From positions 583-64,582 of the forward strand of contig NZ_CADFDU010000005.1 of assembly GCF_902833045.1 (NCBI RefSeq): a stretch of DNA of 64,000 nucleotides. Reading direction: 5' to 3'. This document shows positions 1-64,000 of this stretch, one piece after another. Source of the DNA: Burkholderia sp. BCC0322 (lineage in GTDB: Bacteria > Pseudomonadota > Gammaproteobacteria > Burkholderiales > Burkholderiaceae). Below the pieces are notes generated by a model. It saw only the letters and a program-made list of their open reading frames with translations. It was not told the origin of the DNA and did not search any database. The position numbers were made by a program, and so were the translations under genes. How positions within the stretch are numbered: the stretch's first letter is position 1; each line of letters starts with the position of its first letter.

Positions 1-10
1 CGCCAGACAA

Positions 11-87
11 TGGTGGGTCTGGTTGGATTCGAACCAACGACCCCCGCCTTATCAAGACGGTGCTCTAACCGACTGAGCTACAGACCC
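11..87 (-). tRNA. tRNA-Ile (GAT anticodon)
   Basis: The minus strand folds as a complete tRNA. It has a 5' GGGTCTG acceptor arm, D-arm TAGCTCAGTCGGTTAGAGC, anticodon loop TTGATAA with anticodon GAT, T-arm GGTTCGAATCC, and an encoded CCA end at the low-coordinate side. It lies in the spacer just downstream of the 16S gene, where Burkholderia rRNA operons normally carry tRNA-Ile and then tRNA-Ala. The rest of the operon (tRNA-Ala, 23S, 5S) would lie beyond the left edge. Confidence 0.97.
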
Positions 88-149
88 CTGAGTCTGTCTT
101 TAAATTTACAGCCGATAAGCGTGAGCGCTCAACTTTGCGAGAAGCTCTG

Positions 150-1685
<1,536 letters not shown>

Positions 1686-1851
1686 ACCTGTTACTGTTTT
1701 CGGTTCTTTCGAACCGGTCGCTCACTCAAAGCTGACAGGAATATGAATTGCTTCATAAACCTGACTTACTTTAGTGTGAGACTCTTGATACTTTTGCTAT
1801 CTGATCCGAGGATCAGCTCGCTTCCATCAAGCGCCCACACTTATCGGCTGT

Positions 1852-1867
1852 TAATTTTTAAAGAGCA
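1852..1867 (-). promoter_or_regulatory. boxA-like antitermination element of the rRNA leader
   Basis: On the minus strand the leader reads TGCTCTTTAAAAATTA. It closely matches the NusB/S10-binding boxA core (TGCTCTTTAA) used for ribosomal antitermination. It sits about 170 nt upstream of the 16S 5' end and about 60 nt downstream of the predicted promoter, the expected order. The role is inferred from the motif and position. Confidence 0.7.
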
Positions 1868-1926
1868 TTCTGCGAGGAACTTCGTGTTTCCCGGCAGCGC
1901 TGCGTTTTCAGCAGCAGAGAAGCGAG

Positions 1927-1955
1927 ATTATGAACCGTGTTTCGCAGCTCGTCAA
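1927..1955 (-). promoter_or_regulatory. rrn promoter (sigma-70, UP element)
   Basis: The minus strand has -35 TTGACG (1950-1955), an exact 17-nt spacer, and -10 CATAAT (1927-1932). An A/T-rich UP-like stretch (GTTAAAAAGTTG) lies immediately upstream. A GC-rich discriminator-like stretch (CTCGCTTC) follows. Transcription would start near 1920 and run through a leader of about 235 nt into 16S. Confidence 0.75.
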
Positions 1956-2136
1956 CAACTTTTTAACACCATCGTTGCGACTGCGGGGCTCAACTTCCAG
2001 GCCAGTTGCGCGCGCCAGACTGCCGCACACCACCAACCCTGCTTCCCTCTCCCGCGCCGCGTTTCCGTTAGCGCGAAAGAGGCGTGATTCTAAGCACCTG
2101 CCCCCAACCACACAAGCCCCTTTGTGAAAATATTTT

Positions 2137-2171
2137 GAAAAAGCCCCCGTGCGCTGTCGCGCACGGGGGCT
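2137..2171 (-). terminator. Rho-independent terminator insulating the rRNA operon
   Basis: A 13-bp perfect stem (AGCCCCCGTGCGC with GCGCACGGGGGCT) is followed on the minus strand by TTTTTCAAAATATTTTC. In that orientation it stops leftward transcription arriving from the 3-4 kb genes before it reaches the rrn promoter. The plus-strand side has no T tract, so it acts mainly on the minus strand. Confidence 0.8.
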
Positions 2172-2323
2172 GGGAGCTCGACGGGGCGCCCATCGCAACA
2201 CGGCCCACCCTCGATTGATGTGAAGTATGTCTCTCGCCGCCTATATAGGAACTCGCGGAACGGGCAGGAAATCGGGTGCCGTCGAGTATCATGCCGCGAC
2301 CGCACCACGCACTCCTATCCACG

Positions 2324-2761
2324 ATGAACAGCACCACTCAGCCCGGCGACGCCGACCTTCGCGACGAATATGCAGCGCTGCGCGAGCGCGCCATCATCCT
2401 GGAAGAACAGGCTCCGCCGCTTCTGCAACGCATCTCGGATGTATTGCCGCGGATCAGCGGCGAATCCGAACTGGCGGACGAGCACCGCGAGCGACTCGTC
2501 GGCGCGCGCAACGCAGCGATGGTCTCGATCGAAAACTATCAGCAGGCGATTCCATTCCTGCAGACGGCCGACTCGATCATCGAGCAACTCGACAAGACGC
2601 CCGAGCGCGACGAAGACATAGAGTGGCGTGAATCGCTGCTGCAACGACTCGACGAGCTGATCGACGTCGCCGTCGTGATGATCGACGATGCTGAAGGCTA
2701 CTTCGAACAGGCGCAAGCCTGCGACCTGTCCAGCGTGCCTAAAGCCATCCTCGAGGATTAA
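2324..2761 (+). CDS. Conserved hypothetical protein, helical, acidic
   Basis: The 145-residue product is rich in Glu, Asp, Leu and Arg, with heptad-like spacing that suggests long helices or a coiled coil through most of its length. There is no signal peptide and no membrane segment. I do not recognise a family. The start at 2324 (MNSTTQPG) is preferred over an in-frame ATG 16 codons earlier because that upstream extension is basic and low-complexity, unlike the rest. It stands alone, on the strand opposite to its neighbours, between the rRNA terminator and the DUF429 gene. Codon use looks native. Confidence 0.6.
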   Translation: MNSTTQPGDADLRDEYAALRERAIILEEQAPPLLQRISDVLPRISGESELADEHRERLVGARNAAMVSIENYQQAIPFLQTADSIIEQLDKTPERDEDIEWRESLLQRLDELIDVAVVMIDDAEGYFEQAQACDLSSVPKAILED

Positions 2762-2914
2762 GGAGCGCCGCTCGGGATCGCGTCGCGCACCCGCGTCATG
2801 TCGTGTGCGCCAACCATCCCGATGCTTGCCACGCCCTGGTCGTCACACAGGCCACACCCCTCCCGCAAAAGCTCGCCCTTTCTCTGCGCCTCTCGCCCAG
2901 GACGCGCGACGCTG

Positions 2915-3601
2915 TTACGGTGCATCGAGAACGATCGTCTCGCTCACGGTCGGCACGCGGATATATCCGCCCGCCGTATCGCCATACGCGTGCGCATTCC
3001 CGTCGATGACGAATTGCGCCGTCACCGCGCAAAGGGTCGCGTCTCGCGCATCGACGGATTTCAGCGCCGACACGTCGATCCCCAGTCGCTCCAGCAATTG
3101 CCGGCGCTGGTTGCGTTTCTGCTTCGCCGACGCAACATGCTTGCCCAGCATCGCGCAGGTGATCGCATGAGGATAGGTTTCGAAGCTGGCGCGTCCGCCC
3201 GCATAGTGCGCGCCGGTCAGCAGCGGATAGGTATCCGCGAGCGCGCGGTAGACCCGCTCTCCCATGAACATCCAGTCGAAGAAGCCTGACGTGCTCGCGA
3301 CCGCCTGCTGCCGCGACGGCGTCGGAAAGCACGAGATCCGTTCGCGTGCGAGCGCCTGTTCAGCCGCCCGGCGCCCGCTGCCCGTCCACCACAGGCTCGG
3401 TGCGTCGACACCGACGACCACGACATCATGGGCGAGACACAGCGCCGGCACCGCCTCGGGTGCGATCCGTTCCTCGCGGCAGACGACAGTGGGGCCGCGC
3501 AGGATCACGAGATCGCATTGCTTCTTTTCGCCGCCCACGTCGACACCCGCCACGGTCGGCGATCGACGCTCGGCGGATTCGATGGGTCGAGCCGATCGCA
3601 T
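2915..3601 (-). CDS. DUF429 family protein
   Basis: The 228-residue product has an RNase H/ribonuclease-like start: GVDVGG near residue 19 and GVDAPSLW near residue 64, both with conserved Asp. Further on are SCFPTPSR and a FETYPHA motif, all typical of DUF429 proteins. The function of the family is not established; a nuclease-like fold has been suggested for it. It starts only 9 nt after the stop of the upstream HD-hydrolase gene on the same strand, so the two are probably co-transcribed. No export signal is visible. Confidence 0.75.
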   Translation of the reverse strand: MRSARPIESAERRSPTVAGVDVGGEKKQCDLVILRGPTVVCREERIAPEAVPALCLAHDVVVVGVDAPSLWWTGSGRRAAEQALARERISCFPTPSRQQAVASTSGFFDWMFMGERVYRALADTYPLLTGAHYAGGRASFETYPHAITCAMLGKHVASAKQKRNQRRQLLERLGIDVSALKSVDARDATLCAVTAQFVIDGNAHAYGDTAGGYIRVPTVSETIVLDAP

Positions 3602-3610
3602 GCGGGCGCC

Positions 3611-4135
3611 TCAGTCCGCCGGCCGTGCGTCGTAGGCCGCGTCGAAGATCGCCTCGAGGCCGGGATGCACGCCGCGCATCGGGTCAACGACCGACTTCGC
3701 CCAGTCGAAGTACGCCTGCTTGCGCTCGAGCGGCCAGTCCGCGGGCGGATGCCGCGAGATGTCGCGCAGGTTGCAGATCTTGTCGGCCAGCTTCACGAGC
3801 TTCGCGCGCCGGCTGATGGTCGCCGCATGCTCGACCTGCAGGCGCTTGCGCTCCTCCTTCGGCAGCGACTTGTCGTCGGTGACTTCCATCACGATGTCCG
3901 CCACGTCCTTGCCGAACAGCCGCAGCAATTCCTGCTCGGTCGTCTCGGTATCCTCGACCGTGTCGTGCAGCACGGCCGCGACGATCACGCGCTCGTCCTC
4001 GACGCCGGCCTCGTTGGCCAGCACGTCGGCAAGCGCGATCGGATGATTGATGTACGGCGACGCTGCTTCGTCCTTGCGCCGCTGATTGCGATGCTTGTCC
4101 GCCGCGAACGCGATGGCGGCTACCAGCTTTTTCAT
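3611..4135 (-). CDS. HD-domain phosphohydrolase, MESH1/SpoT-hydrolase-like
   Basis: The 174-residue product is a single HD domain with ligands in RelA/SpoT hydrolase order: YINHP (His31), VLHDTVED (His57, Asp58, Glu61, Asp62) and KLADKICNL (Asp118). Stand-alone proteins of this type (MESH1) can remove the 3' pyrophosphate from (p)ppGpp; that activity is inferred here. There is no synthetase, TGS or ACT domain. The ATG at 4135 has a good ribosome binding site (GGGGGGAAT). A longer in-frame start at 4201 adds only a low-complexity leader. It is followed closely by the DUF429 gene. Confidence 0.8.
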   Translation of the reverse strand: MKKLVAAIAFAADKHRNQRRKDEAASPYINHPIALADVLANEAGVEDERVIVAAVLHDTVEDTETTEQELLRLFGKDVADIVMEVTDDKSLPKEERKRLQVEHAATISRRAKLVKLADKICNLRDISRHPPADWPLERKQAYFDWAKSVVDPMRGVHPGLEAIFDAAYDARPAD

Positions 4136-4255
4136 ATTCCCCCCCGTGTGGCCAGACCCGCGGCCGGCAGAACCGGCCGCGTGCATTTCGGAACCGCCCA
4201 TACTACCTGTACGCGATGACCCTGCCCGTGCGCCGGCATCCCCGCACGCCCCGCA

Positions 4256-7200
4256 TCACGCGCCCGCCGGCGTGCGCTGCAACTCGACCACGTTGACCCG
4301 TGCGCCGAATACGTCCCTCACGAGCGGCAGCAGGTGGTCGTGGTGCGTCAGGAACAGCACCTGGGTTCGCGTCGACAGATCGCGCAGCGCATCGAGGCCG
4401 GCCTTCGCGCGCGCATCGTCGAAGTTGATGAACAGGTCGTCGGCCACGAACGGCAGCGCGGTCCGGCTGCCGAGCTGCAGCTCCAGCGCCGCGATCCGCA
4501 GCGCGAGGAACAACTGGTCACGCGTTCCTTCGCTCAACCCGGCGACCTCGACCGATGCGCCCTTCGTCCGCCGTGCATACAGTGCAGGCGGCGTCCGTTC
4601 GGTATCGACGGTCAACCGCGCGAATTCGCCCAGCGTGAGCCCGGCGAAGATCTCGCCCGCGCGCCTGAGCATCGGCCCCTGCTTCTGGTCGCGATAGCGA
4701 TCCGTCGCCCACTTCAGCAACCGGCTCGCCGTGGCCGCCTCCAGATACTGTTCGGCTGCATCGCCCATCGCCGCCAGCGCTTCCTGCCGTTTCGACTCGG
4801 CGACGGCCGCGTTCGCGTGGCCGTCGATCGCGCCGAACGCCTGGTCGGCCACGACCTGCTGCCGTGAAAGCTCGTTCAGCCGCTTGCCGATATCGCCGAG
4901 CGACTGCTTCACGGCTTCGAGCTGCGCCGGTACGTCGGCGATGTCCTGCTCCGCGACTTCCGCTTCGACGGCCGACCGGGACAGGCCGTCACCATCGCGC
5001 ACCAGTGCCTCGTGCGCGGCATCGACCGCCTGCCGAAGCTGGCGCTGGCGATCCGAGCGTTCCGCCAGCGGCAATGCCGCGTCGATCGACGCTACGCCGG
5101 CCAGTTGCAGCAGCGGCTGGATGCGCGCATCGGCGCCAGCCACCGCGGCAGCCGCATCCGCGACCTTGCCGTCGGCCTGCCGCACGGCCTCGTCGGCACG
5201 ACCGATCGCACGCGCGATTTCCCTGGCGGCGGCGAGGCGCATCGTCAGCCGGCGCGCGACATCCGGCCAGTCGCCGCTCGTCAGCCATTCCGGCGCAAGC
5301 GCTTCGGCAAGCCGCCTTGCGCCAGCCTCGAGCGCGGCCAGCTCCGCGCGGATCGCGGCAATCCGGTTGCGCGGCGCGTCGGCATCCGCCAGTTCGGCCA
5401 TCACCGCGTTGGCGAGCCCGAGCGCGCCTTCCGCCGCAGCCAGCGTCGCCGCGCTCGCGGACAGCTTTGCGTCGGCCAGCGCGTCTTGCCATTGCGCATG
5501 CCACGCATCGTAGGCCGTCTGCGCGTGGCCGACGCGCGACTGCGCCGTCGCGCATCCGCGTTCGGCTTCCCGCGCGCGATCTTCAAGGCTGTCCCGTTGC
5601 GCGAGCGCTTTCTCGGCCGACTGTACGAAGGTCTCGGCAATCGCGACGAGCGCCGCCAGGCCGTCCGACTCGCCGCCTCGCGACACGGTGCGCAGCGCCG
5701 CGCGCAACGCGGTTTCGGCACCGGCCCGTGCGGCGCGAATCGTGTCGAATTCGCGGCGCTGACGGTCGAGGTCGGCCTGCGCGGCGAACACCATGTCGCG
5801 CTTTGCAAGCCAGTCGCCCATCGTCGCCAGCGGCATGCCGGGCACCGCGGCCGCCGTCGCGAGCGCGGCCCATGCGTCGCGATGCGCGGTGAGCTCACGC
5901 TCGCGCTCGTCCAATGCAGCCTGCCTGCGCGTCACGCCGGCGCGTGCGGATTCGACCTGCTGACGCAACGACTGCAACGTCGCCGCCGCCTGCGTCGTGC
6001 CGAGCTGTGCATCGACGAGTTCGTCAGCAAGGCGAATCGCGTCGTCGACCGCAGGTGCGCCCGATGCGAGATCGACCGCGCCGCTGCGGATATCGCCCCA
6101 CGCGCCGTCGCGCCGCGCACGCGCCGCCAGCACGTCGGCGGTCGTGACGACCTTGTGGTTCTCCGCGAAGTGTTTCTCCTGCAGTTCGAGCCGCTCGAGC
6201 TCTTCGAGCGCGCCGTCCCGCCCGTCGCGTGCAGCAGCGACCGCGCTCGCACGTTCGCTGTCTTCCTTCAGCAGCGTGCCGAGCCGCGCCGCCGACGGCA
6301 CGTCGAGCGCACGCAGCGCGTCGACCGGCATGCGCCACTGGCCGAGCGCATCGAGCGCGCCGGACAGTGTGCGGTCAGCAGCGGCGATTTCATGTTCGAG
6401 TGCCTGCTCGCGCTGGCCACTATTGCGAAAGCCTTGCGCATCGGCCAGCGCCGCACGCAGCGCCTCCGGCACATCGACGGTCGGCAGGCGCGCCTGTTGT
6501 TCCTTTACCTGGGCAAGCTCGCGCGTGCGTTCGTCGAGCGATTCGCGCGCGCCGGCAAGCGCCTGGTGCAGCGCACCGTGTTCGCGCAACAGGTTTGCAA
6601 CGGTCTTCAGCGACAACGCGGTCGGCAGCGATGCACGCAGCGACGCTTCGTCGGTCGGCCAGCCGAGCTGGGCGGCCGCAGCGAACGCGGCGGACAGGTG
6701 CCGCTCGACATCCGCGCCGAGCAGCAGCAGATCCTGCGCGTGATTCATGCACGCACCGCGCAACCGATCGAGCGCTTCGATGTCGGTTTCGAGCGCCAGC
6801 GTGTCGGCGTCGGCGTCGATCGCATCGCGCGCCTGTCGTTTTGCGAGCAGATCGGCACGCCGTTCCTCGAGCACCTTCTGTTCGGCCGCGAGATCGCCCT
6901 GCGCCTTCAGCAGATCCGCATACGCGGTGGGTGGCAACTCGACGACCGCGCCCAGTTCCGCCAGCGCGGCGTCCTTGACCGTCAGTTCCTTCAGGTAGGG
7001 CGCGAGCCGTCGCACGCGTTCGAGCTTCGAACGCAGGGCTTCAAGCCGACGCTGTTCCGCGCGTGCCTGCTCGATCTGCTGTTCGACCGCTTCACGCGCG
7101 TCCTTGCGTTCGACCCAGTCGCGGGTGCGCACCTGAACCGTCTTCAGTTCGGTCACGGCTTCGTTGAACGACGCTTCCGCGAGTGCAAACGCGCTGCCGC

Positions 7201-7726
7201 TGCGGCGCGGCGCCCAGAGCTCGACCGCACGCGCATCGAGCTCCTCGCGCACCGGCCCGAGACTGCCGACACCGGCAGCCGATTCGAACAGCACCTGGCC
7301 GAGCTTGTCGGATGCGTCGAGAATGCTCCGGCCGCCGTCGACCAGACGTCCGTGATCGAGCCCGAACATCTGTTCGAAAAATTCGCGCGTGGCGCCGTCG
7401 AGCACGGCGGCCAGATAGTCGTCGGGCAACTTGTCGTCAGCGGGCGTGCGCAGCGGACTGCGCCCGCGCGCACGGTGGAACGCGAGTTCGCCCGTGCCGC
7501 TCTCCAGCACGCCGCCGATCCGCAGTTCGGGCGTACTGTGCAGGAAATCCAGCGGCGTCTGCAGCTTCATCCCGAACAGCAGCTCCGACACGGCCATGCG
7601 GATCGTCGACTTGCCGGCCTCGTTCGGCCCCACGATCACATGGAAATCCTCGCCGGCCGACGGGAAACGCAGCGTCTCGTCGGTGAACTTGCCGTACTTG
7701 ATCAGATCGAGCTGATTGATCCGCAT
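4256..7726 (-). CDS. SbcC/YhaN-like SMC-type ATPase
   Basis: The 1,156-residue product begins with a Walker A loop, GPNEAGKST (33-41). More than 900 residues of Ala/Glu/Arg-rich coiled coil follow. It ends with the ABC signature LSEGTRDQ (about 1064), Walker B LPFVADD (about 1091-1097) and an H-loop FLTHHDHL (about 1122-1129). This is the Rad50/SbcC architecture, closest to the YhaN subgroup. With the nuclease encoded just upstream (stop 7730, 3-nt gap) it should form an SbcCD-like complex that processes DNA ends or hairpins in the cytoplasm. I see no Cys-X-X-Cys zinc hook in the middle, another YhaN-like trait. Confidence 0.88.
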   Translation of the reverse strand: MRINQLDLIKYGKFTDETLRFPSAGEDFHVIVGPNEAGKSTIRMAVSELLFGMKLQTPLDFLHSTPELRIGGVLESGTGELAFHRARGRSPLRTPADDKLPDDYLAAVLDGATREFFEQMFGLDHGRLVDGGRSILDASDKLGQVLFESAAGVGSLGPVREELDARAVELWAPRRSGSAFALAEASFNEAVTELKTVQVRTRDWVERKDAREAVEQQIEQARAEQRRLEALRSKLERVRRLAPYLKELTVKDAALAELGAVVELPPTAYADLLKAQGDLAAEQKVLEERRADLLAKRQARDAIDADADTLALETDIEALDRLRGACMNHAQDLLLLGADVERHLSAAFAAAAQLGWPTDEASLRASLPTALSLKTVANLLREHGALHQALAGARESLDERTRELAQVKEQQARLPTVDVPEALRAALADAQGFRNSGQREQALEHEIAAADRTLSGALDALGQWRMPVDALRALDVPSAARLGTLLKEDSERASAVAAARDGRDGALEELERLELQEKHFAENHKVVTTADVLAARARRDGAWGDIRSGAVDLASGAPAVDDAIRLADELVDAQLGTTQAAATLQSLRQQVESARAGVTRRQAALDERERELTAHRDAWAALATAAAVPGMPLATMGDWLAKRDMVFAAQADLDRQRREFDTIRAARAGAETALRAALRTVSRGGESDGLAALVAIAETFVQSAEKALAQRDSLEDRAREAERGCATAQSRVGHAQTAYDAWHAQWQDALADAKLSASAATLAAAEGALGLANAVMAELADADAPRNRIAAIRAELAALEAGARRLAEALAPEWLTSGDWPDVARRLTMRLAAAREIARAIGRADEAVRQADGKVADAAAAVAGADARIQPLLQLAGVASIDAALPLAERSDRQRQLRQAVDAAHEALVRDGDGLSRSAVEAEVAEQDIADVPAQLEAVKQSLGDIGKRLNELSRQQVVADQAFGAIDGHANAAVAESKRQEALAAMGDAAEQYLEAATASRLLKWATDRYRDQKQGPMLRRAGEIFAGLTLGEFARLTVDTERTPPALYARRTKGASVEVAGLSEGTRDQLFLALRIAALELQLGSRTALPFVADDLFINFDDARAKAGLDALRDLSTRTQVLFLTHHDHLLPLVRDVFGARVNVVELQRTPAGA

Positions 7727-7729
7727 CGC

Positions 7730-8980
7730 TTACTCCCCCCTCGCCAGCCGCGCAAGCAGCGCAGGCCCGACCTGCTCGACGAGTGCGGTAAGCTCGCCCG
7801 CACGTGCCATCGTCAACAACGGCACCTCTTCCTTCACGTCGCTGCGCACCTTGCCGACGAACGGCTTCAGGTCGCGTTCAAGCAGTTCGAGGAAATCCGG
7901 ATCGCGCGCGGCGTCGGCCAGGATCTGCTTCAGGTCCTCCAGCGCTTCAAGCTGCTCGCTTTCGCCCGGCTGGTGATCGGCCGCGGACGTCTCGAGACGG
8001 ACCTTCTCGAGCCACAACCGCTCGTTGCCGATGATGCCGATCTGGTTCAGCACCTCCGCGCGCAACTGCGGCGCGCGGCCGAAAAAGAGGCCATGCGCGC
8101 GTGTGCGTCCCGTGACGGTCACGCGCACCGCGCGTGGCACATGGCCATCGACGGTCAGCAGCGCTTCCAGCGACTGGCCGATCTTTCTCGACAGGTCGGC
8201 AACGGTATCGCAATCGGACGCGTCGACCGACACGGCTTCCCAGCGCAGCACGTCGAGATACAGGCGCTCGACCTGCGTGCGGCCTTGCTCGACCGTCACG
8301 AGCACCGCACCGCGGCGGCCCGTCTCGCGAATATGACGCCCCTGCAGGTTGCCGGGAAACACCACCGTGGACGGCCCCGACCATTGCTGGAATTCGTGCA
8401 CGTGGCCAAGCGCCCAGTAGTCGTAGCCTTTCGCGTGCAGTTCGGCCAGCGTGCACGGCGCATAGTTCGCGTGCGCCGCATAGCCTTCGAGCGCCGTGTG
8501 CAGCACGCCGATGTTGTAGTAGCCGGGCACCGGGTCCGGATAGCCGATCGCGAGATTGTCGACGACAGCCTTGTCCTTGAAGCTCTGCCCGTGCAGCGCA
8601 ACGTCGAATTCCGGCAGCGTGTGGGTTTCCGCCTTGCGGTGGCTGAACACGGTGACGTTGTCGGGCAGCGTCAGCTTCTTCGTCATCTCGCTTTCGGCAT
8701 CGTGGTTGCCGCCGAGGACGAACGCGCGGATACCGGCCTTGCGCAGGCGCCCCATCTGCTGGCCAAAGAAGATGCCCGTGTTGTGATCCTTCCAGTCGCC
8801 GTCGTAGAGGTCGCCCGCGATCACGAGGAACGCAACTTCCTCTTCGATCGCGCGATCCACGAGCTGGCGCAGCGCCTCGCGCGACGCGTTGCGCAACTGC
8901 GCGGCCGGCGCGTCGGGGTACGCGCTCAGGCCGTGCAACGGGCTGTCAAGGTGTATGTCTGCCGCGTGGATGAACTTCAC
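7730..8980 (-). CDS. DNA repair exonuclease, SbcD/YhaO-like
   Basis: The 416-residue metallophosphoesterase has the Mre11/SbcD motifs in order: HAADIHLDSP (Asp8, His10), AGDLYDGD (Asp57), LGGNHDAE (Asn92, His93) and ALGHVHEF. The start is GTG at 8980, with GAGGA six bases upstream. The gene is immediately upstream of the YhaN-like ATPase and on the same strand, so the two form an operon encoding a nuclease-ATPase complex. The C-terminal 150 residues carry the capping/ATPase-binding region expected of the family. Confidence 0.88.
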   Translation of the reverse strand: MKFIHAADIHLDSPLHGLSAYPDAPAAQLRNASREALRQLVDRAIEEEVAFLVIAGDLYDGDWKDHNTGIFFGQQMGRLRKAGIRAFVLGGNHDAESEMTKKLTLPDNVTVFSHRKAETHTLPEFDVALHGQSFKDKAVVDNLAIGYPDPVPGYYNIGVLHTALEGYAAHANYAPCTLAELHAKGYDYWALGHVHEFQQWSGPSTVVFPGNLQGRHIRETGRRGAVLVTVEQGRTQVERLYLDVLRWEAVSVDASDCDTVADLSRKIGQSLEALLTVDGHVPRAVRVTVTGRTRAHGLFFGRAPQLRAEVLNQIGIIGNERLWLEKVRLETSAADHQPGESEQLEALEDLKQILADAARDPDFLELLERDLKPFVGKVRSDVKEEVPLLTMARAGELTALVEQVGPALLARLARGE

Positions 8981-9044
8981 GAAGATTCCTCTGTGTCATG
9001 ACGATGGGGCCTGCGATCGCCGTGCGATGCCGCCAGCCGGGCCG

Positions 9045-9344
9045 TCAGTCGCAATCCTGGTAGCCGCCGAATTCGCCGCAATGGATACGGCGAAACATAT
9101 ACGTTGTCGGTGAGCCATCCTTGTCGAGTGCGGCGAACAAACGCGCCCACTCGGCGCCCTCGTCGAGTCCGGTCGATTCACGAATCGACGCAACCGCCTG
9201 CGGGCCGAGCGCGGTCAGTTCGCCTGCACCCGCACGACCGATGAACGTTGCACCGTCGCCGCAACACGCGCAGCGCGCGTCAGAGCAGATCACGCTGCCC
9301 GTTGCCAGCGGGTCGGGATGGTACCTGAAAGCGGGTAACGACAT
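9045..9344 (-). CDS. Short CbrC (UPF0167) family protein
   Basis: The 99-residue product starts with LPAFRYHPDPLATGSV, followed by a Cys cluster (CSDARCACCG). It ends with RRIHCGEFGGYQDCD. Both ends match CbrC/UPF0167 proteins. Those are usually nearly twice as long, with a central Cys-rich segment (CPWC type) that is absent here. The middle (residues 40-80) is a short Ala/Leu-rich linker. Either this is a compact subfamily or an in-frame internal deletion fixed in this lineage. The biochemical role of the family is unclear. Confidence 0.65.
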   Translation of the reverse strand: MSLPAFRYHPDPLATGSVICSDARCACCGDGATFIGRAGAGELTALGPQAVASIRESTGLDEGAEWARLFAALDKDGSPTTYMFRRIHCGEFGGYQDCD

Positions 9345-9422
9345 GAGGCGCTCCGTCGATCCGGATGGTGGGGACGCACGCGATGCGAATTCGAACGGCC
9401 ATTGTGCCGCAACCCGGCCGCG

Positions 9423-10031
9423 TTACTGCGGAACCTCAGCCTCGACGAATGTGCCGTTCACGAAACGATAGACGCGATGCGTTGCACCGCCGCGCGCGAG
9501 ATATTCCCACCGGATGTCGATGCCGACCGGGCCGTCGCGCCACGTGATCGCCAGGTAGGGCGATTGCGCTCCATCATCGGTTTCGAGCGAAACGGAGTCG
9601 ACGCAGCTTTGCACCGGCAGCGAGAAACGCGGCACCGCACGGGCGCCGTGCAGTTCCAGCACGTACAGCGCCCCTTCTTCGCCCGCGCCGCAATATCCGG
9701 TCGGGCGGCTGTTCGACGAGCGATTGACGACGACCAGCAGATAGTCTTTACCGTCGATCCGCTTCGTATGGTCCGACGGGAACGCGACACTCGATGCATC
9801 GCGCAATGCGTGGCGGAGCGCGGCCGGCACGATGAGTGCCGATTTCTCGTGGCGGCCTGCATCGACCTCGACCAGCCGCGGGCGCACCCATTCGATTTCG
9901 TGACCGCTGGCGAGCCGCACCGATTCGGGTGCCGGCGTTTCGGCGATGGCGACGGTGGCATTCGAGACCAGCAACGCCAGTGCCGCGAGCTTCAACGCAA
10001 TCGATTTCGTCGAGATGATCCGTGTCCACAT
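9423..10031 (-). CDS. Exported hypothetical protein
   Basis: From the ATG at 10031 the 202-residue product has a basic N-terminus, a hydrophobic stretch (ALKLAALALLVS) and a likely signal-peptidase site after AIA-ET, so it should be periplasmic. The mature part has alternating beta-strand-like segments, one Cys in GYCGAG and one in VQSCVDS that could form a disulfide, and a terminal FVNGTFVEAEVPQ. I do not recognise the family. A longer in-frame start at 10133 would bury the signal peptide, so the shorter start is preferred although its ribosome binding site is weak. Confidence 0.6.
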   Translation of the reverse strand: MWTRIISTKSIALKLAALALLVSNATVAIAETPAPESVRLASGHEIEWVRPRLVEVDAGRHEKSALIVPAALRHALRDASSVAFPSDHTKRIDGKDYLLVVVNRSSNSRPTGYCGAGEEGALYVLELHGARAVPRFSLPVQSCVDSVSLETDDGAQSPYLAITWRDGPVGIDIRWEYLARGGATHRVYRFVNGTFVEAEVPQ

Positions 10032-10154
10032 GAATCGCGCAGGATAGTCGTGAAATTCACCGCATGCGCCGGCATGCCGTGCTAGCAGTTCCATTTCAGG
10101 GTCGCCCGGCGTACCTCGTTCGTCACGACACACGCGGGCGACCGCGACGTGCCG

Positions 10155-10925
10155 TCACTCTGCGCGCGGCACCGGCGGCGGTGCATAGCCGTTGTCATTG
10201 CCCGGGAACGGATTCGCGTTGCGGCGCAGTGCTTCCTCGTCGTTCTCCTTCTGCGCGAACACCGCGACGCCGATCACGCCGACGTTCGCCGCATCGCCAT
10301 ATTTCGAATTCGCGACATAGCTGTCAGGCACCGCCGCGAAGCGGAACGCGGCGACTTTGTCGCGGCTCTTGCGGAAGCCCTCGATCGTCAGCGTGCGCCC
10401 CGGATACAGCACGTACCCGCCGTTCGTATAGCTGCCCGGCCGCCCGGACAGCACGTCGAGCCCGTCGACGCTCGACACGACCTCGAACGTACGACGCCCC
10501 TGGTTATGCAGCATGATCATGTAGCGCGAGCCTTCGACGCCCGCCATGTGCCAGCGGCCGTCGCGGCGCGCCAGACGCAGCGGCGTACCCTTTTCGTCCG
10601 TGAACGACAGCGCGATGTCGCCGTTGGCAAGCGCGACGCGAGTCGGCAACCGGCGAACCTGGGACGCCGGCGGGTGTCCGGGCAACGCATCGTTGTAGTA
10701 GACCGACGCGAGGTCCGTCGGCTTCGCCGGATCCGCGCGTTCGAATTCGACCTGGCGCGTTTCGGACCGCACCGACTCGCCCCATGCGGTGCCCAGCCCG
10801 CGGCGTTCACTGGCATCCGGTGCGGCGGCGGACGCGCCGGAGCTCGCGGACGGCGGGGGCGGCGCCGCGCAGGCGGCCAGCCAAAGCGCGCAGGCGAGCG
10901 CGAGAAGACGGAACAGGACGGTCAT
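10155..10925 (-). CDS. Hypothetical outer-membrane or periplasmic lipoprotein
   Basis: From the ATG at 10925 the product has a textbook lipoprotein signal: FRLLALACALWLAAC with lipobox LAAC, then a Pro/Ser/Ala-rich tether. The mature domain has VYYNDALPG and a middle segment reminiscent of pilus-assembly chaperone or immunoglobulin-like folds (RYMIMLHNQGRRTFEV, YVLYPGRTLTI). The C-terminus is Pro-rich (YAPPPVPRAE). A GAGG ribosome binding site supports this start over an upstream in-frame one at 11015. The exact function is unknown. Confidence 0.65.
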   Translation of the reverse strand: MTVLFRLLALACALWLAACAAPPPPSASSGASAAAPDASERRGLGTAWGESVRSETRQVEFERADPAKPTDLASVYYNDALPGHPPASQVRRLPTRVALANGDIALSFTDEKGTPLRLARRDGRWHMAGVEGSRYMIMLHNQGRRTFEVVSSVDGLDVLSGRPGSYTNGGYVLYPGRTLTIEGFRKSRDKVAAFRFAAVPDSYVANSKYGDAANVGVIGVAVFAQKENDEEALRRNANPFPGNDNGYAPPPVPRAE

Positions 10926-11252
10926 GACGTGAGGCCTCGGAATGTTATCGGGCCGCGCCGGGCTGGCCGGAACGGCGTATTGGTGTCGTCTGTCGTCACG
11001 ATATCGATCGGACATGCTGGCCCGTATCGGCCGGCGCCGCGATTGCGGCGGCCCGGCAACCGGGAGCCCCGCTATTTAAGCATGGCGGGCGGGCAATGGG
11101 CAGGGGGCGCGTACGCCGCCCGTTGCCGGTCCGTGCCGGCGGGCATCCGGCAAGGCGCCGATGCGTGTCGCGTCGCCGGACAGGTGGCGAACGCCGACGC
11201 ATTCCCGTATCGAGGACGGGATGAACGGCGCGTCGCGCGCGCCAATAAAGAA

Positions 11253-11280
11253 GCCCGGCCCGCATCGAAGCGGGCCGGGC
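11253..11280 (-). terminator. Rho-independent terminator of the exported Gly/Ala-rich protein gene
   Basis: An 11-bp GC stem (GCCCGGCCCGC with GCGGGCCGGGC) is followed on the minus strand by TTCTTTATT. It lies 20 nt past the stop codon of the minus-strand gene ending at 11301. Confidence 0.75.
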
Positions 11281-11300
11281 CGTGTCGGAAAGCGTGACGC

Positions 11301-11843
11301 TTACAGCGCGCCGCCTTGTGCCGATGCCGCTCCCTTCACGCCGACCGATGCGCCACCCTGCACCGAGTTCGTTGCGCCTTCGAGCGCCTCACCGGCCTTC
11401 GCCTTCGCGCCGCCTGCGACGTCGCCTGCCGTCGACACCGCGCCTTGCGCGTGGCTCTTTGCCGTGCCTGCGACGCGCTTCACGTGCGATTTCGTCGAGT
11501 GGGCGGCCGATGCGGCTGCATCCTTCGCGGTGCCCGCTGCCGAACCGACCGCATGCGTCGCGCCGCCAACCGCGTTGCCGGCTGCCGAGCCCACGCCGCC
11601 GACCGTCTTGCCGACGCCGCTCAGCGCGCCGCCAACGACGTTGCCCGCGCCCGAACCCGAGCCTGCCGCATTCGCGCCGGCGCCAGCCTGCACGCCCACG
11701 CCGCCACCGAGCAGCGGCGTCTGAACCTGTGCACCGACACCTGCGGAACCCTGGGCACCGGTCTGGGCCGTCTGTGCGAACGCAGCCGAAGTCGCCATCG
11801 CCGTCAGTGCAGCCCCCACCAGAATCGTACGAATCTTGTTCAT
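11301..11843 (-). CDS. Exported Gly/Ala-rich low-complexity protein
   Basis: The 180-residue product has a clear Sec signal peptide (MNKIRTILVGAALTAMATSAAFA-QT). A low-complexity Gly/Ala/Val/Ser-rich body follows, with repeated units such as GNVVGGALSGVGK and GNAVGGATHAVG, then a Lys/His-containing segment (KSHVKRVAGTAKSHAQG). Such repeats resemble glycine-zipper or surface-structural proteins, but no function can be assigned. The start at 11843 has GGGGAGA seven bases upstream; an ATG two codons earlier is too close to that site. It is monocistronic with its own terminator. Confidence 0.65.
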   Translation of the reverse strand: MNKIRTILVGAALTAMATSAAFAQTAQTGAQGSAGVGAQVQTPLLGGGVGVQAGAGANAAGSGSGAGNVVGGALSGVGKTVGGVGSAAGNAVGGATHAVGSAAGTAKDAAASAAHSTKSHVKRVAGTAKSHAQGAVSTAGDVAGGAKAKAGEALEGATNSVQGGASVGVKGAASAQGGAL

Positions 11844-12135
11844 GGTCATTCTCCCCAAAGACGTTGTTGCTGCGGGCCGCCTTCGTGCGGCCTGTCGCAT
11901 GCCTTGCCGCGACGTGCGGCAGGTGGAGCTAATGTAGCGGTGCGGGCGAGCAAAGCGATTGAATTGCGGGGACTGTTACTTCCGTTGCAAATGCTGACGA
12001 TTGACTCACACTGTTTGACAATCGACGGCTTGCGGCGGGATTGGACGGGGAACTCTTGAGGCGTGCCGCGCGGAGCATGCCGCGACGGCGACACGGCAGA
12101 TCGCTGCGGATCGGGAAACCAGGCAGGCGAAACGG

Positions 12136-12504
12136 CTAGCAGGGAAACCGGCCGCTTCTATAAGCATTCCAAAGAACGTGTGTCGGCCAGCCGTCGGCGC
12201 GGCCCGACAACCGGCTCCGCGCGATCAGCTCGATATCGTCGGAGACGCATGCCGCCACACCGGCGTTCCCCGATGCGCCGAATGCGAGCTTGAACGCCTT
12301 TTCCCTCAGCGCGCTCACGGCGGGCCGGTCGATCGCTGCACCCGGATCACCGTCGATTTCGTCGAACGACGTCATCCACTGCGCATCGAACGGCCCGGCA
12401 TCGCGACCGTCCAGCGCGCGGTCGCCATCCAGGTCGCCGAGGAAATCGAAAAAGCCCGGCGCCGACAGGATGGCGTCCATTTCAAGCAGATGCGCGTTCG
12501 TCAT
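12136..12504 (-). CDS. Hypothetical protein downstream of gamma-glutamyltransferase
   Basis: The 122-residue product is acidic in its first half (FFDFLGDLDGDRALDGRDAG) and has no signal peptide or membrane segment. The ATG at 12504 is supported by GAAGGAG nine bases upstream; the longer in-frame ORF to 12621 would overlap the end of the upstream gene. It follows the gamma-glutamyltransferase gene by 79 nt on the same strand and may share its transcript. I do not recognise a family; the DLDGDRALDGRD stretch superficially resembles calcium-binding loops. Confidence 0.5.
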   Translation of the reverse strand: MTNAHLLEMDAILSAPGFFDFLGDLDGDRALDGRDAGPFDAQWMTSFDEIDGDPGAAIDRPAVSALREKAFKLAFGASGNAGVAACVSDDIELIARSRLSGRADGWPTHVLWNAYRSGRFPC

Positions 12505-12583
12505 TGCGACTCCTTCACGATGCGCGGCCCCGGCCGCCCGTTGGTGACTATGGGCAGGTCGAGGCCGCGCGCGTACCGCCCGA

Positions 12584-14569
12584 TTACGGCCGGAACGTAT
12601 CGCCGAGCACGACACCTTCACGCCGCGGGTCGGTGCCGCCCTGCAACGCGGGCGATTGGCCGACCGTTACGCGCATCACCGTATTGACGCCGCTCGCCTG
12701 CGCGGACGTCGACACCTTGTGCCCGAGCGCGAGCAGCCCCGTGATCAGCGGATCGTTCGCCCCGTTGTTCGCCGTGTTGACGTTCGGGTGCTCGCCGCCA
12801 ATCGTGGTCGTCGGGCTGTTGCTCGCGCCGAAATCGACGAGCCCCGCGGACTGCTGCGCATCGAGGCCCCAGTCGAGCGCGCCGACGAGCGTCTTGACCA
12901 CATATTGCGGAATCGTGCCGCCTCCCGGCGAACCGGTCGCCATCACGAAATCGCCGCGCGATCCGTCCGCGGCCTGCCCGAACACAATCGTCGGCGCCAT
13001 CGAGCTGCGCGGCCGCTTGCCCGGCTGCAGGCGGTTGGCCACCGGATTGCCCGCGCTATCCACCGGGTTCGCGGAAAAATCGGTCAACTGGTTGTTCAGC
13101 AGGAAGCCGTTGGTCATGTGGAACGAGCCCATGCTCGACTCGACCGTCGTCGTCGCGCTCAGCACGTTGCCGTCGCCATCGACGATCGTGAACTGGTTCG
13201 TGCCGTGCTCGATCAATGTCGTGTCGACACCAAGCGGCACCGCGCCGAGATTGCCGGGCTGTGCGGTGCCCATGCTCTTGGTCGGGTCGATCAGCGCGGC
13301 ACGCGATTTCAGGTACGGTTTGTTCAGCAGCGTATTCCACGTACCGCCCGGCAGCGGCACGAAATCCGTATCGGCCACGTACTTGTCGCGATCGGCATAT
13401 GCAAGCCGTTCAGCCTCGGTGACGAGATGCACGCCCGCGACGGTCGGCTTGCCGCCTTCGAGATCGATCGCCGTCGGCTTCAGCGACTTCAGGTCGTAAT
13501 TCTCGAGAATGCCGAGCGCCGACGCGACCGCGATGCCGCCGGACGACGGCGGCGGCATCCCGCATACCCAATAGCTGCGATAGGTCGTGCACACCGGCTC
13601 GCGGCGCTTCGCCTGGTACGCGGCCAAGTCGGCTACGGTCGTCTTGCCCGGCGTGAGCGTCGAGCCGTCCGCGCCCTTCGTCGTGGCGATCTTCACAACG
13701 ATGTCCTGCGCGATCTGCCCCGTGTACAGCGCGTTCGCACCCGACTGCGCCATCAGCGTCAGCGTGCGCGCATACGCCGGATTCTTCAACACGGTGCCGA
13801 GCGTCTTCGGCGAACCGTCGGCGTTCAGGAAATACGCGGCGGCCTCGGGGTCGCGCTTCAGGTTCGCGGCGTTCGCCACGATCGCGTCGGCGAGCCGGCC
13901 ACCGATCGGGAAACCGTTGGTCGCGAGCGTGATCGCATCGCCGAACAGAGTCTGCCACGGCAGCCGGCCGTGATCCTGCTGCAGCGCCTCGATCAGCCTC
14001 GGCACGCCGATCGTGCCGATCGAGCGGCCGCTCGCCCGCGCGTTCGGCAGCGGCGCGGACTGGTCGGTTGCGTCGTCGACGTAGCGCAAGTAGTTCTCCG
14101 TCGCGGCCGCCGGCGCGGTTTCCCGGCCGTCGTACGCCTGCAGCGTCTTGCCGCGCGCATCGTAGTAGAGCAGCACGCCGCCAGAGCCGAGGCCCGTCGC
14201 TTCGGGCACGGTCAGGCCGAGCACGGCCTGCACCGCGACCGCCGCGTCGGCGGCCGTGCCGCCTTTTTTCAGCACCGCGCAACCGGCTGCGCTCGCGTAC
14301 GCATTCGACGTGGCCACCAGATAGGTCTTCGCATAGACCGGCTTCATCCCGGTGCGATAGCCCGACGACGCTTCCGGCAGTGACGGGTCGCCCGGCTGGT
14401 TCGAGCCCACCACGACCGTCGCGCCGCTGTTGTCGACCGCGAGGCAGCTCGCATCGGTGGAAGGTGTCGGCGTGCGGCCTGCCTGGTTCTCGACGTCGCC
14501 GCCGCAAGCCGTCAACAGGCCGGCCGCGAGCAACGCGGACGCATACGGAAAAATCGTTGTTCTGTTCAT
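12584..14569 (-). CDS. ggt: Gamma-glutamyltransferase, lipoprotein form
   Basis: The 661-residue Ntn-hydrolase transfers or hydrolyses the gamma-glutamyl group of glutathione and related compounds. The precursor starts with a lipoprotein signal (LLAAGLLTAC, Cys22). Family features are GGTAADAAVA near the N-terminus, LGSGGVLLYYD, MPPPSSGG, the autoprocessing and nucleophile region HGTNQFTIVDGDGN (the Thr after Gly), SSMG, and the oxyanion/substrate segment SPGGGTIPQYV. Proenzyme cleavage would give large and small subunits. It should act in the periplasm, anchored by lipid. The upstream in-frame start at 14665 would mask the signal. Confidence 0.9.
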   Translation of the reverse strand: MNRTTIFPYASALLAAGLLTACGGDVENQAGRTPTPSTDASCLAVDNSGATVVVGSNQPGDPSLPEASSGYRTGMKPVYAKTYLVATSNAYASAAGCAVLKKGGTAADAAVAVQAVLGLTVPEATGLGSGGVLLYYDARGKTLQAYDGRETAPAAATENYLRYVDDATDQSAPLPNARASGRSIGTIGVPRLIEALQQDHGRLPWQTLFGDAITLATNGFPIGGRLADAIVANAANLKRDPEAAAYFLNADGSPKTLGTVLKNPAYARTLTLMAQSGANALYTGQIAQDIVVKIATTKGADGSTLTPGKTTVADLAAYQAKRREPVCTTYRSYWVCGMPPPSSGGIAVASALGILENYDLKSLKPTAIDLEGGKPTVAGVHLVTEAERLAYADRDKYVADTDFVPLPGGTWNTLLNKPYLKSRAALIDPTKSMGTAQPGNLGAVPLGVDTTLIEHGTNQFTIVDGDGNVLSATTTVESSMGSFHMTNGFLLNNQLTDFSANPVDSAGNPVANRLQPGKRPRSSMAPTIVFGQAADGSRGDFVMATGSPGGGTIPQYVVKTLVGALDWGLDAQQSAGLVDFGASNSPTTTIGGEHPNVNTANNGANDPLITGLLALGHKVSTSAQASGVNTVMRVTVGQSPALQGGTDPRREGVVLGDTFRP

Positions 14570-14800
14570 TGTCTGCCGATGTTCTTTAAGGCCGTTGCGA
14601 TAGACATCACGCTGCCTGCGACCCCCTCGGTGCGCCGACAACACGTTCGATAGTCCCATGAACAAAATTTTTTCCGCAACAAGGGAATGACGTCATTCGA
14701 CCGGACGTTGCGTACGCAACGTCGCCGATCTCGCCGGCGGGTTCGCGTGTTGCACTGCATCGCAGTGCGATGCGCTTGCGCGGCCGATGTCGTCACGTCG

Positions 14801-15757
14801 TTACCTTACTGCCCGACGACGCTTGCCGGCTGCCCGGCCGTCGTGCGCAAAACCGCTCTCCATCGCTTCGATTGCCTCGGAGAAGAACTCGAGGAACATC
14901 GTCATCGCGACGGTCGCGCTCATGTCCGCCCGCTGGTAGATGCAGCTGAACGAGCGTGCCCCCGCATCGGCGAGCGGCGTCCACGCGAGCTGGCCGGCGG
15001 CCACGTCATCCGCGACGTTCTCGGCAATCAGGAAGCCGACGCCCGCGCCTTCGGCCGCGAGACGCCGCACCATCGGCACCGAACCCGTCTCGACCAGCGG
15101 CCGCACGTTGCGCGGCTGTCGCGCATCGATCTGGTCGAACATCGCGCGCAGTTCCGTGTCGGGTGTCATCAGGATCAGCGGATGCGCGAAGCAGTCCCGC
15201 ATCCGCACCTTGCCGGCGGACGCCGCGAGCGGATGGCCCGGCGCCGTGACGACGCCCAGCGGCTGAGCGAACGCGCGCACCTCGACGACGCCCGCCGACG
15301 TGCGCCGGCGCAGCGCATAGCCGATGTCGGCCTCGCCCGTCTCGACCCAGCGCACGATGCTCTCGCCGTTTCCCGAGCGCACGCTGTACGTGACGCCCGG
15401 GTAGCGCTGCATCGCGGCGAGGATGGCGTCGGGCACGAGCTTTTCCGCGGTGGATGCGGGCACCGCCAGGTTCACATGCCCGCGTCGCAGCGCGCGCAAG
15501 TCCTCGACCTGCGTGAGCGCATTGTCGAAATCGCGCTGGCCGCGTCGCACGGCCGCGATCACGATCTCGCCGGCCAGCGTCAGCTGCATGCCGCGCGGCA
15601 GCCGGTCGAACAGCGGTACGCCGACCTGCTCCTCGAGATTGCGGATCTGCTGGTGCACCGCCGCCGCGGTCAGGTGCAGCGCGTCGGCCGCCTTGCGGAT
15701 CGAGCCGCGTCTCGCGACTTCGTCGAAACAGCGGAATGTCTGCGATACCGAACGCAT
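14801..15757 (-). CDS. LysR-family transcriptional regulator
   Basis: The 318-residue product has an N-terminal winged HTH (RCFDEVARRGSIRKAADALHLTAAAVHQQIRNLEE, about residues 8-42). A LysR substrate-binding domain follows from residue about 90 (VNLAVPAS through GAGVGFLI). It is divergently transcribed from the arylsulfotransferase-like gene with about 110 nt between starts, the usual arrangement for a LysR controlling its neighbour. The start at 15757 gives the normal HTH offset. Inducer unknown. Confidence 0.88.
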   Translation of the reverse strand: MRSVSQTFRCFDEVARRGSIRKAADALHLTAAAVHQQIRNLEEQVGVPLFDRLPRGMQLTLAGEIVIAAVRRGQRDFDNALTQVEDLRALRRGHVNLAVPASTAEKLVPDAILAAMQRYPGVTYSVRSGNGESIVRWVETGEADIGYALRRRTSAGVVEVRAFAQPLGVVTAPGHPLAASAGKVRMRDCFAHPLILMTPDTELRAMFDQIDARQPRNVRPLVETGSVPMVRRLAAEGAGVGFLIAENVADDVAAGQLAWTPLADAGARSFSCIYQRADMSATVAMTMFLEFFSEAIEAMESGFAHDGRAAGKRRRAVR

Positions 15758-15871
15758 GGAAGATCCGTTAGATTTTTCCGAACAGGGTGTCAAGAATAAT
15801 CCGATTTTACTGACCGTCCGGATCGTCTAGATTCCGCTGCATCCCCGCGCCCGATTCGAATGGAGACCGCA

Positions 15872-16984
15872 GTGACAACCGTCGACCAGATTACCCAGCG
15901 CCGCCGTGGCGTCGGCCTCATTGCCCACGATCCGGCCCTGTCGGCGGGCGGCTATACGCTCATCGCGCCACAGACGGCCGACGGCAACGTCTATCTCGTC
16001 GGCATCGACGGCGAAGTCGCCCATCAGTGGAAGATGCCCGTACGCCCCGGCCGCCATGCGGTCATCCTCGCGAACGGCAACCTCGGCTACAACGGCAACC
16101 ATCCGCAATCCGAATCACGCTATGCGCCGTGGTCGATGTGGCACGGCGGCGACTTCTACGAAGTCACGCCGCAAGGCGAAACCGTGTGGCGCTACGAGGA
16201 TCCCGCGCACCACCACGATGCACAGTGGCTGCCGAACGGCAACCTGCTCTACGCCGCGTGCGAGCCCGTCGACGCCGCGTTCGCGCGGCGCGTGCCGGGC
16301 GGCACGCCGCACGGCGACGACGAGGTGATGTATGCGGACGTGATCCGTGAAGTCAACCGCGCCGGGCAGATCGTCTGGGAATGGCATGCGCGCGAACATC
16401 TGCAGCCCGAGGATTTCCCGATCGCAGCCGGCTTCGGGCGCTATCACTGGCCGCTCGTCAACGGCCTTGCGGTCGATGCGAACGGCCGCGTGCTGATGAG
16501 CCTGCGCACGACGTCGGGCATCATCGGCGTGAATCGCGAAACCGGCCGTGTCGACCTGCGGATCGGGCCCGACGTCGTGTCGCATCAGCATGCGCCGGTA
16601 CCGCTCGCGAACGGCAACATCCTCGCGTTCGACAACGGCAATTTCCGCCACGGCGCGCACGTCGTGTTCTCGCGCGTCGTCGAGATCGATCCCGCGACGC
16701 AGCGCGTCGTATGGTCATATGCGGACGACGTCGTGAACCTGTTCTACACGCCGTTCATGGGCAACGCGCAGCGCTTGCCGAACGGCAACACGCACGTCAC
16801 CGAATCGTCGACGGGCCGGCTGTTCGAAGTGACGCCCGCCGGCGAGGTCGTCTGGGAATACGTGATTCCGTGGTTCGCCGAATACCCGGACGAAGCGGCG
16901 CGCAAGACCGGCCCCGGGCAGCTCAACAGCGTATTCCAGACGTTCCGCTACAGCGCCGCGCAACTTCCCTGGCTGCGGGGCTGA
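15872..16984 (+). CDS. Arylsulfotransferase-like beta-propeller protein
   Basis: The product has repeated propeller blades with the pattern [G]xVxWxW or LPNGN (VAHQWKMPV, HDAQWLPNGNLLY, AGQIVWEWHA, VPLANGNILAFDNG, AQRLPNGNTHVTES, AGEVVWEYVIPW). This is the layout of the arylsulfotransferase (ASST) family, which moves sulfate between phenolic compounds. Histidines at AHHHDA, YHWPL and SHQHAP sit where the family keeps active-site His. No signal peptide is visible, unlike periplasmic ASST. GTG 15872 has GGAGA six bases upstream and is preferred to ATG 15860. It is probably co-transcribed with the permease 58 nt downstream. Confidence 0.7.
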   Translation: MTTVDQITQRRRGVGLIAHDPALSAGGYTLIAPQTADGNVYLVGIDGEVAHQWKMPVRPGRHAVILANGNLGYNGNHPQSESRYAPWSMWHGGDFYEVTPQGETVWRYEDPAHHHDAQWLPNGNLLYAACEPVDAAFARRVPGGTPHGDDEVMYADVIREVNRAGQIVWEWHAREHLQPEDFPIAAGFGRYHWPLVNGLAVDANGRVLMSLRTTSGIIGVNRETGRVDLRIGPDVVSHQHAPVPLANGNILAFDNGNFRHGAHVVFSRVVEIDPATQRVVWSYADDVVNLFYTPFMGNAQRLPNGNTHVTESSTGRLFEVTPAGEVVWEYVIPWFAEYPDEAARKTGPGQLNSVFQTFRYSAAQLPWLRG

Positions 16985-17042
16985 CCTTCCGTTCACCGCC
17001 GGGTTCCGGCGCTCATCGCCGTTTGCCTCGAAGGGGCCTGCC

Positions 17043-18398
17043 GTGTCGCACGATCCGATCTCAACGCCCGTCGACCCGCGGCTGCCCCCATGGCAGCTCG
17101 TGCTGTTCGGGCTGCAGCACGTGTTGTCGATGGCCGCGTCCCCGATCACGGCCGTGTTCCTGATCGCAAAAGTGCTCGCGCTGCCGGCAGAGTTGACGGT
17201 CCAACTGATCGGCGCGACGTTCTTCGCGTGCGGGATCGGCACGCTGCTCCAGTCGCTCGGCGCCGGCCCGATCGGCGCACGCATGCCGTTCGTGATGGTG
17301 CCCGGCGGCGCACCGACGATGCTGTTCGCCGGCATCGCCGCGCAATCGGGCCTGCCGACGGCGGCCGGCGCGGCACTGCTCGCCAGCGCGTTCTACTGGG
17401 TGCTGCTGCCCGTCTTCACGCGCTGCCTGCGACTCTTTCCGCGCATCGTCGTCGGCGCGATGCTGCTGCTCGTGTCGGTCAACCTGATCCGGATCTACGC
17501 GACGATCGTCGTCGGCCAGCCGGGTTCGGCCGATTTCGCTCAGCCGCGCGCGCTCGGTCTCGCGCTGGCGACGATCGTCACCACCGTCGTCGTGGCCGGT
17601 GCGTTCCGCGGCACGCTCGGGCGGCTCGCGGTGCTGATCGGCCTGATCGCCGGTGCGACGCTCGGATGGGCGATCGATGCGATGCCGGCGCTCGCCGACG
17701 TATGGCACGGCCCGCTGTTCACCCATCCGGTATGGCTACCGTTCGGAATGCCGCGCTTCGACGTGCTGGCCGCGCTGCCGCTGCTGATCTTCACCGCGAT
17801 CTCGATGGCCGAGGCCACCGCACAGACGGTCGCCGTCGGCGAAACGTGCGGCAAGACGATCTCGCTGTCGCGCGACGTGCCGAAGACGATACGCGGCGAT
17901 GCGCTGGCGTCGCTGGCCGGCGCGCTGTTCGGCACGCCGCTGATCGTGACCAGCGCCGAGAATATCGGCGTCGTGCAGACGACCGGCGTACGCTCGCGCT
18001 ACGTGACGGCTGCCGCCGGCGCGATCCTGATCGTCATCGCGCTGTTCGCGCCGCTCGCGCGGCTCGCGTATGCGATTCCGGCCGCCGTGGTCGGCGGCAC
18101 CGCGCTGGTCGTGTTCGCGATGATCGGCGTCATGGGCATCCGGCTGCTCGCCGGCGTCGACCTGCACGCGCGCGCCAACCAGTACACGCTCGCAGCCGCG
18201 CTCGTCGTCGGCCTTGCACCGATCCTGGTGCCGAACCTGTATCGCCATTTCAGTGCGCCGGTGCAGATCGTGCTCGGCAACGGCATGGCTGCCGGCACGC
18301 TCGCGGCCATCGCGACGCAACTGGCATTCGCTGCATTTGCGCGGGTAAGCGGACCGGTGAGCACGGTAGCGGCACCTGCGCCTTCGCGCGACGCATAG
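17043..18398 (+). CDS. NCS2-family (xanthine/uracil-type) permease
   Basis: The 451-residue integral membrane protein has about 12-14 hydrophobic helices. It carries NCS2 signatures: LFGLQHVLSMAASPI at the N-terminus, MVPGGAPTMLFAG, and the core SMAEATAQTVAVGETCGK with TSAENIGVVQTTGVRSRYV. The family imports nucleobases or related heterocycles by proton symport; the substrate is not decided by sequence. The start is GTG with GAAGGGG upstream. It follows the arylsulfotransferase-like gene, so the pair may import and modify the same compound under the divergent LysR regulator. Confidence 0.88.
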   Translation: MSHDPISTPVDPRLPPWQLVLFGLQHVLSMAASPITAVFLIAKVLALPAELTVQLIGATFFACGIGTLLQSLGAGPIGARMPFVMVPGGAPTMLFAGIAAQSGLPTAAGAALLASAFYWVLLPVFTRCLRLFPRIVVGAMLLLVSVNLIRIYATIVVGQPGSADFAQPRALGLALATIVTTVVVAGAFRGTLGRLAVLIGLIAGATLGWAIDAMPALADVWHGPLFTHPVWLPFGMPRFDVLAALPLLIFTAISMAEATAQTVAVGETCGKTISLSRDVPKTIRGDALASLAGALFGTPLIVTSAENIGVVQTTGVRSRYVTAAAGAILIVIALFAPLARLAYAIPAAVVGGTALVVFAMIGVMGIRLLAGVDLHARANQYTLAAALVVGLAPILVPNLYRHFSAPVQIVLGNGMAAGTLAAIATQLAFAAFARVSGPVSTVAAPAPSRDA

Positions 18399-18683
18399 CG
18401 GCGACGGTCGGCAGCGCGACACGTGCGCGGGCCCCGCTTGACGACGCCCGCGGTTCGACCGACAATCGCCGCTCCCTCCTGGCGCGGGCACTCGATCCAG
18501 CCGGCGCGTGCGTCTCCTCGACGCCGCCCCGGCTTCAGGTTTTCCAGTCCCGATCTCCGCGCCGCCGTGCCACGCACGCAAATTGCCGGCCCCGCCGGAC
18601 ACGCTCACGCAGGTATCACCCCGAACGCCGGCTGGCCGCCGTGCGGTCGCGCTTTCGCCTGCTCATTCATTTCGGAGTCCATT

Positions 18684-19196
18684 ATGATGGTTCGTCTCTC
18701 TAAGGCAGCCATGGTGCTTGCCATGGCCTTTTTTGCATCGCTCGTCGCGTTCGGCAACATCACCGACTACGCGACGAATTTCGCGTTCGTGCATCACGTG
18801 TTCCTGATGGACACGACGTTCCCCGGCAACGGGATCATGTATCGCGCGATCGGCACGACGTGGGTTCATCACGCCGGCTATGTCGGCATCATTTCGATGG
18901 AAATGCTGACGGCCGTGCTGTGCTGGATCGGCGGAATCCGCCTGCTGCGCGCACGACGCACCGGCGATACCGCATTCCGCGCCGCCAAGGCGTATGCGAT
19001 CGCCGGCCTGACGCTCGGCTTCCTCACGTGGCAGGTCGCCTTCATGTCGATAGGCGGCGAATGGTTCGGCATGTGGATGTCGAAACAATGGAACGGCGTG
19101 CCGGACGCGTTTCGCTTCTTCATCACGCTGCTGCTCGTGCTCGTCTACCTGACGATGAACAACGACGGCATCGACGACACGCGTACCGCGCACTGA
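18684..19196 (+). CDS. DUF2165 family small membrane protein
   Basis: The 170-residue product has four predicted transmembrane helices (about residues 8-28, 60-85, 98-120 and 143-160). It matches the DUF2165 pattern with DYATNFAFVHHVFLMDTTFP, WVHHAGY and GGEWFGMWMSKQWNG. No function is established. The ATG at 18684 is preceded by CGGAG; an alternative ATG is the next codon. It is a single gene with about 285 nt of noncoding sequence upstream in which I see no further feature. Confidence 0.82.
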   Translation: MMVRLSKAAMVLAMAFFASLVAFGNITDYATNFAFVHHVFLMDTTFPGNGIMYRAIGTTWVHHAGYVGIISMEMLTAVLCWIGGIRLLRARRTGDTAFRAAKAYAIAGLTLGFLTWQVAFMSIGGEWFGMWMSKQWNGVPDAFRFFITLLLVLVYLTMNNDGIDDTRTAH

Positions 19197-19277
19197 CGCG
19201 TCGCTTGCAGCGGGCCGGGCGGCCGGAAGACCATCGGGACGATTGCCGGCGTCACCGCGTCCGGCTATAAATCGAGC

Positions 19278-20216
19278 ATGGACACGAATCGCTGGATTCA
19301 CGACCCCGTTGGCGCCTTTCGCACGTGGCAGGAAACCGCCGCGACCGGCGCCGATCGCCGACCGTTCGCGCCGCGATCGGTCGTGCAGCACGTCGCAATG
19401 TTCGAACGGTTCCTGCGTTATCTGAACGCACGGCGCGTGTCGCTGGCCACGTTCGGGCCCGACCACGTCGCAGCCTTCCTGGCGGAACTCGAATGCACGT
19501 GCGCGCCCGGCACGTCGACCCGCGTGCGCTACGCGAAGCTGATCGACCGGCTGGGCCGGCATCTGGTCGAAGCCGGCTTGCGCACGATCCATCCGGCCGG
19601 CCGGACGACGCGCGATCTCGCATGGCCGGACGGCGAGCCCGAGCCGTGCTATCTGCCACCCGACGCCGACGCGGCGCTGCAACGCCATGTGCAGCCTCGA
19701 GCGGGCGACACGCCGGCAGACTGCAGGAATCACGCGATCGTCGCGCTGCTGCTTGCGAGCGGCATCACGTCGGCCGAGATCCGCGCGACGACCCATGACG
19801 CGCCCGATCTCGATGCACGGCCGCCCGCGCTATCCTTGCCGCGCGATCGGGCACGGCCGGCGCGCCGAATCACGCTCGCCGAATTTGCGCTGGCGCCGCT
19901 CGCCGCATGGCGCGTGCGCTCGGCAGACGCACCGGCGTCGGCGTTGCTGTTTCCCGCGCCGCGCAGCGGTGGCGCGATGAACGACATGTTCCTGCTGCTC
20001 GTGGTGCGCGACGCGTTGACCGCGATCGGCTTCCACGCGGCGGACATGAGCCCGCGCGTGCTGCGCAATACGTATGCGCGCCGCCAGTTGCTTGCAGGCC
20101 ACGCGCATGCCGACGTCAGTGCGATGCTCGGTCTCGTCAGCACGCGAACGGTCACGCGCATCCGGCAGACGCTGCCGCCCGATGCGGCCGCGGACCGCGC
20201 CGCACGCGAGCGCTGA
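19278..20216 (+). CDS. Tyrosine-recombinase fold protein lacking catalytic residues
   Basis: The 312-residue product has a SAM-like core-binding domain (about 30-115) followed by a C-terminal region with integrase spacing. Box I reads LLASGITSAEI, where active enzymes have GLR. Box II reads SPRVLRNTYARRQLL, keeping one Arg but with the usual His replaced. The LGH motif is LGL. No Tyr follows box II at all, so there is no nucleophile. It is therefore probably a DNA-binding or vestigial relative rather than a working recombinase. Despite this the frame is open and codon use is native. No attachment site or mobile element is visible beside it. Confidence 0.7.
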   Translation: MDTNRWIHDPVGAFRTWQETAATGADRRPFAPRSVVQHVAMFERFLRYLNARRVSLATFGPDHVAAFLAELECTCAPGTSTRVRYAKLIDRLGRHLVEAGLRTIHPAGRTTRDLAWPDGEPEPCYLPPDADAALQRHVQPRAGDTPADCRNHAIVALLLASGITSAEIRATTHDAPDLDARPPALSLPRDRARPARRITLAEFALAPLAAWRVRSADAPASALLFPAPRSGGAMNDMFLLLVVRDALTAIGFHAADMSPRVLRNTYARRQLLAGHAHADVSAMLGLVSTRTVTRIRQTLPPDAAADRAARER

Positions 20217-20250
20217 TAGCGCTCGCGCTCGGCGCGTGCCGTCCGGCTCC

Positions 20251-20730
20251 CTATTCGCCCGGCGGCGGCTGGATCAGCCGCAGAATCCGGGTGTCGTACG
20301 GCGATTGCATGACTTCCGCGATACGGGCCTCGGAAGCGGCCGGATGCAGCGGATTCAGCAGGAAGTTGTGCGCGTGCGGCACGACGACGCTTGGCACGCG
20401 CAGCAGCGCACTCGGCTGCGTGTGCAGCCATTCGGTGCCGGCGCTGCGGGTCCAGTCGACGTTGGTTCGCCAGTCGTCCGGCGCATCGCCCTCCGCGATT
20501 TCGGCGATATCGACCGAATCGGCCACCTCGATGCGAAGCAACTGGTATCCGCTCGGCAATTGCGCGACCGTGGCGATTTCGAAATGAACGAGCGTCTCGA
20601 GCAGCGCGAGCGCCGGATGCTCGGCGAGATACACGACGGGCTGCCCGGCAAAATGCCAGCGCCCGCCGGCACGCAACCCGCCGATGCCTTTCAGGTCGGC
20701 GAAATTGCTGATCCGCCACAGCGTCGTCAA
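20251..20730 (-). CDS. RES-domain toxin (NAD-degrading type)
   Basis: The 159-residue product carries the defining RES residues: Arg6 in LWRIS, GGRW (Arg24), VVYLAEHPALALLET (Tyr34, Glu45) and RVPSVVVP (Ser114) followed by NFLLNPLHP. RES toxins of the ParT/MbcT group deplete NAD or ADP-ribosylate targets. The start is a TTG at 20730 whose bases overlap the antitoxin TGA (TTGA), so translation is probably coupled. An ORF extending further upstream in this frame is antisense-type shadow and is not used. It is paired with the antitoxin directly upstream. Confidence 0.85.
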   Translation of the reverse strand: MTTLWRISNFADLKGIGGLRAGGRWHFAGQPVVYLAEHPALALLETLVHFEIATVAQLPSGYQLLRIEVADSVDIAEIAEGDAPDDWRTNVDWTRSAGTEWLHTQPSALLRVPSVVVPHAHNFLLNPLHPAASEARIAEVMQSPYDTRILRLIQPPPGE

Positions 20731-21182
20731 GCGAAGTACCCCTCGTCGATCTGCGTGAGGACTTCCTCGACGAGCCGCGCGCCATGCTCGGTGCTCGCCA
20801 TGTCGAGCGACGTGCGGCCGCCGAAGCGCTGCAGCCCGTTGCGCAGCCACGCCATCGCCTTGTCCTGGTCGCCGAACGTGGCCGTCGCCTGCGCGACGAT
20901 GCGCGCGAGACGGATCGCCTTGTCGGATTCCTCCTGCGACAGCCGTTCGTGAGCCTGGCGACGATGGCTCAGCGTGCGACGTGGAATGATGAAGGCCAGT
21001 TCGTCCGATTTCAGCCCGCGCTCGGACAGACGGTCGATCACCGAGACGTCGACGCGTGCGCTCGCCAGTTCGGCAAGATCGGCCCCCGATCGGACACGGA
21101 TCGCCAGCAACTGTTCGAGAATCGTGAATTCGGCCTGACGCGGATGCGCGACGCCCGAAGGATGGAAAGCGATGGTGCTCAT
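20727..21182 (-). CDS. Xre/MbcA/ParS-type antitoxin
   Basis: The 151-residue product has an N-terminal Xre-like helical DNA-binding part. It ends with the MbcA/ParS antitoxin (DUF2384) domain: RIVAQATATFGDQDKAMAWL, LQRFGGRTSLDMASTEHGARLVEEVL. It neutralises the RES toxin encoded 3' of it with a 4-base overlap. The ATG at 21182 has GGGAGAGAG about four bases upstream. A longer in-frame ORF to 21482 is not needed. Autoregulation is expected for this class. Confidence 0.87.
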   Translation of the reverse strand: MSTIAFHPSGVAHPRQAEFTILEQLLAIRVRSGADLAELASARVDVSVIDRLSERGLKSDELAFIIPRRTLSHRRQAHERLSQEESDKAIRLARIVAQATATFGDQDKAMAWLRNGLQRFGGRTSLDMASTEHGARLVEEVLTQIDEGYFA

Positions 21183-21209
21183 GACTCTCTCCCGGCAATT
21201 TGCCCAATC

Positions 21210-21226
21210 ATTATAGGCGTTTTGCC
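21210..21226 (-). promoter_or_regulatory. Promoter -10 and possible operator of the RES-Xre operon
   Basis: On the minus strand a consensus -10, TATAAT (21210-21215), lies 27 nt before the antitoxin ATG. Immediately upstream is a short inverted repeat GGC-AAAAC-GCC (21216-21226), placed where antitoxin autorepression could act. No convincing -35 is visible. Confidence 0.5.
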
Positions 21227-21404
21227 AGAAACATGCGAAAGGCCGATGATGAGCGCACCTGTGGTGGTCGTCAGGGTGACGGAGAAGGCGCGAGCGACAT
21301 GACTCATCTGCCTGGAGACTCGCTTCTGTGACTGCGAATCGAAGATTCGCCTGGGGGATGGGGTGCAATCGTTCAGTATATAAAGTCCCGACAAGCATCA
21401 TCCG

Positions 21405-21420
21405 GTTGTCACGTAACAAC
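21405..21420. other. Degenerate parS-like palindrome
   Basis: GTTGTCACGTAACAAC differs by one base (A for G at position 11) from the perfect parS sites near 37.6 and 38.3 kb. It lies about 15.6 kb from the main parS cluster in a noncoding interval. Whether ParB binds it is unknown. Confidence 0.5.
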
Positions 21421-21726
21421 TTTTTAACTGGCTTCATTTGCTCCCATTTCGCCGGTTCATCCTTCCGGACAAGGTGGAGCACACCCCGGCACGGGGAGTA
21501 TCGGGTACGTCATGACGAGTGGAAGCCATTGAACTCTCGTATCGGTAGAAAATCCGGCAGGTAGGGAATCACGCTCCCATACGCGGGTACCTTTTTGCCT
21601 GCGACGCGGCGGGTGCCACAACACCAACCCAACCCGCCCCGCTCGCCTCGACGCCGCCGCCAGCCGCCCCCGTGTCGTCGCGTTGCCCGCGCCACACGTC
21701 GGCCCGGGCCTCGCGCAGTGGTCGAC

Positions 21727-22062
21727 TTAACATGAAGGGTGTCGTTCGACACGCCGACGATCTGACGCGCGCTGTTGTCCAACGACGTCTATCGAGCCAC
21801 ATCCGTCGCTGACCGTCGGGAAGTGCGCAAACATCAGCGTCTGCTTGCCGATTTCCGAGATGGGTTCCGCCCTCGTGTATCGGCCGATCTCGTCCGCCAC
21901 GGCAGGCAAACGTGCCGTACACGCCACCACCTTTCGCATGCATGCGCTGGTCCGGGATCACTGCGCGAGGTCACCCGGCCCGGCCGCCTGACTGTTGGCG
22001 TTGTCGCCCACAGTCGCGCCATTCGCGTGGGTAAGCGTTCGATTGTGCGATTTGCCATACAT
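21727..22062 (-). pseudogene. Catalase N-terminal remnant, frameshifted and deleted
   Basis: The minus strand begins with a good start (AGGAG, ATG at 22062) and reads GATVGDNANSQAAGPG, the N-terminal motif of monofunctional haem catalases, then stops. The next frame gives VIPDQRMHAKGGGVYGTF, equivalent to the catalase segment with the distal haem His. A third frame gives DEIGRYTRAEPISEIGKQTLMF and FPTVSDG, also catalase. About 20 residues between the first two blocks are deleted and at least two frame changes separate the blocks. Nothing of the remaining roughly 400 residues is present. This cannot make an enzyme. Confidence 0.8.
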
Positions 22063-22153
22063 GATCGCACTCCTGACTATGCTATGAACCACGATTCACG
22101 CCACACGCACGATCTCCGCTCAGCACCCGGAATCGTGCACCGTCCCCGAGCAA

Positions 22154-22795
22154 TCAGCCGGCCCACGCAGACGACCGGATCACGCTGCAGAAATTTCCCG
22201 GGTGGAAATGCGGATCCTTGTCTGCGAGCACATCGGCCTTCACGTTGCCGAACGTCGTGTCGGGCTTGTGCTTGATCCCGTCGTAGAACGCCTGAATGAT
22301 GTCTTCCTTGAAGTGCGGCGTACGCGGATGCGCACGGACGACAGCCTCAAGTTCAACGTCGCTGTATTCCGGATACGTCAGGCCCAACACGTCCATCTCG
22401 ACACCGGCGGTAACGAGCGCGATCACCGGATGCATGTGCTGCGGGATGCCCGGCGTGGTATGCAGCGCGATCGAGGTCCACACGACGTCGATATCCTGTT
22501 CCGAGATGCCCTTGCCCTTCAGGAAATCGCGGGCGGCGTTGGCGCCGTCCACCTCGAAACGCTCGCACGCGCTGCTGTGTTCGTGCGTAAGCCCCATGTC
22601 GTGGAACATGCAGCCGCAGTAGAGCAGCTCGGGGTCGTATTTCAGCCCGCGCCGCTGGCCCACGAGCGCCGCGAAATAGAACACTCGACTGGAATGATGG
22701 AACAGCAACGGAGACGCGGTATCGCGAACGAGTTCGGTGATCTCGCGCGTCAGTTGGCTATCGGGAATGGTGATGCCTGCAACGTTCTCGGTCAT
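22154..22795 (-). CDS. HD-domain protein (cyanamide-hydratase-like group)
   Basis: The 213-residue product is a single HD domain with HHSSRVFYFAALVG (His33/34), GCMFHDMGL (His65, Asp66), a further His in HEHSSACERFEVDGA, and IALHTTPGIPQHMHP. This pattern occurs in HD proteins annotated as cyanamide-hydratase-like or generic metal-dependent hydrolases; the substrate is not known. ATG 22795 has GGAGG six bases upstream; the TTG two codons earlier is not used. It is divergent from the GlxA-type regulator with 214 nt between, which suggests control by it. Confidence 0.78.
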   Translation of the reverse strand: MTENVAGITIPDSQLTREITELVRDTASPLLFHHSSRVFYFAALVGQRRGLKYDPELLYCGCMFHDMGLTHEHSSACERFEVDGANAARDFLKGKGISEQDIDVVWTSIALHTTPGIPQHMHPVIALVTAGVEMDVLGLTYPEYSDVELEAVVRAHPRTPHFKEDIIQAFYDGIKHKPDTTFGNVKADVLADKDPHFHPGNFCSVIRSSAWAG

Positions 22796-23009
22796 GATCA
22801 ACCTCCAATGAAAACACCCTCGATTCTCCAGAGTCCGACAGTCGTCTCCAATAGACGTATTACGTCAAATCCTGCCATTTTGCGTGACTGACGGACACAG
22901 TACCCGCGCGGCAACAAGAACACCGTAAACGGACTCATCCGCCCGCGTCATGCGCCGCCGGCACCTCTATACTGCTACCCGTCACATTCGACACGACACG
23001 CGATCGATC

Positions 23010-23975
23010 ATGCCGAAGGTCGTAGGAATTTTCGCCGTTCCGGGCGTTCAACTGCTCGATGTCTCCGCACCGCTCGACGTCTTCGCGCAAGCGAACGCCG
23101 AATGCGGGAAGCCGTTCTATACGTTGCGGATCATTGCAAGCGAGTCCGGCCCGATCCGCAGTTCGTCCGGCGCACAGTTGCTGCCTGACTGGATCGTTCC
23201 CGACATTCCGGAGCGCATCGACACACTGCTGGTCGCCGGCGCGCCGGGCGCCGGCCGAATCGCACTGCGCACCGACGTCCTCGCGTGGCTGCGAGCGGCG
23301 GCCGTGCGGAGCAAGCGCTACGGCTCGATCTGCACCGGCGCGTTCATCCTCGCGGCCACCGGTCTGCTGAAAGGACGTCACCTGACCACGCACTGGGCTG
23401 CCGCCAACGCGCTTGCCGAAGCCTATCCGTCGCTCGTCGTCGACGCGGACGCGCTGTACGTGCGCGACGGCAAGCTGCGCACCGGCGCCGGCGTCACGGC
23501 CGGGCTCGATCTCGCGCTCGCGCTGGTCGAGGAAGATCTCGGCCGCGAGATCGCGCGGCGTGTCGCGGCGCAACTGGTCATGTTCTTCAAGCGCCCGGGC
23601 GGACAACGCCAGTTCAGTCGCGAGGGCGAGGCGCGCCCCGCCGGGCGCTCGGTACTGCAGGAGGTCCAGCGCTGGATCGCAGCCAATCCGGAACTCGAGC
23701 ATTCGGTGGCTGAAATGGCGAAGCATGCGGGCATGAGCCCACGCCACTTCGCACGGCTGTTCCACGCGGAAGTCGGCATGACGCCCGCCGCATGGGTCGA
23801 GGCGACCCGTATTTCGGCCGCCCGCCACTTGCTCGAGAACGGCCACGACACGCCGAAACAGGTCGCCGCGAAATGCGGCTTCGCGAATGTCGATACGCTC
23901 AGGCGGTCGTTCACCCGACACGTCGGAATCACACCTGCCGAATACCGGAAACGGCAGGCGGTCCTGGTCGAGTGA
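23010..23975 (+). CDS. GlxA-family AraC-type regulator with DJ-1/PfpI domain
   Basis: The 321-residue product has an N-terminal class I glutamine amidotransferase-like (DJ-1/PfpI) domain (about 3-170) with the elbow SICTGAF (Cys108). A C-terminal AraC double HTH follows (about 215-315: SVAEMAKHAGMSPRHFARLFHAEVGMTPAAWV and TPKQVAAKCGFANVDTLRRSFTRHVGITPAEYR). Members sense small metabolites and activate adjacent catabolic genes. It is divergent from the HD-domain gene. The start at 23010 gives MPKVVGIF, the standard N-terminus. Confidence 0.88.
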   Translation: MPKVVGIFAVPGVQLLDVSAPLDVFAQANAECGKPFYTLRIIASESGPIRSSSGAQLLPDWIVPDIPERIDTLLVAGAPGAGRIALRTDVLAWLRAAAVRSKRYGSICTGAFILAATGLLKGRHLTTHWAAANALAEAYPSLVVDADALYVRDGKLRTGAGVTAGLDLALALVEEDLGREIARRVAAQLVMFFKRPGGQRQFSREGEARPAGRSVLQEVQRWIAANPELEHSVAEMAKHAGMSPRHFARLFHAEVGMTPAAWVEATRISAARHLLENGHDTPKQVAAKCGFANVDTLRRSFTRHVGITPAEYRKRQAVLVE

Positions 23976-24291
23976 CGCGGCTGCGTGCCTTCGATACGGC
24001 ATGAACGATATCAACGGCCTCGCTCAAATACTTCGGAATGCGATTTAACTGATCGTTGTGTGGCCCCGGCCAATCGACGAAATCGCCCCACTCGCGTCCC
24101 TCCGCAGTCCTGTCAGGCGCCGGACAGCCTCGCAATCATCAGACAAAAATCCAGTCACCCCGGATCGTTTACCCAGTTGCAATAATGATTCGCTGGAACG
24201 CGTATTTCCGACCGGTAACCTGATCGCTACGATGCAATCAACCGCTGAACGCAACAAGCGAAGCGCGAAATCAATGAAACCGGAGGTCATC
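23976..24291. other. Noncoding interval before the DUF4148 gene
   Basis: I see no gene, repeat or hairpin of note here. Composition is less GC-rich toward the right end, consistent with a promoter region for the downstream exported-protein gene. Confidence 0.5.
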
Positions 24292-24603
24292 ATGAAGTCG
24301 TTCATCTACGCTGTCGTCGCCGCAACGGCCCTGTCCGCCTCGTACGGCGCATTGGCACAATCGACCCCGTCGGGCCAGTTGACGCGTGCCCAGGTGCGTG
24401 CGGAACTCGTCCAGCTCGAACAGGCCGGCTACAAGCCGGAGGTCTCCGATCAGTATTACCCGCGCGCGCTGCAGACCGCACAGGCCCGTGTGACGAACGC
24501 CGACGAAACCGGCTACGGCGCACAAGCCTCCGCTGGCGTACGCGCCGGCCGCGCAATCGCAGTCAAGCAGGACGGCCGCGACTCCGTGTATTTCGGCCAG
24601 TAA
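24292..24603 (+). CDS. DUF4148 family exported protein
   Basis: The 103-residue product has a Sec signal peptide ([24 protein letters not shown]). A DUF4148 core follows: [28 protein letters not shown]. This Burkholderiales family of small periplasmic proteins has no known function. The ATG at 24292 is preceded by CGGAGG at ideal spacing. It has its own terminator about 45 nt after the stop. A related protein is encoded at 30.9-31.2 kb. Confidence 0.85.
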
Positions 24604-24646
24604 GCCGGACACGCGCCCGCGTATTCCGATACGCGCGCAGCAAACG

Positions 24647-24682
24647 AAACACCCCGCTCCCGTTCATCGGGGCGGGGTGTTT
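24647..24682 (+). terminator. Terminator of the DUF4148 gene
   Basis: An 11-bp stem (AAACACCCCGC with GCGGGGTGTTT) ends in T residues within the stem and is followed by GCTTTCC on the plus strand. It lies 43 nt after the stop codon. The A-rich left arm would also allow function on the minus strand. Confidence 0.75.
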
Positions 24683-24925
24683 GCTTTCCGGTCGTCCGCT
24701 TCCGGAACGGATTGCGCGCCCCGATCGATGCAATCTTGCGGATCGCGCGCGGCGCGGCCCCGGTCACGCCGGCAGCCGGTGTTTGCGCATAGAATGGCCG
24801 CGTGGTCGGTGCCGGCCGAAACGAACGCGAGCGGAACCACGACGCCCGGCCTGTCCGATCGTCGCCGCGCCCGCAGGCCGGCCCCGATGCCGCACTCATC
24901 GCATTTTTCGAAAAGGAGCGGTTTC

Positions 24926-25639
24926 ATGTCTCAAACATCCGGTTCCATGATCACGTTTCGACGCCCGGACGGCCAGGAACTGCAGGGCTATCTCGCCACG
25001 CCGGCAAAGACCGAAGGCGCGCCCGCGGTCGTCGTCATCCAGGAATGGTGGGGGCTGAACGACCAGATTCGTGGCGTCGCGGATCGCCTTGCGCGCTGCG
25101 GCTACTTCGCGCTCGTGCCCGACCTGTATCGCGGCAAATCGACGGTCGAGGAAGAGGAAGCGCACCATCTGATGACCGGACTCGATTTCGGCGACGCGGC
25201 TTCGCAGGACATTCCGGGCGCCGTGACGCATCTGAAGACGCTTGCCTCGCGTGTCGCGGTGACGGGTTACTGCATGGGCGGCGCACTCACGCTGCTGTCG
25301 CTGCAATTCGCCGATGCGGACGCGGGCGTCACGTGGTACGGCTTCCCGCCGCTCGACTACCTCGATCCAGCGAAGCTCAAGGTGCCGCTGATGGGCCACT
25401 GGAGCACGCAGGACGCGTTCTTCGCGATCGACCAGGTCGACGCGCTCGAGAAGAAGCTGACCGATGCGAAGGTCAATATCGAATTCCATCGCTATCTCGC
25501 GCATCACGCGTTCGCGAATGAAACAGCCGTCGGCCCCGGCCGCATCGCCGGCACGCAGTTCGATCCGGTGTGGTCGCAAATGGCGTGGGATCGCACGCTG
25601 ACGTTCTTCGGCCGCACGCTTTGGGAAAAGCAGGGGTAA
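24926..25639 (+). CDS. Dienelactone hydrolase family protein
   Basis: The 237-residue alpha/beta hydrolase has the dienelactone hydrolase triad: nucleophile elbow GYCMGG (Cys116), Asp164 in STQDAFF, and His195 in YLAHHAF. The conserved QEWWGLN (Glu40) that tunes the Cys nucleophile is also present. Family members open dienelactones in chlorocatechol degradation, but many act on other esters; no catabolic neighbours are present, so the substrate is open. It is cytosolic. ATG 24926 has AAGGAG upstream. It is followed by a strong terminator. Confidence 0.88.
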   Translation: MSQTSGSMITFRRPDGQELQGYLATPAKTEGAPAVVVIQEWWGLNDQIRGVADRLARCGYFALVPDLYRGKSTVEEEEAHHLMTGLDFGDAASQDIPGAVTHLKTLASRVAVTGYCMGGALTLLSLQFADADAGVTWYGFPPLDYLDPAKLKVPLMGHWSTQDAFFAIDQVDALEKKLTDAKVNIEFHRYLAHHAFANETAVGPGRIAGTQFDPVWSQMAWDRTLTFFGRTLWEKQG

Positions 25640-26028
25640 CGTAACGCCGCTTCCAACGCGAGCGGCTACGCAGGTTGCGTAAAAAGAAACGCCACGGATT
25701 TTCATCCGTGGCGTTTTCGTTTTCGCGTACGGCAGCCTCCGCGAACAGGGGTCGTGGCTTGCCCCTGCCCGTGCCCTCGGCCTTGCCTACCCGTCAGCCT
25801 TCGGGCGAGATCCCGAACGGCAATGGCCGCGACCGCGATCGACCTGCTCGCAGCGCGGGATACGCTCGCGCAGGCGAAGGCGGAACTGCTCGAGCGGCGC
25901 GGCGGCCGTATGCGTGGCCGATTCCGGACGATGTCGCGCTGCCGTTCCGCCGTTGACCGGTGGCACCGTCAAGCGAGCGCGGGTGGTGCAGCCAGGCTGA
26001 CGTCGACGCGCTTCGGCAGGACGCCGGC
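25640..26028. other. Noncoding interval between convergent genes
   Basis: Apart from the dienelactone hydrolase terminator I see nothing supportable. Short overlapping ORFs in several frames lack ribosome binding sites and family resemblance. Confidence 0.5.
25688..25720 (+). terminator. Terminator of the dienelactone hydrolase gene
   Basis: A 12-bp perfect stem (AACGCCACGGAT with ATCCGTGGCGTT) with loop TTTC is followed by TTCGTTTTCG on the plus strand. An A-rich tract on the other side (GTAAAAAG) makes it potentially bidirectional. Confidence 0.85.
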
Positions 26029-26940
26029 CTAGTAGAACACGTCGGCGATACGCTGCTGATACGCGAGCGTGTCACGCGTGACGGGCTCGACACCGAAGCG
26101 CGCGCGGCGAAACGCGAGCGCAACCGCCGGCTCCGGAATCCCCCACAGCTTCGAGAACTCGGCCGCGCCCTGCGCGCGGTTCGCATCGAGCCATCGCTGG
26201 ACCGCCGTCAATTCCGACACGGCCGCGTCCAGCACGTCGGCATTGCGCTGCGCATACGTGCGCGATGCAAAGTAGTAGCCGCGATTCTCGACGAGACCCG
26301 TGCCGTCCGCGACGATGCGCGCGCCGAACGCCTGCTGTACCACCGCGAGAAACGGATCCCAGATGATCCACGCATCGACCGAACGATTCTCGAACGCGGC
26401 GCGCGCATCGGATGGCGACAGCCAGACCGGCGAGATGTCCGCATAGTTGAGCTTCGCGGCCTGCAGCAGCCGAACCAGCAGGAAGTGCGTGTTCGATCCC
26501 TTCACCAGCGCGATGCGCTTGCCGCGCAGATCCGCAAAGGTCCTGACCGGCGAATCCTTCGCGACCACCAACGCCTCGGCCGAAGGGCCGGCCGGCGTCT
26601 GCGCGTAATAGACGAGCGGCGCGCCGGCCGCGAGCGCGAAGATCGGCGGCGCCTCACCGACATCGCCGAAGTCGATCGATCCCGCGTTCAGTGCCTCGAG
26701 TTGCGGCGGCCCTGACGGAAACTCGGTCCACGTGACGGTCACGCCGAGCGTCGCGAGCTTGCTCTGCAGCGTACCGCGCGCCTTCAACAGGCTGAACGGC
26801 CCTTTCTGATAGCCGATGCGCAACGTACGCGCGCCGGCCGTGCTCGCCAGCGCGAAGCCGGGATGCGCGGCGGCGCCCGCCGCGATCGCCAGGCCGGCAT
26901 GCAGGAACCTGCGGCGGGTTGTGGAGTATTGATCTGCCAT
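26029..26940 (-). CDS. Aliphatic-sulfonate-type ABC transporter substrate-binding protein
   Basis: The 303-residue product has a twin-arginine-like signal (TTRRRFLHAGLAIAAGAAAHPGFA). The mature protein matches SsuA/TauA-type binding proteins: LRIGYQKGPFSLLKARG, EFPSGPPQLEALNAGSIDFGDVGEAPPIFA, DLRGKRIALVKGSN and VDAWIIWDPF. These bind sulfonates in the periplasm for import. No permease or ATPase gene is adjacent, so it would have to use components encoded elsewhere. ATG 26940 removes a 40-residue non-signal extension. A LysR gene lies upstream on the same strand. Confidence 0.85.
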   Translation of the reverse strand: MADQYSTTRRRFLHAGLAIAAGAAAHPGFALASTAGARTLRIGYQKGPFSLLKARGTLQSKLATLGVTVTWTEFPSGPPQLEALNAGSIDFGDVGEAPPIFALAAGAPLVYYAQTPAGPSAEALVVAKDSPVRTFADLRGKRIALVKGSNTHFLLVRLLQAAKLNYADISPVWLSPSDARAAFENRSVDAWIIWDPFLAVVQQAFGARIVADGTGLVENRGYYFASRTYAQRNADVLDAAVSELTAVQRWLDANRAQGAAEFSKLWGIPEPAVALAFRRARFGVEPVTRDTLAYQQRIADVFY

Positions 26941-27205
26941 GTCGTATCGGGTTCGATGAACAGGATGCAGCTTTGCGCACGCATGCGACGAAGCCGGTCG
27001 AACCGATTCTAGGGGGTTGGCACCACGCACCGAACCAACGATGTTCGATATCGAAAGCAAGCGCTTTCATAAGGGCACGGCCGTTATCCGGGCATCATTG
27101 ACCGGATCGGTCGTGAGGGTGACCGATATCTCCGCCAAATAGAGGACTGCGTATTACTCGTTGGATTGACGCACTGCCTCGTGCTCACACGCCGACGGTA
27201 CAACC

Positions 27206-28147
27206 TCAGGACTTGCAGGAAGCGTGCAGCGCAGCCTCGTCGGTGGCCAGCATTTCGGGCACGCATTCGCGCAGGAAATCGACGAATGTGCGGATCTTCG
27301 CATCGAGATACTGGCGCGATGCGTACAGTGTGTAGACCGTCAGCTTCTGCAACCGGTAGTCGGGCAGCACACGCACCAGTGCACCGCTCGCCAGCGCGGG
27401 CAGCGCCGACGACATCGGCAGCGAACCGATGCCGAGGCCGGCGCGCAATGCGGCGCCGAGCGCGTCGGCGATGTTCACCTGGAAATCCGGCGGCGGCAGG
27501 TCGAACGTCTCGGGGCCGTCAGGGCCGTCGAGATGCCAGCGATCGCGCGGAAATACCGGCGTGACGATCTGCAGGCATGCATGGCCGTCGAGCTCGCGCA
27601 CCGTGCGCGGCGTACCGCGCTCCTTCAGATACGCGGGCGACGCGCACAGCACGCTGTGCACCTCGCCGAGCCGCTGCGACACGAGCCCTGAATCGGGCAA
27701 CTCCGTCGCGCTCAACTGCAGCGACACGTCGTAGCCTTCGTCGATGATGTCGGGCACGTGCTGCGACAGCGTCAGCTCGACCGCGACCGATGGATAGCGC
27801 TGCCGGTATCGCACGACCGCGGGCACCACGTAGGCCTGGCCGAAGCTCGTCGTCGCATGGACATGCAGCCGTCCGGACGGCTTTGCCTGTGCATCGGCCG
27901 CCTCGGATTCCGCTTCTTCGATATAACCGAGGATACGCTGGCAGCGGTCGAGATAGCGCTGCCCGGCGTCGGTCAGCGCGATGCGGCGTGTGCTGCGGTT
28001 GAGCAGGCGCGTGCGCAGATGCGTTTCGAGCTGCGCGACCGACCGCGATGCGTAGGCCGTCGTGATGTCCAGGCGCTGGGCCGCGCTCGTGAAGCTGCCC
28101 TCCTCCGCAACCCGGACGAAAATGCGCATCATCTGTAACGTGTCCAT
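27206..28147 (-). CDS. LysR-family transcriptional regulator
   Basis: The 313-residue product has an N-terminal HTH (MMRIFVRVAEEGSFTSAAQRLDITTAYASRSVAQLE). An effector domain follows (about 90-300: GRLHVHATTSFGQAYVVPAV, GLGIGSLPMSSALP). It belongs to the large CrgA/AaeR-like branch with a short C-terminus ending in Lys/Ser. ATG 28147 gives the standard N-terminus (MDTLQMMRIF). It is upstream of, and codirectional with, the sulfonate-type binding protein, 265 nt away; a regulatory link is possible but not shown. Confidence 0.87.
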   Translation of the reverse strand: MDTLQMMRIFVRVAEEGSFTSAAQRLDITTAYASRSVAQLETHLRTRLLNRSTRRIALTDAGQRYLDRCQRILGYIEEAESEAADAQAKPSGRLHVHATTSFGQAYVVPAVVRYRQRYPSVAVELTLSQHVPDIIDEGYDVSLQLSATELPDSGLVSQRLGEVHSVLCASPAYLKERGTPRTVRELDGHACLQIVTPVFPRDRWHLDGPDGPETFDLPPPDFQVNIADALGAALRAGLGIGSLPMSSALPALASGALVRVLPDYRLQKLTVYTLYASRQYLDAKIRTFVDFLRECVPEMLATDEAALHASCKS

Positions 28148-28347
28148 CGACCTGTCCCCGGGATTGAGATCACGTCGCGCCACCGTGCGGCGATGGTGCC
28201 GGCGGCTCCGGCGCAGGCCGGTCTGGCGCGAATTGTGCGGAACAGTACAGCAGCGGTGCAGACGTGTCCAGTTCGCCGTACGCGGCGTGATCCGGACGCC
28301 GAATCGTGTCGCCGTGCCGCCCCGCGATTCGCGGCCTGTATTACGCC

Positions 28348-29646
28348 TCAGGCCATGGCGGCGGCATCGAACGGATTACGCAACACGATCGTGTCGTCGC
28401 GCTCCGCACCGGTCGTGATCATCGATACCGGTGCGCCCGCGACCGCTTCGATGCGTGCAATGAAATCCTGTGCGGCGCGCGGCAGCGCCGCACGTTCACG
28501 TACCCCTTTCACGGTGCCGCGCCAGCCGTCGAACCGCTCGTACACGGGCTTCGCGCGCGACTGGGCCTCGAGGCTCGCGGGCAGATGATCGACCCGCACG
28601 CCATCGAGTTCGTAGCCGACGCACAGCGCGATCGACGCGAAACCGTCGAGCACGTCGAGCTTCGTGAGCGCCAGCGAATCGATACCCGAGATCCTGACGG
28701 CCTGACGCAACTGCGCGGCATCGAGCCATCCGCAGCGGCGCGGCCGGCCGGTATTCACGCCGAACTCTTGCCCGCGCGCACGCAGCGTTTCGCCGGTCGC
28801 GTCGGACAGCTCGGTGAGGAACGGGCCACCGCCGACCCGCGTCGCATACGCCTTGGTGACGCCCAGCACGTGGCCGAGCTTCGACGCACCGAGCCCCGTA
28901 CCGGCCGCCGCCGCCGATGCAACGGTGCCGGACGACGTGACGAACGGGTACGTGCCCCAGTCGATGTCCAGCATCACGGCTTGGGACCCCTCGAACAGGA
29001 TGCGCTCGCCGCGGTCGGTCGCGTCGTTGAGATCGGCCCAGACGGGGCGCACGAACGGCAGGATCCGCGGCGCGAGGTCGACCAGCGTCGCCAGCATCGT
29101 GTCGCGGGAATACTCGTCGAGCCTCAGACCACGGAACCACGCGTTGTGATGATCGACGAGCACATCCAGTTTGGCGGCGAGCTGGCCCGGTTCAGCGAGA
29201 TCGCCGACGCGCAGCCCGCGACGTCCGACCTTGTCCTCGTAGGCCGGCCCGATCCCGCGCAGCGTGGTGCCGATCGGCTCGCGGCGCAGACGCTCCTGAG
29301 CCTGGTCGATCGCGCGGTGTATCGGCAGCACCAGCGTCGCGTTCTCGGCGATCGACAGGTTGTCCGGCGTCACCGACAGCCCGAGTTCGGCCACCCGCCC
29401 GATTTCCGCGAGCAGCGCTTCCGGATCGAGCGCCACGCCGTTGCCGATCACGCCGCGCTTGCCGCGCACGACGCCGCTCGGCAGCAGCGCGAGCTTGTAC
29501 GTCTTGCCGCCGACGACCAGCGTATGACCCGCGTTGTGGCCGCCGTTGTAGCGTGCAACGAGATCGGCCTGTGCCGCCAGCCAGTCCACGACGCGCCCCT
29601 TGCCTTCGTCGCCCCATTGGGCGCCCACGACCACCACGTTCGGCAT
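28348..29646 (-). CDS. purA: Adenylosuccinate synthetase (paralogue)
   Basis: The 432-residue enzyme makes adenylosuccinate from IMP, aspartate and GTP, the first committed step to AMP. Motifs present are [16 protein letters not shown] (P-loop and catalytic Asp), NGGHNAGHT (catalytic His), [43 protein letters not shown] and the GTP-base motif TKLDVLDG. All catalytic residues look intact. Burkholderia normally carries purA on chromosome 1 in a housekeeping cluster, so this copy on a secondary replicon is probably a second gene. It is divergent from a GcvA-type LysR gene, 139 nt apart. Confidence 0.9.
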
Positions 29647-29785
29647 GCTTCGTACTCCGTGTGAGAAATTCAGACAATAGATCGGCCGAGTGGGCCGTTT
29701 GTGTGCCATATTGGCGGAGCTTAAGCACCCGATCAAACGATAAAACCTGAACCATCGCGTGAGTAAATATCACACGAACCAGACA

Positions 29786-30691
29786 ATGGCCCGACGACTC
29801 CCTCCGCTGAATTCGCTGCGAGCGTTCGAAGCCGCCGCGCGCCTCGGCAGCTTCACGCTGGCCGCCGACGAACTGTGCGTGACGCACGGCGCGATCAGCC
29901 GGCACGTGCAGCAACTGGAGACGTGGCTCGGGCGGCCGCTGTTCGAACGCCACAACCGGCGGGTCGAGCTGACCGATTCGGGCCGTGCGTATCTCGCCGA
30001 GGTCGGGGCGTCGTTCGACCGGATCGCGCTCGCCACCGCGCAGCATTTCGGCCATGCGCAGCCACGCGTGCTGCGCGTGAGCGCCCCCGCGACGTTTTCG
30101 TTGCGCTGGCTGGTGCCGAAGCTGTCGTCGTTCCAGGTCGCCCATCCGGCTATCGAGGTGCGGCTGTCGACGTCGAACGAGCCGATCGACAAGCTGCGCG
30201 ACAGGGTCGACCTGATCGTTCGCGGCGGCCCGCAGGCCGTCGACGGATACGTTGCGGAGGAATTCCTGTCCGAAGTCCGGCTGCCGGTGTGTGCGCCGAA
30301 GCTGCTGGAAGGGCGGCCGTTGCATGCACCGGCCGATCTCGCCGGCTTCACGTTGCTGCACGCGGCCACCTATCCCGGCATGTGGCCCGAATGGCTTGCG
30401 GCAGCCGGACAGCCGAATCTCGTGCCGCGCCACTCGCTCACACTCGAGCATTTCTACCTGACGCTGCAAGGGGCGCTCGACGGGCTCGGCGTCGCGATGG
30501 GGCCGATCGCGCTCGTCGCGGACGACATTGCCGAAGGTCGGCTCGTGCAGCCGTTCAGCGAACCGGCGCTGCCGCCGTGGCGCTACTTCACATACGTGGC
30601 CTCGGCACGAGCGAACGACGAAGCGGTACGGGCGTTCAAGGACTGGCTGAAGACGACGGGAAATGCGGCTGCGCCCGGCGGGCGGAACTGA
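29786..30691 (+). CDS. LysR-family regulator, GcvA-like
   Basis: The 301-residue product starts RRLPPLNSLRAFEAAARLGSFTLAADELCVTHGAISRHVQQLE, the hallmark N-terminus of the GcvA/AmpR branch. An effector domain follows (VLRVSAPATFSLRWLVPKL, LDGLGVAMGPIALV). It is divergent from the purA paralogue with a 139-nt shared promoter region, so it is a candidate regulator of that gene. The start at 29786 gives the canonical alignment. Confidence 0.88.
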   Translation: MARRLPPLNSLRAFEAAARLGSFTLAADELCVTHGAISRHVQQLETWLGRPLFERHNRRVELTDSGRAYLAEVGASFDRIALATAQHFGHAQPRVLRVSAPATFSLRWLVPKLSSFQVAHPAIEVRLSTSNEPIDKLRDRVDLIVRGGPQAVDGYVAEEFLSEVRLPVCAPKLLEGRPLHAPADLAGFTLLHAATYPGMWPEWLAAAGQPNLVPRHSLTLEHFYLTLQGALDGLGVAMGPIALVADDIAEGRLVQPFSEPALPPWRYFTYVASARANDEAVRAFKDWLKTTGNAAAPGGRN

Positions 30692-30870
30692 CTGGGTCAG
30701 CTTGCTGGGGGCGTGCGCCAAGACATACAGGAATACGAATCAAATGACGCAAGCGTATGGATTGCGTTTTCCCTCGTCGATACCGGGAATGTGGTTTTCG
30801 ATGTGCGCCGTGAGATCACGACGCACGCGGCAAGCCGCGGATCGAACCGTGGCTTGCCGCCGGCCAACGC

Positions 30871-31179
30871 TTACTGACCAGCGCCGGCAGCTTTCTTCTC
30901 CGCGTTCTGCAGGTTCTGCGGATAGTTAGGATCGTTGGCCGCCGGCTTGTAACCGGCATCTTCGAGTTTCTTCAGCTCGGCGGTGTTCTTCGCACGTGCA
31001 GCCTTGTGCTCCGCCTTGCGTTGGGCCCTGGCCGCCTTGCGTGCCTGGCTCTTCGCTGCCTTCGCGTCCTGTGCCGCGGGCGCGCTGGCGTCGGTCTGCG
31101 CAAACGCCGGAACTGCCGAGCCGAACAGGAACGCGGCTGCAGTAGCAGCCAGCGTGAGTTTTCTGATCTGGATTCGCAT
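30871..31179 (-). CDS. DUF4148-like exported protein
   Basis: The 102-residue product has a signal peptide (LTLAATAAAFLFGSAVPAFA-QT), then a Lys/Ala/Arg-rich linker (QARKAARAQRKAEHKAARAK). A short C-terminal motif LKKLEDAGYKPAANDPNYPQNLQNAEKK resembles the DUF4148 core of the gene at 24.3 kb. It should be periplasmic and strongly basic. No function is known. It sits at the edge of the gene-poor origin region. Confidence 0.75.
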   Translation of the reverse strand: MRIQIRKLTLAATAAAFLFGSAVPAFAQTDASAPAAQDAKAAKSQARKAARAQRKAEHKAARAKNTAELKKLEDAGYKPAANDPNYPQNLQNAEKKAAGAGQ

Positions 31180-32603
31180 CGCTGAACTCTCTTTTCTGGT
31201 TTATCACGGATTGAAAGACCATCGAGATACCGCCCCTGACCCGATCGGTTGTCATGCCGTGTTCGGGACCTGTGCATCATAACCGCGCCGCGAAAAATGT
31301 GGCGCCAACGTGCAAGCGCAGTTGGGGATACACGTATGGGAGAAAACGTGGGGGCGCTCGACCGTCACAGGCAGGGCGAACTGTGTCGCGCGGGTCGGCA
31401 CGCGTGCTGAGCACGCGGCGGCGGAGACGAGAAACGGTCGGGGTACCCGCGCTTCAGTGCCGAGGATGGGTCATGTCCGCGCGGTGCAGTGTGATACGCG
31501 TGACCCATGACTGTTTCATAAGCGGTGCTGCCGGCATGCTCACTCTTGATGTGACCGTTATCAGATCAATCACGATCACCGCGTCAGCAGTCGAACTGTG
31601 TGCCGCGTTGCCAGTCGACGCGGTTCAAGCGACGGTTCCTCCCATAAACGACCACGATTCGGCTTTACGGTAATCAGGGCATGCGCGATCGAATCGCCGC
31701 AGCGCCCAGCGCTCGCTCCGGCAACCAATCGCCGCGCTGTGATGCCATGCGTTACCCGAGCCGGTATAACTCGTCGCCGCGCAGTCCTGTGGTCCGTATG
31801 ACGAAAGGTGTGGACACGTTGCGTGCGGTGAAGAAATCGGCGGGAATCACTTCACGGCTACGCCGACCGTACAGCACCGAGGTCGCCACGCTCGTCTGGC
31901 GATCGTGGCACGTTGGGTCGTGATGTCGCGGCAATGCTTGTGAACCGTCCGATCCCGCTCAGGAACGCATCTCGCAACGTGCGGGGATCACAGGCTTTTC
32001 ATTCCGCGGTTTGGGTCCCCGGAATCCAGGGGGTGTCGCTGCCCGCACAGCATGCCGATTCCCTCGGCCTCGTCTGGCCGGTGAGCTTTTACGGGATCCG
32101 GAACTGTCGGAAGGTGAGGATGTTCGGGATCATCGTTCGAATTCGATTGCGGTGAGCTTCGCGGTCGCCCGCATCTTCACGTTGGTTCACGGCGTGCACC
32201 GGATCGACCCAAGCGCCGGCGATACGTGCCGACAGCGCGACCACCCGGTTCAACTGCGGGAGGCCGTTCCCGGGCCTCTCCTTGTGGCAAGGTCGCACAG
32301 CATTGAACTTGGGTTGGTCGCTCCAAAGGTAGAAAGTTGGAAGGCCGCGGAGGAGCAAATCGAACGGCGTCGATTTCCTCTGTCCACAGCCCACAGGCTA
32401 AATTTGACGAGATGCGCGGGCGGCCAATCGGAAAAACTTGGCCATGGACAGGGAGGCATGAGTGCAAAAATCCCTTCGTCTGCCGTCCCGGATGATTTCA
32501 AACTGCTGTGAACGAAACCAAGGAGATTCGTGTTTCCGGATCGTTGATCTGCCTTGCCGGCTGGTAACAGACGCTGGCGAGGTCACGGCGCCGGGTTTGG
32601 GGT
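31180..32603. other. Gene-poor interval left of the origin
   Basis: Only short ORFs with no family resemblance occur here, scattered over all frames, and composition is more mixed than in the flanks. Two isolated iteron-like words occur (GGATACACGTATGGG at 31326-31340 plus strand, and GGTCGTTTATGGG at 31640-31652 minus strand). No confident gene or pseudogene can be named. Confidence 0.55.
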
Positions 32604-32992
32604 CCCATAAATGGGAACCTGTGCCCGGAAACGGCACTTTCTTCCCGTTTTTCTCCCATAGGTTTCTACGTTTCCGTCGATGTGAGTGGGTACTCACCCC
32701 TTCTGGAGGCCTTGTCGGGCTTGAAGCCAGTGTTGATCGAAGGTCCAAGTCATTGTTTTCAGGCTTGAATCGACGGTTTGAGCCGTCTGAGACACCACAG
32801 ACGGCTACCCATTGGTAGCGGTTTATGGGGTTCGTCTTTCTGCGGAAGCGCACGTGTGTTTACATCTTTTGTAAACCACGTTTACTTCTTTAACTACTTT
32901 TAGACGGCTCACAGCCTTATCTGACAAGGGGTTGACGGGTGTTCGGTACCCATTTATGGGAGCACAGGTGTAAGGGGCTGGGGGTTAAGGTC

Positions 32993-33001
32993 TGTGGATT
33001 T
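32993..33001 (-). promoter_or_regulatory. DnaA-box-like site
   Basis: TGTGGATTT on the plus strand is the complement of AAATCCACA, two bases from the TTATCCACA consensus. It lies among the iterons. Confidence 0.4.
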
Positions 33002-33036
33002 GGGGTTTGGGGTACCGCGTTGTGGGGAATCAGGGT

Positions 33037-33045
33037 TGTGGATAT
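33037..33045 (-). promoter_or_regulatory. DnaA-box-like site
   Basis: TGTGGATAT is one base from TGTGGATAA, the complement of the consensus DnaA box. It lies between iterons 33011 and 33054. Confidence 0.55.
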
Positions 33046-33645
33046 GGGGCAAGCGTACCCGGTTATGGGAAATCGGCCCGGAAACGCGTTGGGTAGTCGT
33101 CTATGGGAATGCCTGTAGGTAGCCTTTTATGGGGCATTTTTTTTGATCCGCGGACGCCGGGTCGCACAGTGCTTTTTCTCTGGTAGCCGGTTATGGGGCG
33201 CCTTAAAGGTAGCCGGTTATGGGTGGCATTTGGGCCGGCTTGGTTGCAAGCCACCACGATTCCCTATGGCCGGTTCCCATGGACAAGATCGATGGCACCA
33301 AAAGGTAACCTTTTATGGGGAAACCAACAGGTTGCCGTTTATGGGAGCGATGTCTGCCTTCAAGGCCAAAATCACCGCATTCAGCGCTGCCGAAGTGGGT
33401 CGATAGGTACCCTCCTGTGGGAATCGGCAAAGGTAGCAAGTTATGGGAACAAAACAGGTCTGTGCTGCAGAGCATCACGAATTCGCGAACCGATCTCGAT
33501 TCCGCACGTTTGCTTCCCATGGATGGTTACCTTGGCCGGGGCAAATCTCATGCCGGGTTTCCGTGTCCGGGCATGAAAGGTAGCGGCTTGTGGGAAGCAT
33601 TTTTGACGAAAGGTAGCTGGATATGGGGCTCCGTACAGGTCGTCT

Positions 33646-33695
33646 GATCATAAATTTTCTTTTAATATCATAAAGTTATACGAGATAGTGCAAGT
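33646..33695. other. AT-rich segment before repA (candidate unwinding element or promoter)
   Basis: The stretch from GATCATAAATTTTC to AAAGTTATACGAG is the most AT-rich part of the locus and sits between the last iteron and repA. That is where iteron replicons place their melting region. It could also hold the repA promoter; a TTATAC -10-like word is present. Confidence 0.5.
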
Positions 33696-33778
33696 AAAGC
33701 CGGAGCAAGGGCGTTGCTCATAGACGTGAAAAGGTATAAAGTCCTCTCTCACCAAGGTCACCTTATCCGGACATTACG

Positions 33779-35095
33779 ATGCCGCGCAAGCCCGCAAGCA
33801 AAGGCTCAGACAAACAGGTTTCGCTGTTTCAGACACCCGAGCCTCCCGACTTGCTGCGCAAGGCGGTCCAGGCGATTCATATCGCGCCCAAGTCTGGAAA
33901 GATCGGTCTGCAGCAGCGCAAGATGTTCAGCTCGCTGATCAAGAACGCGCTTCGACAGGAGGCGTTCGAGCCAGGCCGGACGAGTTTCTCGATCTCGATT
34001 GCATCGCTTTCGCACGAGAGCGGGTTGAACAGTAACAACACGAAGTACGTGAAGGACACGGTCAACTCGCTGATCAGTACCGTCGTCAACTGGGACTACC
34101 TGGCCGCGGATCGGTCGACAGTCTGGAAAGCATCGGGCCTGCTCGCCGGTGCGGAACTCGAGCAATCGGTGCTGAAGTACAGCTTCTCCGACCAGATTCG
34201 CAGCGAGTTGCTCAACCCCGAGATCTACGCACTGATCGATATGCGGATCGCCCGCGAGTTCCGGCGGTCGCACTCGCTCGCGTTGTGGGAAAACACGGTG
34301 CGCTACGAGGGGATCGGTATCACCGCGAAGATCCCGCTGCCGAAATTTCGTGACCTCATTCTCGGCCAGGACAAGGCGTCGCAGTCGTACAAGGAATACA
34401 AGCTGTTCAAGAGCAAGGTCCTGGTGCCGTGCATTCAGGAGGTGAACGAAGTTTCGGATCACACGCTCGAGTTGATCGAACACAAGTCCGGCCGGAGCGT
34501 GGAGGCGGTCCAGTTCAAGGTGACGCGCAAGCAGAGCACCGATACGGTCGAGGACGGCGACGTCAAGAATGAAGCGCTGGTCGAGGAGGTCGCCAAGTTC
34601 GGCATTCCGCGTTCGGAAGCGCGCCGGCTGATTACGCAATACGGTGTGCAGCGCATCAAGGCGGCGATTGCCTATACGCTCAATCGGACTACGAAGAAGA
34701 ATGCGGCCCCGGTCGACAACGTGGCTGCCTATTTCCGCAAGGCGCTGACGCACGGCTACACGCTGTCCGACGGGCAGGGAACGGAGGCGGCCGCTCCGGC
34801 GAAGGAATCCGCGCAGAGCAAGCAGGAACAGATTCGCGACAAATATCTGGCGGCAAAGGTCGAGGAAGCCGGCGCGTATTTCCGCGAACTGGAGATCGAC
34901 GACCAGACCAAGCTGATCGAGCGTTACAACGAGACGGTGGCAGGCTCGAAGGACCTCACGCTGTCGCCGAAGAAGAAGGCGAGCAAGCTCGCGCAGACCA
35001 GCTTCTTCCGATGGCTCGCGCTGGATACGTGGGGCGAACCGACCTCGGACGACTTGCTCGAATTCCTGCTGAAAAGCAGTCTCGCGGGCAACTGA
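33779..35095 (+). CDS. repA: Replication initiator protein RepA
   Basis: The 438-residue product resembles the Rep_3/RepA initiators of Burkholderia secondary replicons. An N-terminal winged-helix pair (about 25-230) includes LQQRKMFSSLIKNALRQ, SLSHESGLNSNNTKYVKDTVNSLI and EYKLFKSKVLVPCIQEVNEVS. A C-terminal helical region (about 260-438) ends TSFFRWLALDTWGEPTSDDLLEFLLKSS. It binds the iterons just upstream and opens the origin. It is convergent with parB. A terminator-like structure lies between the two stops. The ribosome binding site is weak, consistent with limited expression. Confidence 0.88.
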   Translation: MPRKPASKGSDKQVSLFQTPEPPDLLRKAVQAIHIAPKSGKIGLQQRKMFSSLIKNALRQEAFEPGRTSFSISIASLSHESGLNSNNTKYVKDTVNSLISTVVNWDYLAADRSTVWKASGLLAGAELEQSVLKYSFSDQIRSELLNPEIYALIDMRIAREFRRSHSLALWENTVRYEGIGITAKIPLPKFRDLILGQDKASQSYKEYKLFKSKVLVPCIQEVNEVSDHTLELIEHKSGRSVEAVQFKVTRKQSTDTVEDGDVKNEALVEEVAKFGIPRSEARRLITQYGVQRIKAAIAYTLNRTTKKNAAPVDNVAAYFRKALTHGYTLSDGQGTEAAAPAKESAQSKQEQIRDKYLAAKVEEAGAYFRELEIDDQTKLIERYNETVAGSKDLTLSPKKKASKLAQTSFFRWLALDTWGEPTSDDLLEFLLKSSLAGN

Positions 35096-35097
35096 AC

Positions 35098-35175
35098 AAG
35101 GCCTCGCGGCCGGTGGGCGTCGCGGGCCGGACATCGTCGTCCGGCTTCGCGGTGCACACGCGGATGCGAGGCCTT
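35098..35175. terminator. Shared terminator between convergent repA and parB
   Basis: Outer arms AAGGCCTCGC (35098-35107) and GCGAGGCCTT (35166-35175) are a perfect inverted repeat, followed on the plus strand by CTGCTTTT. Inside is a second hairpin, GCCGGAC-ATCGTC-GTCCGGC (35126-35145). The position between two convergent stop codons suggests a two-way terminator. Confidence 0.6.
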
Positions 35176-35189
35176 CTGCTTTTCGCGCG

Positions 35190-36221
35190 TTACGGCTGCG
35201 TGGCCGTTGCCAACTCGGCAACGTACGCGTCGATGACGGTCTTGAGCTTGTCGGCGAGCGCCTCCTGGTGCGATGCGTCGACGCCCTTGAGCTGCAGATC
35301 CAGGCGTCCGTCCGGATAGGTCTTCAACTGGCCGATCGCGCGCGATTCGAGCGCGAAGTCGTGGCGAACGCTGTAGCGCGTGCGCCCCGCTTTCTTGCTG
35401 CCGTCGCTCTGCGCACGCAGGAAATTTTCCAGGTCTCGAACCGATTTTTTCCGGTCGATCACGGCCGTCAACAGCCGGTCGGCCGTCGGCTCGCCCAGGC
35501 GTTCGAAGATCAGCTTCAGGAAGTACGCCGCCTGCAGGCCGACCACGTCGTTCGCGCTCGCCATCCGTTCCAGGAGGGTGTTCGGGAGCGCGTTGAGCGA
35601 CAGCGTCTTGCTGATCGAAGCCTTGTCCTTGCCGATCTTTTCCGCCAGCGTGTTCTGGTCGGAAAAGACCTTCTCGTCGAGGAGACGCTTCCACGCGACC
35701 GCATCGTCGAAGATCGTCTGGCGTTCGTGGTCGTGGTTCGCACGATACGCGATCGTGTAGAGCTGCTCGGGGGTGTGATCCGTGCGAAACGTGGCGTTGA
35801 TGGTTTCATCGCCGTTGATGCTCGTCGCGCGGAGCCGGCGTTGCCCGTCGATCACCACGAGCTTGCTGGGGAACTCCGGGAGCCGCGTCACCTTGATCGG
35901 CTCGATCTGCCCTTCCCGTTTCAGCGTCAGCGCGAGCTCGTGCAGGCTCGACTCGGAGTAGAACACCCGCGGGTTGAACGGATTCGGAATGCAATCCTTG
36001 ACCAATACCTTCTGAGGCGCGCCAAGATCCGGCGTGCTGGAGGGCGTCGCTGCGGCCGGGACGCTGACGGGCGCCGTCTCGCCGACGACGTTCGGTGCGA
36101 TCGCCGGTTCGGGCAGCCGCGTTTCGAGGGCCGCATTTTCCTGCGCGAGCCCGCGCAACAGGCCGGCTGCGAGATGGAGGTTGCCGGTCGGCTTCTTGTC
36201 TTTCGAAGTGTCCTTAGCCAT
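35190..36221 (-). CDS. parB: Chromosome partition protein ParB
   Basis: The 343-residue product has an unstructured N-terminus (1-65). The ParB CTP-binding core follows, with IPNPFNPRVFYSESSLHELALTLKREGQIEPI and VVIDGQRRLRATSI. The central HTH is TLAEKIGKDKASISKTLSLNALP (about 195-217), and a C-terminal dimerisation region follows. It binds the parS sites near 37-38 kb and works with ParA to segregate the replicon. Its start overlaps the parA stop by 8 nt, so the two genes form one operon (parAB) with translational coupling. Confidence 0.93.
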   Translation of the reverse strand: MAKDTSKDKKPTGNLHLAAGLLRGLAQENAALETRLPEPAIAPNVVGETAPVSVPAAATPSSTPDLGAPQKVLVKDCIPNPFNPRVFYSESSLHELALTLKREGQIEPIKVTRLPEFPSKLVVIDGQRRLRATSINGDETINATFRTDHTPEQLYTIAYRANHDHERQTIFDDAVAWKRLLDEKVFSDQNTLAEKIGKDKASISKTLSLNALPNTLLERMASANDVVGLQAAYFLKLIFERLGEPTADRLLTAVIDRKKSVRDLENFLRAQSDGSKKAGRTRYSVRHDFALESRAIGQLKTYPDGRLDLQLKGVDASHQEALADKLKTVIDAYVAELATATQP

Positions 36222-36909
36222 GGGCGGCTCCGGTAGCGCGCGTCGACGCGATGTATTGGGCCATTTCCGTGACCAGCTTTTCGATTTCCGCCCGGGCTTC
36301 TTTCAGGCCTTTCAGGTATCGATTGTGGTGGTGGATCGTGGTGCCGAGCGCAAATGTCTGACGGTAGACCTCGCGTTGCGCGATCTGGCTGTCGAGCAGA
36401 TGCTCCCCTATTTCTTCAGCCCTTAAAATTTTTAAAATTTCTTCACGCATTTTAGTTTTTCCATTAACACTATTCAGCATTAATGCGGAAGAAAGATTCG
36501 GGTTACGGACGGATCGCATCGACTCAATCATGCGGATCATCGCGACGGTGCTGTAGAGATCGGCCGGCGACGGCGACAGCGGCACGAGGCAGAAGTCGGC
36601 GACCTCGAGCACGGAGGCAATTCGCGGATCCTCGAGGTTGCCAGGGCAATCGACAACAATGACGTCGAAGTTCGCGTCCTGTTTCTTGATCTCGCCGCCG
36701 ATGCCGCGACCGGCAGGGGCCAGAGAAAGAACCGTCATCGGCAACGTGTTCTCGCCGCTCGTCACCCACCGGACGGACGTGCCTTGAGGGTCGGCATCGA
36801 TCAGGGCGACTTTGTTGCCGCCGGCTTCGAACGCAGCGGCGATATTGACGGAGATGGTTGTCTTTCCAGTCCCACCTTTTTGATTACTGACGGCGATCTT
36901 GAAAGCCAT
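36214..36909 (-). CDS. parA: Chromosome partition ATPase ParA
   Basis: The 231-residue product is a small Walker-type ParA: deviant Walker A QKGGTGKTT (10-18, with signature Lys11), Walker A' DADPQGTS, and Walker B-like VIVVDCPGN. It lacks the N-terminal HTH of plasmid type Ia ParA, so it resembles chromosomal or type Ib ATPases. It should form ATP-dependent nucleoid gradients that move ParB-parS complexes. It is first in the parAB operon. The stretch around 36415-36485 is locally AT-rich (TTTAAAATTTC on the plus strand), an odd composition for this genome but in frame. Confidence 0.92.
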   Translation of the reverse strand: MAFKIAVSNQKGGTGKTTISVNIAAAFEAGGNKVALIDADPQGTSVRWVTSGENTLPMTVLSLAPAGRGIGGEIKKQDANFDVIVVDCPGNLEDPRIASVLEVADFCLVPLSPSPADLYSTVAMIRMIESMRSVRNPNLSSALMLNSVNGKTKMREEILKILRAEEIGEHLLDSQIAQREVYRQTFALGTTIHHHNRYLKGLKEARAEIEKLVTEMAQYIASTRATGAAHG

Positions 36910-37004
36910 TAAATTCCTCCACGGAGTTTTGCGTAATATATGCAGTTATTGCCAAAATGTCCAGAAAAGCCTTCGTCGAGATGTATGCTTCGGTGATCGA
37001 TTTG

Positions 37005-37020
37005 GTTGTCACGTGACAAG
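37005..37020. other. parS site 1
   Basis: GTTGTCACGTGACAAG matches the palindrome GTTGTCACGTGACAAC except for the last base. It lies 96 nt upstream of the parA start, so bound ParB could also affect the parAB promoter. Confidence 0.85.
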
Positions 37021-37028
37021 TGGGCCAA

Positions 37029-37238
37029 ATGGCCAACGAGTCCGTGGCGACTGGTGGTCGAGTAAAAATAAAATTGGCGATCACGATTGAAGAATGCGTG
37101 CGAGGATCGAGAGCAAATTCGGCGGATTTCAATGTTGACGGCGGCGTTAGCGAGTGGCGAGAGGCTGCTGATCTCGTAGTGTTCCTGGCAGAACTCGTCG
37201 CAGCCGCAATCAATCAATTAATTTCATGGGGGCCATGA
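37029..37238 (+). CDS. Possible small hypothetical protein
   Basis: A 69-residue ORF (MANESVATGGRVKI...) contains a plausible amphipathic helix (EWREAADLVVFLAELVAAAINQLI). It has no clear ribosome binding site (GTGGGCCAA precedes the ATG), begins 9 nt after a parS site, and resembles no family I know. It may be chance. Confidence 0.3.
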   Translation: MANESVATGGRVKIKLAITIEECVRGSRANSADFNVDGGVSEWREAADLVVFLAELVAAAINQLISWGP

Positions 37239-37244
37239 AACTCG

Positions 37245-37260
37245 GTTGTCACGTGACAAG
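37245..37260. other. parS site 2
   Basis: GTTGTCACGTGACAAG, identical to site 1 and one base from the perfect palindrome, 240 bp to its right. Confidence 0.85.
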
Positions 37261-37396
37261 TAGCAGAGGCTTGCTCTTTCTCAAGCAATCCGGCGCCAGG
37301 AAATTCTTGATTCAATCGCGCTTCCGGTTATAGCGAGATCATTCCGATGCCCGAAATACTGTCTTTGGCTCGGTGCGGCCACTTCTCGTGCGAGGA

Positions 37397-37412
37397 GTTG
37401 TCACGTGACACC
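37397..37412. other. parS site 3 (imperfect)
   Basis: GTTGTCACGTGACACC keeps the 14-base core TTGTCACGTGACA with one mismatch at the penultimate base. Confidence 0.75.
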
Positions 37413-37566
37413 AATTCAGGACGGAAGGCAACGTCTGTGCGGAATCGACTCTCAGAGGGCGTTGTGATCGGACTCCATTGAACGTGAGGAAGTAGATCGC
37501 GAACGATGAGATTCGCTGCCGTTGGCTCGTCACGAGATACACCTTTTTGGCCGAATTGGCTGGCGA

Positions 37567-37582
37567 GTTGTCACGTGACAAC
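37567..37582. other. parS site 4 (perfect)
   Basis: GTTGTCACGTGACAAC is a perfect 16-bp palindrome. Confidence 0.92.
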
Positions 37583-38267
37583 CGGTGTGTTGTCTCGGAG
37601 ACCTTCAGTGTCGAAGTGCCGGGTTGCGCCGCCTGTAGGGACGGAAGCACCGGTCTTGAAAAGTCTGAGTCACCAGTTGGTCTGCAACCGCTGGTCTCAA
37701 TTGCAGACTGTTCGCAGCCATGCGACAGCGGAAAGGTTGTTGAGCTAACACCGGGGGATGTGCATCACTGGAGTCATTGATGTGTCCCCATTTATAGAGG
37801 GTGTTCAGATCGCCGTCGTCGTGCGAGTTGACCGGCAGGGGAGGGTATAGGCTTTATCGTGCGTACCCCGGAGTTGCGACCAGTGCGGGCGGGGGCTGCT
37901 ACGCTCAACTACACATCAGAGGCTCCGATTTGCGACAAATTTCGGGGTTGAAGGCCCTCCGGCAACTCCAACGGGCCGGATCGTGAAACATTTACGAGAA
38001 ATTCGGTGCTCGGTGAAATCCTTATGTGGCAATGAGTTGCGCTCTATTCTTCATGTTGTTTCACGCGAAATCAACAAGATCATCCTTGTAAATAGGGGCG
38101 CATGCCCATTTCATAGGCTTCATTTCAACGCAGGTGCAAATACACTGCGAAATGTATTTGTAATACGTGATTTGTAGTATTTGATACGTACCAAGCCAGT
38201 CTAGTACCGTAGATACATTGAACAGAGGTGAATCAGTTCGATGTGCTGCGCCGATCTATCAGCGCGA

Positions 38268-38283
38268 GTTGTCACGTGACAAC
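38268..38283. other. parS site 5 (perfect)
   Basis: GTTGTCACGTGACAAC is a perfect 16-bp palindrome, 700 bp to the right of site 4 and the outermost of the cluster. Confidence 0.92.
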
Positions 38284-38679
38284 GCCCACTCTAGTCACGC
38301 AAATCGTTGGATTGAAGCGTGGCGCGTGACTCCCAGCACTCGAGAGTTAGCTGCCGAGCGTCAGAAAGACATTAAGAAGACTCAATTGCGGAGGGGGCAA
38401 AGTCCTCATCAGTTAGCGAGGTCGGTATGAGGCGGCTTGTCCCTAGCCGACGGATGTTTGCGGGTTCGGATAAAGATCCGACGTCGCGAAGTGCCCACGC
38501 ACTGCTCGGTACTCAAATTGCAATTCGCAGACGACCGCGAAGCAACCGATCCGGATCTGGCAATAACCACGTATCCCGCTGCGCTCGTCTGGCTTAATCA
38601 GATCGACTGGATCAACGCTTCACGCGAGAAGGGTTGATCTGCCCATTCTGCGGATACCACCAAAAGTCGCGACCACAGA

Positions 38680-38995
38680 CAGAACAACATCCGCTCCGCA
38701 GGCTATCGATATCTCTCCGCGGAGAATTACCGAACAACCGGCTGTATTCCTGATTGAACCGAGTCGGCTCTCAAGCGGCGTCGAGCCGCTCGGGAAGCAT
38801 CAGCCGACGTGCTTCGTTGAGCCGTATCCATTTCTGGTACCGCAGCGGACTTTTGCCAGTGAGCTGGCGGAAGTGGTGGTCGAAGGTCGAACTGCCCATT
38901 TGTATCTGCACCGCCAGATCGTCGACGTGCGGGTACGTCGGCAACGCGCCTGCCGGAGTCGCGGCATTGCCGCGCTCCGGGGAAAAAATGTGCAA
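38680..38995 (-). pseudogene. AraC-family regulator C-terminal remnant
   Basis: The minus-strand frame ending at 38771 reads MGSSTFDHHFRQLTGKSP and LRYQKWIRLNEARRLMLPE, the AraC HTH region, then stops. After a deletion of about ten residues and a frame change the sequence continues RFNQEYSRLFGNSPRRDI, the end of the same AraC domain. The N-terminal two-thirds of the gene is missing. It cannot encode a functional regulator. It sits at the right border of the noncoding partition region. Confidence 0.78.
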
Positions 38996-39007
38996 CGACC
39001 GGTGTGT

Positions 39008-40132
39008 CTACTTCGTCGCCTGCGATGTGCAAAGCGGCCTGCGGCGCGATGTCGTGGCATCGGACGTCACGCGCTCGTCGACCGTGCGCCACCACCGCTC
39101 GCCGCGGTGCGGCTCGTTGAGTGCGAGGCGCTCGCCCATCCTGGGCGTCGACAGTTCGACGCCGCGCACGGTCGCCAACGCCGTGACGCGCTCGAACGGT
39201 TCCTGCCAGCGATGCAGCGCGAGATCAAACGTGCCGTTGTGGATCGGGACCAGCCAGCGCCCTCGCAAATCGATGTGCGCCTGCACCGTTTCCTCCGGCT
39301 GCATGTGCACGTATGGCCATTGCGCGTCGTATGCGCCTGTTTCGATCAGCGTGACGTCGAACGGCCCGAGGCGCTCGCCGATCGTCCGGAAACCGTCGAA
39401 GTAGCCCGTGTCGCCGCTGAAGAACACGCGCAAATCGTCGTCGACGATGACCCAGGAGGCCCACAGCGTGCTGTTGCCGTCGAACAGGCTGCGCCCGGAA
39501 AAGTGCTGGGCAGGTGTCGCGGTCAGCGTCAGGCCGGCCACGTCCACGCTCTGCCACCAATCGAGCTGTCGGACTTTCTTCGCGTCGATACCCCATTCGA
39601 TCAGGCGGTCGCCGACCCCCAGCGTCGTCACGAACACGCCGGTGGTTGCCGCGAGCGCGAGCACCGTGTCGCGGTCGAGATGATCGTAGTGATCGTGCGA
39701 CAGGATCACGCCGCGTAGCGTCGGAAGATCTTCAAGCGCGATCGGCGGCGCATGGAAACGCTTCGGGCCGACACGCCGAAACGGCGACGCACGCTCGGCA
39801 AACACCGGATCGGTCAGCCAGAATTCTCCGCGCAGCTTGAGCAGCAGCGTCGAATGACCCAGCCGGTACAGGCTGCGATCGGGGGCTGCGTCGAGTGCCG
39901 CACGCGTCAGCGAATCGACGGGTAGCAGCCCGGCCGGCACGGTATTGCGCGGCTTGTTGAACAGCATGTTCCAGGCGATCCCGAGCGTCTTGCCCAACCC
40001 CTCGACCGGGCGGGGCGCGACATTGCTGAAGCGCTCGCCATTGTGCTGCGGCGAGCCGCCAGAAAGCGCGCGGCCGCGTCGGGCGGCCGCAAAACCCAGA
40101 ATGCGATGAATCAGAACGAGAGGCGATGCCAT
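39008..40132 (-). CDS. Metallo-beta-lactamase-fold hydrolase (NAPE-PLD/UlaG-like)
   Basis: The 374-residue product has RLGHSTLLLKLRGEFWLTDPVF and the metal motif SHDHYDHLD (HxHxDH). Further metal ligands are in FFSGDTGYFDGF and the late His in VPIHNGTFDLALH. This matches MBL-fold phospholipase-D-like or lactonase-like proteins; the substrate is unknown. No clear signal peptide is seen, though the first 20 residues are hydrophobic. The ATG at 40132 is preferred over longer in-frame starts that cross the TetR promoter. It is divergent from tetR with an operator-like palindrome between. Confidence 0.82.
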   Translation of the reverse strand: MASPLVLIHRILGFAAARRGRALSGGSPQHNGERFSNVAPRPVEGLGKTLGIAWNMLFNKPRNTVPAGLLPVDSLTRAALDAAPDRSLYRLGHSTLLLKLRGEFWLTDPVFAERASPFRRVGPKRFHAPPIALEDLPTLRGVILSHDHYDHLDRDTVLALAATTGVFVTTLGVGDRLIEWGIDAKKVRQLDWWQSVDVAGLTLTATPAQHFSGRSLFDGNSTLWASWVIVDDDLRVFFSGDTGYFDGFRTIGERLGPFDVTLIETGAYDAQWPYVHMQPEETVQAHIDLRGRWLVPIHNGTFDLALHRWQEPFERVTALATVRGVELSTPRMGERLALNEPHRGERWWRTVDERVTSDATTSRRRPLCTSQATK

Positions 40133-40155
40133 GTCGGTTGGTCCGGAGTGGAAAG

Positions 40156-40171
40156 TACACTGAGCAGTGTA
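40156..40171. promoter_or_regulatory. Operator-like palindrome between the MBL gene and tetR
   Basis: TACACTGAGCAGTGTA is an inverted repeat (TACACT/AGTGTA, 4-nt spacer). It sits in the 83-nt gap between two divergent starts, the usual place for a TetR repressor site controlling both genes. Confidence 0.55.
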
Positions 40172-40215
40172 GTTTGTTTCTGGGAGAAGTAAACTCCCCG
40201 GTGTAAAATTTCTGA

Positions 40216-40869
40216 ATGGATACCCGTACTCCCCCTCTGCGCCTGACCGATCGAAAGCGCGCGGCCATCGTCGACGCGGCCATCGAGGAATTTCTCGCGT
40301 CGGGTTACGACGCGACCAGCATGGACCGCATCGCCGCGCGTGCGGACGTGTCGAAGCGCACGGTCTATAACCACTTTCCGAGCAAGGAAACGTTGTTCGC
40401 CGCGATCCTGCAAAAATTGTGGGATGCGACCCGTACCGGCAGCTCGCCAACCTATCGCGCCGATGTGCCGCTGCGCGAGCAATTGCTCGCGTTGCTGAAT
40501 CGCAAAATGCGCCTGCTCAGCGACGAGGCATTTCTCTCGCTCGCACGCGTCGCGATCGGTGCGGCCATCCATTCGCCGGAGCGTGCGCGTGACATGGTCG
40601 AGCGCCTAGGCGAGCGCGAGGAAGACATGACGGTCTGGGTGCGGACGGCCGCGGCGGCCGGACGTCTGTCCGTGACCGATCCGGTGTTTGCCGCGCATCA
40701 GTTGCACGGTGTCGTGAAGGCATTCGCGTTCTGGCCGCAGATCACGATGGGCCAGCCGCCGCTCACGGAGCCGGAGCAACAAACAGTCGCGCAATCCGCT
40801 GCCGACATGTTTCTCGCGTACTACGCGCGACCGGAACACACCGATGCATCGCGTGCCGTAACGGACTGA
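40216..40869 (+). CDS. TetR-family transcriptional regulator
   Basis: The 217-residue product has the TetR HTH at about residues 17-60 (IVDAAIEEFLASGYDATSMDRIAARADVSKRTVYNHFPSKETLF). A C-terminal ligand domain of the AefR-like type follows (REQLLALLNRKMRLLSDEAFLSLARV...). It is divergent from the MBL-fold hydrolase and is probably its repressor. Confidence 0.9.
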   Translation: MDTRTPPLRLTDRKRAAIVDAAIEEFLASGYDATSMDRIAARADVSKRTVYNHFPSKETLFAAILQKLWDATRTGSSPTYRADVPLREQLLALLNRKMRLLSDEAFLSLARVAIGAAIHSPERARDMVERLGEREEDMTVWVRTAAAAGRLSVTDPVFAAHQLHGVVKAFAFWPQITMGQPPLTEPEQQTVAQSAADMFLAYYARPEHTDASRAVTD

Positions 40870-41061
40870 TCGTGCACCCGGTCGAGCTTGCGCGAATCGA
40901 ACCCGGCGCAACGCGCATGATCGATGCGTGCGCTGCCAGGACGAGCCGGCAAACCGGCAGATTCGTACAAGCGACCGCGGAACAGTCTCATCTGGTCTGG
41001 CCATTCAGCGGAAATCGGCGATGCCGTCAGCGCACCTGAAACCGAACGCGAGTAACGACGA

Positions 41062-41553
41062 ATGAAGACGCTGTTGATCGTCTATCACACGATGACCGGA
41101 GGCACGCAACAGATGGCTGAAGCGGCTGCCGGCGCTGCGCGCGAGCAGCCCGGCGTCGACGTCAGGCTGCAGCGCGCGGATGCGACGAGCGCGAACGACG
41201 TTCTGGCCGCCGACGCCTACCTGTTCGCCACGCCGGAGAATCTCGCGGCCATGTCCGGGCTGATGAAGGATTTCTTCGACCGCTGCTACTACGCGGCGCT
41301 CGATCGCGTGAACGGCCGCCCGTATGCGGCGATGATCTGTGCGGGAAGCGATGGGCAGAACGCGTTGCGCCAGATCGACCGGATCGCGACCGGATGGCGG
41401 TTGAAGAACGTGGCACCGGGCCTGATCGTCTGTACGCACGCGCAGATACCGGAACGCATCCTCGCGGCGAAGACGATCGACACCGACGATCTTGCACGCT
41501 GCGCCGAATTGGGCGCCGGTCTTGCGGCGGGACTTGCACTGGGCGTTTTTTGA
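41062..41553 (+). CDS. Flavodoxin-family protein
   Basis: The 163-residue product begins TLLIVYHTMTGGTQQMAEAAAGAA, the phosphate-binding loop of flavodoxin or NAD(P)H:quinone reductase folds. Further on are LFATPENLAAMSGLMKDFFDRCYY and AAMICAGSDGQNAL, which would contact FMN. It is probably a small FMN-dependent reductase or electron carrier. It stands alone between tetR and the oppositely oriented DUF2889 gene, with no strong ribosome binding site. Confidence 0.8.
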   Translation: MKTLLIVYHTMTGGTQQMAEAAAGAAREQPGVDVRLQRADATSANDVLAADAYLFATPENLAAMSGLMKDFFDRCYYAALDRVNGRPYAAMICAGSDGQNALRQIDRIATGWRLKNVAPGLIVCTHAQIPERILAAKTIDTDDLARCAELGAGLAAGLALGVF

Positions 41554-41661
41554 TCGCCAGGGCCGCGACTGTGACGACCGGTCGACGCACGTTTGTGCAC
41601 GCGACGCGCGGTCTCGAGCAGCACCGATCTTGTGGCACGGGGCTGGCGGAACGCCCGGCCC

Positions 41662-42246
41662 TTAGCTGTCCTTTGCGGTTTCCGAAGGCCGGTGATATTC
41701 GGGCCAAAGACGTTTCACGAGATCGCGCGATGCGCCATAGGCATGGCAGCTGTCGATCTTGCGCGGTTTTCCCTCGCTGTCGCGCTCCTCGAGCGATGAC
41801 TTACGCATGCCGACCATCGTCTGATAGGCCGTGGTGGCGATCGGGCCGAGCAATTCCTTCAAATGCGTGCACGTATCGCAGGACGGCAGGCGCTTGCGAA
41901 TCTCGCTGTTCCAGCCCGCACCGATGCTCAATCCGACGAGCGCCTGCAGCGAGTCTGCGCCGCCCGGGCACTGCGCATACGGATGCGACCGGAGGAACGT
42001 GGACACGGCTCGGACGACCATGTCGGCGTCGAAGACCAGCGTCACGCCGAGCTCGTGGATCGGCGACAGCGCAGCGACCGTCCGCGTGCCGCCAGGCGGC
42101 GTGAAATCAAAGGTTTTGCGGTCCGCGAGGCAGGCTGTGACTTCGAACTGGCCGTCGCTGCGCCGGTAGCCGTGCATGTCGATCTGCCGATGGTGAATCT
42201 CCTCGCGTGTAATTCCGTCGTGCGGGATATCGTGTGGGGGAACCAT
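41662..42246 (-). CDS. DUF2889 family protein
   Basis: The 194-residue product has the DUF2889 pattern: REEIHHRQIDMHGYRRSDGQFEVTACLADRKTFDF at the N-terminus and CPGGADSLQALVGLSIGAGWNSEIRKRLPSCDTCTHLKELLGPI in the middle. The conserved Cys residues in PSCDTCTHL may bind metal. Function is unknown; members often occur near aromatic-compound or steroid catabolism. The ATG at 42246 has CGGAG eight bases upstream. Confidence 0.8.
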   Translation of the reverse strand: MVPPHDIPHDGITREEIHHRQIDMHGYRRSDGQFEVTACLADRKTFDFTPPGGTRTVAALSPIHELGVTLVFDADMVVRAVSTFLRSHPYAQCPGGADSLQALVGLSIGAGWNSEIRKRLPSCDTCTHLKELLGPIATTAYQTMVGMRKSSLEERDSEGKPRKIDSCHAYGASRDLVKRLWPEYHRPSETAKDS

Positions 42247-42976
42247 GTATCTGCTCCGTTTCGTACAACCGGTTCGTTCTTTGGGCAGGCAAGGGGGATG
42301 CCGACAGCTCGCCGGGGGGCGCGGCGAAACGGGCCGAGGTACGCTGCCGACGACATCGATCCGGTCATACTATGCACTTTTGGGCCGCTTCGTGCGCCAC
42401 GGGATCGATGCGGACGCAACGAGTCATGCGCGGGCACCGATGTGATCGAACGGGCACGGCACTTGCGCCGATCCATCGCCGTGATCGTTGATTCGCACGC
42501 AGGCGACGCCGCTGTCCGGGATGCAGAATCGCAGCCGGGGTCCGCGGTGTAGCGATGCGGCGGGATCCGCGTTCGATGTTCCGAGGCGGAATACCACGTG
42601 TCGGGCGTCGATCGGTGTCGCCGGGGGTAATCGCGGCGCGCAAGATGGCCCCGATTTCCGCTGTAGAGGGTGAACGGCGTGACTTCCGGAACCGTATCCC
42701 TATAATGCGCAACACGACCGCCTGGACGCATTTCCGGTACCCCGAATCGGGCCAATGCAGACCAGTGAGTCAACCAGCCGTCGCGCGTACCGGTATACTT
42801 CCACTCCTGCCTTGTCCGGCATCGTGGCCGGGTGCCTGAAAACAGAGTGGCGTGCGCGATGCGGCCCCGTTGTGTTCCGCAACGACGCAGACGGGGCGCC
42901 CGCATGGCGGCGAAGCTTTTGCGCCGCGCGGCATGACCGCACGAACCACACCTTATATTCCTGGTGGATTGAATTT
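42247..42976. other. Noncoding interval with promoter upstream of the ProQ gene
   Basis: No supportable gene. A consensus -10, TATAAT, lies at 42701-42706 and a weaker TATACT at 42794-42799, both pointing right. If used, they give the ProQ-domain gene an untranslated leader of about 170-270 nt. No -35 close to consensus accompanies either. Confidence 0.5.
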
Positions 42977-43639
42977 ATGGGTTTTGAACAACTTGCCGAA
43001 TTGCGGGCGCAGCTCGCAGCGAAGGCCAAGCAGGAGCGCAACGCGAAGCGGCCGGCTGCGCCGGCGGACACCGGCGCGAAGCCGAAGTCCGGCGACCAGC
43101 CGCAGCGTGGTGCCAAGCCGGCTGCGGCCGGCGGCAAAGCACCGCATCGCGCGAAGCCTGCATCGGCGAAGCCGTCGGCGCCGGTCGATCCGGTCATCGT
43201 TGCGATCGGCAAACTGCAGCGTAAGTTTCCGCGCGCGTTCCCGAAGAATCCGGCCCCCAAAGTGCCGCTCAAGGTCGGTATCTGGGACGATCTCGCACGT
43301 GAAGCACAGGCCGTCGGGCTCAACGAAGCCGAACTGCGCGAAGCGATGTCGACGTGGTGCCGTGGCAACCGTTACTGGTCGTGCCTCGTCGAAGACGCTG
43401 TGCGGGTCGACCTGCAGGGCAACGAAGCAGGGCGCGTCACGCATGACGACGCAGCACGGGCGCGCCGGCTGAAGGCGCGCCGCCCCGGCAAGGGTGCGGC
43501 GCAAGCGGCCAAGGGCCCGCAGCAGCAGCCGAAGGCCGGGCAGCAGGCCGAGGCCGCCGACGAGCCGCAACCGGCAAACGTGGAAGCGCAAGCCGACGCA
43601 GCGCCGCAGGTCGAGCAGCAAACGGCCGGAAACGAGTAA
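42977..43639 (+). CDS. ProQ/FinO-domain RNA-binding protein
   Basis: The 220-residue product has a short N-terminal motif (MGFEQLAELRAQLAAKAKQ), a Lys/Pro/Ala-rich linker (about 18-65), and a ProQ/FinO domain (about 70-150). The domain includes KLQRKFPRAFPKNPAPKVPLKVGIWDDL and LREAMSTWCRGNRYWSCLVEDAVRVDLQGNEAG. The C-terminal tail is Gln/Ala-rich and disordered. FinO-domain proteins bind small-RNA hairpins and 3' ends of messages. The ATG at 42977 is preceded by GGTGGA. It has an unusually long leader and a GC hairpin about 75 nt after its stop. Confidence 0.88.
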   Translation: MGFEQLAELRAQLAAKAKQERNAKRPAAPADTGAKPKSGDQPQRGAKPAAAGGKAPHRAKPASAKPSAPVDPVIVAIGKLQRKFPRAFPKNPAPKVPLKVGIWDDLAREAQAVGLNEAELREAMSTWCRGNRYWSCLVEDAVRVDLQGNEAGRVTHDDAARARRLKARRPGKGAAQAAKGPQQQPKAGQQAEAADEPQPANVEAQADAAPQVEQQTAGNE

Positions 43640-44139
43640 CCGGCACCGCGCCGCTGCATGCCGCACGGCGCGATCCGCATGCACCTCGCCTGCGGTGAAT
43701 GACACGACAGACCGACCTGCCTCGACAGAGGCAGGTCGGGACTGCTCTCACCGGCACTCGCGTGCCGGGTCCGTACCAATCCCGCCTCGAACAGATCACC
43801 CGACCGGACGAAGAAAGTGCGTCGCTCGGCACTGCATGCGCGATGTTTCGACAGTGTCGTTTGCGCGCGGACGGTTCACATGTTCCGAATGCGGAAACGC
43901 TTCTGCCAATTATTTCGGTTTCCTGAAATAAAATGAAATCAGGGCCATCGATTGGCCTGCGAGCGTTCGCGCCCGTTCATCGTGACATGACGACGCGCGA
44001 TAATCCCGGCGGAGCCGTCGGTTCGCACGTACAAGTTGGCCGATGCGATGCAGCTTGCATTTCGAAAGGTACGAAAAGCCCGCAGCGACACGGTCCGCTG
44101 CCACGGCCGACGCCTATCAACGTCCATTCAAACCGGATC
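43640..44139. other. Noncoding interval between the ProQ and DMT genes
   Basis: Apart from the hairpin near its left end I see no gene or repeat. A less GC-rich stretch around 43905-43935 (TTATTTCGG, AAATAAAATGAAATC) may contain the promoter of the transporter gene. Confidence 0.45.
43713..43738 (+). terminator. Hairpin downstream of the ProQ-domain gene
   Basis: An 11-bp perfect stem (CGACCTGCCTC-GACA-GAGGCAGGTCG) lies 73 nt after the stop. There is no T tract on either strand, so it may be a 3'-end stabiliser, a Rho-dependent end or a ProQ target rather than a classical terminator. Confidence 0.45.
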
Positions 44140-45201
44140 ATGTACTCGAGACATTCCGCGATTCTCGTCGCGCTCACCGCTGCCGCGCTGTTCGGCGCCG
44201 CGACACCGCTCGCCAAGGCACTGGTTGGCGCGATGTCACCGTTCATGGTCGCCGGCCTGTTCTATCTCGGCAGCGGCGTCGGGCTCGGTATCGGGATCCT
44301 GCTTCGCCGCCTGCACAACCGTCATGCGCCGATCGCGGACGCCGCGACACTGCAGCGTGCAGACCTGCCGTGGCTGGCCGGTGCGATTGCGGCGGGCGGG
44401 GTGGCCGGCCCGGCGTTGCTGATGCTCGGGCTATCGAGTACGCCAGCAGCGACGAGCGCGTTGCTGCTCAATCTCGAGGGCGTGCTGACGGCTGTCATCG
44501 CGTGGGTCGTGTTTCGCGAGAACGTGGATTCGCAGGTGTTCCTCGGGATGGTCGCGATCGTCGCCGGCGGCATGCTGCTGTCATGGACGCCGGGGCGTGC
44601 CGGCGTGCCGGTCGGCGCGTTGCTGATCGTCGGTGCATGCCTGTGCTGGGCGGTCGACAACAACCTGACCCGCAAGGTGGCCGCAAACGACGCGATGGTC
44701 ATCGCGTGCGCGAAAGGACTGATCGCCGGACCCGTGAACATCTGCATCGCACTGGCGACCGGCGCAACGCTGCCGGCGGTCCCGGTCACGGTTGCCGCGA
44801 TGCTGACGGGGCTCGGCGGCTACGGGATCAGCCTCGTGCTGTTCGTCGTCGCCCTGCGTCATCTCGGCAGCGCGCGCACGGGCGCGTATTTCTCGATCGC
44901 GCCGCTGTTCGGCGTCGTGCTGTCGCTGCTGATCTGGCCCGCGCTGCCGCCCGCGACGTTCTGGATCGCCGCCGCGCTGATGGCGCTCGGTATCTGGCTG
45001 CACGTCCGCGAACGGCATGAACATATGCACACGCACGAGCAGCTCGAGCACACGCATCGGCATCGCCACGATGAACATCACCAGCATGCGCACAATTTTG
45101 CGTACGACGGTAACGAACCGCATTCTCATCCGCACGTGCATCTGCCGATCACGCACAGCCATGCGCATTTTCCGGACATTCACCATCGGCACCGGCATTG
45201 A
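44140..45201 (+). CDS. DMT (EamA) transporter with histidine-rich C-terminal tail
   Basis: The 353-residue product has ten predicted membrane helices arranged as two EamA repeats (about 5-140 and 160-285). It includes TAAALFGAATPLAKALVG and SATPAATSALLLNLEGV-type segments. After residue about 287 comes a cytosolic or periplasmic tail with 24 His in its last 66 residues, in HxH and HxHxH patterns with interspersed Asp and Glu. Such tails bind Ni, Co, Zn or Cu in metal transporters, so metal or metal-complex efflux is an inference. The ATG at 44140 excludes a 69-codon non-hydrophobic extension. Confidence 0.85.
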   Translation: MYSRHSAILVALTAAALFGAATPLAKALVGAMSPFMVAGLFYLGSGVGLGIGILLRRLHNRHAPIADAATLQRADLPWLAGAIAAGGVAGPALLMLGLSSTPAATSALLLNLEGVLTAVIAWVVFRENVDSQVFLGMVAIVAGGMLLSWTPGRAGVPVGALLIVGACLCWAVDNNLTRKVAANDAMVIACAKGLIAGPVNICIALATGATLPAVPVTVAAMLTGLGGYGISLVLFVVALRHLGSARTGAYFSIAPLFGVVLSLLIWPALPPATFWIAAALMALGIWLHVRERHEHMHTHEQLEHTHRHRHDEHHQHAHNFAYDGNEPHSHPHVHLPITHSHAHFPDIHHRHRH

Positions 45202-45235
45202 CCGCGTCGTGAAAGGGGGACGAGACGGATCACAA

Positions 45236-45251
45236 GGTGACCGTTTATGGG
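45236..45251 (+). repeat. Isolated iteron-like word
   Basis: GGTGACCGTTTATGGG matches the 16-bp iteron consensus of the origin except for G at position 4, yet lies about 11.6 kb to its right, at the end of the VOC pseudogene. Confidence 0.45.
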
Positions 45252-45255
45252 GCGT

Positions 45256-45686
45256 TCACCGCATCGTGCGCGCATCGGATTGCCGCGCCGCCCGATCGCG
45301 GCCGCAACAGCGGGTGCGGGCCTGGTCTTCGGTCCGCATCAACCGGATCAGCGAACCGTCCGGATCGATCAGTGCGGCGATCGTGCCGCTCAAGGCTTCG
45401 CGCGTCGGCCGGTGCGCACGTGACCGGCCGGTCGCCTGCTCCGGAATGGCGGCTGCGAGCCCGTCGTCGAGGAACGTGCCGACGCCCGCGAGCCGGAAAC
45501 AGCAATTGAACCAGTTCGTCGCCGGATCGAGTTCGGGATGCGTGAAGCATTCCCCAACAGGTTGCCGCGCTTGAGGACGATCCAGCCGTCGTCGTGCCAG
45601 GTTTCAGCGAACCCCGGTTTTTCGTAGAAGCGGGACGTGACTTCGAAATCGCACGACGGCCGGTTGGGGCTCGCAATGTCGGTCAA
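45256..45686 (-). pseudogene. VOC/bleomycin-resistance-type protein, frameshifted
   Basis: From a TTG at 45686 the minus strand reads LTDIASPNRPSCDFEVTSRFY and FAETWHDDGWIVLKRGNLL, the N-terminus of a glyoxalase/bleomycin-resistance (VOC) protein. Near 45561 the frame shifts: HPELDPATNWFNCCFRLA, GVGTFLDDGLAAAIPEQATG and GTIAALIDPDGSLIRLMRT continue the same family in another frame to the TGA at 45258-45256. One frame change in an otherwise complete gene. A sequencing error cannot be excluded. Confidence 0.78.
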
Positions 45687-45747
45687 GGCGGTTTCTCCGG
45701 ATGACGAAGCGACGAATCGAATGGGCGGCCCGAGCCGCCGTGCGTGT

Positions 45748-46338
45748 TTATCGCGCGTGAGGAAAGCAGACGCTGAAATCCTCGCAGCCCGGGCACCCGG
45801 GGGCCGGGCCCGGCGGTACACCGAGCGATTCGGCCACTTCCCGTGCGAGGAATTGCTTCCAGCGCAGGTGAGCGACGTTGCGCGCGGCGAGCGCAGGGAA
45901 ATAGCGATCGAGCATCGCGGATACCGCGTCACGTCCGTCGAGCCCGAGATCGCGCCATAGATGATCCGGGCGCAGGCAGGCGTGCGCGATGATCGACGCG
46001 AGACAGCCGTCGTCGTCGCGGTCGGCGGCGGAATTCGCGTCGTCCATCAGCCGTGTGTGCAGCGTCGCGACGAACGTCGCGTGGGTGGATGGCAGCAGTA
46101 CCATCGCGGCCGTCGACACGAGTGCCGCGACATCGGCCGCGGGCAGGCGCGGAAACTGCCGTGCCAGCAGGCCGGCCAGTTGCGGATGAGACAGGCCGAG
46201 CAGCCTGAGTTCGTTGCGGCGCGCGCGCATCGCAAGGAGGGCGCCGAACAGGCGTGCATCGGGCGTGGCGGCGTTGGCCGCTGCGGACTGCAGCGACTGC
46301 AGCGCCCGTTGCCGAGCGTGATCGAACGCGGCTGTCAT
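45748..46338 (-). CDS. NifQ-like protein
   Basis: The 196-residue product matches NifQ in its C-terminal part: LRPDHLWRDLGLDGR, RYFPALAARNVAHLRWKQFLAREV, and the iron-sulfur/molybdenum motif GCPGCEDFSVC. NifQ carries a Mo-Fe-S cluster and passes molybdenum to nitrogenase cofactor assembly. The usual CX4CX2CX5C motif lacks its first Cys here (Gly instead), leaving three. No other nif gene is in the window. The adjacent Mop-type gene on the same strand, 84 nt upstream, supports a molybdenum-related role other than nitrogen fixation. Confidence 0.72.
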   Translation of the reverse strand: MTAAFDHARQRALQSLQSAAANAATPDARLFGALLAMRARRNELRLLGLSHPQLAGLLARQFPRLPAADVAALVSTAAMVLLPSTHATFVATLHTRLMDDANSAADRDDDGCLASIIAHACLRPDHLWRDLGLDGRDAVSAMLDRYFPALAARNVAHLRWKQFLAREVAESLGVPPGPAPGCPGCEDFSVCFPHAR

Positions 46339-46422
46339 CGCGTGTATCCGACCGACCGGCGCACGGCGCGCTTCGCGTGAATGCGCCGTGACAAACGGAT
46401 CGCAAGCGCGATCGTCACGCGT

Positions 46423-46848
46423 TCACTCGACGCCGACGATCACGCTCGATGCCTTGAAGATCGCGGACGCGGCCGTGCCGCTCGCGAGGCCGAGGCGATC
46501 GACGCTGTCGTTGGTGATGATCGCGACGATCTCGGCGCCGCCCGCGGCCTTGATCACGACTTCCGAATTGACCGCGCCTTTCGCGACCGACGATACGGTG
46601 CCCGCGACGCAGTTGCGGGCCGACACCTTGCTGCTGTCGACGTCGACCATCACGATGACCGACGACGCCTTCACGAATGCGAACGCCTTCGAGCCGGCCG
46701 CGAGGCCCAGTGAAGCCGCGCTGCCGTGAGTGATCACGGCGACGATGTCGAGACCGTCCTGCGTGCGGAGCATGACTTCGTCGTTGACGGCGCCGGTCTT
46801 GACGGCGCTGACCTGGCCGGCGAAGTGGTTGCGGGCGCTGGTTCGCAT
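46423..46848 (-). CDS. Molybdopterin/molybdate-binding (Mop) protein, two TOBE repeats
   Basis: The 141-residue product consists of two similar Mop/TOBE units (about 4-70 and 75-141), each with a NxxxGxVxxVxxGAVNxEVxxxxxxGxxIVAxIT pattern followed by SVIVxV. Such di-Mop proteins oligomerise and store or buffer molybdate or tungstate in the cytosol. The ATG at 46848 has CGGAGA upstream. It lies directly upstream of the NifQ-like gene on the same strand and is probably co-transcribed with it. Confidence 0.88.
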   Translation of the reverse strand: MRTSARNHFAGQVSAVKTGAVNDEVMLRTQDGLDIVAVITHGSAASLGLAAGSKAFAFVKASSVIVMVDVDSSKVSARNCVAGTVSSVAKGAVNSEVVIKAAGGAEIVAIITNDSVDRLGLASGTAASAIFKASSVIVGVE

Positions 46849-47037
46849 GATCGATCTCCGAGTGGATGCCGCCGCGGGTTCCGCGGCGAAAGATGAATGG
46901 AAATGCATCGGCCAGTTTACCGTCAACGCGGGTGTCCGTCGTCCGTCCGGCGCTAGGGTGCGGATCAGCAAAACCAGCCACCACCGCGCGTTTCGCCAGA
47001 CATGCGCTACGTATTGAAGGTGTTGACGCTACCGCGA

Positions 47038-48537
47038 TTACTTTCCGGTCGTAGGTGTCGCGGCGGCCCGTGCGGCGTCGGGACGGGCATCCGTTGCGGA
47101 CGCCGCACCCTCGGATTCCCACCCGCCGCCAAGCGCGAGGAAAAGCCGCACCTGGTCGGTGGCGACCTGGCCTTCGGCTGCCGCCACTTGCGCCTGCACG
47201 CTCGTCAGCGTGCGCGTCGCGTCGAGATCGGAGATGAACGACTCGCGGCCGGCCAGATAGAGACGATGCGTTTCGTCGGCGGAATTGCGTGCCGATTCGT
47301 AGGCCGTGCGCAGCGCTTCCGTGCGCTGCACGTCGGCCGCATAGGTCGCGAGGCTCGACTGCGTTTCGCGCAGCGCGTTCAGCACGATGCCGTCGAAGTG
47401 CGCGAGCGCGCCGCCCGTCGCGGCTTCGGCCTCGCGCACGCGCGCACGCTGGCCGTTGACGGGGAACGACCAGCTGATCAGCGGTCCGAACGACCAGCGA
47501 TTCGTCGTGGACGAGAACAGGTCGGCGGCGACACCGACCGAGCCGGCCGACGCGCCGATGCTGATCGACGGGTACAGCGAGGCGGTTGCCACACCGATCC
47601 GCGCGGTCGCCGCGGCGAGTTGCCGTTCGGCGGCGCGCACGTCGGGGCGGCGGCGCAGCAGCGCGGCGCCGTCGCCGATCGGAATCGGCTGGCGCAGCTT
47701 CGGCAGGCGCTCGCATTCGGCGACGGCCTTCGGCAGGTCGGCCGGCGAGCGCGCGAGCAATGCGGCGAGCTGGTATTGCGCGACCTTGCGGCGGCCTTCG
47801 AAGCGCGGGATATCGGCGGCGAGGGTGCGTACTTGCGTCACGCCGCGCGTCACGTCGGTCTGGTTGCCGCGGCCGGCATCGCGCAGCCGCTGTGACAGCG
47901 CGACGCGCTGCTTTTGCAGCGCGAGCGACTGCTTCGCGACGGCCAGCTCGTCACCGGCCGAACACGATTCGACGTACGCGCGCACGACGTCGGCGACGAC
48001 CGTGATGCGCGCCAGGTCGCCGGCGGCCCGAACAGCTTCGCTGTCCGCGCGCGCGGCTTCGACGCCGCGCCGCAGCTTGCCGAACAGATCGAGCTCGTAC
48101 GACACGTTGATGCCGACCAGGCCTTCGTTGACGACCGGCAGCTTGTTCTCGAGCAGGTATTGCTCGGCCGATTCCTGTGCGCGTTGCACGGCGGCTTCCG
48201 CGCCGCCCGAAAAGCCGCCCTGCTGGCTCGCGACTTCCAGCGCCGCGCGCGAGCGCGCGAGGTTGGCCGCGGCGACGCGCAGGTCGGTGTTCGACTTCAG
48301 CGCATCGCGCACGAGCCCGTCGAGCACGGGGTCGTCGTAGAGCTGCCACCAGTTGCCGGGCACGGCGTCGCGCGACACGAGCGTGCCGTTCGCGTCGTCG
48401 AGCGCATGGTTCGCGAGCGGCGCATTCACGTACGCCTGCTGCGGCAGCGTGTAATCGGGGCCAACGGACTTGCACGCGCCGAGTGCGAGCGCAAGCGGCG
48501 CGAGCGTCGTGGCGAGACGCAGACCGTGCCGCTTCAT
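47038..48537 (-). CDS. Outer-membrane efflux lipoprotein (NodT/OprM-like)
   Basis: The 499-residue product starts with a lipoprotein signal (RLATTLAPLALALGAC) and continues VGPDYTLPQQ, the standard NodT-family N-terminus. Two TolC-like repeats follow, with long Ala/Arg-rich helices and AERQLAAATARIGVATASLYPSI. It forms the outer-membrane exit duct of the tripartite pump encoded by the same operon. Its ATG overlaps the stop of the HlyD gene by 4 nt (ATGA). Confidence 0.9.
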   Translation of the reverse strand: MKRHGLRLATTLAPLALALGACKSVGPDYTLPQQAYVNAPLANHALDDANGTLVSRDAVPGNWWQLYDDPVLDGLVRDALKSNTDLRVAAANLARSRAALEVASQQGGFSGGAEAAVQRAQESAEQYLLENKLPVVNEGLVGINVSYELDLFGKLRRGVEAARADSEAVRAAGDLARITVVADVVRAYVESCSAGDELAVAKQSLALQKQRVALSQRLRDAGRGNQTDVTRGVTQVRTLAADIPRFEGRRKVAQYQLAALLARSPADLPKAVAECERLPKLRQPIPIGDGAALLRRRPDVRAAERQLAAATARIGVATASLYPSISIGASAGSVGVAADLFSSTTNRWSFGPLISWSFPVNGQRARVREAEAATGGALAHFDGIVLNALRETQSSLATYAADVQRTEALRTAYESARNSADETHRLYLAGRESFISDLDATRTLTSVQAQVAAAEGQVATDQVRLFLALGGGWESEGAASATDARPDAARAAATPTTGK

Positions 48538-49529
48538 TGCGATGCTCCTGCTGCGCGGGCGGCCGTGCCGGAAGCCGTCGATACAGGCGTGACGGCCGAC
48601 GAAGCGCCGGCGGCTGCCGCCGATGCACCGGCTGCAGGTTTCGCGTTGTCGTTGCGGCGCGTGTCGGCTTCGCGCATCGAGACGGTCGCGGTGCGGCCCG
48701 CGATCATCCGGAAATCGTCGGGCACTTCGTCGAGCACCACGCGCACCGGTACGCGCTGCGCGAGCCGTACCCAGCTGAATGCCGGGTTCACGTTCGGCAG
48801 CAGGTTCGCGCCCTGCGTGCGGTCGCGATCCTCGATCGCGGCGACGATGCTCTGCACATGGCCGCGCAGCGCACGCGGCTCGCCCATCACGATGATGTCG
48901 ACCGGCTGGCCGATGTGGATGCCGCGCAGCTTGGTTTCCTCGAAGTAGCCGTCGACGCGGAACGAATTGCGATCGACGACCGACAGCACCGCGCGGCCGG
49001 CCGGCACGTATTCGCCGACGCGCGGCGCGCGGTCGTTCAGGTAGCCGTCCACGGGACTGACGATCGTCGTGCGCTGCAGGTTCAGCTTCGCCGTGTCGAG
49101 CGACACCTGCGCGTCCGCGACGGCGGCTTCGCCCTGTTCGACGCGCGTGCGGCTTTCCTCGACCTGTTCGCTCGCGACCAGGTTGCCGAGCTGCAGGTTG
49201 CGCGCGTATTCGCGCTTCGACTGGGCGAGCGTCGCGCGGCGCTGCGCGAGCGTGGCTTCGGCGAGCCGTTCCGCGAGCGTGTAACGGGCCTGGTCGATCA
49301 CGAACAGCACCTGGCCGCGCTTGACCTCCTGGTTGTCGGCGACTTGCACCGACGTGATGAGGCCCGCCACGTCCGGCGCAACCTGGATCACGTCGGCGCG
49401 CACGTGACCGTCGCGGGTCCACGGCGAGAACATGTAGTAGTTGACGATGCGCCACAGCACGATGGCAGCCACGACGACGACGATCAGGGTGAGCAGGATT
49501 TGCCCTGCCGAGAGCCAGGTTTTTTTCAC
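48534..49529 (-). CDS. HlyD-family periplasmic adaptor (AaeA-like)
   Basis: The 331-residue product has one N-terminal membrane anchor (about 10-30), a biotinyl-lipoyl/barrel-sandwich fold (VAPDVAGLITSVQVADNQEVKRGQVLFVID and TIVSPVDGYLNDRAPRVGEYV), a helical hairpin (about 85-140), and a beta-barrel ending in an Ala/Ser-rich tail. It links the FUSC inner-membrane protein to the outer-membrane factor. The gene is one base after the DUF1656 stop, within the operon. Confidence 0.9.
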   Translation of the reverse strand: MKKTWLSAGQILLTLIVVVVAAIVLWRIVNYYMFSPWTRDGHVRADVIQVAPDVAGLITSVQVADNQEVKRGQVLFVIDQARYTLAERLAEATLAQRRATLAQSKREYARNLQLGNLVASEQVEESRTRVEQGEAAVADAQVSLDTAKLNLQRTTIVSPVDGYLNDRAPRVGEYVPAGRAVLSVVDRNSFRVDGYFEETKLRGIHIGQPVDIIVMGEPRALRGHVQSIVAAIEDRDRTQGANLLPNVNPAFSWVRLAQRVPVRVVLDEVPDDFRMIAGRTATVSMREADTRRNDNAKPAAGASAAAAGASSAVTPVSTASGTAARAAGASQ

Positions 49530-49530
49530 G

Positions 49531-49743
49531 TTAGGTAGCCACGAGATGGTGGGAAACGATCACGACGGCGGCAAACACGAATACGTAGATGCCGAGGTCG
49601 AAGATCGAACGGTGCCAGACGAGGCGGTAGAAGCCGACGCGCTCGAGCACGGCACGCACGACGATGTTGATCAGGTAGGCGATCAGCATCAGCACGAGCG
49701 GGGCCGGCACGAATACGCCGAAGATGTCGATTTCGCCGATCAT
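49531..49743 (-). CDS. DUF1656 (AaeX-like) small membrane protein
   Basis: The 70-residue product has two hydrophobic helices (about 12-32 and 50-68). It carries the DUF1656 pattern EIDIFGVFVPAPLVLMLIAYLI, RLVWHRSIFDLGIYV. Small proteins of this type always accompany FUSC/HlyD aromatic-acid efflux systems; the exact role is not known. It lies between the FUSC and HlyD genes. Confidence 0.88.
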   Translation of the reverse strand: MIGEIDIFGVFVPAPLVLMLIAYLINIVVRAVLERVGFYRLVWHRSIFDLGIYVFVFAAVVIVSHHLVAT

Positions 49744-49777
49744 GGTCGCGGTCGGAAAGACGAATGGGAAAGCGGGA

Positions 49778-51910
49778 TCATGCGCGTGCTCCGTCCGCCG
49801 CCTGCGGCGGCTGCCCGGCCGCGGCCGGATACAGCGACAGGCGCAGACCGACCAGCGCGTGCAGCGTGTCGCGCAGCCGGCGATGCATGGCGGGCGTCGC
49901 CGGCGCAGCGGGCGCCGTGCCGCTGTCCGCCGGCGCGGCGCCCGGCAGGTTGCGGCCCGCGACGCGGCGCAGTGCGTCGTCGATCGTCGCGAGCAGCGCC
50001 GGCGGCGCCGGCTGGCGCGCGTTCGCGGCGGCGCAGCGCGTGTAGTGATCCGTGACGCCGGCCAGCACGCGGTCGATCGCATCGGGCACGTCGCCCGACA
50101 GCCGGCGGCGTGAGCGGCGCAAGTCGAGCGCATTCAGCGCGATACGCAGGTCGCGGAAGCTTTCGATCGACGGGTGGCGATGGTCGTCGGACGCGCCGAG
50201 GCGCGGCAGCAAGTGCGTGACACGGTCGAGCATCCGCGACGCGTGGTTGCGCTGGTCGTCGAGGGGCTGGGTCGACGCGGAGCGTGCGACGTCTTCCCAG
50301 CCCGAGCGCAGCAGGCGCCGCACCGCGAGTTCCGCGCCGAACGGCCGCGTCGCGCGCGTCCATACATACGCGAACAGCAGCCCGGCAACGCCCGCGAGGT
50401 TGCTGTTCAGGAACACGAAGAAATCGGCGTCGTACGCACCCTGGATGCTGATAAAGGTGGCCGTGTTCACGGCGACGAGCATCGTCACCATGTTGAACTG
50501 CGGGCGCGGCAGCAGCGTGCCGATCAGGATGAACGGGCCTGCAAACATCACGACGAGCATCGCGAAGTCGTGCACGTGCGGCAGCACGACGAACAGGTAC
50601 AGGCCCGCGAACACGACGCTCGCGGTCGTCGCGAGGAAGAACTTGAACACCAGCGGCGCCGGCTCGTCGAGCGCGGCGAAGAAGCTGCAGGACACGGCCA
50701 CGAGCGTGACGGCCGCGGCGCCGTCGTGCCAGCCGGACGCGATCCACAGCCAGCTCGCGAACACGATCGCGGCGGCGACGGTCAGCGTCGAGAACAGCAT
50801 CATCCCGCGATCGAAGAAGCGTTCGGTGCCACCGAGCCGCCAGTGCCGGTAGCGCGGCTGCCAGACGCCCGCTTCGTTGCCGATCAACGCGCGCAGCGAG
50901 CGGCAGTCCTGCCAGATGTCGATGACCTGGCGCAGCCGCCACAGCGCGTTCGACAGCAGCGCGCCGTCCCAGCTCGCGAGCGCATCGTCGGCCGGCTGCA
51001 GCGCCGCGATGCGTTCGCGCAGGCGTTGCGCGACCGGGTCGTCGGCCATGTCGCCGTCGGTGCCGGCCTTGACGGCCGGCAGCGGCGCGTCGAACCATTT
51101 CGCGGCATCGGCAAGCAACTCGTCGAGCCCGGCCGGCCGGATGTGCAGGTCGCGCATCAGCGCGATCAACGGATCGGCGAGCGACGACATCAGCGGCAGG
51201 AACAGCTGCATCCGGCCCGCGAGCGCCTGCGCGCGCGCGAGGATGCGCGGGTGGGCATGGTCGTAGCTCAGCTGGCTCAGCAGGAACTCGAGGCCCGTGA
51301 TGGTCGCCGCGAGACGTTGCCGGCACGCAGACAGCGCCTTGCCGGCGATGTGCCCGGACAGCGTCTCGCGGCCGTAGAACGCGGCATCCTTGAACCACGC
51401 GTCGGTGCGTTCGATCAGCGTCGGCGCGAGCCGGTTCGGGAAGATTGCGCTGCCGACCACGCTCGCGCACACGATGCCGAGCACGATTTCCTCGGTACGT
51501 GCGATCGCGACGTCGAACACGGTCGACGGATCGGTCACGGTCGGCAGCGCGATCAACGGCATCGTATAGCCGGCGAGCATGAATACGTAGCTGCGCGCGG
51601 TGCGGTCGGAGATCGCGAGGTAGAGCAGCGTGCCGCACCAGGCGGCGACGATGATCGCGAACAGCAGCGGCGTCTCGACGAACGGCGGCACGAAGAAGAT
51701 CGCGGCGGCCGCGCCGAGCGCGGTGCCGAGCGCGCGATACAGCGCCTTCGAGCGCGTCGCGCCGACGAACGGATTCGACACGATGTAGACGCTCGCCATC
51801 GCCCAGTACGGGCGCGGCAGCTAGAAATACAGGCCGAGGTACAGCGCCAGCATCGACGCGGCGAACGTCTTGCCCGAGAACAGCCAGTCGCGAAGGCTCG
51901 GAAAGGTCAT
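49778..51910 (-). pseudogene. FUSC-family (AaeB-like) efflux protein with in-frame TAG
   Basis: The frame from ATG 51910 encodes an aromatic-acid exporter-type FUSC protein of 711 codons, but codon 30 is TAG (51823-51821). It reads ALYLGLYF-stop-LPRPYWAMASVYIV, where relatives continue without a break. All later features (two FUSC halves with about 12 helices, ENEAGVWQPRYRHW-type linker, VRLLRSGWEDVAR) are intact and open for 673 codons from ATG 51799. Either translation restarts at that internal ATG without the first helix, or the stop is suppressed, or this is a recent loss-of-function mutation. The start overlaps the marR stop (ATGA). Confidence 0.82.
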
Positions 51911-52386
51911 GACGTGGCATTGCCGGTGTGGGAGGCGCGCGCGGCGGGCGGGTGCGACTCGGATGCATTGAAGGCGTCGAGCACGCGCAGCGTCGCTTCG
52001 AGATCGGCGCGCGTGACACCCTTGAGCACCTGGGCACGCAGCACGCGCAGGTCTTCCTCCATCTTCGCGGTGACCGCGCGGCCGGCGGCCGTCAGCGAAA
52101 TCGTTTTCGCGCGGCGATCGTGCGGATCCTCGTCGCGGCGCGCGAGGCCGGCCGCGCACAGCTGGTCGAGCAGGCGCACGAGCGACGGCCCTTCGATGCC
52201 GACGTATTCGGCGAGCGTGCCTTGACGCACGCCTTCGCCGAGGCGCCCGGCGATCAGCAGCGGCGTCGCGCAGGCCTCGGACACGTTGTACGCGGTCAGC
52301 ACGCCGTCGCTGGTACGGCGCCACTTGCGCGCGGACAGCACCAGCAGGCTGCTGACGGCGAGGCGGAGGTCGTGCAGATTGGTCAT
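51907..52386 (-). CDS. MarR-family regulator of the efflux operon
   Basis: The 159-residue product is a MarR winged HTH protein: LTAYNVSEACATPLLIAGRLGEGVRQGTLAEYVGIEGPSLVRLLDQL contains the recognition helix (about 45-80). The wing DEDPHDRRAKTISLTAAG shows the conserved Asp-Arg-Arg. First gene of the operon, it overlaps the FUSC start by 4 nt and is preceded by a palindrome overlapping the promoter, so it probably represses its own operon until an aromatic ligand binds. Confidence 0.9.
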   Translation of the reverse strand: MTNLHDLRLAVSSLLVLSARKWRRTSDGVLTAYNVSEACATPLLIAGRLGEGVRQGTLAEYVGIEGPSLVRLLDQLCAAGLARRDEDPHDRRAKTISLTAAGRAVTAKMEEDLRVLRAQVLKGVTRADLEATLRVLDAFNASESHPPAARASHTGNATS

Positions 52387-52393
52387 GGGCGAG

Positions 52394-52429
52394 ATGATAG
52401 GGGCAAAATAATTCGATAGCAAACTATCG
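52394..52429 (-). promoter_or_regulatory. Promoter and MarR operator of the efflux operon
   Basis: On the minus strand -35 TTGCTA (52417-52422), a 17-nt spacer and -10 TATCAT (52394-52399) precede marR. The -35 lies inside the palindrome CGATAG-TTTG-CTATCG (52414-52429), where a bound MarR dimer would block RNA polymerase. Confidence 0.7.
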
Positions 52430-52701
52430 TTTTGTCACCCGAATGACACGTCGCTCGCCGCGCGGCCGGCCCGTCTGATGCAATTTAGGCGGCGTGCCCG
52501 GGATGGTCAAGCGGTAAGGTTGTCGGCACGGCGCGCCGCCTGCGCGCGGCGGTCGCGATCGAATGGTCAGACGAAAATCGTCCGGCAGGGTCGCTCGGCA
52601 GGTCAGGCCGGTTCGAAGCCGGGGTTCCGGAAATCAGGCTTCGCGAAACGGCGCGCGGCGTGCATATTGAGACCGTTGCAAGCCTCCCGGAGAATCCGAG
52701 C

Positions 52702-53562
52702 GTGTCCACCTCATCCTCGCAGCCCCCCGCCCAGGCGTCGCTCGACGCGTGGCTTGGCAAGACCGAAGCGCTCGGCGACGACATCACCGCGTTCCCGCTG
52801 AACGCGCTGGCCGCCACGCTCGACCGCCCGTCGCCCGGCGACGTCGTGCCGCCGCTGTGGCACTGGCTCTATTTCCTGCCCGTCGCGCCGCTGGCCGAAG
52901 TCGGCCCCGATGGCCACCCGAAGCGCGGCGGTTTTCTGCCGCCCGTGCCGTTGCCGCACCGGATGTGGGCCGGCGGCCGTCTGGCGTTCCATGCGCCGCT
53001 GCGCACGGGGCGGCGCGCGACGCGCGAATCCACGATCGAGAACATCGAGGACAAGACGGGCCGCAGCGGCCGGCTCGTATTCGTGACGGTGCAGCACCGG
53101 ATCGAGTGTGACGGCGCGTTGTGCGTCGAGGAAGAGCACGACATCGTCTATCGCGATGCGCCGCAACCGGGCTCGCCGGCGCCGAAGCCGGTCGCGGCGC
53201 CGGCAGGCGAGACGTGGTCGCGCACGGTCACGGCTGACGCGGTGATGCTGTTCCGCTATTCGGCGCTGACCTTCAACGGCCACCGCATCCACTACGACCG
53301 CAGCTACGCGACGCAGGAGGAAGGCTATCCGGGGCTCGTCGTGCACGGCCCGCTGATCGCGACGCTGCTCGTCGATTTCGTGCACCGCGAACGGCCCGAC
53401 GCGACGCTCGCGAGCTTCGCGTTTCGCGCGGTGCGCCCGACTTTCGACGGGGAGCCGTTCACGCTATGCGGCAAGCCGTCGGATGACGGCAAGACGATCG
53501 AGCTGTGGGCGAAGGATCGCGACGGCTGGCTGACGATGCAGGCCACCGCAACCCTGGTGTAA
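52702..53562 (+). CDS. MaoC/FAS1-like hydratase (itaconyl- or mesaconyl-CoA hydratase type)
   Basis: The 286-residue product has a double hot-dog layout. The N-terminal half is FAS1-like dehydratase (GDVVPPLWHWLYFLPVAPLAEVGPDGHPKRGGFLPPVPLPHRMWAGG). The C-terminal half has TADAVMLFRYSALTFNGHRIHYDRSYATQEEGYPGLVVHGPL, where the Asn/His and His-Gly motifs form the hydratase active site. Relatives hydrate itaconyl-, mesaconyl- or similar CoA esters. GTG 52702 has GGAGA upstream; another GTG at 52660 is possible. Monocistronic; no CoA ligase or lyase partner nearby. Confidence 0.82.
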   Translation: MSTSSSQPPAQASLDAWLGKTEALGDDITAFPLNALAATLDRPSPGDVVPPLWHWLYFLPVAPLAEVGPDGHPKRGGFLPPVPLPHRMWAGGRLAFHAPLRTGRRATRESTIENIEDKTGRSGRLVFVTVQHRIECDGALCVEEEHDIVYRDAPQPGSPAPKPVAAPAGETWSRTVTADAVMLFRYSALTFNGHRIHYDRSYATQEEGYPGLVVHGPLIATLLVDFVHRERPDATLASFAFRAVRPTFDGEPFTLCGKPSDDGKTIELWAKDRDGWLTMQATATLV

Positions 53563-53775
53563 CGGGCGCCGTGCCATCCACCTGCGATGCGGCGAGATCC
53601 GCGCGCGGGTGACCGCTACCGCACGCCGCGACTGCCCCGGCCACCACTCGGGCGGGCCCCGACGTTCGCCGGCAAATCGCTGTAAGCTGCAGGCAGGTCG
53701 CATGACGTCCTGTCGAACGGTGCGGCGCGCGGCCGGCCCTTCCCCCTTCCACGCATCGCATCAGGAGCACGTATC

Positions 53776-54063
53776 TTGGCCACCTATATTGTGTTTACAC
53801 GTGAAAGCATGCAGGATCCGCACGAATTCGATCTTTACCAGAGCAAGGTCGGCGCGACGCTCGCCGGGCATCCGGTAAAGGTGCTCGCCGCCTACGGGCC
53901 GCAGGAAACGCTCGAGGGCGAAGGCCCGGAAGGCGTTGTGATCGTCGAGTTCCCGTCGAAGGAAGCCGCGCACGCGTGGTATCACGGCCCCGAATACCAG
54001 GCCGTCGCCCAGCACCGGTTCAAGGGCGCGCGCTATCGTGCCGTGCTGGTCGAAGGCGTCTGA
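53776..54063 (+). CDS. DUF1330 family protein
   Basis: The 95-residue product is a small ferredoxin-like alpha-beta protein: YIVFTRESMQDPHEFDLYQSKV, KVLAAYGPQETLEGEGPEGVVIVEFPSKEAAHAWYHGPEYQA, a DUF1330 pattern. No function is established. The start is TTG at 53776 with AGGAG nine bases upstream; there is no better ATG in frame. Single gene between the hydratase and the convergent kinase gene. Confidence 0.85.
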   Translation: MATYIVFTRESMQDPHEFDLYQSKVGATLAGHPVKVLAAYGPQETLEGEGPEGVVIVEFPSKEAAHAWYHGPEYQAVAQHRFKGARYRAVLVEGV

Positions 54064-54286
54064 ACGACCCGCATCGGACGCCCGGCCCGCCGATGAATAC
54101 ACCGTCTCCGCCCCTGCGCCCGTTCGGACGAAGACGCGCTGATGGATGGCCGACACTCGATGCGGATGTCGACGGCGCAGAAGCCGCGTGGCATCGCAAC
54201 GATCCACTGCATCGGCACCTGATGCGAAAGGGCGCCTTACGTGCCGATGCATTGAAGGCGCGATGCCGATGGCGCGCCTTCAACCC

Positions 54287-55987
54287 TCACCCAATGTGTG
54301 CCTGCAACGCACGCAGCCAATACGACACCGCCACCGCGCCGCCGTCCGGCGTGCCGATCGCACGTTCGCCGAGATAGCTCGCGCGCCCGGCGCGCGGCGT
54401 CATGCGTGCGGTTTCCTGCGCGCCGCGCTCGGCGGCTTCGACCGCGGCCGCCCATGCGCCGGCGGGATCGCGATCGTCGTCGAGCGCACGCTCGAATGCT
54501 GTGACCGCCGGTATCAGCGCATCGAGCATCGTGCGGTCGCCGGCGTGCGCGCCGCCCAGTTCGCTGATCGCATCCACCGCGCCGCGGAACGCCGCCGCCC
54601 AGTCGCGTGCCGACGGCTCGGCGATATCGGCCAGCCGGCGCGACGCGCGCAGCAGCGCCGTTGCATAGAACGGCCCCGAGCTGCCGGCGATCGCGCGGCG
54701 CAACGCGGCGCCGAGTGCCGCAAGTGCACCGGCCGGCGTGCCGTACGCGGTTTCCGGCAGTGCGAGGATCGCCTGCGCGGCGCGCAGCATGCTCGCGCCG
54801 AGATCGCCGTCGCCGGCCGCCGCATCGAGGTCCGTCAGCGTCTGCTCGTGATCGGTCAGCGTCTGCGCGACCGCGTGCAGCGCCGGTCGCAGGCGCGCCG
54901 TCCACGCGCGGCCGTTCGCGTCGAGCGGCGGCAACGGCGCTTCCGGCGCACTGGCTGCGGCCACGCGGATCTGCGTGTTCACCGCGCCGCCGCCCGGCCA
55001 TGCGCGCGCTTGCGTCGGCGCGTCGAGCAGCACCGCGCGCTCGTCGTTCAGCCGCAGCACCGAGATCGAGCAGCCGGGCATGTTCAGCGCCGACAGGAAC
55101 GTGCCGGCCCACGCGCGCGCGACGACGATACCGCGCCGGTGCAGGTTGTCGTGCGCGGCGCGCAGCACGATCGCGAGTTCCATGTCGGGCGTCGCGCCGA
55201 GGCCGTTGACGAACAGCGCAACGCGTTCGCCGCGGTCGAGCACGAGATCGGCGACGATACTCGACAGCAGCGTGTCGACCAGCGCATCGGCCGACAGCGG
55301 CGCGCGGCGTTCGACGCCTTTCTCGCCATGGATGCCGAGACCGAGTTCGATCTCGTGATCGCCGAGGCTGAAGCCCGACTTGTCGGCGCCTGGGATCGTG
55401 CAGCCGTCGAGTGCGACGCCCATCGTGCCGAGGTCGGCCGCCGCGTCGCGCGCGATGGCCGCGACACGGGCGAGCGGCAGCCCGCGCGCGGCGGCCGCGC
55501 CGGCGAGCTTGTGGATCAGCACGGTGCCGGCGATGCCGCGCCGCTGGCCGCGCTCGACGCGGCCGCGCAGCGACACGTCGTCGGCGACGATGACGGTCTC
55601 GACCGGAATGCCTTCGGCGCGCGCGAGTTCGGCGGCGAGCCCGAAATTGAGCCGGTCGCCCGTGTAGTTCTTCACGATCAGCAGCGCGCCGTTGGGGCCG
55701 GCGCTCGCGCGGATCGCGGCGAGCACGGCGTCGGTGGACGGCGACGTGAACACTTCGCCGCAGACGGCCGCGCTCAACATCCCTTCGCCGACATAGCCGC
55801 CATGTGCGGGCTCGTGGCCGCTGCCGCCGCCGGAGAGTATGGCGACGGGGCGTAGCGCCGGCTCGGGCAGCGGCTGGCGGACGAGCACGTGCTCGTCGCC
55901 GAGGATCGCGACATGCGGCGACTGCCGCGCGATGCCTTCGAGCATTTCTCTCACGACATCGGACGGGCGGTTGACTAGCTTTTTCAT
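54287..55987 (-). CDS. Dihydroxyacetone kinase, ATP-dependent DhaK-DhaL fusion
   Basis: The 566-residue product joins a DhaK domain (1-330) with GGGSGHEPAHGGYVG (53-67) and the substrate-binding His220 in GIHGEKG, and a DhaL domain (about 365-566) with LTDLDAAAGDGDLGASM and GDRTMLDAL, whose Asp residues bind Mg-ATP. It phosphorylates dihydroxyacetone (or glyceraldehyde) with ATP in the cytosol. The fused form is self-sufficient and needs no PTS partner; none is encoded here. Single gene; ATG 55987. Confidence 0.92.
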   Translation of the reverse strand: MKKLVNRPSDVVREMLEGIARQSPHVAILGDEHVLVRQPLPEPALRPVAILSGGGSGHEPAHGGYVGEGMLSAAVCGEVFTSPSTDAVLAAIRASAGPNGALLIVKNYTGDRLNFGLAAELARAEGIPVETVIVADDVSLRGRVERGQRRGIAGTVLIHKLAGAAAARGLPLARVAAIARDAAADLGTMGVALDGCTIPGADKSGFSLGDHEIELGLGIHGEKGVERRAPLSADALVDTLLSSIVADLVLDRGERVALFVNGLGATPDMELAIVLRAAHDNLHRRGIVVARAWAGTFLSALNMPGCSISVLRLNDERAVLLDAPTQARAWPGGGAVNTQIRVAAASAPEAPLPPLDANGRAWTARLRPALHAVAQTLTDHEQTLTDLDAAAGDGDLGASMLRAAQAILALPETAYGTPAGALAALGAALRRAIAGSSGPFYATALLRASRRLADIAEPSARDWAAAFRGAVDAISELGGAHAGDRTMLDALIPAVTAFERALDDDRDPAGAWAAAVEAAERGAQETARMTPRAGRASYLGERAIGTPDGGAVAVSYWLRALQAHIG

Positions 55988-56234
55988 GGCGACGGATTCC
56001 GGACGGGTGAGAACGGCACGGCCGGGCCCGCAGGGGCGCCGGACGGCCTTTCGTGTTGCGGAGGATCGTGCGGGCGCGCGGTCGCCGGGTGCAGGCGGTC
56101 ACGTAACGGACGACCGGATGCGGGAGGCAGACGAGGCGCACGCTTCGCGCCACGATACATCAGGTTCGGACGTTGCTGTCAGGATCGCGGTGCGATCGCG
56201 CCGGAGCAACGCAGCGGCGCGCTCCCATACGCGG

Positions 56235-57335
56235 CTACTTCACCGCCGCAATTTCCTTCGCGCGAATCAGCCGCGCGCGCAGCACGTTGCGGCTGATGCC
56301 GAGCAACCGTGCGGCCTGGATCTGGTTGCGGTGGCTGAACTCGAACGCGACGCGCATCACGGTGTCCTCGATGCGTTCGAACAGGTTGCCGTGATCCTCG
56401 TCGAACAGGTCGCGCAGCGCGCGTTCGAGCGCGGCCTGTGCACCGGCGGCAGGGCCGGGTTCCTGCTCCGGCGTGCGCACGGCGGCAGTCGGTACGCCCG
56501 GCGGCGCGATGTGCAGGTCGGCTTCTTGCAGCGCGTCGTGGCGACTCACGAGCAGCGCGTGATGGATCACGTTCTCGAGCTCGCGGATGTTGCCGGGCCA
56601 GCCATGTGCCTCGAGCCGGCGCTCGGCGCGCGGATCGATGCTGCGCGGCCCGTAGCCGAGGCGGCTCCGGTAGTCGTCGAAGAAGTGGCGCGCGAGCGGC
56701 AGGATGTCACCCGGGCGCTCGCGCAACGTCGGCACCGCCAACTGCACGACGTTGAGCCGGTAGAACAGGTCGCCGCGAAACTGTCCGTTCGCGACGGCCT
56801 GCTGCAGATCCACGTTGGTCGCGGCGACCACGCGCACGTCGATCGGTACGCCCGTGCGCGAACCGAGCCGCACGACCTCGCGCTCCTGCAGCACGCGCAG
56901 GAGCTTGACCTGCATCGACAGCGGCAGGTCGCCGATCTCGTCGAGAAACAGCGTGCCGCCGTTCGCGGCTTCGAACCAGCCGGGCTTCGCGCTGAAAGCG
57001 CCGGTAAACGCGCCTTTCTCGTGGCCGAACAGTTCGCTCTCGACGAGCGTTTCGGAGAAGGCGCCGCAGTTCACCGCGATGAACGGCCCGCCATTGCGGC
57101 GGCTGAGGCCGTGTACGTGGCGCGCGATCAGTTCCTTGCCGGTGCCGGTCTCGCCGACGATCAGCACGTTCGCATCGCTCGGCGCGACCAGGCGAATCCG
57201 TTCGAGCAGCGCGACCGAGCGCGGATCGACGAACACCTGCGCGCGGGCACGAATGGACGTCGCAAGCGCGGGCCGATCGGGCAGCGTGAGGACGGGCGCG
57301 GCGTCGGGCCACGCATCGGAGGGGGAGTGGTTCAC
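56235..57335 (-). CDS. sfnR: Sigma-54-dependent activator, SfnR-like
   Basis: The 366-residue product is an AAA+ enhancer-binding protein with no N-terminal sensory domain: Walker A GETGTGKE (61-68), sigma-54 contact loop GAFTGA (108-113), Walker [11 protein letters not shown] (127-136), and a Fis-type HTH at the C-terminus ([22 protein letters not shown]). SfnR-type activators of this compact form switch on dimethylsulfone utilisation under sulfate limitation. GTG 57335 overlaps the upstream oxidoreductase stop (GTGA). The symbol rests on context with sfnG and a sigma-54 promoter at 59.06 kb. Confidence 0.8.
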
Positions 57336-58564
57336 GAGTAGAAGCCCGGCGTCGGAGGGGTTCGCTTGAGCGCCCATTCGCCGATCTCGCGAATCTTGTA
57401 CGCGAGCGGGTCGTGGAGCGTGTGGGTGCGCAGGTTGCGCCAGTGCCGGTCGAGCCGCAGCGCGCCGTGCGTTGCGCGCGCGCCGGCGACGTCGAACATC
57501 CGCGTGCAGAGGTCGAGCCCGGTGCGCGCGGCCGACACTTTGGCCGCGGCCGTGGCGAGCGCAACCTGGCCGCGCTCCGCATGCGTGAGCGCCGCACCGC
57601 GCGACCATGCGGCGTCGAGCCGGTCCGCCGCGCGATCGGCGAGCACGCGTGCGGCTTCGAGCCCGACCCAGAATTCGCCGTACTGGCCGAGGATGTACGG
57701 ATCGTCGCCGGTGCTCGCGACCTGCGCGCCGGGCCACGGCCGCGCCTCGTGCAGCGTGTAGTGCCGCGCGTCGTTGAACGCGGCTTCGGCGATGCCGAGA
57801 TACACGTTCGTCAGCACGAGCTGCGCGACGAGCGGGCGCAGGCATGCGAATGGCGTCGACAGCGGGCCGGGGTCCGTCAGCAGTTCGTGATCCTCGACGC
57901 GTACTTGCTCGAACGTGACCGTACCGCTGTCGGTCTGGCGCTGGCCGATGTTGTTCCAGTCGTCCGCGATCGAGATGCCGCTGCGCTGCGTCGGCACGGC
58001 GGCGATCAGGAATGCACGCGTATCGGCATCGTGCGCGGACGCGATCAGCATCTGCGAATCGAGCGCCCCCGAGCAGAAACTCTTCTGGCCGCTGAATTCA
58101 TGCCATGCGCCGCGCGAGCGGCTGAGCGTGCGCTCGTCGAGCGGATTCAGCGCGTTGCCCCAGAACCATCGCTGGCGCGCGGTGCGTTCGAACCACGATT
58201 CCCACTGCGCTGGCGCGCCGAACAGCCGCACGGTCGCGAGCATCAGGTGGTGGAAACCGAACACGTGCGCGAGCGAACTGTCGGCCGCCGCGAGTACGCG
58301 GACGACGTCGAGCGTCGTGCGCCAGCTCGCGCCGAGGCCGCCATAGACGGCCGGAATGCTCAGCGCGAGCAGGCCGCTGTCGCGCAACTGGTCGCGTTCG
58401 GCCTTCGGCGTGCCGCCCTGCTGGTCGCGTTCGGCCGCCGTGCTTGCAAAGCCGGCCGCCAGGCGCTCGGCGGTTTGCAGGGCGTCGGCGGGCGCCGGTT
58501 CGCCGCGGGGCGGCGCGACGACGCGCAGGCTTTCCGCGCGGGGCGATACGGAAATGGATGTCAT
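57332..58564 (-). CDS. Acyl-CoA-dehydrogenase-like oxidoreductase (SfnC/DszC type)
   Basis: The 410-residue product has the acyl-CoA dehydrogenase fold: [73 protein letters not shown], and C-terminal [26 protein letters not shown]. The [14 protein letters not shown] motif marks flavin-dependent monooxygenase-like members of sulfur-acquisition clusters. It precedes the sfnR-like gene with a 4-nt overlap. A paralogue with the same motif is at 60.95 kb on the other strand. Confidence 0.83.
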
Positions 58565-58867
58565 GGCGATGAATGCGTCGGGTTGCTGCACGAAAACGGT
58601 CAGGGCGCGGCGAGCGTTGCTGACCGGGTGCTGCGTGATCAGCAGAGTGTTCAATGTTTTGCGCAACGCGGGAAACATCGATTTCTGATAACCAATGCGG
58701 GATTGCTGCGCTGGACGCGGTCGCGCACGGCAAGGTCGCGCGGCGCAGCGATCGGTGGCGCGCAAGGTGACGCCTGCAGCAGGCGTGTCGACGCTCCGGC
58801 ACGGACGGGACGCGCCGTGCCTGACGGAATCCGTGTCAAAGCAGAGAAATACGCGTGCTGGACACAG

Positions 58868-58900
58868 CGCTGCTGATCACGCAGCAGCGTATCAGCAGCG
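58868..58900. promoter_or_regulatory. Inverted-repeat upstream activating site
   Basis: CGCTGCTGAT (58868-58877) and ATCAGCAGCG (58891-58900) form a perfect 10-bp inverted repeat with a 13-nt spacer. The spacer itself contains CAGCAGCG, which pairs with the left arm again. It is about 157 bp upstream of the sigma-54 promoter, ideal for an enhancer-binding protein. Confidence 0.65.
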
Positions 58901-59056
58901 TTGTTTCCCCGAGTTCATCGCGCTGCGGAATATGGTTGTGATGCTGCGGCTGCCACGCTTATCAACGTGCGGCGTTTGTCGGGGACGCCATGACAGGCCG
59001 TCGATCGCGATGCATTTCGTCATGCAGACGATTGTTCGTCGTCGCGATCGTTGAAA

Positions 59057-59072
59057 TGGCACGCTCCTTGCT
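59057..59072 (+). promoter_or_regulatory. Sigma-54 (-24/-12) promoter of the sfn operon
   Basis: TGGCACGCTCCTTGCT matches the sigma-54 consensus TGGCACG-N4-TTGCT at every position. It lies 55 nt before the msuE-like ATG. It should be activated by the SfnR-like protein encoded nearby. Confidence 0.88.
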
Positions 59073-59126
59073 GATCATGACGTGACGGGTGCGTCGGCAC
59101 CCGACTCGACAATGGGAATGCAACCG

Positions 59127-59687
59127 ATGAGCCATGCAATCAACGTGGTCGCGATATCGGGCGGCCTGCAACGGCCGTCCCGCACACTGGCGCTGACCGA
59201 CGCGATCGTCGCGGCGCTCGGCACCGCGCTGCCGATCGAAACACGGCTGGTCGAACTCGGCGAGATCGGCGCCCGGCTGGCCGGCGCGCTGACGCGCGCG
59301 CAGGTACCGGCCGATCTCGATGCGCAGATCCGCGCGATCGAGACGGCCGATGCGCTCGTCGTCGCGAGCCCCGTGTATCGCGCGTCGTACACGGGGCTCT
59401 TCAAGCACCTGTTCGACCTCGTGCATCACGAAGCGCTGATCGACGTGCCCGTGCTGCTTGCGGCCACCGGCGGCAGCGAGCGTCATGCGCTCGTGATCGA
59501 CCATCAACTCCGTCCGCTGTTCAGCTTCTTTCAGGCCCGCACGCTGCCGATCGGCGTGTATGCGTCCGAAAGCGATTTCGACCAGTACCAGATCGCGAAC
59601 CCGGCGCTGCGCGCGCGTATCGCGCTCGCCGTCGATCGCGCGGTGCCGCAACTGCGCCCGCATGCGCTTTCCGTCGCGGCCGCGTAG
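59127..59687 (+). CDS. msuE: NADPH/NADH-dependent FMN reductase (MsuE-like)
   Basis: The 186-residue flavodoxin-fold reductase has the FMN loop VVAISGGLQRPSRTLALTD, then DALVVASPVYRASYTGLFKHLFDLV and LLAATGGSERHALVIDHQLRPLFSFF, the MsuE/SsuE pattern. It supplies reduced FMN to the sulfone monooxygenase encoded next. First gene of the plus-strand sfn operon behind the sigma-54 promoter. Two in-frame ATGs (59112, 59118) lie just upstream; 59127 has the best-placed purine-rich stretch (GGGA). Confidence 0.85.
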   Translation: MSHAINVVAISGGLQRPSRTLALTDAIVAALGTALPIETRLVELGEIGARLAGALTRAQVPADLDAQIRAIETADALVVASPVYRASYTGLFKHLFDLVHHEALIDVPVLLAATGGSERHALVIDHQLRPLFSFFQARTLPIGVYASESDFDQYQIANPALRARIALAVDRAVPQLRPHALSVAAA

Positions 59688-59723
59688 GCGGCCTGCGTTT
59701 TCTCCCCCGACCAGGACACACTC

Positions 59724-60827
59724 ATGAGCCATACCGATCCTTCCGCCGACGGCGTCAAGTTCGCCTACTGGGTGCCGAACGTCAGCGGCGGCCTCGTCGT
59801 CAGCACGATCGAGCAGCGCACCGACTGGAGCCTCGAATACAACCAGCAACTCGCGCGCACGGCCGAAGCGGCCGGCTTCGAATACGCGCTGAGCCAGATC
59901 CGCTTCACCGCCGGCTACGGCGCCGAATACCAGCACGAGTCGGTGTCGTTCAGCCAGGCGCTGCTGCATGCGACGACGAAGCTCAAGGTGCTCGCCGCGA
60001 TCCTGCCGGGGCCGTGGCATCCGGCCGTGGTCGCGAAGCAGCTCGCGACGATCGACCACATCTCGAACGGCCGCATCGCGATCAACGTCGTGAGCGGCTG
60101 GTTCAAGGGCGAATTCACCGCGATCGGCGAGCCGTGGCTCGAGCATGACGAACGCTATCGGCGCTCGAAGGAATTCATCCAGGCGCTGAAGGGCATCTGG
60201 ACGCAGGACAACTTCACGTTCAAGGGCGACTTCTATCGCTTCAACGACTACACGCTGAGCCCGAAGCCGGTGCAGAAGCCGCATCCGGAGATTTTCCAGG
60301 GCGGCAGCTCGCGGGCGGCGCGCGACAACGCGGCGAGCGTGTCGGACTGGTACTTCACGAACGGCAATACGCCGGAGAACCTGAAGGCGCAGATCGACGA
60401 CATCCGTGCGAAGGCGGCGGCGAACAACCATCGCGTGCGCATCGGCGTCAATGCGTTCGTGATCGCGCGCGATACCGAGGAAGAGGCGAAGGCCGTGCTC
60501 GACGACATCATCCGGCACGCGCACGTCGAGGCCGTGCATGCGTTCGGCGATGCGGTCAAGCAGGCCGGCAGCGCGTCGCCGGAGGGCGAAGGCAACTGGG
60601 CGAAGTCGACGTTCGAGGATCTCGTGCAATACAACGACGGCTTCCGCACGAACCTGATCGGCACGCCGCAGCAGATCGCCGAACGCATCGTCGCCCTGAA
60701 GGCGATCGGTGTCGATCTCGTGCTCGCGGGGTTCCTGCATTTCATCGAGGAAGTCGAGTACTTCGGCAAGCGCGTGCTGCCGCTCGTGCGCGAACTCGAG
60801 GCGCAGCGGCAGGCGGTTGCTGCGTAA
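59724..60827 (+). CDS. sfnG: FMNH2-dependent dimethylsulfone monooxygenase
   Basis: The 367-residue luciferase-fold enzyme has VKFAYWVPNVSGGLVVSTIEQRTDW at its N-terminus. Further on are EAAGFEYALSQIRFTAGYGAEYQHES, KLKVLAAILPGPWHPAVVAKQLATIDHISNGRIAINVVSGW and EIFQGGSSRAARDNAA. It cleaves dimethylsulfone to methanesulfinate using FMNH2 from the MsuE-like reductase. AGGA precedes the ATG. Second gene of the operon, 36 nt after msuE. Confidence 0.9.
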   Translation: MSHTDPSADGVKFAYWVPNVSGGLVVSTIEQRTDWSLEYNQQLARTAEAAGFEYALSQIRFTAGYGAEYQHESVSFSQALLHATTKLKVLAAILPGPWHPAVVAKQLATIDHISNGRIAINVVSGWFKGEFTAIGEPWLEHDERYRRSKEFIQALKGIWTQDNFTFKGDFYRFNDYTLSPKPVQKPHPEIFQGGSSRAARDNAASVSDWYFTNGNTPENLKAQIDDIRAKAAANNHRVRIGVNAFVIARDTEEEAKAVLDDIIRHAHVEAVHAFGDAVKQAGSASPEGEGNWAKSTFEDLVQYNDGFRTNLIGTPQQIAERIVALKAIGVDLVLAGFLHFIEEVEYFGKRVLPLVRELEAQRQAVAA

Positions 60828-60953
60828 TGCGCAGGCCGGTGCGCGGCGGGCATTCACGCGTGCCGCGCGCGGGTTGACCGAACGGGTGACGCCGACCGCG
60901 CTGGCGGGTCATCCGGGTTTGACGTTTCGGATATCGAAACAGGAGGTCGGCGG

Positions 60954-62231
60954 ATGCTTCACGGCACCGCGGGCCGGTTCATGAGCTTTGCCGGAAATGA
61001 CATGTCCACGGAAATCATCGAAGAAAACGTGCAACCGCAGGCGGGCGCCACGCCCGTTCCCGTCATCGGCTCGGATGCCGAGGCACTCGATGTCGCACAT
61101 CAGGTCGCGGCACGACTGGCCGAGCACGCCGCGTTGCGCGACCGCGAGCGGAAACTGCCGTTCGACGAGGTCGAGCTGTTCTCGTCGAGCGGCCTGTGGG
61201 GCATCACCGTGCCGCGCGAATATGGCGGCGCGGAGGTGTCGAACGTGACGCTCGCGGAAGTGATCGCGATCGTTTCGCAGGCGGACCCGTCGCTCGGCCA
61301 GATTCCGCAGAACCATTACTGCCTGATCGAGGATATCCGCCTCGAAGGCAGCGATGCGCAGAAGCGCTTCTTCTTCGATCTGGTGCTGAAGGGCGCACGC
61401 TATGGGAATGCGTTTTCCGAAGCAGGCGGCAAGAACGTGCTCGACATCCGGACGCGTGTGCGCCGCGACGGCGACGCGTTCGTGCTGAACGGCCGCAAGT
61501 TCTATTCGACCGGCACGCTGTTCGCGCACTGGATTCCGGTGCTCGCGCTCGACGAGTCGGATCAGGCCGTGCTCGCATTCGTGCGGCAGGGTGCGCCGGG
61601 ACTGACCGTCGTGGATGACTGGAGCGGCTTCGGGCAGCGCACGACCGCGAGCGGCACGGTGATCGTCGACAACGTGCGCGTCAGCCCGTTCGAAATCTTC
61701 CACACGCAGCGTTCGTACGACCGCCCGACCTTTGCGGGCCCGTTCGCGCAGATCACGACCGCCGCGATCGACCTGGGGATTGCACGCGCGGCGCTGCAGG
61801 ACACGATCGCGTTCGTGCAGCAGCATGCGCGCCCGTGGATCGACAGCGGCGTCGAACGCGCGAGCGAGGATCCGCTGACGGTCGCGCAGATCGGCGACAT
61901 CGCGTACCGCGTGCACGCGGCCGAAGCGCTGCTCGCGCGCTCGGGGCGCTTCGTCGACGCGGCGAAGCGCGAGCCGAGCGAGGAGACGGTCGCGCAGGCC
62001 GCGATCGCGGTCGGCGAAGCGAAGATCGCGACGACCGAGGTGTCGCTGCTCGCGGCGAGCAAGCTGTTCGAGCTCGGTGGCAGCAAGTCGACCCTCGCGA
62101 AATACAACTTCGACCGCCACTGGCGCAACGCGCGCGTGCATACGCTGCACGACCCGGTGCGCTGGAAGTATCACGCGATCGGCAACTACTACCTCAACGG
62201 CGTGAAGCCCGCGCGCCATTCCTGGAACTGA
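60954..62231 (+). CDS. SfnB-family sulfur acquisition oxidoreductase
   Basis: The 425-residue acyl-CoA-dehydrogenase-fold protein has LFSSSGLWGITVPREYGGAEVSNVTLAEVIAIVSQADPSLGQIPQNHY, GNAFSEAGGKN, SGFGQRTTASGTVIVDNVRV and FDRHWRNARVHTLHDPVRWKYHAIGNYYLNG. The last motif is diagnostic of SfnB-type proteins of sulfur-starvation operons; the substrate is not known. The ATG at 60954 has an AGGAGG with ideal spacing; two further in-frame ATGs downstream are less likely. Confidence 0.87.
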   Translation: MLHGTAGRFMSFAGNDMSTEIIEENVQPQAGATPVPVIGSDAEALDVAHQVAARLAEHAALRDRERKLPFDEVELFSSSGLWGITVPREYGGAEVSNVTLAEVIAIVSQADPSLGQIPQNHYCLIEDIRLEGSDAQKRFFFDLVLKGARYGNAFSEAGGKNVLDIRTRVRRDGDAFVLNGRKFYSTGTLFAHWIPVLALDESDQAVLAFVRQGAPGLTVVDDWSGFGQRTTASGTVIVDNVRVSPFEIFHTQRSYDRPTFAGPFAQITTAAIDLGIARAALQDTIAFVQQHARPWIDSGVERASEDPLTVAQIGDIAYRVHAAEALLARSGRFVDAAKREPSEETVAQAAIAVGEAKIATTEVSLLAASKLFELGGSKSTLAKYNFDRHWRNARVHTLHDPVRWKYHAIGNYYLNGVKPARHSWN

Positions 62232-62254
62232 CCGGCTCCTGACGAGGCTAACCC

Positions 62255-63703
62255 ATGAGTCATCCAGCAAGCTCCGCGCAGGCACTGCCCGTGCGGAATG
62301 CCGTACCCCAGGCAGGCGGCCTGCGGCGCAACTACCTGAGCCTGCCCGAACTGATCGCGCAGTCGATCGGCCTCGTCGGCGTGTCGGGCGGGATCGGCGT
62401 GCTGATTCCCGCCGTATTCGCGACGGCCGGCAACGGCACGTGGCTGGCCTACCTGTTCGCGATCGTCGCGCTGCTGTTTGCGTCGTGGAGCATCTCGGTG
62501 TTCGCGCGCGATTCGGCGTCGCCGGGCGCGTTGTATGCGTACGTGTCGGCCGGCATCGGGCCGGTCTGGGGCGCGATCTGCGGCTGGTCGTTGCTGATTG
62601 CCTATGCGGTGGCCGCCGCGGGCATCCTGCAGGGGACGATCAACACGTTTCTGGTGCTGGGCCGCGAGACCGGGCTGCTCGGCAGTGCGACGCCGCTCGG
62701 CGCGGTGCTCGGGCTGACGGTCGTCACCGCGTTCGCCGCGTGGTACATCGCGTTTCGCGACATCCGGCTGTCCACGCGCTTCACGCTGTTCGTCGAACTC
62801 GCGACGCTGCTGCTGATTGCCGTCGTCGTGATCGGGACGATCGCGTTCGGCGGGCATCCGGTCGATCGCGCGCAACTGACGCTCGAAGGCGTGAAGCCGA
62901 CGCAGCTTCAGCTCGGGATGGTGCTCGCGTTCTTCAGCTTCACGGGGTTCGAGAGTGCGACCGTGCTCGGTGCGGAAGCGCGCGACCCGTTCCGCGCGAT
63001 TCCGCGCGCGGTGCTGATCAGTGTCGTCGGGCCGGCGATCCTGTTCGTGATCGGCGCCTACGGGATGGTGAGCGCGTTTCACGGGCAGACGCCGCCGCTC
63101 GATCAGGTCGACGGCCCGCTCGCGGTGCTCGCGCATCGGCTCGGGGCCGGCTGGGTCGGTGTGCTGATCGACGCGGGCGTGGCGCTGAGTTTCTTCGCGG
63201 CGTTCTTCTCGTCGATCAATGCGGCGGCGCGGATCGTCTATACGTTCGGGCGGCAGGGCGTGCTGCATGCGTCGACCGGGCAAGCGCACGAGCGGAACGC
63301 GACGCCGCACGTCGCAGTGGCGCTGATTGCGGTGCTGGCGCTGGCCACTGCGCTGGTGTTCACCGCGCGCGGCACCGCACTGCTCGATTCATATGGCTAT
63401 CTCAGCTCGATCGCGACGTATGGCTGGCTGCTTGCGTACGTGCTGGTGGCGATCGGCGCGCCGCTTTATCTGCGCCGGCAGCACCGGCTGCGCGCGCGGC
63501 ACGTGGCGATCAGTGTCGTCGCGGTCGTGCTGCTCGCGATTCCGCTGGCCGGCAGCGTGTATCCGGTGCCGGCGGGCGTCTATGCGTGGCTGCCATATGT
63601 GTTCGTCGTGCTGCTGGCGATCGGGCTCGGGTGGTTTCTGGTGCTGCGCGTCCGGTTTCCGGAGCGCTTGCGCGAGCTCGAGGCTGAGTTGCTGACGAAG
63701 TGA
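62255..63703 (+). CDS. APC-superfamily amino-acid-type permease
   Basis: The 482-residue membrane protein has about 12 helices. It opens with LSLPELIAQSIGLVGVSGGIGVLIPAVFATAGNGTWLAYLFAIVALLF and has SPGALYAYVSAGIGPVWGAICGW and FFSFTGFESATVLGAEARDPFRAIPRAVLIS, the APC signature. It starts 23 nt after the SfnB-family gene and is probably the last gene of the sfn operon, importing an organosulfur or amino-acid substrate. Confidence 0.87.
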   Translation: MSHPASSAQALPVRNAVPQAGGLRRNYLSLPELIAQSIGLVGVSGGIGVLIPAVFATAGNGTWLAYLFAIVALLFASWSISVFARDSASPGALYAYVSAGIGPVWGAICGWSLLIAYAVAAAGILQGTINTFLVLGRETGLLGSATPLGAVLGLTVVTAFAAWYIAFRDIRLSTRFTLFVELATLLLIAVVVIGTIAFGGHPVDRAQLTLEGVKPTQLQLGMVLAFFSFTGFESATVLGAEARDPFRAIPRAVLISVVGPAILFVIGAYGMVSAFHGQTPPLDQVDGPLAVLAHRLGAGWVGVLIDAGVALSFFAAFFSSINAAARIVYTFGRQGVLHASTGQAHERNATPHVAVALIAVLALATALVFTARGTALLDSYGYLSSIATYGWLLAYVLVAIGAPLYLRRQHRLRARHVAISVVAVVLLAIPLAGSVYPVPAGVYAWLPYVFVVLLAIGLGWFLVLRVRFPERLRELEAELLTK

Positions 63704-63775
63704 CCGAGCCGCGCCGACGCAGGCGTTCTTGCGTGACGGCGGGCCGATTCCGCTTCAGCGGCTCGCTCGCGGCCG

Positions 63776-64000
63776 TTACGCCACCCCGGCCATCCTCGAC
63801 GCATCGACCAGCATCTGCACGCCGAGCCCGCCGAGAATGAGCCCCATCGCCCAGCGCTGCGCGAGCAGCAGCGTCGGGCGTCCGAGCAGGAATTTCGCGA
63901 TGCGGCTCGAACCGATCGCCACCAGCCCGTTCGCGCAAGCGAATGCGGTGATCAGCAGCGAACCGAGAAACAGCGATTGCCCGAGCACGCTGCCGTTCCG
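63776..64000 (-). CDS. LysE-family exporter, C-terminal part
   Basis: Only the last 74 or so residues are in the window; the gene continues past the right edge. The visible part has two hydrophobic helices with SVLGQSLFLGSLLITAFACANGLVA and a helix ending RWAMGLILGGLGVQMLVDASR, the standard end of LysE/RhtB amino-acid exporters. It converges on the permease gene. Confidence 0.75.
   Translation of the reverse strand, partial: RNGSVLGQSLFLGSLLITAFACANGLVAIGSSRIAKFLLGRPTLLLAQRWAMGLILGGLGVQMLVDASRMAGVA

Follow-up and report, generated by a model that had tools for sequence, protein, structure and literature searches.

The closest described system is the origin of the third replicon (c3, or pC3) of Burkholderia cenocepacia J2315, for which the iteron consensus was given as tCCCATAAacggntACCtnt (Du et al. 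2016; PMC4948915). As described there, this origin combines a repA-like gene, a cluster of iterons and par genes, and the legend of the S1 Table already marks iterons in reverse orientation, notes that more repeats occur genome-wide and, for c2, names a second cluster. The terms ‘26 bp’, ‘doublet’, ‘titration’ and ‘handcuff’ are absent from the main text of that paper. No other paper on c3 iterons was recognised among the literature matches listed; PMC2324101 deals with repA and parB of the group on chromosome 2, and its accessible text does not contain the word ‘iteron’.

More distant relatives are plasmids F, P1, RK2 and pPS10, which share with the present locus a winged-helix Rep, direct iterons, an AT-rich block and DnaA boxes (here DnaA-box-like sites). 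The examples in a review carry 2–7 iterons per origin, and the same source states that, in the initiator of R6K, WH1 and WH2 touch separate short motifs (PMC4980987). Plasmid F is reported to be controlled by autorepression, titration and pairing of Rep-bound arrays (PMC13028717). Chromosome II of Vibrio cholerae, a secondary replicon, carries initiator-site words in addition to the iterons in its origin, and these outlying sites start ~40 kb from that origin (PMC3937223).

The locus compared here has the same parts as that of J2315, including iterons in reverse orientation. A related Rep was found in 34 loci, 33 from Burkholderia (94–100% identical) and one from Paraburkholderia (70%), and the iteron array was present in all 34, two of which come from records titled ‘chromosome 3’. 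Rep was also at least 95% identical in seven Burkholderia plasmid records of 0.55–1.26 Mb. The traits found in common with c3 are the J2315 consensus, the near-identical Rep, the adjoining parAB and parS-like sites of the c3 type. At the sequence level, the locus also has the features of Rep_3-type replicons, namely an initiator with WH1 and WH2, an AT-rich block with short repeats, and a repeat array next to rep, for which repeats of about 17–22 bp are usual and the present word spans 16–18 bp. Unlike the 2–7 iterons of the review examples, the Burkholderia loci carry 15–18, spaced 20–139 bp apart and partly inverted.

The iteron array and its word

The window, i.e., the whole stretch of 64,000 nucleotides that was analysed, contains 18 copies of the word at 32603–33628, 14 direct and 4 inverted, as located by a pattern and a weight matrix. 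The pattern GGTANCNNNTTATGGG with up to two mismatches gave 19 matches in the 64 kb, compared with 0.78 expected in the whole window from shuffled sequence. Sixteen matches (14 on the forward strand and 2 on the reverse) fell inside 32604–33627, and 7 of these 16 had no mismatch. The weight matrix was trained on the 16 matches, which makes their own high scores a matter of construction, and located 18 copies in the array region at a score above 13 (14 forward, 4 reverse); the two inverted copies found by the matrix only, at 32654 and 32793, scored just 13.3 and 14.8. The count of about 18 copies in ~1 kb upstream of repA, made in a first-pass annotation, was therefore accurate, with the array lying before a gene of the Rep_3 family. 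Elsewhere in the window there were three pattern matches (21576, 45236 and 56224) and five matrix hits above 15 (21575, 31640, 45235, 49039 and 56223). The array is a clear density peak, yet the word is not restricted to it; a density equal to that of the array was not seen elsewhere in the window.

The word had been called unusual, which did not hold. Since the published c3 consensus is its reverse complement, the array is, judged by this match, the known c3 origin in another strain. Strong conservation of the TTATGGG half was confirmed, the exact motif being present in 10 of the 16 copies matched by the pattern, but this half is not exceptional: G2 and T3 are invariant in 16/16 copies as well as T13, G14, G15 and G16, so the left pole is conserved as strongly as the right.

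The array opens with inverted copies, of which iteron 1 (32604–32619, reverse strand, matrix score 26.6) marks the left edge and has a counterpart in 34/34 loci; iterons 2 (32655–32670) and 3 (32794–32809), also on the reverse strand, are the degenerate matrix-only copies, the latter in a poorly conserved block (0.63). Direct copies supported by both pattern and matrix follow at 32814–32829, 32945–32960, 33011–33026 and 33054–33069 (iterons 4–7). Iterons 8–15, likewise direct, form four doublets with a 26-bp interval: 33092–33107 with 33118–33133, 33182–33197 with 33208–33223, 33304–33319 with 33330–33345, and 33406–33421 with 33432–33447. Iteron 16 (33516–33531) is inverted and lies towards the right edge, with a counterpart at about −264 in 34/34 loci, and direct iterons 17 (33579–33594) and 18 (33612–33627), found by pattern and matrix, complete the array. 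The annotation had described the spacing as irregular, at about 26–100 bp. It is indeed mixed, but start-to-start distances range over 20–139 bp and are not random. The 26-bp interval accounts for 4 of the 17 in the window array and ranked first among the intervals between direct copies of 32 loci, with 126 counts against 37 for the runner-up. The order of the 15–18 copies is nearly constant across the 33 Burkholderia loci, and the Paraburkholderia locus has 12. In an alignment of 33 sequences, mean conservation was 0.90 for iteron columns and 0.71 for spacers, with 48% and 16% of columns invariant, respectively; two loci (L029 and L034) from the same genome as a third (L005) were omitted from this alignment and from the pooled interval counts.

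At least three inverted copies had been noted, and four were found. The two at the edges (iterons 1 and 16) are retained in 34/34 loci, and their columns average 0.92 and 0.91 compared with 0.57–0.73 in the 18 flanking bases on each side. Such conservation would be expected if the inverted copies served antiparallel pairing (handcuffing) of sister origins, as the annotation had suggested, although it indicates use in general and not handcuffing specifically. Looping between the ori and incC iterons of plasmid F is described, in the parts of PMC13028717 that deal with it, without inverted copies being named as required. Moreover, inverted copies predominate in an Acidovorax plasmid (see below), so the family has no fixed orientation of its copies relative to rep. 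We consider this role of the inverted copies unlikely.

The initiator gene, its surroundings and other origin elements

The rep gene (33779–35095, forward strand) encodes a 438-aa Rep_3 initiator with matches to WH1 at residues 39–172 (PF01051, E 1.2e-10) and WH2 at 202–247 (PF21205, E 3.4e-10), both past the Pfam cut-offs. A sequence search of the PDB with Rep gave no significant hit, the top ones being weak with unrelated names and RepE appearing at E 0.07. On the reverse strand, parB (35190–36221) adjoins rep and is followed by parA (36214–36909). Beyond these genes, five parS-like palindromes of the form GTTGTCACGTGACAAC, with 0–1 mismatch, were located within 37005–38283 (at 37005, 37245, 37397, 37567 and 38268), the pattern having been assembled from positions given in PMC5450999 and not from a printed sequence. 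Cumulative GC skew changes direction at ~28–30 kb of the window. At the left end of the window, a full-length 16S rRNA match (151–1683, reverse strand) and a tRNA-Ile (11–87, reverse strand) indicate an rRNA operon ~30 kb from the origin; these 16S rRNA and tRNA matches were the RNA families found in the window at the gathering threshold, with none in the origin.

A conserved AT-rich block at 32858–32919 (GC 0.35 at 32860–32919), inside the array, contains the 12-mer direct repeats GTTTACATCTTT and GTTTACTTCTTT and is likely the unwinding element. A second AT-rich block at 33640–33699 (GC 0.27) holds an 11-mer direct repeat (ATCATAAATTT and ATCATAAAGTT) and is less conserved. Two conserved DnaA-box-like sites lie on the reverse strand, TGTGGATTT at 32993–33001 (2 mismatches, spotted by eye) and ATATCCACA at 33037–33045 (1 mismatch); the window has no more one-mismatch matches to the DnaA box than chance would give (3 found, 3.14 expected). 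Directly before rep, at 33754–33764, the mostly conserved AAGGTCACCTT was spotted by eye as inverted half-iterons; comparable to the inverted repeats before repE of plasmid F, it is a candidate operator for autorepression of rep. A consensus scan of 32500–33800 found no promoter of the sigma-70 type. Between inverted iterons, a largely conserved inverted repeat (GTGAGT-4-ACTCAC, 32682–32697) is possibly a site for another regulator.

The word can be followed well beyond this group. The layout of two Paraburkholderia relatives is much as in the window array, and a Paraburkholderia plasmid with a Rep 73.5% identical carries 17 words scoring above 11, of which one is inverted, and has three pairs at 26 bp. 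The frame AGGT-N7-TNTGG is present even in plasmids with Rep just 37–50% identical. Where Rep is 47–50% identical (two Cupriavidus plasmids, P. acidisoli and B. vietnamiensis G4), the centre of the word is mostly AGGTGAAC, most copies keep AGGT and TNTGG seven bases apart, and both Cupriavidus plasmids again show 26-bp pairs. The word of an Acidovorax plasmid (Rep 37.6%) resembles AGGTCCACGTTTATGGGA, with 7 of its 8 copies scoring above 11 in inverted orientation to rep. Over this wide range the poles persist and the centre changes, a pattern that fits a word read by two domains. The two-part recognition proposed in the first-pass annotation is consistent with these findings, in that a word with two invariant poles, set in a fixed frame, would face a Rep with two winged-helix domains, the usual Rep_3 arrangement.

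Taken as a whole, we read the region as the Rep-driven origin of the third replicon (c3/pC3) of a B. cepacia complex strain, with a probability of about 0.93. The reading is based on the WH1 and WH2 domains of the Rep_3 protein, the c3 consensus, the presence of the array in all 34 loci, the conservation of its iterons, the parAB genes and parS-like sites, the GC skew, the AT-rich 12-mers with the DnaA-box-like sites, and the similar layout in Paraburkholderia. Points against it are the promoter scan, which gave nothing of the sigma-70 type, the chance-level number of DnaA-box matches, the by-eye choice of the candidate operator and the lack of a significant PDB hit for Rep. The annotation had likewise proposed an iteron origin upstream of a repA-like gene, and the Rep_3 domains, the array in every locus and the conserved iteron columns bear this out for an origin that was already published. 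Building on the word, layout, conservation and gene identity, which were established directly, we infer the following steps. Rep monomers would bind the iterons, with WH1 and WH2 each reading one pole (AGGT and TATGGG), and Rep together with DnaA would melt the AT-rich block inside the array. Rep dimers probably repress rep at the inverted half-iterons before its start codon. As in other replicons with iterons, two processes would limit copy number, the titration of Rep and the pairing of Rep-bound arrays.

Iteron-like sites outside the origin

The top matrix score among 30 first-order random sequences, each as long as the window, was 17.5, and of the hits outside the array just two exceed it, 21575 (20.5) and 45235 (21.2). 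An EamA transporter gene ends 34 bp short of the site at 45235–45252 (forward strand), which lies 11.5 kb after the start of rep. The neighbourhood of this site was searched in 32 genomes and examined in 30, two genomes (G020 and G021) having given short weak matches alone. A counterpart scoring at least 19.9 was found 29–51 bp past the gene end in 25 of these 30 genomes, which makes it one type of outlying iteron word conserved between species, and 5 were without it. Over 26 sequences, the columns of the site average 0.91, compared with 0.63 and 0.49 in the 50 flanking bases; the flanks diverge between genomes and do not align. On seven c3 replicons, including that of the window, the site is 11.3–12.4 kb from the rep start. 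In B. pyrrocinia, with annotated genes, the gap that holds the counterpart is convergent, which argues against promoter control. By analogy with V. cholerae chromosome II (PMC3937223), 45235 is a candidate titration or handcuffing site, and its replication probably increases titration, an effect reported for the sites there.

The site at 21575–21592 (reverse strand) is 12.2 kb upstream of rep. Its gap was matched in 24 of 32 genomes, all 24 of which were examined, and holds an iteron-like word in 6 of these 24 other genomes and in locus L061. A lone parS-like palindrome (21405–21420, 1 mismatch) lies 170 bp from this iteron and ~16 kb from the main parS group. A gene with an Xre/MbcA/ParS-type antitoxin domain is located at 20727–21482 (reverse strand). 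In B. pyrrocinia, an antitoxin gene of this type adjoins a RES-domain gene ~24 kb upstream of rep. A lone parS-like site with 1–2 mismatches was also observed upstream of rep in 4 of 5 50-kb c3 stretches (L035, L036, L038 and L039) and in L061. Closer to the array, a weak site at 31640–31657 (reverse strand, score 15.2) is 2.1 kb upstream of rep, and 29/34 loci carry a site on the minus strand between −1.6 and −2.15 kb, most scoring near 15. The case for the hit at 49039 as a dispersed site is weakened by its counterpart in L035, which lies inside an annotated HlyD gene. Some of the distal sites may already be tabulated for J2315, given that the legend in PMC4948915 mentions genome-wide repeats.

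The distal copies, 45235 among them, could also be chance matches or remnants without a role, with the origin array alone being of importance. Three of the five distal hits in the window (15.2, 15.8 and 16.5) are within chance reach of the first-order null, whereas 2 Mb of third-order random sequence contained nothing above 15. A backward-pattern control gave 15 hits in seven c3 records, compared with 23 real hits outside the origin, and with up to two mismatches in the whole MS389 genome it gave 217 hits against 102 real ones; distal word counts alone do not clearly exceed this control. Among the recurrent distal classes, long open frames enclose B, C and F, and E looks coding by eye; together with the 15 against 23, these classes weaken replicon-wide enrichment of the word as proof of dispersed function. 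Both c3 records of B. multivorans have zero distal hits at up to one mismatch. Non-origin hits at this threshold are nevertheless concentrated on c3 in MS389 (7 of 9) and B. anthina (6 of 8), where c3 makes up ~15% of the sequence and many of the hits are shared by descent. The retention of 45235 in 25 genomes, past the end of a gene and amid unalignable flanks, also argues against chance, although the site is missing in 5. We give the absence of any role somewhat under even odds.

A further set of 1–4 iteron-like words, outside the window, is found 105–213 kb upstream of rep, at up to one mismatch in 6 of 9 c3 replicons. It was present in 25 of the 30 genomes examined (out of 32). Nineteen of the 25 show a pitch of exactly 26 bp, equal to the doublets of the origin, and ATGGGA is conserved at 0.96–1.00, both of which are at odds with the alternative that the words form a hairpin terminator or the target of an adjoining AraC-type regulator instead of a Rep site. 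That alternative, to which we give an even chance, draws on the position of the array, which directly follows an AraC-family gene at its 3' end, and on the sequence of the array: perfect hairpin arms of at least 7 occur in 5 of 39 copies, compared with 11 of 533 origin copies, and 40 of 54 pooled copies (filtered for a CC-bearing centre) have G or A at position 3, where 527 of 533 origin copies have T. The partner copy is weak in many of the pairs (scores 11–14). Because of the hairpins, the changed position 3 and the AraC neighbour, we treat this remote array as ambiguous and do not claim it as a sure Rep site.

Like c3, V. cholerae chromosome II is a secondary replicon that combines origin iterons with outlying initiator-site words, but its RctB sites are backed by ChIP-chip, EMSA and copy-number tests (PMC3937223), whereas those of c3 are known from sequence alone. 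For a crtS-like element, no c1 word at up to one mismatch was shared by MS389 and B. anthina, a search that a differently sequenced site would escape; each had one c1 hit at this threshold, and the words differ. One word shared on the other large chromosome is not a convincing crtS-like candidate either; it scores 12.8 and lies in a 420-codon open stretch.

The origin itself was known, and what is added here is a precise map of its doublets, edge inverted copies, unwinding block and candidate operator. We tentatively propose, with less than even confidence, that the dispersed c3 sites (11–12 kb after rep, ~2 and 12 kb before it, and the array 105–213 kb upstream) titrate or handcuff Rep soon after initiation. 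The shortlist of off-origin sites, one of them well conserved, allows direct tests of the restraint on a plasmid-type origin in a replicon of 0.55–1.26 Mb. If the proposal is true, these sites would act as a brake like datA and would have helped an origin of plasmid type become chromosome-like in the B. cepacia complex.
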